The translations under genes and the position numbers were made by a program. Under the pieces are notes generated by a model, which saw only the letters and a list, made by a program, of their open reading frames with translations, was not told where the DNA came from and did not search any database. From Candidatus Nosocomiicoccus stercorigallinarum (GTDB lineage: Bacteria > Bacillota > Bacilli > Staphylococcales > Salinicoccaceae): DNA of 35,188 bases. The stretch spans positions 1 through 35,188 of the forward strand of contig DWXM01000045.1 of NCBI GenBank assembly GCA_019119225.1, in the 5' to 3' direction. Below, piece after piece: positions 1 through 35,188 of the stretch. Numbering within the stretch: position 1 is the first letter of the stretch; every line of letters begins with the position of its first letter.

Positions 1-259
1 ATGCAGCAATTGCTTTAGGCTTTTGATCGTTAACATCTTTTTCAGTGTAAAGCGTTTGACGCTGTAAGTTCGAAAGTTCAACGTAATCTCTGTCGATTAA
101 AATGAGTTTTCCAATTCCTAAACGCGTGAGCATCTCACTAGATACTGACCCTAACGCTCCAACACCAACAATGAGTACTGTACTATTTAATAGCTTTCGT
201 TGACCATCTTCACCAATGTTTTTATATAAAATTTGTCGACTATAACGTTCAATATTCAT
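1..259 (-). CDS. ThiF/MoeB/HesA-family E1-like adenylyltransferase (partial, 5' part only)
   Basis: Only the first 86 codons are inside the window; the gene continues beyond position 1. Translation from the ATG at 257-259 starts [20 protein letters not shown]. It carries the Rossmann nucleotide-binding motif GVGALGS at about residues 33-39, followed by the typical [15 protein letters not shown] stretch with conserved D, N and RQ. These are hallmarks of the family that adenylates the C-terminal glycine of ThiS or MoaD sulfur carriers during thiamine or molybdopterin synthesis. A ribosome site AAGGTGA lies just upstream. The N-terminus alone does not separate ThiF from MoeB, and the C-terminal zinc cysteines are not visible. 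Confidence 0.85.
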
Positions 260-328
260 AATTTCACCTTGAATTTAATCATCTAAATTAGAATACCATA
301 TTTTATAAGGTACGATGAGCGTTCTGCT

Positions 329-358
329 TTGTAAAGAATATGTAAATATTAAGATAAT
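329..358 (+). promoter_or_regulatory. Candidate promoter of the phoPR operon
   Basis: TTGTAA (329-334) and GATAAT (353-358) are separated by 18 bp and lie upstream of a very strong ribosome site (AGGAGG, about 403-408) before the ATG at 415. The match to the sigma-A consensus is moderate. I could not identify convincing phased Pho boxes. Confidence 0.35.
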
Positions 359-414
359 TTTCTTAAACATGATAAAATAACTTACACATATGTATCGATA
401 TTCAGGAGGTTATT

Positions 415-1113
415 ATGCATAAAATTCTCGTTGTAGACGATGAAGCGTCTATCGTAACATTGCTAAAATTTAATTTAGAACAAAATGGTTTTGAAGTCGT
501 TATTGCAAGTGACGGATTAGAAGCGATTGAACAAGTGAAAAAGGAATCACCAGACGTCATCGTATTAGATTTAATGCTTCCGAAAATGGATGGTATGGAC
601 GTTGCGAGAACACTTCGTCTCGATAAGATTCATACGCCAATTTTAATGCTTACAGCAAAAGATGACGAGCTCGATAAAATTCTCGGCTTAGAAATTGGCG
701 CCGACGATTATATGACAAAACCTTTTAGTCCACGAGAAGTCGTTGCAAGAGTGCGTGCAATTTTAAGACGAATCAATCTTGAGTCACATACAGAAGAGGT
801 CGACAACACGATTCAAATCGGCGAGTTAACGATTGATTTAAACAACTACTCCGTCTATAAAAACGATAAAAAAATCGAACTCACAAAAAAAGAATACGAG
901 TTGTTAGTTTATCTTGGTAAAAATAATCAACGTGTACTATCTAGAGATCAGTTGTTAAATGGGATTTGGAATTTTGATTTTGACGGAGACACACGTATTG
1001 TCGACGTTCATATCGGTAAGTTAAGAGAAAAAATCGAAGATCATCCTAAATCACCAAAGTACATTCACACAGTAAGAGGCTTCGGTTATAAGATGGAATA
1101 CTCCGATGAATAA
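415..1113 (+). CDS. phoP: PhoP-type response regulator (OmpR family)
   Basis: 232-residue transcription factor of a two-component system. The receiver domain (about 1-120) has the acidic pair D8/D9, the phosphoacceptor D52 in VLDLMLP and K102 in TKPF. A winged-helix OmpR/PhoB DNA-binding domain follows (about 130-228), ending in the typical TVRGFGYKM. Length and motifs fit PhoP, which controls phosphate-starvation genes. The next gene is a PAS/HAMP sensor kinase whose start overlaps this gene by 8 bp, so the two are translationally coupled. WalR is the main alternative, but the kinase architecture and the absence of walH/walI neighbours favour PhoP. The phosphate role is inferred from family resemblance. 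Confidence 0.85.
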   Translation: MHKILVVDDEASIVTLLKFNLEQNGFEVVIASDGLEAIEQVKKESPDVIVLDLMLPKMDGMDVARTLRLDKIHTPILMLTAKDDELDKILGLEIGADDYMTKPFSPREVVARVRAILRRINLESHTEEVDNTIQIGELTIDLNNYSVYKNDKKIELTKKEYELLVYLGKNNQRVLSRDQLLNGIWNFDFDGDTRIVDVHIGKLREKIEDHPKSPKYIHTVRGFGYKMEYSDE

Positions 1114-2869
1114 ATTATGGATTAGAATTACTGTTTCGTTTTTTATCATTTCAATTGTTGGATTATGTATTATGTTTTTCTTTGTAGAAAACGTAAACCG
1201 GACGACGTATGAATCACTATCCAGCCAACGATTAAAAGAAGATAGCGAACTCATTTCAAGTTTAATTGAAAATGATACGATTGATTTAAATTATAAAAGT
1301 ATACAACCTTGGATTGAAGGGTTAAAGCTTTCAGATACGAATCGTTATACGATAATCAGTCGTACAGGCCAGGTCATTTACGATAGCGAAGCTAACTCAT
1401 TACATATGGAAAACCACTTAGATCGTCCAGAAGTTCGATCAGCTTTAAAAAATGAATCGGTGAGTGAATCATTCGTTCGTGAAAGTGACACTGAAAAACT
1501 CAATATGATGTATATCGCATCACCCATTCAATCTGACGGAGAAATTGTTGGATTCGTTAGAGTTTCAACAGCACTAAAAACAATTGAAGCAGTGACGAAT
1601 AAAATTTGGGTATCATTACTCGTCGTATTCACTTTAATTTTAATTGCGACGTTAATTTCAGCCGCACTACTTTCATATAAAATTACACAACCCATTCAAA
1701 AGATTAATGACGTCACTAAACGTTTAGAAGAAAAAGATTATAGCGCACGTATTAACGAACCTTTCCCCGCTGAATTAAATACGCTAAGTGAATCGATTAA
1801 TTCACTCGCTGGGAGTTTAAACGAGTACGTGACAGAAATTGTAGACCAATCTAAACAGCTGGAGAGTATTTTATCGAATTTAATTACAGGGGTTATACTC
1901 ATTAACCCTGAAGGTAAGATCGTCGTTGCGAATGAAGCAGCGCTAAATTTAACTGGTCTGACGCGCGAAAACGTCATCGATAGCGACTACCGCGAAAGTT
2001 TAGTGCCATTAAATATTTTAAGAGATATTCGCCACGTCTATAAATACGATAAAACAATCAACCACGACGTATACTTATATACACCCGAAGAAACTGTATT
2101 AAATTTCTACGCAGCGCCCTATTACGGTCAACGCTGGGAAAGACGTGGAGTCATTGTCGCGCTTCATAACATTAGTGATATTAAGCGGTTAGAAAACGTC
2201 CGTCGTGACTTTGTCGCAAATGTTTCACACGAATTAAAAACACCGATTACATCAATAAAAGGATTTGCAGAAACACTAATTGAAAATGATGAATTACCAA
2301 AAGAAGTGGAACGTGAATTTTTACAAATTATTTTTGACGAAAGTGTACGGTTAAATACACTAATCATCGATATTTTAAATTTATCAAAAATAGAGAAACA
2401 ACAAATCCAATTAAACGAAACAAATTTCGACTTAACCGAGCTTGTCTATACGACCGTTCGACCGATGAAACGATTATTTAAAGATAAACAATTAAATCTT
2501 ACGTTACCTGAAAAATCTGAGCATATACTTTTTGCAGATAAAGAAAGAGTTGGACAAATACTCATAAACTTACTCTCAAATGCTGTGAATTATACTCAAG
2601 ATGGTGATGACGTTGAAGTTAGAATCGAAGAAACTGAAGAATTCATGAAACTCATCGTCCATGATACTGGTGCTGGTATTCCTAAAGAAAGTATCGATAG
2701 ATTGTTCGAAAGATTTTACAGAGTCGATACCGCGAGAAGCAAAAAAGACGGTGGCACTGGGTTAGGATTAGCAATCGTTAAGCACCTTGTCGAACTGCAC
2801 GGCGGAACAATAACTGTCGATAGTATCGAAGGAGAATACACGGCGTTTACAGTTACATTTCAGAAGTAG
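1106..2869 (+). CDS. phoR: PhoR-type sensor histidine kinase
   Basis: 587-residue membrane kinase. Order: transmembrane helix (about 5-27), extracellular sensor domain (28-165), second helix (168-190), HAMP (about 190-243), PAS domain (about 250-355), HisKA with phosphoacceptor H375 in NVSHELKTP, then HATPase_c with N-box LLSNAVNYT and G-boxes HDTGAGIP and GGTGLGLAIV. It would autophosphorylate and pass phosphate to D52 of the upstream regulator. The ATG lies inside the end of phoP (8-bp overlap). A hairpin terminator follows within about 20 bp of the stop, so the pair forms a closed two-gene operon. Confidence 0.88.
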   Translation: MNKLWIRITVSFFIISIVGLCIMFFFVENVNRTTYESLSSQRLKEDSELISSLIENDTIDLNYKSIQPWIEGLKLSDTNRYTIISRTGQVIYDSEANSLHMENHLDRPEVRSALKNESVSESFVRESDTEKLNMMYIASPIQSDGEIVGFVRVSTALKTIEAVTNKIWVSLLVVFTLILIATLISAALLSYKITQPIQKINDVTKRLEEKDYSARINEPFPAELNTLSESINSLAGSLNEYVTEIVDQSKQLESILSNLITGVILINPEGKIVVANEAALNLTGLTRENVIDSDYRESLVPLNILRDIRHVYKYDKTINHDVYLYTPEETVLNFYAAPYYGQRWERRGVIVALHNISDIKRLENVRRDFVANVSHELKTPITSIKGFAETLIENDELPKEVEREFLQIIFDESVRLNTLIIDILNLSKIEKQQIQLNETNFDLTELVYTTVRPMKRLFKDKQLNLTLPEKSEHILFADKERVGQILINLLSNAVNYTQDGDDVEVRIEETEEFMKLIVHDTGAGIPKESIDRLFERFYRVDTARSKKDGGTGLGLAIVKHLVELHGGTITVDSIEGEYTAFTVTFQK

Positions 2870-2884
2870 GTAATTTATACACAA

Positions 2885-2910
2885 AAAAACTCGCCCTTCG
2901 GCGAGTTTTT
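2885..2910. terminator. Bidirectional rho-independent terminator (phoR / ScdA-like)
   Basis: An 11-bp stem AAAAACTCGCC / GGCGAGTTTTT with loop CTTC lies between two convergent genes. The A/T runs flanking the GC core allow it to work in both directions. Its right end touches the stop codon of the minus-strand gene. Confidence 0.85.
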
Positions 2911-3536
2911 TATTGTTTTCTAATTAAGTTTTCTAGCGTAATCATTTCAGTCACTTGCTTTTCTAAACGCTCGAATCGTTTGTAGACGAAGCTAACTTCA
3001 CTATTCGTGTTATCAGAATTATATTCGTTTGTGAGTCGTTTCACTGTGTATAAGTCGTCGATAATTTCAACTTCTTTTTTCTGTAAGTCTGCGTCATATA
3101 CGTCGCTCGGTTTTCTATCTTCAATTAGTGGATGTACCGTATCTTCTAATAGATTAACGTACGCTTCAACTTTTTCTTTTAGCTGATCGAACGCTTGGTG
3201 GACGTTCTCATCTTTAAGGATTTTATCTGACACTTTTTTAACATACTCATGAAGTACAGGAAGTTCATCTTTAAAGTCTTCGATGTAACGGTCATGTACT
3301 GTTTTTGATAAGTCTTGTGGTGTGTGGTTAACGTAGTTTGTCACTGCCTCATCTTCAATAAATAATTGTAAATCGTTCACGAGTGCACCGTTTTCTAAAT
3401 TCGCTTCATTCGCAATGTCCTCTACTGTTATATCTTCATTTACAACAAATTCTAAAGAAAGTGGCCTTAAAATTTCACCAATATTTGGATAATCTATAAA
3501 TAGTTTTTGTACTTTCGTATTTTTGTCTAGCGCCAT
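2910..3536 (-). CDS. ScdA/RIC-like protein lacking cysteine and most hemerythrin ligands
   Basis: 208 residues. The N-terminus (1-60, with TKVQKLFIDYPNIGEILRPL) resembles the ScdA_N (DUF542) domain. The rest resembles the hemerythrin-like domain of ScdA, the di-iron protein that repairs damaged iron-sulfur clusters. ScdA usually has CCGG after the first helix and a set of conserved His/Glu ligands, ending in HxHLEN. Here there is no cysteine at all, the CCGG position reads VVNE, and the final ligand motif reads MITLEN. Five histidines remain (71, 81, 96, 113, 135). Length is near the family norm (about 220), so it is not truncated. It may be a metal-free paralogue. A promoter region shared with the divergent gene lies at 3537-3664. 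Confidence 0.6.
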   Translation of the reverse strand: MALDKNTKVQKLFIDYPNIGEILRPLSLEFVVNEDITVEDIANEANLENGALVNDLQLFIEDEAVTNYVNHTPQDLSKTVHDRYIEDFKDELPVLHEYVKKVSDKILKDENVHQAFDQLKEKVEAYVNLLEDTVHPLIEDRKPSDVYDADLQKKEVEIIDDLYTVKRLTNEYNSDNTNSEVSFVYKRFERLEKQVTEMITLENLIRKQ

Positions 3537-3604
3537 GCTGATCGCCTCCTAATTATTACTTCTCCTATTGCCGTTTAAGTGGAATTTCAAACACACAGTT
3601 TCAT

Positions 3605-3631
3605 GTAAATCGTTTACGGGTAAGTTATAAT
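3605..3631 (+). promoter_or_regulatory. Candidate promoter with small dyad upstream of the 250-aa gene
   Basis: A perfect -10 hexamer TATAAT lies at 3626-3631. A short palindrome GTAAA-TCG-TTTAC (3605-3617) occupies the -35 area, where no good TTGACA is found. The dyad is therefore a possible operator. The ribosome site GGAGG precedes the ATG at 3665. Confidence 0.4.
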
Positions 3632-3664
3632 AATAAGTAAACAGTGTAACGGAGGTAAACAATT

Positions 3665-4417
3665 ATGAAAGACAAGATTAGAATGGCAGCGACGGTTCTT
3701 CCTGTACTACTCGTCCCATTAATTAAAAACAGAAAAGACATTAAAGAACATCCTGACGTAAAAAAACTCGCTAAAAACTCAAATATTTTATATGATAAAG
3801 TAAAAGATAAAGCTCAAGTCGTTACTGAAGTTGGTGCAACAGGTTATAATGAAACACGCGACTTTATTTCAACAAAATATCAGAATTCTAAACAAAAACA
3901 TGCGTATAATAAACAAATTAAAGATTACAACAAATTACAAAAAGAACTTGAAAAATTAGAAGCTGATTTTGAAAAAGATAAAGACGCACATCGTAATGCG
4001 CGTTTAGAAAAAGAAACGGTAGTTTCTACACCAAGTAGCGAAGAGTTAGAGTCACGCATGCAAGTTTCGAAAGGAAGTCAAAAATTGAACATTCAAAAGC
4101 CAGACACTAAAAACGTACGTGAATTAAACGAGAGATTCGTTGAAGGTACAGAATATGAAGAAAGCTATGAGCCTGGTAGCCTTCACCGAAAACATAAAGA
4201 TGCTTTAGATCCTAAAAGTGCGCGTCTTCGCGAAGAAAATAAAGATTTAAAAGAACAAAGAGAAGCTTCAAGAGATGAATCATTATTCGGTAAACATCGC
4301 CGCGAAAACGAACACCACATTCAAAATATCGGCAGAAAAACAGGTTACGGTGAGTCGTATCAAAAACCTGATTCACTTCGTGAATTCCAAGACTGGAAGG
4401 AAAAGCATAACAACTAA
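3665..4417 (+). CDS. Hypothetical charged protein with short N-terminal hydrophobic segment
   Basis: 250 residues, not assigned to a named family. Residues 8-20 (AATVLPVLLVPLI) form one short hydrophobic stretch, too short for a convincing signal peptide but able to contact a membrane. The rest is very rich in K, E, R and Q, with heptad-like helices (about 75-115 and 185-215) suggesting coiled coil. A low-complexity region contains two near repeats: EESYEPGSLHRKHKD and GESYQKPDSLREFQDWK. The stop codon overlaps the ATG of the LOG-family gene by one base (TAATG), so the two are probably co-translated. Function unknown. Confidence 0.75.
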   Translation: MKDKIRMAATVLPVLLVPLIKNRKDIKEHPDVKKLAKNSNILYDKVKDKAQVVTEVGATGYNETRDFISTKYQNSKQKHAYNKQIKDYNKLQKELEKLEADFEKDKDAHRNARLEKETVVSTPSSEELESRMQVSKGSQKLNIQKPDTKNVRELNERFVEGTEYEESYEPGSLHRKHKDALDPKSARLREENKDLKEQREASRDESLFGKHRRENEHHIQNIGRKTGYGESYQKPDSLREFQDWKEKHNN

Positions 4418-5013
4418 TGGAAATTAAACGAGTTTCTGTTTTTTGTGGTGCACGTTTAGGGAATAGCAATCAGTTTAAAGAAGACGCCTATCATCTTGGT
4501 GAAATCCTCGCTAAAGAAGCGGTAGAACTTATCTATGGTGGTGGAGGGCTTGGTTTAATGGGCGCAACTGCAGACGGCGCGCTAGATGCTGGCGGTGATG
4601 TGACAGGTATTATTCCAACCGTCTTAGTCGATAAAGAAATGGCGCATCCGCGTGTTAAAAATATGAAAGTCGTCGACACGATGAGTATTCGTAAAGATAT
4701 GCTCATCGACGAAGCAGATGCAATCATTGTATTACCAGGTGGAGCTGGCACAATGGAAGAATTTTTCCAAGTGTTCGTTTCTGGACAAATCGGTTTTCAA
4801 CAAAAACCGATTGCCCTCGTCAATACAGACGGTTATTATGACTCATTATTTGAGTTATTTGAGACGTTTATTGAAAATGACTTTTTAGAAAGAAGATTTT
4901 TAGATCTTATTATGAAAGTCGATTCTGTCGATGATGTTATCGATCAATTAAAATCATACAGACCTGTTGAAGGACGTACGAGAGAAGATATAGAAAGCGG
5001 ACATCGTGATTAA
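4417..5013 (+). CDS. LOG-family protein (cytokinin riboside 5'-monophosphate phosphoribohydrolase-like)
   Basis: 198-residue Rossmann protein with the two signature motifs of the LOG (TIGR00730) family: GGGGLGLMG at 41-49 and PGGAGTMEE at 107-115. The Glu of the second motif and Arg92 (in SIRKDM) are the expected catalytic or phosphate-binding positions. Family members cleave the N-glycosidic bond of nucleoside 5'-monophosphates to release a base and ribose 5-phosphate; some bind other nucleotides. The substrate here is unknown. The ATG overlaps the stop of the previous gene (TAATG), with a GGAAGG ribosome site inside it. The terminator stem begins inside the last codons. Confidence 0.85.
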   Translation: MEIKRVSVFCGARLGNSNQFKEDAYHLGEILAKEAVELIYGGGGLGLMGATADGALDAGGDVTGIIPTVLVDKEMAHPRVKNMKVVDTMSIRKDMLIDEADAIIVLPGGAGTMEEFFQVFVSGQIGFQQKPIALVNTDGYYDSLFELFETFIENDFLERRFLDLIMKVDSVDDVIDQLKSYRPVEGRTREDIESGHRD

Positions 5014-5030
5014 TTTCAGATGTCCGCTTT
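4994..5030. terminator. Bidirectional terminator (LOG gene / GNAT gene)
   Basis: Perfect 12-bp stem AAAGCGGACATC (4994-5005) / GATGTCCGCTTT (5019-5030) with a 13-nt loop that includes the LOG stop codon. It lies between convergent genes and is flanked by A and T runs. Confidence 0.8.
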
Positions 5031-5581
5031 TAAATTTCTTTTTTAAATATTAAACTTGGTGCTTTTCTATGACCTTCAATAAAGTATGGATCAATATATT
5101 CATAGAATTTTTCCATTCCAATTTTATCGATTACATTTAAGGCTGGTAAATTCTTTTTTGAAACAAACGCATACACTTCTTTAATATCTGTTTTTTTACG
5201 AACAAATTTTAAAATCGCATTTGCAGCTTCTGTCGCTAACCCCTGATTCCAATGCTTTTTACCTAGTAATATGAACAACTCCACTGCTGGGAATAGGTCT
5301 TCAATCTCATCGAGGTGTAAACATTCGTCATATTGCTTAATTCGAATCCCCGCAATACCAATCATTTCCTTAGTCGATTTTTTCTCGAGCGAAAATAATC
5401 CAAATCCTCTATCGCGTATACTACCTGACATTTCTTTAACAAGTGCTTCGACTTCACTATTTGAAAACACACTCGGAAAATACTGCATCGTATCTCGCTC
5501 TTGCATAATTTTTTTTAAACATTCAACATCAGAATGATTATAATCTCTAAACAATAAGCGCTTTGTTTTTATATATGTCAT
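5030..5581 (-). CDS. GNAT-family N-acetyltransferase (RimJ/RimL type)
   Basis: 183 residues beginning with TKRLLFRDYNHSD, typical of the RimJ/RimL branch of acetyl-CoA-dependent N-acetyltransferases. The acetyl-CoA loop region reads KKHWNQGLATEAANAIL (about 109-125), and the following strand carries VSKKNLPALNVIDKIGM, the usual N..S...EK.GF equivalent. The target is unknown. The ATG overlaps the stop of the upstream small gene by four bases (ATGA), so the two are translationally coupled. Confidence 0.85.
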   Translation of the reverse strand: MTYIKTKRLLFRDYNHSDVECLKKIMQERDTMQYFPSVFSNSEVEALVKEMSGSIRDRGFGLFSLEKKSTKEMIGIAGIRIKQYDECLHLDEIEDLFPAVELFILLGKKHWNQGLATEAANAILKFVRKKTDIKEVYAFVSKKNLPALNVIDKIGMEKFYEYIDPYFIEGHRKAPSLIFKKEI

Positions 5582-5889
5582 TTCTCGTCTCGATGGTTAT
5601 AGTTAATCAGTTGAATGTCTAATTTTTTCTTGTGTAAATCATAATCAACGAGGTGTTTTTCTTTAGTCACATTTGTTATGACACTTATAAAATCTTTTGA
5701 ATCTTTAATATCAAAGTGTAAATAAAACGTATCAAACGTATCTTCAGGCATTGGTTGCTGCGATACACTACGTTTAGATTCTAATTCATTAAAAATCACT
5801 TCGTTTTGAACAACTGTACCAAGTTCTTGTCGTAATTCTTCTAAAGACATTGTTTCGTTTTCCATTAACACAAAATCACTTTCGTACAT
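5578..5889 (-). CDS. Hypothetical protein, 103 aa
   Basis: Small acidic soluble protein with no recognised motif. The N-terminal half is helical (MSLEELRQELGTVVQNEVIFNE), followed by a mixed segment with FDTFYLHFDIKDS. A good ribosome site (AGGAGA, 8 bp before the ATG) and the ATGA overlap with the acetyltransferase gene support that it is translated. It lies 12 bp downstream of the lipoprotein gene and is probably in the same transcript. Function unknown. Confidence 0.65.
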   Translation of the reverse strand: MYESDFVLMENETMSLEELRQELGTVVQNEVIFNELESKRSVSQQPMPEDTFDTFYLHFDIKDSKDFISVITNVTKEKHLVDYDLHKKKLDIQLINYNHRDEK

Positions 5890-5901
5890 AACTATCTTCT
5901 C

Positions 5902-6108
5902 CTATTCTTTTTCCATCTGGTTTAATTCATCTTCTTTTGCTTTTACTTTTTGTTTTAAATCCTCATTGTCACTTTTTAATTCATTAATTTGACGCTCTAA
6001 ATCTGTAATACTTTCTTCAAGCGCTTGTATATCTTGTTCTTTTTGACTTGGACTACTACACGCTGTAAGAACGACTGTACTCAGTAACACGATTAAGGTA
6101 CGTTTCAT
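5902..6108 (-). CDS. Small coiled-coil lipoprotein
   Basis: 68 residues. Residues 1-17 form a lipoprotein signal peptide ending in the lipobox LTAC with lipidated C17. The mature part is a single predicted coiled coil (about 25-66) with heptad leucine/isoleucine pattern and many K/E/D residues. It would be anchored to the outer face of the membrane. Ribosome site AGGTGA lies 6 bp before the ATG. It is the first gene of the lipoprotein - hypothetical - GNAT set. Function unknown. Confidence 0.75.
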   Translation of the reverse strand: MKRTLIVLLSTVVLTACSSPSQKEQDIQALEESITDLERQINELKSDNEDLKQKVKAKEDELNQMEKE

Positions 6109-6130
6109 ATTATCACCTACATATATAGTA

Positions 6131-6175
6131 ATTATATCACTTCACTTCTGTGATTAAAATTTACTTGAGTATAAT
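6131..6175. promoter_or_regulatory. Divergent promoter region with dyad
   Basis: The 105-bp gap between divergent genes contains a minus-strand -10 TATAAT (reverse complement of 6131-6136) for the lipoprotein gene and a plus-strand -10 TATAAT (6170-6175) for the small membrane protein. Between them is an inverted repeat ATCAC-N9-GTGAT (6136-6154). Neither promoter has a strong -35. Confidence 0.4.
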
Positions 6176-6213
6176 TCCTCGATAAGAGATACTTAAACAA
6201 AGAGGTGCTATTT

Positions 6214-6465
6214 ATGTTTGAATGGGTAAAACTCGGTGTCACAATTATATTTATTATTTTGATGGTCATCGTATTTTTTAAAAAGAAAAATGTCTTAAAT
6301 TGGCTAATTATCTTATTAATTCTTCACTCTGTAATTATATTTTCACTCCGATTTTTTATCGGCAATGAACCGCTAGTAGATTCTATTTTAAGTGTAGTCT
6401 ACTTTGTAATTATAACGATTTTTGCAGTGTTGATCCTTAGAACTTTAAAACTAAATGATGAATAA
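6214..6465 (+). CDS. Small membrane protein, three predicted helices
   Basis: 83 residues from the ATG at 6214. I chose this start because AGAGG (6201-6205) lies at proper spacing; the upstream in-frame GTG at 6205 overlaps the ribosome site itself. Hydrophobic helices at about 7-24, 29-48 and 56-76, with a KKKN turn after the first, indicate an integral membrane protein. No family recognised. It stands alone, ending at a bidirectional terminator. Confidence 0.6.
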   Translation: MFEWVKLGVTIIFIILMVIVFFKKKNVLNWLIILLILHSVIIFSLRFFIGNEPLVDSILSVVYFVIITIFAVLILRTLKLNDE

Positions 6466-6469
6466 AAAT

Positions 6470-6491
6470 AAACGTCCCTAAAGGGACGTTT
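6470..6491. terminator. Bidirectional terminator
   Basis: Stem AAACGTCCC / GGGACGTTT with loop TAAA between convergent genes, followed by T5 on the plus strand and an A/T-rich run on the minus strand. Confidence 0.8.
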
Positions 6492-6974
6492 TTAAAATAC
6501 AAAGACATCGAGTACGAACCATAAAATAATTAACGTGTACACGACTATTTTAAATAATGTTGTCGTTACGAAAGCTGCGAGACTACCAAGCGCTGCTTTT
6601 AACGCTTTTGACGCGTCTTTATACATAAACATTTCTGTAATGAATACTAAAAATAATGGAACGAATATCACACCAAGTGGCGGATATATAAACATACCTA
6701 AAATCACACCGATGATTGCTGCCCACTCACCTTGAGTGGTACCACCGAGTTTTCCGACGTAGTACTTCGTAATGGCCATATCACTAACAAAGACGAGAAT
6801 CGTAAATACCCCGAGTATTAGCCAGAACATAATACCTAGATTATCTCCAACGAAAAACGTATAAATTAGAGCACCAATCCAGTACATAAAAATAGACGGA
6901 ATAACTGGATATACTAGTCCAACATATCCCAGTAAAAATGCTAAAATAATTAAAATCCATAATATTGCTTCCAC
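6492..6974 (-). CDS. DUF456-family membrane protein
   Basis: 160 residues with four or more hydrophobic helices and the DUF456 pattern: a YPVIPSIFMYWIGALIY stretch near residue 23 and a glycine-rich IIGVILGMFIYPPLGVIFVP segment at about 87-106. Function of the family is unknown. The start codon is GTG, directly following the TAA of the MFS gene (TAAGTG); the ribosome site AGGTGA lies inside the end of that gene. It is the last gene of a probable DUF402 - LysR - MFS - DUF456 operon. Confidence 0.8.
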   Translation of the reverse strand: MEAILWILIILAFLLGYVGLVYPVIPSIFMYWIGALIYTFFVGDNLGIMFWLILGVFTILVFVSDMAITKYYVGKLGGTTQGEWAAIIGVILGMFIYPPLGVIFVPLFLVFITEMFMYKDASKALKAALGSLAAFVTTTLFKIVVYTLIILWFVLDVFVF

Positions 6975-8180
6975 TTAGATTTCACCTACTCTCAGCTGTG
7001 ATTTTGTAAATGCAAATAATAATACTGAAATAAACATTAATCCACTACTAAATAAAAATGCAATGTTTACACTAAACATATCTGAAATTACACCACCAAG
7101 TAAATTCCCAAGTAATTGTCCAATAACCATCCCATTTGCGAATAATGTTGACGCGTATCCTGGGAAGTCAGGTAGTAAGTCTTGAAAATAACTAATACCA
7201 AGACCAAGTAATATAGCTAAGAAAAATGCGAGGACAACTTGGCCAACTAAAATGACTGTAAAACTTTGGAAAAGTCCGATTGACATAAAGAACAATCCAC
7301 CTAATATTCCAGCAAACATTAATAAATGTTTCGTTTCAAATTTAGATGCAATCCAGCCAATTCCTATCATAAATGGTACTTCTAATCCGGCACAAAGTGA
7401 CGCGAGTACCCCGACTTTCCCACGGTCCTCACCAAGGACCTCTGTCACGTATAGCGGCATATTGAGTAAATACCCCCACTGTCCGACATATAATAAAATA
7501 ATTGCAATAAACGGTAGAATTAATACCGGTGCACTAATTAAACTCGGTGCAGATTTTTCATCTATCTGACTTATCGATACTTCACGGTCTACATTTGTCG
7601 GTTTAATAAATAACGTTACGACAAAAACAACCATAAATAAAACAACCGTACCGACAAATAATCCAGTAAAATCATATCTTGCAATTAATATCGATCCAAT
7701 TAACGGACCAAATAGAAATCCGAAACTAAACATCGAACGAAGTACAGTATTTGCAAATATTTTTAAACGCGTATCGTTACTGTTGTTTTTATTAACAGAT
7801 TCTCTTGCTGATGCATATAACTGTGGAAGTCCAGGCGCACCAAGAGAGAAAAATACAATATAACCGATGACTAAAATCACCGTATGATTTAAAACTAAAA
7901 ATAGTGAGAACGTAATAATTTCCATAACGATTGCGATAAGTAGTAAATACTTTCTATCAAACGATAAATGGTCACTAAATCGTCCGACAATCGTATTCAC
8001 AACAAATGATCCAATCGCACCAGCAGCCATAAATATACCAAACTGAGTCACAGTTAAGCCATGATTATTGGTCATATAAAGCACAAGGAATGGCGTTGTA
8101 ATTGCAACTGCCATTCCGTATAAGATCATACTTACTAAAAATAATTTATAGTTTTGTATTTTAAATAACTTTTTAAACAT
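6975..8180 (-). CDS. MFS transporter, sugar-efflux (SetA/SotB)-like
   Basis: About 401 residues with 12 predicted membrane helices. The loop between helices 2 and 3 has the MFS signature GRFSDHLSFDRKYLL. The arrangement and the FLVLYMTNNHGLTVTQFG start recall the SetA-like sugar/drug efflux group. Substrate unknown. I prefer the ATG at 8180 (MFKKLFK) because GTAGGA lies 8 bp upstream. An ATG at 8204 would add eight residues and overlap the LysR gene by 14 bp, but it has only a weak ribosome site. The adjacent LysR gene may control it. Confidence 0.8.
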   Translation of the reverse strand: MFKKLFKIQNYKLFLVSMILYGMAVAITTPFLVLYMTNNHGLTVTQFGIFMAAGAIGSFVVNTIVGRFSDHLSFDRKYLLLIAIVMEIITFSLFLVLNHTVILVIGYIVFFSLGAPGLPQLYASARESVNKNNSNDTRLKIFANTVLRSMFSFGFLFGPLIGSILIARYDFTGLFVGTVVLFMVVFVVTLFIKPTNVDREVSISQIDEKSAPSLISAPVLILPFIAIILLYVGQWGYLLNMPLYVTEVLGEDRGKVGVLASLCAGLEVPFMIGIGWIASKFETKHLLMFAGILGGLFFMSIGLFQSFTVILVGQVVLAFFLAILLGLGISYFQDLLPDFPGYASTLFANGMVIGQLLGNLLGGVISDMFSVNIAFLFSSGLMFISVLLFAFTKSQLRVGEI

Positions 8181-8190
8181 ATATATATTC

Positions 8191-9039
8191 CTACTTATAT
8201 TCATCTTCTAATAATTTTAAAAAAGTTTTCACTTGTGGCAATTCTAACATCTGATTGTCATACGAAACATATGTAGACCTTAATAATGGAATATTATCCA
8301 CTTCAACTTTTTCAGTGTGAAACTGAGTTAAGTCCATTGTATCCGTAATGATACTCGGTAACACTGTCATTCCGACACCTTTTAAGAGTAATTCCCTGCA
8401 CGTAATAATCTGATCAACGTAGAGCTGAGGATTATACGGCTCATTAAAACGCGTCTCAAAAAATTGTTTCATCTGGTTAATATACCACGGATCTGCTTGA
8501 AATTCGATTAAAGGCTCATCCTCTAATTTACGGTTTTTTGGAGCGACTAAATAATGCTCGTCCGTAAATAGTAACTCATTTTCTAAGTTTAAAATTTTAT
8601 TTCCTCGAATAATCGCGAGATGATACCTATCGACATTTTCAATAATTTTAGATGATGATCCAACCTCTAACTGCACGTTAACGTTCGGATACTCTTTTAA
8701 AAATTTACGTAAAAGATCTGGCATAATTAAATAACCAAGTAACGACGCGACTCCAATAGTTAATTTACCTTCCACTTGGTTTTTATTAATTAAAATATTT
8801 TCTTTTAAAAGTCCCTCTGTTTCAACAATTTGTTTCGCATGCTCAATAATTTTTTCACCCGCACTCGTTTTAATCAATTCTTTTTTTGTACGGATAAAAA
8901 TCTGTACCCCCCAGTAGTTCTCAATCGTTTTTAAACGCTGAGAAACAGCAGGTTGAGAAATATACAGCTTTTCTGCTGCTTGACGTAATGTTTTTTCTTT
9001 GTCGAGCGTTACGAGTAGCTCATAATCATCAAATCTCAT
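8191..9039 (-). CDS. LysR-family transcriptional regulator
   Basis: 282 residues. The N-terminal winged HTH (about 1-60) reads TLRQAAEKLYISQPAVSQRLKTIE with the classical A..L..SQPA.S..I..LE pattern. A periplasmic-binding-protein-like effector domain follows (about 88-280). LysR proteins usually need a small ligand and often regulate adjacent genes. Here the regulator is in the same direction as, and inside, the transcription unit (ATGA overlap with the DUF402 gene upstream, MFS gene downstream), not divergent, so its target is not obvious. Confidence 0.88.
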   Translation of the reverse strand: MRFDDYELLVTLDKEKTLRQAAEKLYISQPAVSQRLKTIENYWGVQIFIRTKKELIKTSAGEKIIEHAKQIVETEGLLKENILINKNQVEGKLTIGVASLLGYLIMPDLLRKFLKEYPNVNVQLEVGSSSKIIENVDRYHLAIIRGNKILNLENELLFTDEHYLVAPKNRKLEDEPLIEFQADPWYINQMKQFFETRFNEPYNPQLYVDQIITCRELLLKGVGMTVLPSIITDTMDLTQFHTEKVEVDNIPLLRSTYVSYDNQMLELPQVKTFLKLLEDEYK

Positions 9040-9575
9040 TGGTTTCTCTCCATTATCGCCTGATACATAAATTTTCCACGATTTACAACTTTGTCAAACT
9101 GAAATTGAATGAGATTCTCTAGATCATAGGCGATTTTATACGCAAAATCACGTTCTTCTGGTGTCATTTTGCCTTGCTTTAACGCTCGGATAACATCATC
9201 CTCGTCGACAATTTCACTTCGTCCATCTGGCAATGCGAGTACATCTAAATACATGTCTTCACGCCTTGCGTGTCCGAGCTCTAGTGTGTGTGACTTGTTG
9301 ATGTCAAAATAATATTGAAGTGGCTGATCATTATCATCAAACATAACTGTCAGACTAAAGTTTTCGTCTTCACCCATCATCGTTATCCATTTATAGTTGT
9401 TGTCTACAACTTTAACTTTTTCTCCAACGATATTTATAACGAGTGGGTGGTATACCTTTTTAATATAAAAACAACCGATTAAGACATTTTGTCCATCGTA
9501 TTTCGTTAAAATTTCCTCATAGTCGGAATGTTTAATTCGGCGCCAGTTCTTCTTATCTAAATACTTTGTCTTCAT
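9036..9575 (-). CDS. DUF402-family protein (nucleotide phosphatase-like)
   Basis: 179 residues. The DUF402 core (about 60-150) contains QYYFDI, MYLDVLALPDG and EIVDEDDV, whose spaced aspartates are the metal-binding residues in the related nucleoside di-/triphosphatase family. The C-terminal helix pattern ALKQGKMTPEERDFAYKIA is typical. Substrate is not known. It is the first gene of the operon, with a strong AGGAG ribosome site, and ends in an ATGA overlap with the LysR gene. Confidence 0.75.
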   Translation of the reverse strand: MKTKYLDKKNWRRIKHSDYEEILTKYDGQNVLIGCFYIKKVYHPLVINIVGEKVKVVDNNYKWITMMGEDENFSLTVMFDDNDQPLQYYFDINKSHTLELGHARREDMYLDVLALPDGRSEIVDEDDVIRALKQGKMTPEERDFAYKIAYDLENLIQFQFDKVVNRGKFMYQAIMERNQ

Positions 9576-9594
9576 CGCCTCAACTCCTTCTATA

Positions 9595-9626
9595 AGTATA
9601 CAAAATTTACTTTGTAAAAGTATACT
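9595..9626. promoter_or_regulatory. Nested dyad in the promoter region of the DUF402 operon
   Basis: AGTATAC (9595-9601) and GTATACT (9620-9626) form a perfect 7-bp inverted repeat. Inside it, TACAAA (9599-9604) and TTTGTA (9611-9616) form a second one. The minus-strand hexamer TATACT within the dyad could be the -10 of the operon, 20 bp before the ATG at 9575, so the dyad would act as an operator. Confidence 0.4.
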
Positions 9627-9638
9627 ATAACAAATTAA

Positions 9639-9662
9639 AAGAAGAACCTCTTGGTTCTTCTT
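9639..9662 (-). terminator. Terminator of the ABC transporter operon
   Basis: Stem AAGAAGAACC / GGTTCTTCTT with loop TCTT overlapping the stop codon of the permease gene. On the minus strand it is followed by TTTTAATTTG. Confidence 0.75.
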
Positions 9663-11637
9663 AGTCTAAAACAACGCTCAGTTCTATATAAGGAATCACG
9701 TCATTGTCACTATATGGGATGTCTGTAAAGATATAAAGCGTGTTCCCTTCCGGGTTAAAGTTAAAATCGTTGAATTCATTGATTTTTTCTTCTTTTTCGC
9801 TTTCATCTAATTCTTTGACGTTATATTTTTTCTTAAATTCTTTATAAGATATTGTAGATAAATCTTCAAATAGTTGATATTTATCGTCTACTCCATTTAA
9901 ATCAATCTCGACTAAAGAATTGTAGTTATAGTCTTCAAAGCTAAATCCTTTGTTTTTTAAGAACTGTTGTAGCGCCGGATTATATAACGTTGCTGCACCT
10001 GAATAGCTATTGTAATTGTCTGCACTATAAATATCTACATTAATTACCCCAGTTTCAGTAAAAATTGAATTCTTTTTACTAAATTCAGGCATCTTATTCT
10101 TATAATCTTTAGCAAACACTCTAAATTCTTTTAATGATATGTCTTGATGACTAAAATTGTAACTTCCGATATTCATATTTTGGAAGCTTTTCAGTTTATC
10201 TTCTTTAATTTTATATAAGAGGTCTTTATCTTTTGTAAATGATGGAATTTTACTGTTTAAAATTTCTTTACCAAGTCCACTGTTTGCATCAATTTGACTA
10301 TATTCTCTAGTGACGACTTTACCATTTTTTAGTAAGTAAGAGATGTTTACTGATGATAACGAGTTGTTCATATCCGCTTTTTGATTACTGTCGATAATTT
10401 CTTTATGAAGGTTTCTGACGTCTTTGATTGTTTCTTTATCATCATCGAACATATATTTACTATCGAGTATATCTAGATCTTCAATATGAGTATTGTTAAT
10501 AGCTGTACCATTGTTGAAGTAAACACCTTCAATTTGAGACTCATCTGGTAAATATGAAACGTAACGTCCCCAAAGAACAAAGAATCCGACAAAGAAAACA
10601 GCCATACTTACTATTGTAATGATGAGTTCTCTCATTCTAAATTTTATACGTACAGTATCTTGCATAAACATTAACACAAATACATACGAAACTACTGCAC
10701 TAAGTAAAATAATCATAAATGATAAATTCTTAATTTCTGGAAGTATAAACGAAATTGCACTACTCAAGAATAACGTACCAAGTAACGTAAGTAATACAAC
10801 CAATACGTAGTAAATCACTGGGAAGTTAAACGGCTTATTTACACGTTCATTTTTTCTTACTTTATATAAAACTGAAGCTAATATAAGCATTACTATACCA
10901 ATGACAGTCCATATTATCATTTTTCCTTTAGGAAAATAGTACGACGTAAATGTTTCAAATAAGTACACCATTAAACTCGTTTCTCCCACTGTTTTAATGA
11001 GCTCTGTAAAACCAAATCTCGAATATATTGCAAGTCCATCAAAAAATGTTGAGGCGTTAAATACAATACTTAACCACAATAAAAATGGTAAAAATAATAG
11101 TATTAAGATCATTTCAATATGGAGTGTAATTGAGTTAACAAACATACCTGCAAGCACACTTAAGAAAAACATTAGAATTTGCGCGAATATCACAAATGAT
11201 ACCCATATAATAATGTGCTGAACTGAAAGATTGTATGTAAGAACTGGCTGTTCTAATAGTAAAATGACGCTTGTAATGAGTGCTGGGACAATAATCGCGA
11301 TGATACCGACAAAGATACCACTGCTAAAAATCGTCGTACGCTTAATCGGTAAACTATGAATATAGTCATTTGTTTCAGCTTTATTTTTAAAGTTGAAAAT
11401 ATTTACTGCAAGCATCATCGCGTATACTAAACTAAATAAGAAATGTACAATCCCGTACCAAAATAGCGGATTATAATTATACTCGCCATCTCCTATAAAG
11501 GAACCAACTGACGCAATATAAAGCGGTAGTGGTAATGATAAGATTGTGAGTAAAAGATACCCAATTGTTAACCAAAATATTGAGTTTGTAAAAGTTTTTA
11601 AGAGTACTTTATTCAATAATGATGTCTTCGATTGCAT
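9661..11637 (-). CDS. Large ABC transporter permease
   Basis: 658 residues from the ATG at 11637, chosen because GGGGGAG lies 8 bp upstream; an in-frame ATG at 11673 lacks a ribosome site. The N-terminal half (about 10-360) holds around ten hydrophobic helices with a SLPIKRTTIF segment after helix two, typical of ABC-2 permeases. After the last helix (about 340-358) comes a soluble tail of about 300 residues, probably outside the cell, with no recognised fold. The start overlaps the ATPase gene by 29 bp. Related systems with YtrA-like regulators export lipids or peptides, or confer antimicrobial resistance; the substrate here is unknown. Confidence 0.75.
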   Translation of the reverse strand: MQSKTSLLNKVLLKTFTNSIFWLTIGYLLLTILSLPLPLYIASVGSFIGDGEYNYNPLFWYGIVHFLFSLVYAMMLAVNIFNFKNKAETNDYIHSLPIKRTTIFSSGIFVGIIAIIVPALITSVILLLEQPVLTYNLSVQHIIIWVSFVIFAQILMFFLSVLAGMFVNSITLHIEMILILLFLPFLLWLSIVFNASTFFDGLAIYSRFGFTELIKTVGETSLMVYLFETFTSYYFPKGKMIIWTVIGIVMLILASVLYKVRKNERVNKPFNFPVIYYVLVVLLTLLGTLFLSSAISFILPEIKNLSFMIILLSAVVSYVFVLMFMQDTVRIKFRMRELIITIVSMAVFFVGFFVLWGRYVSYLPDESQIEGVYFNNGTAINNTHIEDLDILDSKYMFDDDKETIKDVRNLHKEIIDSNQKADMNNSLSSVNISYLLKNGKVVTREYSQIDANSGLGKEILNSKIPSFTKDKDLLYKIKEDKLKSFQNMNIGSYNFSHQDISLKEFRVFAKDYKNKMPEFSKKNSIFTETGVINVDIYSADNYNSYSGAATLYNPALQQFLKNKGFSFEDYNYNSLVEIDLNGVDDKYQLFEDLSTISYKEFKKKYNVKELDESEKEEKINEFNDFNFNPEGNTLYIFTDIPYSDNDVIPYIELSVVLD

Positions 11638-12514
11638 AACCAATCTCCCCCATTTCGTAAGCGAACATTTCATCTAACGTTATCGGTAAGATATCGTACA
11701 TTAAAGGATCAAATTTAGATATTTTTTCTTCAATGTTTTCAATATCTCCTTCGATGATGCACGTTATCACTCTTCCTTGAACTGAGTGCTGAACGACATT
11801 TAATGTTTTATAAAATGATTCGTCTGGTAGTTCTTTAAATGCGACTTGTAGTTTACAGTGTGTGTGTTTCATCTGATTAATATTATTTGTATATAAAATT
11901 TCACCTTTATGCATAATTGAAATTGCGTCACAAATATTTTCCATTTCAAGTAAGTTATGGCTCGATAGAACGACTGTTAACCCATAACTAGCCATATCTT
12001 GTAAGATGATATTTTTAACTTGTCGTCTGACAATTGGATCTAATCCATCGAAGGGTTCATCGAGGACTAAAACATCAGGTTTTGATGAGAACGCAAGTAT
12101 AAATGACGCTTGACGTCTCATTCCTTTTGACATTTCGTTTAGTGACTTTTTAGGGTCAATTTTAAAATATTCATAAAGTGTTTTAAATCGTGTATCGCTC
12201 CAATTTTTGTAGATCGTTTTGTAATGCTTTGCCATTTGTAAAAGTGAAAAACCACTAAAGAAAAATGGCGTATCCCCAATAAATATCACCTTTTCTTTGA
12301 CGCTGATATTTTCAAATACAGGAGCATCATTATAAAATACGTGTCCTTCATCTTCTTTATAAATACCTGTTAACACTTTTAAAAGCGTTGTTTTACCAGC
12401 ACCATTCGAACCAATTAAACCGTGTATTGTCCCACTTTTCACAAAAAGTTCGACTGTGTTTAGCGCCTTTTCACGGTCAAAACTTTTACTTAATTTGACT
12501 GTTTTTATATCCAT
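11609..12514 (-). CDS. ABC transporter ATP-binding protein
   Basis: 301 residues. Walker A GSNGAGKTT at 35-43, a divergent signature SKGMRRQ at about 129-135 in place of LSGGQ, Walker B VLVLDEPFDGLD at 148-159 and switch His in SSHN near 190. It energises the adjacent permease. Its ATG overlaps the stop of the GntR gene by one base (TAATG). The order GntR - ATPase - permease matches the YtrA/PmtR-type regulated export operons of Bacillales. Confidence 0.88.
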   Translation of the reverse strand: MDIKTVKLSKSFDREKALNTVELFVKSGTIHGLIGSNGAGKTTLLKVLTGIYKEDEGHVFYNDAPVFENISVKEKVIFIGDTPFFFSGFSLLQMAKHYKTIYKNWSDTRFKTLYEYFKIDPKKSLNEMSKGMRRQASFILAFSSKPDVLVLDEPFDGLDPIVRRQVKNIILQDMASYGLTVVLSSHNLLEMENICDAISIMHKGEILYTNNINQMKHTHCKLQVAFKELPDESFYKTLNVVQHSVQGRVITCIIEGDIENIEEKISKFDPLMYDILPITLDEMFAYEMGEIGYAIEDIIIE

Positions 12515-12894
12515 TAGTTCCCCTCCTTAATACGAGATTCAAGCTCATCAACATATTTTTTAATATCTTCTTTAGATTCATTCATATGTAGAAGTTCTAA
12601 GACAACTTGGTTAAATTGACTATATAAATTTTCAACATACGCTTCACTTTGGATATCATCATTTTCTTTTACGTAGCTTCCTTTGCCTGGCAGAGAATAT
12701 ATATAACCTTGGTGTTCAAGCTCTCGATATGCCTTTTGAATTGTATTTGGATTTAATGTTAATTGCCGCGCAAGTTCTCTTACAGATGGCATTTTTTCAT
12801 CTGGTAATAAAACTCGCTTAATAATCATTCTTTTAATATGATTGACGAGCTGTTCGTAAACGGGCGCTTCTTTGTTAAATCTTAAACTAAACAT
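12514..12894 (-). CDS. GntR-family regulator, YtrA subfamily
   Basis: 126 residues. The winged HTH (about 8-76) has the family pattern PVYEQLVNHIKRMI, PSVRELARQLTLNPNTIQKAYRELE and GYIYSLPGKGSYV. A short C-terminal helical tail, in place of a large effector domain, marks the YtrA subfamily. Such proteins repress the ABC operon they head. A perfect inverted repeat upstream (12954-12978) is a good candidate operator. Strong ribosome site GGAGGTG before the ATG. Confidence 0.88.
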   Translation of the reverse strand: MFSLRFNKEAPVYEQLVNHIKRMIIKRVLLPDEKMPSVRELARQLTLNPNTIQKAYRELEHQGYIYSLPGKGSYVKENDDIQSEAYVENLYSQFNQVVLELLHMNESKEDIKKYVDELESRIKEGN

Positions 12895-12953
12895 GTGGCA
12901 CCTCCATCTTTACTGTACTACTTATAATAATACGGATTTTTCAAGAAAATACA

Positions 12954-12978
12954 ACTGTATTGTTTGAAATAATACAGT
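12954..12978. promoter_or_regulatory. Candidate operator of the GntR-ABC operon
   Basis: ACTGTATT (12954-12961) and AATACAGT (12971-12978) form a perfect 8-bp inverted repeat with a 9-nt spacer. It adjoins a possible minus-strand promoter TTGTAT - 16 bp - TATTAT. A further half-site ACTGTA occurs at 12912-12917. This fits a dimeric GntR/YtrA binding site. Confidence 0.55.
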
Positions 12979-12993
12979 ATTTTTTCAAATAAA

Positions 12994-13019
12994 AAATAGA
13001 GGTCATTATGCCTCTATTT
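12994..13019 (-). terminator. Terminator after the NAD(P)-binding protein gene
   Basis: Stem AAATAGAGG / CCTCTATTT with an 8-nt loop, overlapping the stop codon at 13014. The minus strand continues TTTATTTG. Confidence 0.7.
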
Positions 13020-13916
13020 GTTCGGATTATTTTTTATATTTTCTTCGAGTATTGAATCATTAATAATCATTTCCATTTGGTAAATTCTACTGACTAAACC
13101 ATGTAGTGGCGCTTGTGTTAATGCATATACTGGCCATGGTAACGCAGGATCAAAATCATGTAATGCCATTATAAATGATGCTTCATCTTTTAATGCTCTA
13201 AACTCTAACCAACTACCTTGCTTTCTCAATAACTTGCCACCAACGACGTCATATATAATCTGCCTTCTTGCTGTATTTGTTCTCTTTCTTAGTATAAGTA
13301 AAGGCATCGTCGATTGTTCAAGTGTAATGCGTACTTCATCGTCTTTTTCAGTAATTTTAAATATGCCGAAAATAATCTCATCAAGCCACTTAAAATAATA
13401 CTTAGCGACACCTTCTAGCGTCCAATTTTTCGGTATTTCAGCACGTTGTGCGCTGCGCATCGTTCGGTTGTTTGGGTTTTTATATTTTAAACTTTTACCG
13501 AGACGCTTCACTTTCGTATTCGTCGTTGTAACATTTAAATTATATGATGATAAAATACTTTTAACATCTTCGTGTGGGATTTCTTCTGAAATATAGATGA
13601 TATCTTTGATTTCTTCATTTTCAAGTGCTCGACCCACGTTATCTGCAATCAATTCAAAAAACGTATCGAATCTACCTTGTGTTATTTTGTTAAATCGCAT
13701 AATTGGATCTTCAAAAAATATGACTAAGTCTTTCCCTTTTACCGCTTCATTCATATCTTCTAAATTGTACGGATTTAAATAAATCGGATGCACTTTTTTT
13801 AGAGTATTATTTTTATAAGGACTCATAAATGCATATACTTCGTTATCATCTTTTAACGTTTCATATAAGTGATAGCCAATATCTCCATAAATCCCCATGA
13901 GTAATATTTTTTTCAT
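13014..13916 (-). CDS. NAD(P)-binding Rossmann protein with DUF2867-like C-terminus
   Basis: 300 residues. The N-terminus KKILLMGIYGDIGYHLYETL carries a GxxGxxG-type dinucleotide motif of atypical SDR/NmrA-like proteins. The C-terminal half (about 165-290), with GGKLLRKQGSWLEFRAL and DFDPALPWPVYALTQAPLHG, resembles the DUF2867-type domain seen fused to such Rossmann domains. No catalytic YxxxK is evident, so it may be a sensor or a non-classical reductase. It begins 2 bp after the MFS gene, with its ribosome site inside that gene, so the pair is co-expressed. Confidence 0.65.
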   Translation of the reverse strand: MKKILLMGIYGDIGYHLYETLKDDNEVYAFMSPYKNNTLKKVHPIYLNPYNLEDMNEAVKGKDLVIFFEDPIMRFNKITQGRFDTFFELIADNVGRALENEEIKDIIYISEEIPHEDVKSILSSYNLNVTTTNTKVKRLGKSLKYKNPNNRTMRSAQRAEIPKNWTLEGVAKYYFKWLDEIIFGIFKITEKDDEVRITLEQSTMPLLILRKRTNTARRQIIYDVVGGKLLRKQGSWLEFRALKDEASFIMALHDFDPALPWPVYALTQAPLHGLVSRIYQMEMIINDSILEENIKNNPNK

Positions 13917-13918
13917 AA

Positions 13919-15064
13919 TTACACCTCTGTAAAGTCAATACCCTTATCGAGTATTGAAAATACAATGAGTAATATTAAAAGTACAACTGTCATACCAAAA
14001 AATGGAATCGTAAATAGTTTTGTAAAATACCCCGCGAGTGTTGAACCGACAACTGAACCAATGGAGAAAAAGGCGTAAAATATACCGTTTGCTTTACCAC
14101 GTTCATTTAATGACGTAAATTGTCCAATTAACTTATTCATTGATGGGAATACGAATGCATATCCAACACCGTACACACCAAGTGCAATGTATAAAATCGA
14201 TAAGTTTTCAGCAAAGTGAATCGTTAACATCGCGAGTGATATAACGACTAATCCAATCTTAATTAAAATATTTGCCGTTACTTTGTTAAACATATTATTT
14301 AACGGCGTTCCGAATACGATGATTGCTGTAATACCAAATACACTTAATAACATCCCTGTCACTCTATCGTCTAAATTAAGTGACATTGTTTTAATTGGTA
14401 ATGCAAAAGACAATGCACCCATCGATGTCATTAATGAAAGTGAAGCAATATATGCAATCACTAATGGGCGTCTTGTGATTAAAGTCTTCCACGACGTCTC
14501 TTTATATTCTTTTCTAGATTGTGTTGTAGTACTTTCTTTAACCGCAACTAACGTTAATAGTAATCCAATAACGTAAACTATTGCGAGTACTAAGTACGTA
14601 TTACTATAACCATAAATACTCGATATAATACCGCTTGTTGCTGGACCAAATACGGCAGCTAGTCCAATTGACACTCCAGTTAACGCCATCGCTTTACCAA
14701 TTGCCTCACGTCTAGATACATCCTGAACTAAACTAAACGCAGCTGGTGTGATCATCCCACTTGTAAACCCATGCACGATACGAATTCCAAGTAACAGCGC
14801 AATCGATGGCGATGTAACGTACGTACTTATAATTAAAACTTGTAAGAACATCCCTAAAACGAGCGTTCTCTTTCTCCCAAACCTATCTGAAGCATATCCC
14901 CCGATGACGTTACCTAACAAGTTTGTCACCGAATACGTAGCGACGACAATACTTGCCATAAATTCGCTCGCACCTAACTCAAGTGCATAAGGGGTAACAA
15001 TGGGAAATTGTACAAATAGGTCTAAGAAACATATAACGATAATTACATATATTAACTTTCTCAA
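13919..15064 (-). CDS. MFS transporter (drug-efflux-like)
   Basis: 381 residues, 12 predicted helices. The loop after helix 2 reads GGYASDRFGRKRTLVLG, the MFS signature GxxxDRxGRR. Motif C-like residues follow in GLAAVFGPATSG at helix 5, typical of proton-coupled drug antiporters (Bcr/TetA group). The start codon is TTG at 15064, supported by AGGGAAGG seven bases upstream; no in-frame ATG lies nearby. Substrate unknown. Confidence 0.82.
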   Translation of the reverse strand: MRKLIYVIIVICFLDLFVQFPIVTPYALELGASEFMASIVVATYSVTNLLGNVIGGYASDRFGRKRTLVLGMFLQVLIISTYVTSPSIALLLGIRIVHGFTSGMITPAAFSLVQDVSRREAIGKAMALTGVSIGLAAVFGPATSGIISSIYGYSNTYLVLAIVYVIGLLLTLVAVKESTTTQSRKEYKETSWKTLITRRPLVIAYIASLSLMTSMGALSFALPIKTMSLNLDDRVTGMLLSVFGITAIIVFGTPLNNMFNKVTANILIKIGLVVISLAMLTIHFAENLSILYIALGVYGVGYAFVFPSMNKLIGQFTSLNERGKANGIFYAFFSIGSVVGSTLAGYFTKLFTIPFFGMTVVLLILLIVFSILDKGIDFTEV

Positions 15065-15153
15065 ACTTAAACCTTCCCTACTTTAAAGTAATAGTTCTAT
15101 TATATTAAAACTCATATATAATGTCATGAACCCCATATTACATTATAAAAAAA

Positions 15154-15181
15154 TACACTTCTAACAATAATTAGAAGTGTA
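15154..15181 (-). terminator. Terminator of the symporter gene
   Basis: Perfect 11-bp stem TACACTTCTAA / TTAGAAGTGTA with loop CAATAA. The minus strand continues with TTTTTTTATAA. Confidence 0.85.
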
Positions 15182-15191
15182 TGTTAATCTT

Positions 15192-16379
15192 TTAATTTTT
15201 ATCTAACTTTTGTTCATATGCGTCGATAACACCAGCGATTGCACCGTCTCCAGTGATATTCGCTGCTGTACCAAAGCTATCTTGTGCCATATATAATGCA
15301 ATCATGAATGCAACTGCTGCATCGTTAAAACCTAAGTGTGATACTAAAATACCACTTGCAGCCATTACTGCCCCACCTGGAACTCCTGGGGCTGCAACCA
15401 TTACGACACCTATAAGTAGTACAAATCCGATCATTTTTAATAAGCCTGGTGTATCGTATTCAGGTAATACTGTCATTACAGCTACTGAACATGATGTAAT
15501 TGTAATTGCTGAACCGGATAAATGAATGTTCGCACCGAGTGGAACGACAAAGTCAGCAATTTTTTCGCGTACACCCATTTCCTTAGTCTTTGGTAGTGTA
15601 ACAGAAATCGTTGCTGCACTACTCATCGTACCGAGCGCTGTAACGTATGCTGGGAACATTGTTTTAATCATCTTAAATGGATTCTTACCAAGCATAGAAC
15701 CTGCAACTGTGTACTGAATTGTAATCCATACCCAGTGTAACGCTATCGCGATGAGTAACACGATACCAAATACTGATAATGTTTTAAATACTGTTCCTGT
15801 AGACGCCATTCCTGCGAATACACCTGCGATATAGAATGGTAAAATTGTGATAATCACTTTTTCAATTAAAAATTCTACAATCTCTTTACCATCATGCACC
15901 CATTTTTTCATCGTTTCTGCTTTTATAATGTTAATTACAATACCTACAGAGAATGCTAAAACAAGTGCTGTTAAAATATCTAATGGTGGTGGGATGTCAA
16001 ACTCTAATAGTCCTGTTAACTCAGAACCTTCTTCAGGTACCGATCCACCCTTAGTTACTATTGGCATTAAAAATCGTGCAACTGTATATGCAAGTAACCC
16101 TGCGATAATTGTTGATATATATGCAACACCTAGCGTTGCACCGACAACTTTACCAGCTCCGGTTCCGATTGATGATACCCCATCTGCGATGAAGAAAAAT
16201 ATAATTAATGGAATTAAGAAGAAAATAAACGAACCAAGGATATCTTTCATCGTTATAAATAATCTTGTAACTACTTCCATAAAACTATGGAACGCTGTAC
16301 CGTCGGCAGTGTAAAAGTAAATAGTACCTACAACGATACCGGCAATAATACCTGAGAACAACTTAGCGAGTAGTTTCAA
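15192..16379 (-). CDS. Dicarboxylate/amino acid:cation symporter (DAACS, SLC1-like)
   Basis: 395-residue membrane protein with eight hydrophobic helices and the re-entrant loops of the GltP/DctA family. The serine-rich loop reads TMSSAATISVTLP (about 250-262), and the substrate-binding segment contains PLGANIHLSGSAI and PGVPGGAVMAASG. It imports glutamate, aspartate, C4-dicarboxylates or serine/threonine with Na+ or H+; the exact substrate cannot be read from sequence. The start codon is TTG at 16379 with an excellent AGGAGGGG ribosome site five bases upstream. Confidence 0.85.
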   Translation of the reverse strand: MKLLAKLFSGIIAGIVVGTIYFYTADGTAFHSFMEVVTRLFITMKDILGSFIFFLIPLIIFFFIADGVSSIGTGAGKVVGATLGVAYISTIIAGLLAYTVARFLMPIVTKGGSVPEEGSELTGLLEFDIPPPLDILTALVLAFSVGIVINIIKAETMKKWVHDGKEIVEFLIEKVIITILPFYIAGVFAGMASTGTVFKTLSVFGIVLLIAIALHWVWITIQYTVAGSMLGKNPFKMIKTMFPAYVTALGTMSSAATISVTLPKTKEMGVREKIADFVVPLGANIHLSGSAITITSCSVAVMTVLPEYDTPGLLKMIGFVLLIGVVMVAAPGVPGGAVMAASGILVSHLGFNDAAVAFMIALYMAQDSFGTAANITGDGAIAGVIDAYEQKLDKN

Positions 16380-16408
16380 CTTTACCCCTCCTATTTATCA
16401 CTTTTATT

Positions 16409-16912
16409 TTAAAACACTTTTTCGTAGGCAACATACCATTCATCAAGATTATTATGTAAGTTTAATTTACCGCGGTATTCATAACCACGCTTTTCAAATA
16501 GACGTTGCATTGGAATATTATTAAGGTTTGTATCTGTATGAACGCCGAGATAACCTTCATTTTTAAAAAATGCTTCGACCTCGTCCATTAATTTAGAAGC
16601 AACACCTTTACCTTGTGCATTTGGATCTACGGCTGCTCTGTGAAACGCAATACTATCTAAACGCGCAAGTTCCCAAGGGATATCATCATACTCGAATGCA
16701 TGATTATCATCCGCGACGATAAATCCTAACACTGTCTCATCTTCTTCATAGACGAATAAGTGATCATTTTTTATATCATTTAGAAGTACATCTCGTGACG
16801 GATAACTATCATTCCATTGATTGTTTCCGCTTTCTTTCATCAGTTTTACAACGCTATCTTTTATTGACATTACCGTATCAATATCAGATGGTTGACCTTT
16901 TCTTATACTCAT
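16409..16912 (-). CDS. GNAT-family N-acetyltransferase
   Basis: 167 residues. The acetyl-CoA motif A reads HRAAVDPNAQGKGVASKLMDEVE (about 90-112, the Q/R-x-x-G-x-G/A pattern), followed by HTDTNLNNIPMQRLFEKRGYEYRG, the usual N....YEK.GF. Substrate unknown. It is monocistronic or read through into the symporter gene, 29 bp away. Ribosome site GAGGGAAG precedes the ATG. Confidence 0.85.
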   Translation of the reverse strand: MSIRKGQPSDIDTVMSIKDSVVKLMKESGNNQWNDSYPSRDVLLNDIKNDHLFVYEEDETVLGFIVADDNHAFEYDDIPWELARLDSIAFHRAAVDPNAQGKGVASKLMDEVEAFFKNEGYLGVHTDTNLNNIPMQRLFEKRGYEYRGKLNLHNNLDEWYVAYEKVF

Positions 16913-16940
16913 AATAGACTTCCCTCATTAAAATAAGTGC

Positions 16941-16969
16941 TTTAAAATAATCTTTATACATGATATTAT
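16941..16969 (+). promoter_or_regulatory. Candidate promoter of the 92-aa membrane protein
   Basis: TTTAAA (16941-16946) and TATTAT (16964-16969) are spaced 17 bp apart, about 50 bp before the ATG at 17020. Confidence 0.35.
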
Positions 16970-17019
16970 ACAGATATATATTTAAATTTAAAGACAATTT
17001 TGAAAAAGGCGGTGCCTAG

Positions 17020-17298
17020 ATGTTCAAGTACGATAAAGATACAAAACCTTACTATATTAAAAACTTTATCTTTTACATATTTACTTTCGTAGTTGTGGCA
17101 GCGATTTACTACTTTGCATTTTTACCTCCACTACTCGATGCAACGAGCGGAGAATTCTTTAGTGAATTTGGTTTAAGACAATTTGTTGGGAGCCTTTTCT
17201 TCTTAATTTTGATTTTAATACCATTTGGCTTAATTTACGGTGCATATTACCACTTAAAAGGCTTCACTTCTAAAGATGTTAGAGCACACCAAAAATAA
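17020..17298 (+). CDS. Small two-helix membrane protein
   Basis: 92 residues. Hydrophobic helices at about 14-34 and 54-77, charged ends (FKYDKDTKPYYIKN at the start and TSKDVRAHQK at the end). Ribosome site AGGCGG precedes the ATG. It stands alone between divergent and convergent neighbours, and its terminator is shared with the purine operon. No recognised family. Confidence 0.65.
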   Translation: MFKYDKDTKPYYIKNFIFYIFTFVVVAAIYYFAFLPPLLDATSGEFFSEFGLRQFVGSLFFLILILIPFGLIYGAYYHLKGFTSKDVRAHQK

Positions 17299-17324
17299 AA
17301 CTAGCGCTTAGCGCTAGTTTTTTT
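17298..17324. terminator. Bidirectional terminator (small membrane protein / purine operon)
   Basis: Stem AAACTAGCGC / GCGCTAGTTT with loop TTA, followed by T4 on the plus strand. It closes purD on the minus strand. The same stem sequence recurs in the arginase terminator at 33795-33819. Confidence 0.85.
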
Positions 17325-18564
17325 ATGCTTTATATGCGATGTCTTTACGATAGAAGAAGTCTTTTTCGTCATACTTTACTTTATCTAACGTTCTATATGC
17401 TTGATTTTTCGCGTCTTCAATTGTACTACCACGACCAACTGCAAGTAATACGCGTCCACCATTTGATTCATATATGTCATCTTCAAGATGTTTTAATGCA
17501 CTGACGTAAATATCTTTCATTAAATCTTTTTCGATCACAATTTCTTTTGCCTTTTCATAATCTCCTGGATAACCTTCTGACGCTAATATAACTCCAACTG
17601 CATACTCATCTTTAAATTTAAGTTCTACAGGCTCTTTTCTTTGCTTACCTTCTAACATGTCAATAAAATCTGTTTCGAGTAAATCGAGTAGAATTTGCGC
17701 TTCTGGATCACCAAATCGTGCGTTATACTCGATTGTTTTAACACCGTCTGTTGTAATAATTGCACCGAGATAAAGTACCCCGAAGTAGTTTAATCCTTCT
17801 TCAACCATAGCATTTACTGTCGGACGAACAATTTTTTCAACCGCTTCTTCGATGATATTTTCTGAAATATAATCGACAGGTGCATACGCACCCATACCAC
17901 CTGTATTTGGTCCTTCATCGTTATCAAACGCACGTTTATGGTCTTGAGCAATAATGTTAAACGGTGTATATGTATCGCCATTGACGAGTACCATTAAACT
18001 AAATTCATCACCATCTAAAAACTCTTCAATAACGACTTCACCGTCAGTTTCCATTAACTCATCGAGTGCATTTAGCGCCTCTTTTAAATTTTGTGCAATG
18101 ATAACCCCTTTACCTGCAGCGAGACCATCTTTTTTAATAACGACTGGGAAGGCGCCATTTTCTAAATATTTTTTTGCTTGTTCTTTATCGGTAAACACTT
18201 CGTAACTAGCCGTTGGAATGTCATACTTTTTCATTAAATGTTTCGTAAATGACTTTGATGACTCCATTTGTGCTTCTTTTTTTCGTGGGCCAAATACATT
18301 CAATTTAAATTTATCTTCGAGTGTATCTACAATACCCTCTGATAACGGATCCTCTGGACCAACGACTACCCATTCAATATTTTTTTCTTTACAAAATTCA
18401 CCGATTTGATCGAATTCTGAGACCGGAATCCCTTCAACAAGTGTTGCTTCAGTCATACCATCGTTACCTGGTAACGCAAATACTTCATTTACTCTTTCTG
18501 AACGATTCAATGCACGTACAATTGCGTGCTCTCGCCCGCCACTTCCAATAACTAAAGTATTCAT
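17323..18564 (-). CDS. purD: Phosphoribosylamine-glycine ligase
   Basis: 413 residues, full length for PurD (GAR synthetase), the ATP-grasp ligase that joins phosphoribosylamine and glycine in step 2 of purine synthesis. N-terminal VIGSGGREHAI, ATP-grasp loops KKDGLAAGKGV and GPNTGGMGAYAP, and the metal-binding EYNARFGDPEAQ are all intact. Last gene of the operon, 13 bp after purH, with the shared terminator at its stop codon. Confidence 0.95.
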   Translation of the reverse strand: MNTLVIGSGGREHAIVRALNRSERVNEVFALPGNDGMTEATLVEGIPVSEFDQIGEFCKEKNIEWVVVGPEDPLSEGIVDTLEDKFKLNVFGPRKKEAQMESSKSFTKHLMKKYDIPTASYEVFTDKEQAKKYLENGAFPVVIKKDGLAAGKGVIIAQNLKEALNALDELMETDGEVVIEEFLDGDEFSLMVLVNGDTYTPFNIIAQDHKRAFDNDEGPNTGGMGAYAPVDYISENIIEEAVEKIVRPTVNAMVEEGLNYFGVLYLGAIITTDGVKTIEYNARFGDPEAQILLDLLETDFIDMLEGKQRKEPVELKFKDEYAVGVILASEGYPGDYEKAKEIVIEKDLMKDIYVSALKHLEDDIYESNGGRVLLAVGRGSTIEDAKNQAYRTLDKVKYDEKDFFYRKDIAYKA

Positions 18565-18577
18565 AAATTATTCTCTC

Positions 18578-20056
18578 CTAATGTTTAAAGTGTCTCATAC
18601 CAGTTGTTACCATCGTCATATCATGTGCATCACAGTAATCAATGGACTCTTGGTCACGTTTTGACCCACCTGGTTGAATAATTGCGTGAATTCCAGCTTC
18701 ATGCGCAACTTGTACAGAATCTGGCATTGGGAAGAATCCGTCACTTGCCATAACGACTGTGCCATCTAATTCTTTTGTCGCACGCTCAATCGCAATTTTT
18801 AATGCGCCTACTCTATTCATTTGACCTGCACCAATACCGACTGTACGGTGTTCATCTGCAAGTACAATTGCGTTTGATTTTACGTGTTTTACAACTTCTA
18901 ACGCGAGCGCCAGTGCACGATACTCACTTTCTGTTGGCTCTTTTTTCGTCACGACTGTCACATCATCCATATTTAACGGTGTATTATCTCTATCTTGAAT
19001 TAAGTATCCACCAGATACACTGACAATTTCTTCATCGCCAGTTTGTTCAGTGAAGTCGATTTCTAATACACGTAAATTTTTCTTCTCTTGAAGTTTTTCA
19101 AGTGCTGCAGCGGTATATTTAGGCGCGATAATTACTTCTAAGAAAATTTTACTTAATGCTTCAGCTGTTTCTAAGTCTACTTCTTTATTTAACGCGACAA
19201 TTCCTCCGAAAATAGATTGCGAGTCTGCTTCATATGCATTCATAAATGCATCGTGAATTGAATCTCCTACACCTACTCCACAAGGATTCATATGTTTAAC
19301 TGCAACCGCAACGGGTCCACTAAATTTACGTGCAAGTAAATACGCGCTGTCTGCGTCACGGAAGTTATTATAAGATAACTCTTTTCCGTTTAAGATTTTT
19401 GCATTTAAAATTGTATTTGATGCGCTTGTCGTACGGATGTAACGCGCGTTTTGATGTGGGTTTTCTCCGTAACGAAGCGTTTTTTCAGCTTGACTAAAGA
19501 AGTTTGTAATCGCTTGGTCGTAATTTGTCGTATGTTTAAATACTTTAACCATTAACTCTCTTCTAAAGTCTTCTGTTAAATCATCAGTTTGAATACGGCT
19601 AATCACTTCATCGTAATCGGCCGGATTAACAATAGATAGTACGTGTTTATAGTTTTTCGCAGCTGCACGTAACATCGTCGGTCCACCGATATCAATGTTT
19701 TCAATCGCGTCTTCAATCCTTACGTTTTCGTCTTTAACCGTTTCTTCAAATGGATATAAATTTACAACGACCATATCGATTAAATCAATGTCTTGTTCTT
19801 TTAACTCATCTAAATGCGACTGTTTACTACGATCTGCAAGTAATCCTCCATGAACTGCTGGGTGTAACGTCTTTACACGGCCATCCATAATCTCGGGGAA
19901 ATTTGTTAATTCTGATACACTTTTCACTGCTACATTCGCATCTTGTAAAGCTTTTAAAGTACCACCTGTACTGAATAGTTCGTATCCATTATCTACGAGC
20001 TTTTGTCCAAATTCAGTAATGCCTGTCTTGTCTGAAACACTAAGTAACGCTCTCAT
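18578..20056 (-). CDS. purH: Bifunctional AICAR transformylase / IMP cyclohydrolase
   Basis: 492 residues, close to the usual length of about 510. The N-terminal cyclohydrolase domain has [13 protein letters not shown] and [16 protein letters not shown]. The C-terminal transformylase domain has the catalytic [19 protein letters not shown] and the terminal [10 protein letters not shown]...RHFKH. It performs the last two steps to IMP and also recycles AICAR from histidine synthesis. The ATG overlaps the purN stop by four bases (ATGA). Confidence 0.95.
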
Positions 20057-20610
20057 TCGTTTACCTCCAACACTTTTTTCAGCGCACGAATATATAAATC
20101 ATATTCTGCTTTGTGAATTTTATCTTCAAAAGTTTCTAACGTATCATCGTCTTCAATAATAACAGGTGTTTGATCGATAATTTCTCCAGTATCGATTCCA
20201 CTATCAACATAATGCACTGTCACACCACTGACTTTAACACCGTAATTATAAGCATCTAATATACCGTCTTTACCTTTAAAACTTGGAAGTAATGACGGGT
20301 GTATATTAATAATTTTATGGTCATATTGTTCGATAAACGCTGCTGATAAAATTTTCATAAACCCTGCGAGTAATATGTACTCAACATTTTCTCGTTTTAA
20401 TATGTCTAATATTTCTTGCTCAAATTGATCTTTCGTTTTACCAGTTAGTTCTACGACTTTGTACGGTACGTTTAAACGCTTGGCGCGTTCAATTGCTTTC
20501 GCATCTTTGTTGTCTACAATGAGTACTTTAATATCAATATTTAAATCACTCGTTGCGATATTTTCAAAGTTACTTCCGCTTCCTGAAGCAAATATTGCAA
20601 TGTTAACCAT
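20053..20610 (-). CDS. purN: Phosphoribosylglycinamide formyltransferase
   Basis: 185 residues from the ATG at 20610 ([15 protein letters not shown]), matching the family start; a longer ORF begins at 20652 but has no support. The catalytic set is present: N and H in [11 protein letters not shown] and D in VDSGIDTG, plus the GFM folate loop. It formylates GAR with 10-formyl-tetrahydrofolate in step 3. The start lies 8 bp inside the purM end; AAGGA inside purM serves as ribosome site. Confidence 0.93.
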
Positions 20611-21622
20611 TGATTGTAAGTCCTTTTTTATCGACCACTTTGCCGAGTACAACTGGATTTTCTCCAGATGCGTTTAAGTTTTCAAGTGCTGTTTCTTTAT
20701 CTTTTTCGTCGACGACAATCATAAATCCAATTCCCATGTTAAAGACGTTATACGCTTCTTCACGGTCAATATTCCCTTTGTCGATTAACCATTCTAAAAT
20801 CTCTGGTACTTTAACGTCAGTCACGTCAACTTCAGCACCAAGTCCTTCTGGTAACGCACGTGGAATGTTTTCATAGAAACCTCCACCTGTAATATGGCTC
20901 ATCGCTTTAATAGTCACGTCTTCTTGGAGTTTAAGTACTTGCTGTACGTAAATACGTGTCGGTTCTAGAAGTAAATCGATTAACGGTGTACCGTTTAAAT
21001 CTTTACTTACATCAACATTATTATCTTTAATGATTTTACGAACGAGCGAATATCCATTTGAATGAATACCGCTTGATGGTAACCCGATAATAACATCTCC
21101 AGCATTGACGCTATCAAAATCAACGTACTCAGATTTCTCAACAGCACCAACTGCAAATCCTGCGATATCATATGCACCTTCGTCGTACATGTCACCCATC
21201 TCTGCAGTTTCACCGCCAATTAAAGCACAACCTGCTTGTTTACATCCCTCACTCACACCTTTAACGAGATCTGCAACTTGTTCAGGCACAACTTTATTAA
21301 CAGCGATGTAGTCTAAAAAGTATAGTGGTTCAGCGCCTGTTGTTAAAATATCATTTACACACATCGCAACTGCATCAATTCCAATCGTATCGTGACGATT
21401 AGAATCGATTGCGAGTTGCAATTTTGTTCCGACACCATCAGTTCCAGATACGAGTACTGGCTCTCTTAAATTTAACTGTGATAAATCAAACGCTGCACCG
21501 AACCCTCCAAGACCACCAAGTACTTCTTTACGCATTGTTTCTTGTACGTGTACTTTCATTTGTTTAACCGCTTCGTAACCTGCCTCAATATCTACGCCAG
21601 CTTGTTTATATTGCTCAGACAT
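20603..21622 (-). CDS. purM: Phosphoribosylformylglycinamidine cyclo-ligase
   Basis: 339 residues, typical length. Starts [18 protein letters not shown]. It contains the conserved [22 protein letters not shown] and GGETAEM motifs, the last followed by GDMY where PGLY is usual, and [16 protein letters not shown] synthetase closes the imidazole ring in step 5, with FGAM from PurL as substrate. It begins 2 bp after purF. Active-site motifs are essentially intact, in contrast to PurL and PurF upstream. Confidence 0.94.
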
Positions 21623-21624
21623 AA

Positions 21625-23007
21625 CTAAACTCCTTTAGATTTTTGTTCTTTTTCTTGTGGTAATAAATCATCGACAATTTCAATTGGGTAATTTCCTGTA
21701 AAGCACGCGTCACACTCGCCTCTAGAACCGAACTGTTTATAAACATCATGCATACCATCAACAGATAAATATGTTAGTGAGTCTGCACCAATTTCTTCAC
21801 ATATTTCTTCGACCGATTTTTGTGAAGCGATAATCTCAGCATGTGTTGATACGTCGATTCCGTAATAGCAAGGATCTTTTAGTGGTGGTGATGATACACC
21901 CATATGTACTTCTGTTGCACCTGCTTTTTTAAGTGATCTAACGATAAATTTACTTGTCGTCCCACGTACAATCGAGTCGTCGATTACAATAACTCTCTTT
22001 CCTTCAACGATATCTCGTACTGGAGATAACTTCATACGTACAGCACGTTCTCTCGCTTCTTGACCAGGAGTGATAAACGTACGACCAACGTATCTATTTT
22101 TTAATAGTCCAGCTTCTTGCGGTATACCGGATTCTGTAGAGAACCCTCTCGCCGCAGCAAGACTTGAGTCAGGCACCCCGATGACTAAATCTGCGTCATG
22201 TTTAAACTCTTTAGCAAGTGCTTCTCCAAGTGCTTTACGAATACGATACGTTGACTGATGACGAAATTCTGAATCTGCACGCGCAAAGTAAATATACTCC
22301 ATCGAGCATAAATTTGGGCGCTCAACGTAAGAATACTTATCAAAATCAATGCCGTCATCAGTAATCGTTATAAATTCACCTGGTTCAATGTCTCGAACAT
22401 ACTCTGCGCCAATCGCAGTAAACGCACAAGTTTCACTCGCAACACACCACGCATCATCGATTCTACCAAGCATTAATGGTCGTACACCGTGGTTATCCAT
22501 TGCGATTGTTAAACTATTTTCTTGTAATAGTAAAAATACAAATGCACCTTTAATTTGACGTAATGCACTTTTAATTCGGTCTTTATTCGTTCTAGCTTTA
22601 GAACGCTTTAATAAATGCGCCATCACTTCAACGTCTGTCGTCGTTTGGAAGATTGACCCTTCAGATTCTAAAGCTTTTCTTAATTGTATCGCGTTCGTTA
22701 AGTTACCATTATGACAAATTCCTAAGTCTCCAGAATAACTTTTTAGTAAAATCGGTTGGACATTTGCGAGTTCTGATGATGTCTTTGTTGCATATCTTAC
22801 GTGACCAATCGCATTTTTAAATGGTTTCAATGATTCGAGTTGCTCTTTTGATATCGCATCATTTAAAAGACCCATACCGCGCGCACCAAATAAGTAGTCC
22901 TCATTTGATGCGACGATACCGGCACCATTTTGTCCACGATGTTGTAAACTATGAAGCGCGATATATGTGAGTTCTGACGCATTTTCATGACCCCATATAC
23001 CAAACAC
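21625..23007 (-). CDS. purF: PurF-like amidophosphoribosyltransferase lacking the catalytic N-terminal Cys
   Basis: 460 residues. Start codon is GTG at 23007 with AAAGGAGG eight bases upstream. PurF normally transfers ammonia from glutamine to PRPP (step 1), using Cys1 exposed after propeptide removal. Here translation starts at the third residue of the mature enzyme (MFGIWGH). The two preceding codons read Tyr-Ser (TAC AGC) instead of Cys-Gly, behind an in-frame TAA. Other glutaminase residues remain (R71, N100, G101, D125), but HRGQE is HRGQN and the RYATAG loop is RYATKT. The PRPP loop [11 protein letters not shown] (341-351) and four Fe-S cysteines (C234, C380, C432, C435) are intact. Glutamine-dependent activity is therefore doubtful. 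Confidence 0.88.
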
Positions 23008-23021
23008 GCTGTATTCCTCCT

Positions 23022-25193
23022 TTAGTTATCCAGGTCTAAGCGACTTGTGATCGCTGATTCATATAATTCTTTTACTTCTTTCATTGGTAAATCTAACTCA
23101 AAATCTTCTGCTTTAACTTTGAATTCTTTACCAGTCACCGTACCAATTTCAATCGCGTCTTTAATATCTAATCCTGGTTTACCGATAACAATATACGTAC
23201 CTGGTGTTTCACTAAATAGTAAGTCTCCGCGTACATTTAAATTTACATCTGCACCTAAATCATAGTGAGAGAGTAGTTGCGCAAGTTTAATGATGAAACC
23301 ACCGCGACCAATCGGTGCGATTTTTTCTAAATCACCGTCTAATAATAACTGTCTTAAGTCCATACCGCGTGTATATTCTTCTTCAAGGTTTACTTCACGC
23401 TTAGTACGGCGAACTTTATTATCAACAATCTTTTCAATTTGACTTCCGCTAAATTCAGGCTTTAAATCTCCAACGATATAAATACTATTACCCTCTTCTA
23501 CGAAACGGTCTTTTAAGTAATCGGTATCTTCAATTAAACCGACCATACCGATAATTGGTGTTGGTAATACTGGACCTTCTTTTGTTTCGTTATATAATGA
23601 AACGTTACCCGATACAACAGGAGTATTTACTGCAATAGATGCTTCTGCCATTCCTTTAGTAGATTGTTTTATAATTTCATACATCTCTTTATGTTCAGGG
23701 TTACCGTAGTTTAAACCGTCTGTCATTGCGATTGGTAACGCACCTGTTGCAAGAGTCGTTCTAAATGCATGAAGTACTGTTTCTTTACCACCGTTATACG
23801 GATCTGCTTCAACGTAGCGACCTTTACCATCAATCGTTACAGCAATTGCTTTTTTACTGTCTCCAATTTGAACGATGCCTGCACCAAATCCAGAACCTTG
23901 TAACGTATCTTCTTTACGTTTAAATTTATTGTAGATATATGATTTATCGCCAAGTGTTGGATGGTGAATGAGTTGTTTAAATATTTCTTTTAAGTCTTCG
24001 TTACTATAGTCTGTTCTCGCTTCATCGAGTGCTATTTCTTCACCTTCTAAAATCACTTCTGGTGCATTTTCTAAATGATGCGTCGGAAGGTCTGCATATT
24101 TTTCACCGTCATAGTAAAGAACGAGTGACTCATCTTCAATGACTTCACCAATTACTGCCGCTGGTAGTCCGTGTTTTTTAAATATTTCAACGAATTCTTC
24201 TTCATAACCATCTTCAACAACAAGTAGCATTCTTTCTTGTGTTTCAGATAACATCATTTCAAATGGTGAAATCGTATCGTCAGATACTGGTACTTTATCT
24301 AAGTGCATTTCAATACCGTATCCACCCTTTGCTGCCATTTCAGCAGATGATGACGTTAACCCAGCTGCACCCATATCTTGAATACCGACTAATTTATCAT
24401 AATCGATTGCTTCTAGCGTTGCATGCATTAATTTTTTACCAACTTCAGGATATCCTTCTTGAGTATCTGGAATTTCTACTTTACGATCGTCACCAAGTTC
24501 TTCACTTGAGAATGATGCACCTAAAATTCCGTCTTTACCTGTTTCAAGTCCTGCATAGACGACTTTATTTCCAACACCTTTTGCAAGACCTTTTTGGATT
24601 TTATCATGTTTAATTAAACCAACTGCCATCGCATTAACGAGCGGGCGCCCTTGGAAACGTTCGTCGAATTCAACTTCTCCAGTAACCGAACTAATATCCA
24701 TCGTATTACCATAAAATTCTAAGCCGTCTGTCGCTTCTTTTAATAACCATTTACTGTTATCATTATCTAGCTCTCCAAAACGAAGTGAATTTACGAGAGC
24801 AATTGGTGTCGAACCAATAGATACGATGTCACGTAAAATACCGCCAATACCTGTTGCTGCACCGTGGAATGGTGCAACTGCTGATGGTGAGTTATGTGAT
24901 TCAACTTTAAATACGACCGCTTCATTATCTCCAACGTCTACAACACCCGCACCTTCACCAGGTCCCATTAATACGCGTTCACCTTTAGAATTAAACTGGC
25001 GTAAAAACGTTTTTGAAGTTTTATAGCTACAATGTTCACTCCACATTGACGCGAAGATTCCTGTTTCAGTATAGTTCGGTTTTCTTCCGATTAACTCAAC
25101 TATCTTTTTATATTCGTCTTCACGTAACCCCATATGTGTGTATAGTTTTTCTTCTTCAATTTGGTTTGCAGTAGGTTCATTAAATTTAGTCAT
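23022..25193 (-). CDS. purL: PurL-like FGAM synthase subunit with altered signature motifs
   Basis: 723 residues, the small PurL form that normally works with PurS and PurQ to convert FGAR to FGAM (step 4). The frame is open and MWSEHCSYK (50-58), GIQDMGAAGLTSSSAEMA and GNVSLYNE are conserved. Several residues that are invariant in B. subtilis and S. aureus PurL, as I recall those sequences, are changed. ESHNHPSAxEPYQG reads ESHNSPSAVAPFHG (98-111). YGNCxGIPTxGGE reads YGNTMDISSVTGE (161-173). NPLVNA reads RPLVNA (183-188). DGIHGATFAS reads DGILGASFSS (221-230). QxGDPF reads QEGYPE (245-250). It lies 22 bp after purK, with purC, purS and purQ absent. Catalysis of the classical reaction is uncertain. 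Confidence 0.87.
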   Translation of the reverse strand: MTKFNEPTANQIEEEKLYTHMGLREDEYKKIVELIGRKPNYTETGIFASMWSEHCSYKTSKTFLRQFNSKGERVLMGPGEGAGVVDVGDNEAVVFKVESHNSPSAVAPFHGAATGIGGILRDIVSIGSTPIALVNSLRFGELDNDNSKWLLKEATDGLEFYGNTMDISSVTGEVEFDERFQGRPLVNAMAVGLIKHDKIQKGLAKGVGNKVVYAGLETGKDGILGASFSSEELGDDRKVEIPDTQEGYPEVGKKLMHATLEAIDYDKLVGIQDMGAAGLTSSSAEMAAKGGYGIEMHLDKVPVSDDTISPFEMMLSETQERMLLVVEDGYEEEFVEIFKKHGLPAAVIGEVIEDESLVLYYDGEKYADLPTHHLENAPEVILEGEEIALDEARTDYSNEDLKEIFKQLIHHPTLGDKSYIYNKFKRKEDTLQGSGFGAGIVQIGDSKKAIAVTIDGKGRYVEADPYNGGKETVLHAFRTTLATGALPIAMTDGLNYGNPEHKEMYEIIKQSTKGMAEASIAVNTPVVSGNVSLYNETKEGPVLPTPIIGMVGLIEDTDYLKDRFVEEGNSIYIVGDLKPEFSGSQIEKIVDNKVRRTKREVNLEEEYTRGMDLRQLLLDGDLEKIAPIGRGGFIIKLAQLLSHYDLGADVNLNVRGDLLFSETPGTYIVIGKPGLDIKDAIEIGTVTGKEFKVKAEDFELDLPMKEVKELYESAITSRLDLDN

Positions 25194-25215
25194 TGTTTTC
25201 CTCCAAGGATAAGTC

Positions 25216-26334
25216 TTAATTATTTTTTAGAAATGTCGTTTCAAGGTCTTTTAATGTTTCTTCTAAATCATCAGTGAGTAGTGTGACGTGTCCCATTTTA
25301 CGTTCTGGTTTACGGTCTGTTTTACCATATAAGTGGACGTTCCATTCTTTATGACTATATAAATCATCTTCTAGACGATCTAAATCTTTACCAAGTAAAT
25401 TCATCATCACAGCGTTTTGATGCTGATAAACTTCAGGTAATGGTAAATCACACACTGCTAAAATATGTGCATCAAATTGACTGATGTTGCAGGCTTCAAT
25501 TGAATAGTGCGCTGAGTTATGTGGTCTTGGTGCGATTTCATTAACAAAAACGTTCATATCTTTATCAACAAAAAACTCTACTGTGAATACCCCTACGAAT
25601 AAGAGTTCTTCCATAATAAGTTCAACTTGACGTTTAGCTTCTTCAAACACGTCAATTCTTGACGGCGTAATCGTGCGATATAAAATTTGATTTTGATGTA
25701 AGTTTTCTTGAAGTGGGAAAATGATTGTTTCTCCACTCGTATTTCTTGCCACTGTAAGTGATACTTCTCTTTCAAGGTCAACATATTTTTCAGCGACAAG
25801 TTCAACCTCACCAAACGGTACTTCGTCGATATCTACTTCTTTTTCAATTAAATATTGTCCTTTACCGTCATATCCACCAGTTGCAGTTTTTACGATGACT
25901 GGGTATTCATTTTCTGCGATGAAACTAAGTAACTCGTCCTTATTGTCGACTGTTTGATAAGGTACGACTTTTGCACCAGACTTTTTAATTGCTGCTTTTT
26001 CAGTTTCTCTATCTTGAAGTGTCAGTACTGTTTCGGCACCTTGCGGGACGTAATAATGCTCAACTAATCCTCTTAATAAATGTGCGTCGATATTTTCAAA
26101 CTCATATGTTAAAACGTCTGACATATCTGCGAGCTTTTTGAGTGCTTGCTCATCGCTAAATTCTGCGTGAATAAATTCATGACTCGTCGCGCGTGCTGGT
26201 GCATCTTCTGATGGATCTAAAATCGCGACTTTATATCCCATTCGAAGTGCACTTTGTGCGAGCATTTTGCCAAGTTGTCCACCGCCAATAATCCCAATTG
26301 TTTTCATTGGTAATATCGTCTTACTTGAGGTCAT
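25216..26334 (-). CDS. purK: N5-carboxyaminoimidazole ribonucleotide synthase
   Basis: 372-residue ATP-grasp enzyme that carboxylates AIR using bicarbonate (step 6a). Conserved [12 protein letters not shown] near the N-terminus, [13 protein letters not shown] in the ATP-grasp domain and [18 protein letters not shown] near 265. Start at 26334 ([14 protein letters not shown]) is supported by GGAGG nine bases upstream and by the similar short N-terminal extension in Bacillus PurK. It overlaps purE by 14 bp. Confidence 0.94.
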
Positions 26335-26803
26335 TTTGCATATCCTCCACTTTTTGTTCTAATGATTTTGTATATTCTTCTAGTCTTTCATAGACGTCAC
26401 TATTTTCAATTCCGATTAATTTCGCTGCAAAAATACCTGCGTTTTTTGCTCCGGCATCACCAATCGCCATCGTTGCAACTGGAATACCTCCAGGCATTTG
26501 AACGATAGAATATAGTGAATCGACACCACTTAACGCTTTTGACTGAATTGGAACACCAATCACTGGCACGTTTGTCATTGATGCAATCATCCCTGGTAAG
26601 TGTGCGGCACCACCAGCTCCAGCAATAATTACTTTTGTGCCGTTATTTTTTGCATTTGTCGCAAACTCATACATCTTATGCGGTGTACGGTGCGCACTTA
26701 CGACTTCGACATGCGTCTTAACTCCAAATTCATCGAGCATGTCTTTTGCTTGTTTCATTGTTGGCCAATCCGAAGAACTTCCCATTACGATACTTACTAC
26801 CAA
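26321..26803 (-). CDS. purE: N5-carboxyaminoimidazole ribonucleotide mutase
   Basis: 160 residues from a TTG start at 26803 ([13 protein letters not shown]). I chose it because GGAG lies eight bases upstream and the length matches PurE (about 160). Longer in-frame starts up to 26878 lack ribosome sites and would overlap the promoter. Catalytic motifs GSSSDW, SAHRTP and [11 protein letters not shown] are intact. PurE moves the carboxyl group to give CAIR (step 6b). First gene of the purine operon. Confidence 0.92.
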
Positions 26804-26834
26804 AATTCTCACTCCGTTTTTTAAATTCATTATT

Positions 26835-26843
26835 AATATAACA
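26835..26843 (-). promoter_or_regulatory. Extended -10 of the purine operon promoter
   Basis: On the minus strand TGTTATATT is an extended -10 (TG-N-TATATT). A start of transcription about 7 bp downstream leaves a leader of about 25 nt. No good -35 is seen at 17 bp. The short leader excludes a purine riboswitch. Confidence 0.45.
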
Positions 26844-26865
26844 TAAAATACATGTTTTCTACACA

Positions 26866-26880
26866 AAATTCCGAACAATA
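26866..26880 (+). promoter_or_regulatory. PurBox (PurR binding site)
   Basis: AAATTCCGAACAATA matches the Bacillales PurBox consensus AWWWCCGAACWWT. It lies about 26-40 bp upstream of the -10, covering and preceding the -35 region. PurR uses PRPP as anti-repressor signal. The usual second, inverted box 16 bp away is not recognisable. Confidence 0.65.
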
Positions 26881-26934
26881 TTTAAGTTTTTTAAAATGAT
26901 GTTTGTGTTTTGAAGGAAATAGACATAAAAAAAG

Positions 26935-26955
26935 GCGATTTAAATTATAAATCGC
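26935..26955 (-). terminator. Terminator of the DsbA-like gene
   Basis: Stem GCGATTTA / TAAATCGC with loop AATTA, overlapping the stop codon. The minus strand continues with TTTTTTTATGT. Confidence 0.8.
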
Positions 26956-27595
26956 TCTTTTTCATATCTTCTAATGTTTTTTCAATTGCATAGATATATA
27001 ACTCAACTTCACGTGCACCGTTCATTTTAAATCTCTCGTTAAAAATAAAGTGCGGTACACTTTGAACCCCGAGCATTTTGCCGTAGTTAAAATCTTCAAT
27101 AACGTACTCCGTAAACTCTGATTTATCTTCAACAACTTTTTTAGCTTTCTCGCTATCTAATTCAACTGCTTCAGCAACAGATAAAAGTACGTCCGGATCA
27201 GCGACGTTTTCGTTCAGCACAAAGTTACGATAATAGAGTTCGTCTAACGTCTCATTATCTTTTCCTTCCTCAATTCCAAGTTTTAATAATCGGTGTGCGT
27301 CACGTGTATTTGACGGTACAACATTTTCTAAATTTAAATTCACACCTTCAGCTTTCGCCGATTCAATCAAAATACGCTGGTTACGTCTGATTTCATCTTC
27401 AGACACACCTGTACGACGTGACAATGATTCAATTAATGTCTCATCAGGGTATTGCGGTGCATCAAAGTTTAATTCAAAACTTTTATATTCGATATCAAAA
27501 TCAACTTCGTCAAATTCTTTTAATGCTTCTTCAAATTTCTTCTTACCGATATAACAATATGGGCATGCGATATCTAAATATATTTTTATATTCAT
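26945..27595 (-). CDS. DsbA-family oxidoreductase (FrnE-like)
   Basis: 216 residues from the ATG at 27595, with AGGAAGG six bases upstream; an in-frame extension to 27664 is unsupported. The thioredoxin-fold motif C11-P-Y-C14 follows the first strand (KIYLDIACPYCYIGKK). A helical insertion and the cis-proline loop VQSVPHFIFNERF (about 175-187) complete the fold. The family includes FrnE, a thiol-disulfide oxidoreductase linked to stress resistance. No signal peptide, so cytoplasmic. Promoter carries the 18-bp element shared with the arginase gene. Confidence 0.85.
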   Translation of the reverse strand: MNIKIYLDIACPYCYIGKKKFEEALKEFDEVDFDIEYKSFELNFDAPQYPDETLIESLSRRTGVSEDEIRRNQRILIESAKAEGVNLNLENVVPSNTRDAHRLLKLGIEEGKDNETLDELYYRNFVLNENVADPDVLLSVAEAVELDSEKAKKVVEDKSEFTEYVIEDFNYGKMLGVQSVPHFIFNERFKMNGAREVELYIYAIEKTLEDMKKSDL

Positions 27596-27616
27596 TATGT
27601 ACCTTCCTAAACAAAG

Positions 27617-27634
27617 TATTATACATTTAGTGTA
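27617..27634 (-). promoter_or_regulatory. Promoter of the DsbA-like gene with shared 18-bp element (copy 1)
   Basis: TATTATACATTTAGTGTA on the plus strand; read on the minus strand it contains a perfect -10 TATAAT preceded by the dyad TACA-N5-TGTA. It is identical to 34747-34764 upstream of the arginase gene, at almost the same distance from the start codon (21 versus 20 bp). Confidence 0.55.
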
Positions 27635-27683
27635 CCAAAAGTCTATTCTTTTTAAACTGTTCAATGCGAAATAATGAACTTTC

Positions 27684-27692
27684 TGCTATAAT
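27684..27692 (+). promoter_or_regulatory. Extended -10 of trhO
   Basis: TGCTATAAT is a perfect extended -10 (TG-N-TATAAT), 62 bp before the trhO ATG. No strong -35. Confidence 0.6.
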
Positions 27693-27754
27693 ATTTAATG
27701 CATGATTATCTATCTAGTATAACTTGCAATTATATTTATGATAGGAGAAAGAAA

Positions 27755-28738
27755 ATGAAATATCGTATATTACTCTATTACCATTACGTGACAATTGATA
27801 ATCCCGAAGAGTTTGCTGCTGAACATTTACAGTTTTGTAAAGATCTCGGACTAAAGGGACGTATTTTAGTCGCAAATGAAGGAATTAACGGGACAGTATC
27901 TGGCGATTACGAGCAAACACAAAAGTACATCGACTACATGAATAATCATCCTCTATTTAAAGAGATGCCATTTAAAATCGATGAAGCAAACGAACATGCA
28001 TTCAAAAAAATGCACTGTCGTCCACGTCCAGAACTTGTTAACTTAAGCTTAGAAGATGACATTAATCCACATGAAATTACTGGTGAATATTTATCTCCAG
28101 AAGAGTGGATGGAAGCAATCCAAGACGAAAACACTGTCGTATTAGACGTTAGAAACGATTATGAATATGATGTTGGTCACTTCCGTGGTGCAATTAAGCC
28201 AGAAGTATCAACATTTAGAGATACACCTGATTGGGTGAGAGAAAACAAAGACTTATTCGAAGGTAAACGCGTCTTAACATACTGTACTGGTGGAATTCGT
28301 TGTGAGAAATTCTCTGGTTGGTTAAAACGTGAAGGTATCGGTGAAAACGTCGGTCAACTTCACGGTGGTATCGCAACATACTCTAAAAATGAAAACACTA
28401 AAGGCCAACTTTGGGACGGCCAAATGTACGTGTTTGATGAGCGTTTAACTGTACCAATTAACCAAGTAAATCCAACAGTCGTGGGTAGAGATCACTATGA
28501 CGGTACACCATGTGAACGCTATGTAAACTGTGCAAACCCAGAATGTAACGCACAAATTCTTTGTAGTAAAGAAAATCAAGATAAACACCTAGGTGCATGC
28601 TCAATGGAATGTGCTGAGCATCCTAGAAACAGATATATTATGGTTCACAACTTACCTCAAGAAGAAGTTGAAGAACGATTAGAAGAAATGCGCAACAGTG
28701 AGTTTGGTAAAACAGAAATGATCGGACCACGCGCGTAA
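27755..28738 (+). CDS. trhO: tRNA uridine(34) hydroxylase, rhodanese domain
   Basis: 327 residues from the ATG at 27755 ([12 protein letters not shown]), chosen over an upstream in-frame ATG at 27698 because GGAGAAAG lies just before it. An N-terminal acylphosphatase-like domain contains [17 protein letters not shown] rhodanese domain (about 118-210) has active-site loop C177-TGGIR-C182. A Cys-rich tail contains [14 protein letters not shown]. TrhO (YceA/YbfQ family) hydroxylates U34 of certain tRNAs to 5-hydroxyuridine using O2. Monocistronic, with own promoter and terminator. Confidence 0.93.
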
Positions 28739-28750
28739 TTATAATAATGG

Positions 28751-28784
28751 AGCGATTTACGCTGGTAAATCGCTTCTTTTTTTA
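28751..28784 (+). terminator. Terminator of trhO
   Basis: Perfect 10-bp stem AGCGATTTAC / GTAAATCGCT with loop GCTG, followed by TCTTTTTTTT. Confidence 0.88.
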
Positions 28785-28844
28785 TGGTTTTAATTCATTA
28801 TCGGAAAAGATCGAGTATTTTTACACAATCACTTTGTACAAAAG

Positions 28845-29005
28845 ATGATTTATGGGAAATCATAGTGTATTTTTCTACTATCATTTAAGTTAAATGTCGT
28901 TTTATCATAAGTAATAGTGTAATTGTTTACTATCTCTTAGTAAAACGAGCATTTTATCGCTAATCATAGTATTGAATTACACTATCATTTCTCATAAGCG
29001 ATAAA
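28845..29005. repeat. Tandem palindrome array with 52-bp period
   Basis: The 335-bp gap between trhO and the NlpC gene has no gene. It contains three copies of ATAGT-N10-ACTAT at 28862-28881, 28914-28933 and 28966-28985, their centres exactly 52 bp apart. The surrounding 30-bp blocks (28857-28886, 28909-28938, 28961-28990) are about 75% identical, and TTTTATC recurs at 28900 and 28952 with the same period. Additional inverted repeats are ATGATTT-N5-AAATCAT (28845-28863) and TTTATCGCT / AGCGATAAA (28953-28961 / 28997-29005), so the region could also fold as RNA. Confidence 0.7.
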
Positions 29006-29039
29006 TCACCATCCAATAATGAAAACTAATTTAAATAAA

Positions 29040-29066
29040 AAGTGCATTTCTTATAGAAATGCACTT
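29040..29066 (-). terminator. Terminator of the NlpC/P60 gene
   Basis: Stem AAGTGCATTTC / GAAATGCACTT with loop TTATA, 8 bp beyond the stop codon. The minus strand continues with TTTTATTTAAATTAG. Confidence 0.75.
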
Positions 29067-29073
29067 ATATTAA

Positions 29074-29547
29074 TTAATACCTATAATACCCATCGACTTT
29101 ACCATGAACATAAGAGACTGCACGTAATCCGACACCCTCTTCAGGATTTAAAGCATCGACCATCATCCCGTCACCAACGTATACTCCAACGTGTGCAAAA
29201 TCATTAAAAAATACAAGATCTCCCGGCATTGGATCATTTACTTTTGTTCCTTCTTTTACTTGATCATATGTAGTTCTTGAGATTTGAATCCCTTTATACC
29301 CTCTCATAAATTGTTGAGCAAATGATGAACAATCTACATCCGTGTCTGAGTTACCACCCCAAACATATCTTTTTCCAACAGCAAGTTTTAACGCATATTC
29401 TGCAGCAGTTGTACTTGGTTGAACTATTTTTAGTTCTGAAGTCGCTGACGGTTTTATTGTTTTCTTTTCTAACATTAGAGCATGTACTTCAGATGTAAAG
29501 CTCATAGAAATGAAAGCCATTAGTAATAGTGATAAAACTAATCTCAT
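29074..29547 (-). CDS. Secreted NlpC/P60 peptidoglycan endopeptidase
   Basis: 157 residues. N-terminal signal peptide (about 1-23: MRLVLSLLLMAFISMSFTSEVHA, AxA-like cleavage after VHA). A short linker leads to the NlpC/P60 domain (about 46-157) with GKRYVWGGNSD, nucleophile C73 in VDCSSF, H119 in HVGVYVG and polar third residue N134 in ALNPEEG. Such enzymes cut cell-wall stem peptides. There is no LysM or SH3 wall-binding domain, so it is a minimal hydrolase. A perfect 17-bp palindrome lies in its leader. Confidence 0.88.
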   Translation of the reverse strand: MRLVLSLLLMAFISMSFTSEVHALMLEKKTIKPSATSELKIVQPSTTAAEYALKLAVGKRYVWGGNSDTDVDCSSFAQQFMRGYKGIQISRTTYDQVKEGTKVNDPMPGDLVFFNDFAHVGVYVGDGMMVDALNPEEGVGLRAVSYVHGKVDGYYRY

Positions 29548-29561
29548 AATATTCCTCCTAA

Positions 29562-29578
29562 ATATGTGTTACACATAT
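29562..29578. promoter_or_regulatory. Perfect palindrome in the leader of the NlpC/P60 gene
   Basis: ATATGTGTTACACATAT is an 8-1-8 palindrome located directly between the ribosome site and a possible promoter (minus strand TTGAAA - 17 bp - ATAGAT). Its position fits an operator at the transcription start. Confidence 0.5.
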
Positions 29579-29624
29579 CTATGCTAGAATTCTTCAGTTT
29601 TTCAACAAATATTTTTATATAAAA

Positions 29625-29653
29625 AAAGCACACTATCTTAAATAGTGTGCTTT
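29625..29653 (-). terminator. Terminator of the cdaA-cdaR-glmM operon
   Basis: Perfect 12-bp stem AAAGCACACTAT / ATAGTGTGCTTT with loop CTTAA, immediately after glmM. A run of A on the plus side gives T7 on the minus strand. Confidence 0.85.
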
Positions 29654-29658
29654 AAAAA

Positions 29659-31005
29659 TTATAATCTCATTTCTTTTTCAACGACTTCAGCAATTCTCGT
29701 TGCGAATTCATTGGCTTTTTCTTCTGTTTCAGCTTCCACCATTACTCTAACAAGTGGTTCTGTTCCTGAAGCTCTCACTAAAATACGACCGTTTCCTGCC
29801 ATTTCTTCTTGAACTTCAGCCATAATTTCTTTTACTTTTTCGTTATCTGTGACGTGATACTTATCTTCTACTTTTACATTCACGAGTTCTTGAGGGAACT
29901 TTTTCATTTCACTATGAAGCTCGCTTAATTTTTTACCACTCTTTTTAATGATATGTGCTAAGTGAATACCTGTAAGTAATCCGTCACCTGTTGTGTTGTG
30001 ATCTAACATAATAATATGTCCAGACTGTTCTCCACCTAGATTGTAGTTATGTGCTTTCATTTCTTCAACTACGTAGCGGTCACCGACTTTTGTTTTATCA
30101 CTTTTAATGTCTAGACTTTCTAACGCTTGGTAGAATCCTAAGTTACTCATGACTGTACTTACAACCATATCGTCATTTAAAAGACCATTTTCTTTTAAGT
30201 CTTTCGCAAGAATATACATAATCTTATCGCCGTCGACGATTTCACCTTTGTCGTCAACTGCAATTAAACGGTCTCCATCACCGTCAAACGCTAACCCGAA
30301 GTCCGCTTCAACTTCTAATACTTTTTCTTGAAGGTTTTCTGGATGCGTTGAACCGAAGCCGTCATTAATGTTTGTTCCGTCTGGATTACAACCGATTGTT
30401 ACGACATCTGCTTCTAAGTCACCAAATAAATATGGTGCAAGTGAGTATGTCGCACCGTGTGCCCCGTCAAGGACGATATGCTGATCAAGTAAATCACCAT
30501 CAATCGTAGATTTTAAGTGACTTAAATATTTTTGACCGCCTTCAAAGAAGTCTGTAATGAATCCAACATCCACACCTGTTGGACGTGGAAGTGCTTCATC
30601 TGTCTCTAATAAACGTTCAATTTTCTCTTCAGTTTCATCGTCTAATTTAAAGCCATCATTTTTGAAAAATTTAATACCATTGTCTTCAACTGGGTTATGT
30701 GACGCAGAAATCATAACACCTAAATCTGCTTCCATATCCTTTGTAAGATATGCAACACCTGGTGTTGAAATCACACCGAGTCGAATGACTTCAGCACCAA
30801 TTGATAATAACCCTGCAATTAATGCTGATTCTAACATTTCACCTGAAATACGTGTATCTCTTCCGATTAAGACGCGTGGTCTTTCTTCATTAGTTTCCTC
30901 TAATAAAACCGATCCACCGATACGTCCAAGTTTAAATGCTAATTCTGGTGTTAAAAAGTCGTTCGCTACACCTCTAACACCGTCTGTTCCAAAATACTTT
31001 CCCAT
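29659..31005 (-). CDS. glmM: Phosphoglucosamine mutase
   Basis: 448 residues, full length. Converts glucosamine 6-phosphate to glucosamine 1-phosphate for cell-wall UDP-GlcNAc. N-terminal YFGTDGVRG, phosphoserine S102 in ISASHNP, metal loop DGDGDR and phosphate-binding [12 protein letters not shown] are intact. It is the last gene of the c-di-AMP operon; GlmM is known to bind and restrain CdaA in other Firmicutes. Ribosome site TAGGAG, 9 bp after cdaR. Confidence 0.95.
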
Positions 31006-31014
31006 AATTAACTC

Positions 31015-31953
31015 CTACTTTTTACTAATTTTTACTTCAGCTTTCACATTTGTTGGTTCAGTTTTAGATATATTATTCGGTAAATTTAATTGTGTATTAA
31101 AACTACCGGACTCACCAACATCTTTTAAATCTAACTCTGCGTACACTTCATTAATTTCGTCAAGTACACTTTGTTCACCGTATATTGTAATTGTATCTTC
31201 TTTTAACTTAGCACCATCAAGTTGATAATCTGACTCCAACTCACCAATCGTATTCAAGTATAATGGTACTTCTTTTTTATTTTCTTCAACATTGATACTC
31301 ACATCAACTTTACTAGGCTCTATAATAACGTCTAACTTGTTATATTGTCCATCAAAGACACTAACATCCGTGTTTTCAGTAACAGAGTCAGTAATTTTTT
31401 CTGTACCTGAAATCATCGCACGCACGTATTGAATACGTGCCATATCATCTTCTCCGCCGCGTATAGTGACGACTTCAGGATCTGTAGAAATAGAATCGAT
31501 TGTATATTTTGAAGACATCCGGCTTTCATTTACCTCTGCTTGTACTTCAAAAGTTTGTTCTACTACATTTTGAATAGAAACCGTCGTTTTTTTAGGTAAC
31601 GCAGTCGCAGTAACGTTCTCTGGTAACCCTTCAACATCATAATCCACTTCATATTCGCCAAGTTCATAGTTTGTTAAATCTAATTCTACAGTAAAATCTT
31701 GTGTTGTTTGTAGTTGCTTAATTTTTGAAGGTGGGCCAGATAAATTCACTTGTACACTTTCTTGTGCACCACTGACGAATAAATTATCTTCGTCATATTT
31801 AACATTCACTGGCACGTTTTCTATCGTTACGTTATCTTTTCCAGAGTTTTTTCCGAACAGATTAAAATCTTCAAATATTTTATTTGCACTCGCAAACATA
31901 AATAAAGCAAGTAACAATGACACGATGAGGATACCTGGTTTACTTTCTAGCAA
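31015..31953 (-). CDS. cdaR: CdaA regulatory protein, YbbR domains
   Basis: 312 residues from a TTG at 31953 (MLESKPGILIVSLLLALFMFAS). I prefer it to the GTG at 31962 because the ribosome site GGGGG lies 8 bp before the TTG but abuts the GTG, and because staphylococcal YbbR proteins begin MLESK. One N-terminal membrane helix (about 8-25) anchors about three extracytoplasmic YbbR repeats. It modulates the diadenylate cyclase encoded just upstream, with which it overlaps by 14 bp. Confidence 0.88.
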   Translation of the reverse strand: MLESKPGILIVSLLLALFMFASANKIFEDFNLFGKNSGKDNVTIENVPVNVKYDEDNLFVSGAQESVQVNLSGPPSKIKQLQTTQDFTVELDLTNYELGEYEVDYDVEGLPENVTATALPKKTTVSIQNVVEQTFEVQAEVNESRMSSKYTIDSISTDPEVVTIRGGEDDMARIQYVRAMISGTEKITDSVTENTDVSVFDGQYNKLDVIIEPSKVDVSINVEENKKEVPLYLNTIGELESDYQLDGAKLKEDTITIYGEQSVLDEINEVYAELDLKDVGESGSFNTQLNLPNNISKTEPTNVKAEVKISKK

Positions 31954-32761
31954 ATAGGCCACCCCCTTCTTTTTTATTGTTCGTGATTTGCCAATAATCT
32001 TTTAGTTCTTCTTCAAGATCTTCGAGTGAGATATTTTTATTTAATTTACTATCAACTGTCGTCGAAATATCTCCTGTTTCTTCTGAAATAACAACTGTAA
32101 ATGCGTCTGTCACCTCAGAAATACCAACTGCTGCTCGGTGTCTTGTTCCGAGATCTTTGCCGATTTTATTACTCTCTGAAAGTGGTAAATAACTTCCAGC
32201 TGTAATTATTTTATCTCCCTGGATAATCATCGCACCATCGTGAAGTGGGGTATTTGGTACGAATACGTTAATTAGTAATCCTGATGTTAAATCTGCATGC
32301 ATTGGCGTCCCAGTTTCAATGTAATCTTTTAAGCCCGTTTCACGTTCAAATACGATGAGGGCTCCGATTCTACGCTTCGCCATATACTTAACTGCAGTAA
32401 TCATCTCGTCACGATATTTTTGTAATTCATCTTCTTTATTCACTGTTGTCTTTTTAAATATTCTTCCTCTACCAAGCTGCTCGAGTGCGCGTCTTAACTC
32501 AGGCTGGAATATTACAATCACTGCTAAGAATCCCCATTGTAATACTAAGTCAAAAATTTGCGTCGTCGTCGTGAGATCCAAGAAATCACTGATCGCACGA
32601 CCGATGATTATGAAAAATATACCTTTAATAAGCTGTATCGCTTTTGTTCCTTTAATTACATTAATTAATTGATAAAATACAAACCATACAATTAATAAAT
32701 CCACGACACTCGTGATTAAATGCAATGTCGTTGTTTCTTCAAACAGTTTTCCTAGAAGCAT
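31940..32761 (-). CDS. cdaA: Membrane diadenylate cyclase
   Basis: 273 residues from the ATG at 32761 (MLLGKLFEETTTLH), preceded by GAGAGGA; the longer in-frame start at 32803 overlaps the regulator gene and lacks support. Three N-terminal membrane helices (about 13-34, 40-58, 65-85) precede the DAC domain with catalytic D175-G-A177 and R207-H-R209. It makes cyclic di-AMP from two ATP, controlling potassium/osmolyte balance and wall homeostasis. Also called dacA in staphylococci. Confidence 0.94.
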   Translation of the reverse strand: MLLGKLFEETTTLHLITSVVDLLIVWFVFYQLINVIKGTKAIQLIKGIFFIIIGRAISDFLDLTTTTQIFDLVLQWGFLAVIVIFQPELRRALEQLGRGRIFKKTTVNKEDELQKYRDEMITAVKYMAKRRIGALIVFERETGLKDYIETGTPMHADLTSGLLINVFVPNTPLHDGAMIIQGDKIITAGSYLPLSESNKIGKDLGTRHRAAVGISEVTDAFTVVISEETGDISTTVDSKLNKNISLEDLEEELKDYWQITNNKKEGGGLFARK

Positions 32762-32777
32762 TTCGATTCGTTCCTCT

Positions 32778-33716
32778 CTACATAATCGAACTAAAACGCT
32801 CATTTAAATCATCAATAATTTCGTTGAGCGCTTCATATCGACGTGTCGGCTCGATTGTTTCGTAAACTTGACGGGCACTTTTCACGTCACCTTTTACGAG
32901 CAAACAATACGTATATAATACTTTATCGTATATTTCGGTATGATTTTCTGTAAGTATCTCTAGTGTATCAAATTTCTTTTCATGATATAGACTGATACTC
33001 TTCATATAACGTACTTTATTGTCTTTATAGTCGAGTTGTAATTGTCGACTTAACTTTTCAAGTTCATTAATAAGACGAATCACAGTGTAATACTGCGATT
33101 TTTTAAAGTATGCCTTTGTCATTAAATATAAGATTTGAATCATTTCTAACTGAAACTGACTTGTATACGAAATCTCAGTTTTTGCTCGCTCTAATACGTC
33201 TAACGCACTATCTATATCATTATCTTTCAAATAAATCTTGCTGAGTAATATCGTATAACGAATATAATAATCATTAATTGGCATTTTTAGAAGAATATTT
33301 TCAGCGCGCGTCAAATACTCTTTACCTGTTTTATAGTGTGATGTATTTATATAATATTCGCTATAAATTAAGTAAATTCTCGCTAAATCAATTTTTTGAA
33401 TATCTTCTTTCTCTTCAAATCGTTCTTCTATAAAATCAGAAATAACATCATACTCTTTGTTTTTTACTTTATTCTCATAAAAAATTATCTCACGGCTCAT
33501 ATCGATGTCACTATACTGATAGTTTTGACTTTCTACCATCAGATCGTTGACACTAACACCTAAACGTTTACTCAGTTTAACTAAAACATTATTTGAAGGC
33601 TGTACCGATCCTTTTTCAATCAAACTTAAATACGTTCTAGATACGATGCCATCAGATAATTCTTTTTGAGTAAGTTTTTGACTGTTTCTTAACTCTTTAA
33701 TTCTTCTCCCTATCAT
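32778..33716 (-). CDS. XRE-type HTH regulator with TPR repeats (RRNPPA-like)
   Basis: 312 residues from the ATG at 33716, chosen for the AGAGGTG ribosome site. HTH_3 domain at about 1-60 (RIKELRNSQKLTQKELSDGIVSRTYLSLIEKG). The remaining 240 residues are helical TPR-like repeats, an architecture shared with PlcR/Rgg-type peptide-responsive regulators. No small signal-peptide gene is visible nearby. Only 16 bp separate its stop from cdaA, without a terminator, so it may be co-transcribed with the c-di-AMP genes. In S. aureus, as I recall, arginase and cdaA are direct neighbours. Confidence 0.8.
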   Translation of the reverse strand: MIGRRIKELRNSQKLTQKELSDGIVSRTYLSLIEKGSVQPSNNVLVKLSKRLGVSVNDLMVESQNYQYSDIDMSREIIFYENKVKNKEYDVISDFIEERFEEKEDIQKIDLARIYLIYSEYYINTSHYKTGKEYLTRAENILLKMPINDYYIRYTILLSKIYLKDNDIDSALDVLERAKTEISYTSQFQLEMIQILYLMTKAYFKKSQYYTVIRLINELEKLSRQLQLDYKDNKVRYMKSISLYHEKKFDTLEILTENHTEIYDKVLYTYCLLVKGDVKSARQVYETIEPTRRYEALNEIIDDLNERFSSIM

Positions 33717-33794
33717 TGTTGCACCTCTCACTTTACTCTTATAAATTATGAACCTTTTTATAACAAAATGCAACAAAGTTAAATGACGTTAAAA

Positions 33795-33819
33795 AAACTA
33801 GCGCGAGTTGCGCTAGTTT
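33795..33819 (-). terminator. Terminator of the arginase gene
   Basis: Stem AAACTAGCGC / GCGCTAGTTT with loop GAGTT, overlapping the stop codon. The minus strand continues with T7. The stem is identical to that at 17298-17320. Confidence 0.82.
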
Positions 33820-34726
33820 ATCTTGTACGTTTACCAAATAAGTATTCCGTTATCCACACTGCCGTTTCTGCTGTTTTATTCTGATCATCGAGTAATGGAT
33901 TTACTTCTACTAAATCCATCGACGTTAATTTATCTTTTTTACTTAGTTCTTCCATAAACATAATCACTTCAGAAGTAAATAATCCACCAGGTACCTTTGT
34001 TCCTGTCCCTTTTACTTCCATTGGATCGATTGAATCTACGTCAAATGACAGGTGAAGCCCGTCTGTATGCTCCAGATGCTTTAATGTTCTTCTAAGTACT
34101 TCTTTTAGTCCAAGTTCTCTTACATCACTCATAGAGAATGTTAAAATATTCTTTTTTTTAATTAACTCTTTTTCACCATCGTCTAAGTCTCTCACACCAA
34201 TTAAAACAATATTTTTAGCTTTTAATTTAGTTTGATAGCCGTTAATTGACGTTAACTTGTCATTTCCGATGCCGAGTAACTGAGCTAAAATCATCCCATG
34301 TATATTACCACTTGGTGATGTTTCTGCTGTATTTAAATCTCCGTGTGCATCTAACCAAATAACACCGAGTTCATTATAATGTGGAGCAATACCAGATAAA
34401 CTACCAAGGGCTAATGAATGATCTCCGCCAATAGTTAATGGGAAACGATTGTTTTCAATAGATTTAGAAGTTAATTTAGCAAGTTCCAGTGAGTAATCAC
34501 GAACTTCTTCTAAGTTCTTTAAATCATCTGTAATAGAAATATCTTTTTTAGCGAAATTATGTGTATACTTACCAGATACATTTCCTTTATCTGAAACAAT
34601 ATGTCCATTATTAGATAACATTCCAACAATTCCAGCCATTCTTAGTGCATCTGGGCCAAATGAAACTCCTGGTTTACCTTGACCAAAGGCAGTCGTTGCC
34701 CCAATTAGATCAATCTCTAACCCCAT
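33818..34726 (-). CDS. rocF: Arginase
   Basis: 302 residues from the ATG at 34726 (MGLEIDLIGATTAFGQGK). AAGGAG lies just upstream; the in-frame GTG at 34735 overlaps that site and is rejected. The manganese-binding motifs are complete: GGDHS (H103), DAHGD (D126, H128, D130) and SFDVDSIDP. It hydrolyses arginine to ornithine and urea. Length and the GTGTKVPGG loop favour arginase over agmatinase. Promoter contains the 18-bp element shared with the DsbA-like gene. Confidence 0.92.
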   Translation of the reverse strand: MGLEIDLIGATTAFGQGKPGVSFGPDALRMAGIVGMLSNNGHIVSDKGNVSGKYTHNFAKKDISITDDLKNLEEVRDYSLELAKLTSKSIENNRFPLTIGGDHSLALGSLSGIAPHYNELGVIWLDAHGDLNTAETSPSGNIHGMILAQLLGIGNDKLTSINGYQTKLKAKNIVLIGVRDLDDGEKELIKKKNILTFSMSDVRELGLKEVLRRTLKHLEHTDGLHLSFDVDSIDPMEVKGTGTKVPGGLFTSEVIMFMEELSKKDKLTSMDLVEVNPLLDDQNKTAETAVWITEYLFGKRTR

Positions 34727-34746
34727 GTATAACACTCCTTAAAAAC

Positions 34747-34764
34747 TATTATACATTTAGTGTA
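34747..34764 (-). promoter_or_regulatory. Promoter of the arginase gene with shared 18-bp element (copy 2)
   Basis: Identical to 27617-27634. The minus-strand -10 TATAAT (34748-34753 complement) lies next to a TATACA-N5-TGTATA dyad (34750-34766). No good -35, so activator dependence or repression at the dyad is possible. Confidence 0.55.
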
Positions 34765-34840
34765 TATTAATAAGATAGCGTTTACAATATGTAAATAAAA
34801 CCGTTTTCATGAATAATTAATTGTTAAAGTATAATAAAAA

Positions 34841-34862
34841 AGCACTAGCTTTTGCTAGTGCT
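34841..34862 (-). terminator. Terminator of the tRNA operon
   Basis: Stem AGCACTAGC / GCTAGTGCT with loop TTTT; the minus strand continues TTTTTATTAT. It lies 6 bp after tRNA-Lys. Confidence 0.82.
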
Positions 34863-34867
34863 AATAG

Positions 34868-34940
34868 TGAGCCGTACAGGAATCGAACCTGTGACCCTCT
34901 GATTAAAAGTCAGATGCTCTACCGACTGAGCTAACGGCTC
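34868..34940 (-). tRNA. tRNA-Lys (anticodon TTT)
   Basis: 73 nt. Acceptor GAGCCGT / ACGGCTC with discriminator A, D-arm GCTCAGTCGGTAGAGC, anticodon loop CTTTTAA, T-loop GGTTCGATTCC. CCA is not encoded. Confidence 0.95.
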
Positions 34941-34943
34941 ATA

Positions 34944-35015
34944 CTGGCCTGAAAGGATTCGAACCTTTGCATGACGGAGCCAAAATCCGTTGCCTTACCG
35001 CTTGGCTACAGGCCA
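34944..35015 (-). tRNA. tRNA-Gln (anticodon TTG)
   Basis: 72 nt. Acceptor TGGCCTG / CAGGCCA with discriminator G, anticodon loop TTTTGGC, T-loop GGTTCGAATCC. CCA is not encoded. Confidence 0.95.
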
Positions 35016-35022
35016 ATATTAA

Positions 35023-35106
35023 TGGTGGAAGGGGGCAGATTCGAACTGCCGAACCCGAAGGAGCGGATTTACAGTCCGCCGCGTTTAGCCACTTCGCTAC
35101 CCTTCC
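35023..35106 (-). tRNA. tRNA-Tyr (anticodon GTA) with encoded CCA
   Basis: 84 nt including CCA. Acceptor GGAAGGG / CCCTTCC, anticodon loop CTGTAAA, long variable arm typical of class II tRNA-Tyr (about CTCCTTCGGGTTCG), T-loop AGTTCGAATCT. It is the only tRNA of the four with a genomic CCA end. Confidence 0.95.
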
Positions 35107-35115
35107 ATAAAAAAA

Positions 35116-35188
35116 TGGAGAATGGCGGGCTCGAACCACCGACCCCCTGCTTGTAAGGCAGGTGCTCTCCCAGCTGAGCTAATTCTCC
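35116..35188 (-). tRNA. tRNA-Val (anticodon TAC)
   Basis: 73 nt, its 5' end at the last base of the window. Acceptor GGAGAAT / ATTCTCC with discriminator A, D-arm GCTCAGCTGGGAGAGC, anticodon loop CTTACAA, T-loop GGTTCGAGCCC. CCA is not encoded. More tRNA genes may follow beyond the window. Confidence 0.93.

Follow-up and report, generated by a model that had tools for sequence, protein, structure and literature searches.

BIME and BOX elements are intergenic arrays of palindromic modules, often located at 3' ends, and type III toxin-antitoxin systems such as ToxIN feature a tandem repeat adjoining a nuclease gene, with the array 5' of the toxin gene. RAYT-REPIN systems resemble the locus described here: a gene is flanked by its own palindromic repeats, which are extragenic and dispersed and are also known as tandem clusters, and the gene is inherited mostly vertically (PMC3116915, in part). 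SmdA of Staphylococcus aureus is a protein with the nuclease-related NERD domain (Pfam PF08378; PMC9040797, in part), and in passages of PMC10910872, NERD is mentioned once, in a figure legend. In the titles and abstract openings of the open-access literature searched, we found no description of a link between NERD, or arrays of the kind reported below, and repeats. Here, starting from an array of 52-bp units in Candidatus Nosocomiicoccus stercorigallinarum, we report that NERD genes are recurrently and specifically accompanied by helically phased arrays, mostly palindromic and private to each gene, of which dispersed copies also occur.

The window, that is, the whole stretch of DNA that was analyzed, comprises 35,188 nucleotides (contig DWXM01000045.1 of the genome denoted G000). 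A preliminary description pointed to three exact 20-bp ATAGT-N10-ACTAT palindromes spaced by 52 bp from center to center in a gene-free gap of 335 bp into which both flanking genes end, and all of this was confirmed. The repeat extends over the full 52 bp, palindrome included, and a terminator-like inverted repeat separates the array from each neighbor gene. The features are as follows.

27698-28738, plus strand: flanking gene for the oxygen-dependent tRNA uridine(34) hydroxylase TrhO (NCBIfam NF001133, above the cut-off)
28743-28782, plus strand: terminator-like inverted repeat with a T run at the TrhO gene end, outside the array (inverted repeat I2 and sequence)
28797-28834, no strand assigned: degenerate fourth repeat copy in the 52-bp register, with three core mismatches (repeat family D1)
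28846-28897, plus strand: 52-bp unit 1, with the dyad ATAGTGTATTTTTCTACTAT at 28862-28881 (alignment A1, row 1)
28898-28949, plus strand: 52-bp unit 2, with the dyad ATAGTGTAATTGTTTACTAT at 28914-28933 (alignment A1)
28950-29001, plus strand: 52-bp unit 3, with the dyad ATAGTATTGAATTACACTAT at 28966-28985 (alignment A1)
29040-29066, minus strand: terminator-like inverted repeat at the NlpC/P60 gene end, outside the array (inverted repeat I3 and sequence)
29074-29547, minus strand: flanking gene for an NlpC/P60 family protein (NlpC/P60 proteins head the NCBIfam matches, without exceeding the cut-off)

The concern that such a pattern might be frequent in shuffled AT-rich sequence was dispelled by simulating the window 300 times with a first-order Markov model, which yielded a mean of 0.06 and a maximum of 1 exact motif matches, with two exact motifs 52 bp apart in none of the 300.

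A sequence model, R1, was built from 62 aligned units of the family. The alignment has no gaps and a mean column identity of 73%, and the 52-bp consensus, TTTATC-nn-AAG-n-G-ATAGT-GTA-n4-TACACTATC-n-CTT-nn-GATAAA, is a gapped palindrome. Given that the entire unit is related between copies, with no unrelated spacer, a CRISPR array was ruled out. Between G000 and the congener G001, three orthologous array pairs (12 unit pairs) differ at 2 of 120 core positions, 14 of 192 positions of the outer arms, 29 of 120 positions of the N10 spacer, and 60 of the 192 remaining positions, which bears out the initial observation of a kept core with a varying loop. This conservation of the core is, as judged from the aligned sequences, the signature of purifying selection. 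The same orthologous arrays differ in copy number by whole 52-bp units, and some adjoining units of the window array are near-identical, as in a passive minisatellite, that is, a slippage-prone intergenic repeat without a dedicated partner. The gap-free alignment, the conserved cores, and the association with NERD genes described below all speak against that explanation, which we find hardly credible.

The palindromes had been interpreted as either protein-binding sites on one face of the DNA or conserved RNA hairpins. In the window family, standard arm-to-arm pairs fall short of their number in every one of 500 shuffles, which suggests that the symmetry is kept by something other than base pairing. 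In a set of 53 arrays, 192 stem cells show a one-sided change and 4 a two-sided one; three of these four are complementary, compared with 2.1 expected by independence. The lack of co-variation between the arms leaves RNA hairpins unsupported and fits recognition of double-stranded DNA better; protein sites on one DNA face, also favored by the conserved cores and spacing and the variable loops, are the best fit, although binding itself is presumed. Transcription of the array into hairpins, acting as a 3' UTR regulator or as an RNA resembling a type III antitoxin, would suit the placement of many arrays just 3' of a NERD gene, often within 50 bp. Besides the missing co-variation, this explanation has to contend with an Rfam search of the window that matched four tRNAs and nothing in the array, and with the terminator-like repeats that precede the array for both flanking genes in the window, and we consider it very improbable.

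A genome-wide motif search, suggested in the preliminary description, detected 16 exact ATAGT-N10-ACTAT sites on six contigs of G000, compared with one for the reversed control pattern, and the R1 search added a seventh contig (C57). At least seven arrays of the window family are present in this genome and at least nine in G001. With the best 150 candidates scored per genome, so that the figures are lower bounds, R1 has at least 66 two-strand matches in G000 and at least 108, at nine or more places, in G001. A second congener, G002, has one marginal match (E = 0.0075) among the matches listed, and at least three other genomes of the 35 searched, G000 included, have marginal matches only. Conservation in close relatives thus extends to G001 but not to G002, where no window-family array is present at any of the four loci testable with both flanks on one contig (TrhO/NlpC, ThiW-like/FemX-like, ABC-F/TsaD, and FAD protein/ThiM-like) and 5-35 bp lie between the aligned flanks; the flanks of a fifth locus, upstream of SufC, lie on different contigs, which places it outside this count. 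Some of the gene names for these loci and for the array contexts given below were assigned by reading the translations. The suggestion of a mobile repeat holds insofar as the array family recurs at a number of intergenic positions and G002 lacks it, but comparison with the empty sites in G002 disclosed neither target-site duplications nor clean junctions. Stretches with the 52-bp-spaced pair numbered zero in viral contigs, and genome contigs contained four unrelated single pairs (Candidatus Pacearchaeota, Streptococcus, Bacillus, and Gemella); the window array had no match in plasmids and phages.

The likely partner of the window array, which could not be seen from the window itself, is a NERD gene elsewhere in the genome, bracketed by arrays of the window family. 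In G001, the gene for a 321-aa NERD-domain protein (C1:1101460-1102422; PF08378, 56.8 bits) lies between two such arrays (L023), and in G000 the same gene is split by contig ends (the end of C51 and the start of C4), each outer side bearing an array. The gene is located between Maf and PsuG. In the comparison of G000 with G001, its two pieces have dN/dS values of 0.17 and 0.28, compared with 0.03 for TrhO. An IS3-like integrase gene (L023:6980-7801) lies right beside the second NERD-flanking array of G001, by chance or because this is a preferred insertion place. The Maf-side gene order is kept in G002, where the orthologous NERD gene has arrays that resemble the G001 array no more, or only slightly more, than expected by chance. 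None of the dispersed G002 arrays seen (L188 and L194, probably coding, were set aside) matches those at the NERD locus, so that cognate pairing is unsupported in G002. Three pieces of this genome, with no NERD gene in them, contain 51-bp arrays with TGTTAA/TTAACA arms (L183, L190, and L192), a distinct dispersed family.

NERD genes proved not to be confined to the array-bearing species: a NERD match was obtained in 35 of 60 relatives, mostly without the window array family. Taken at first as counter-evidence, these relatives led to the finding that most of the genes have an array of their own: NERD loci retrieved from 10 other genomes all possess a tandem array with a period of 42-52 bp and a different sequence. 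In the full sample, a tandem array lies no more than 500 bp from the NERD gene at 80 of 95 loci (62 of 75 unique loci and 18 of a further 20), and these 80 are spread over 43 of the 45 genomes examined (TRF, period 28-110, score at least 80, with the best of overlapping rows kept and rows outside these limits left out). The first 40 loci were chosen by genome from a listing after the arrays of 10 loci had been seen, about six of them repeating loci already seen (for example, L076, L083, L088, L096, and L101) and the remainder unseen; 20 more were chosen unseen from the listing, 30 came from a search with profile A2, and 7 from the original listing, with L136 and L143 left out as duplicates of L102 and L075. 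As a control, 20 pieces of 7 kb were drawn at random from six of these genomes and scored at period 28-70 and score at least 60; one contained an array, and this single array is a relative of the one adjoining the NERD gene at L094. Fifteen loci lack an array, also when the TRF threshold is lowered, and all seven examined paralogues of the window's genus are among them. Profile A2 detects the NERD subfamily in 90 of 398 genomes and in 47 of 146 genera of the class, and several paralogues can occur in one genome, each with different arrays.

Among the 80 array-bearing loci, the array is only 3' of the gene in 69, on both sides in 7, and only 5' in 4. A tandem repeat beside a nuclease-like gene recalls ToxIN and other type III toxin-antitoxin systems, but the NERD arrays lie 3' rather than 5', are dispersed without the gene, and come with no evidence of RNA structure, and we did not assign them to that class. 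As with BIME and BOX elements, the arrays are intergenic, consist of palindromic modules, and are often found at 3' ends; the sequence and the period are different, and here a dedicated protein gene adjoins the array, whose sequence is private to each gene. Copies away from NERD genes also lie mostly at the 3' ends of other genes. The arrays of G001, with contexts read from the ORF table, include 5 in convergent, 4 in tandem, and none in divergent settings, and those of a further genome, G011, include 5 convergent, 5 tandem, and 1 divergent (11 with both neighbors), against 19 convergent, 51 tandem, and 25 divergent among the 95 gaps of at least 150 bp in G011.

Resemblance between arrays is almost confined to close NERD relatives. 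Among 3160 pairs of array-bearing NERD loci, array similarity reached 16 or more in 13 of the 55 pairs whose NERD identity is 60% or higher, the other 42 staying under the threshold, and in 6 of the 3105 pairs below 60%; 18 of the 19 similar pairs score higher when both arrays are read in the same direction with respect to their genes. Dispersed copies are apparent in 407 kb of G011, where NERD-free pieces contain 12 arrays, all of which (12/12) resemble NERD-adjacent arrays: 5 match those of G011 itself, whereas 1 and 6 match the arrays of L065 and L208, respectively, which adjoin NERD genes of the congener G025. Two of the six L208-like arrays (L168 and L170b) have a score of 13, with the best of 300 shuffles at 13 and 11.

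The periods of 88 arrays are 31 (1 array), 41 (34), 42 (10), 50 (1), 51 (17), 52 (17), 53 (2), 61 (1), 62 (1), 103 (1), and 104 (3), that is, whole helical turns. The best-fit helix of 10.32 bp gives a mean cosine of 0.95 over the 88 arrays, two values of the period dominating in related genes so that these are not independent draws; with each of the 11 distinct periods taken once, the mean cosine is 0.89, and 2000 random sets reached no more than 0.85. Consensus units are palindromic at p < 0.05 in 39 of 64 arrays tested, the other 25 not being significant. Helical phasing, lasting cores, and dispersed intergenic places could also be the properties of binding sites for a chromosome-organizing protein, with NERD genes being neighbors for another reason. 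This architectural role appears improbable to us in view of the adjacency of arrays and NERD genes at 80 of 95 loci and the tracking of NERD kinship by array sequence; furthermore, no origin or terminus pattern was seen in G001, whose nine places are not clearly symmetrical around the origin (dnaA lies at 1 kb).

All 10 NERD proteins scanned exceed the PF08378 cut-off (33.8-61 bits versus 22.1), and it is this domain that they have in common with SmdA. The array-linked subfamily adds to it a putative zinc ribbon, a putative C-terminal winged-helix-like part, and the adjacent array. In 24 of 24 aligned proteins, G49, G52, E53, Q84, D86, and three cysteines are invariant, and E99, K101, and Q129 are nearly so; from the conserved residues of the motif in alignment A2 (GxxGE, QxD, E-x-K, and Q), the protein is predicted to be a nuclease. 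The C-terminal part can be tentatively read as a zinc ribbon followed by a winged-helix-like region from the cysteine pattern, weak matches, and inspection of the sequence; a PDB profile search returned weak zinc-ribbon matches only. A nuclease-like domain with a conserved motif, weakly similar to the NERD domain of defense proteins such as MAD6, PglW, and MkoA, and the presence of several paralogues per genome with different arrays would be compatible with defense, whereby the nuclease targets incoming DNA and the chromosomal arrays serve as a tether, self mark, or safety store. Yet, no NCBIfam family was matched at the cut-off, the matches being mostly confined to the NERD domain, the Maf-side gene order is kept in G002, and two queries found no NERD relatives on plasmids and phages or in viral contigs; we regard a defense function as unlikely.

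We consider it probable that the window array is a dispersed copy of the cognate repeat of the NERD protein, bound by dimers, spread by the nuclease, and persisting in a RAYT-REPIN-like manner. Under this scenario, the protein, with its endonuclease-like domain, zinc ribbon, and winged-helix-like C-terminal part, would bind each dyad in double-stranded DNA as a dimer, with adjoining dimers aligned on one face of the helix. Cutting by the nuclease, combined with repair, would then amplify the array and seed copies into intergenic DNA, such that the enzyme and its repeat would be maintained jointly, in the manner of RAYT and REPINs. As in RAYT-REPIN systems, the NERD gene is flanked by its own palindromic repeat, which is also dispersed extragenically. 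The RAYT is, however, a Y1 HUH transposase, whereas the partner here is a NERD-domain protein, and the arrays consist mostly of 41-53 bp units spanning whole helical turns, with no hairpin co-variation. The Y1 transposase (PF01797) was detected in none of the three genomes of the genus, compared with 5 of 14 control genomes, and a RAYT origin was rejected; lacking the defining enzyme, the NERD-array pairing is not classified as RAYT-REPIN despite its proposed similar mode of working.

More generally, we lean slightly toward the view that these loci represent an apparently undescribed, widespread element of Bacilli, in which a sequence-specific NERD nuclease and its own helically phased palindromic array, in several distinct versions per genome, co-evolve and seed copies, as an independent counterpart of RAYT-REPIN. 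If so, the enzyme-plus-dispersed-palindrome lifestyle emerged a second time, around an unrelated enzyme, and could account for part of the intergenic repeats of Bacilli. The pairing offers a candidate function and natural substrate for a common, uncharacterized branch of the NERD nuclease domain, and, because array and protein diverge together, the many private protein-site pairs provide material for reading the DNA recognition code.

Several other features were observed in the window or near the arrays. At the window end, four tRNA genes lie on the minus strand (34868-35188). Between the ABC-F gene and tsaD, one array of G000 adjoins what we take to be a DnaA-box-like cluster (TTATCCACA, TTATACACA, and TGTGTATAA; L006:6940-7010, contig C17), which is kept in the G001 and G002 alignments. 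What is presumably a TPP-riboswitch-like leader upstream of a ThiM-like gene also adjoins an array (L009:5930-6010). The ThiW-like gene terminates within the first array unit (L008:1200-1769; L022:4973-5566), and its stop codon and last residues therefore come from the array.
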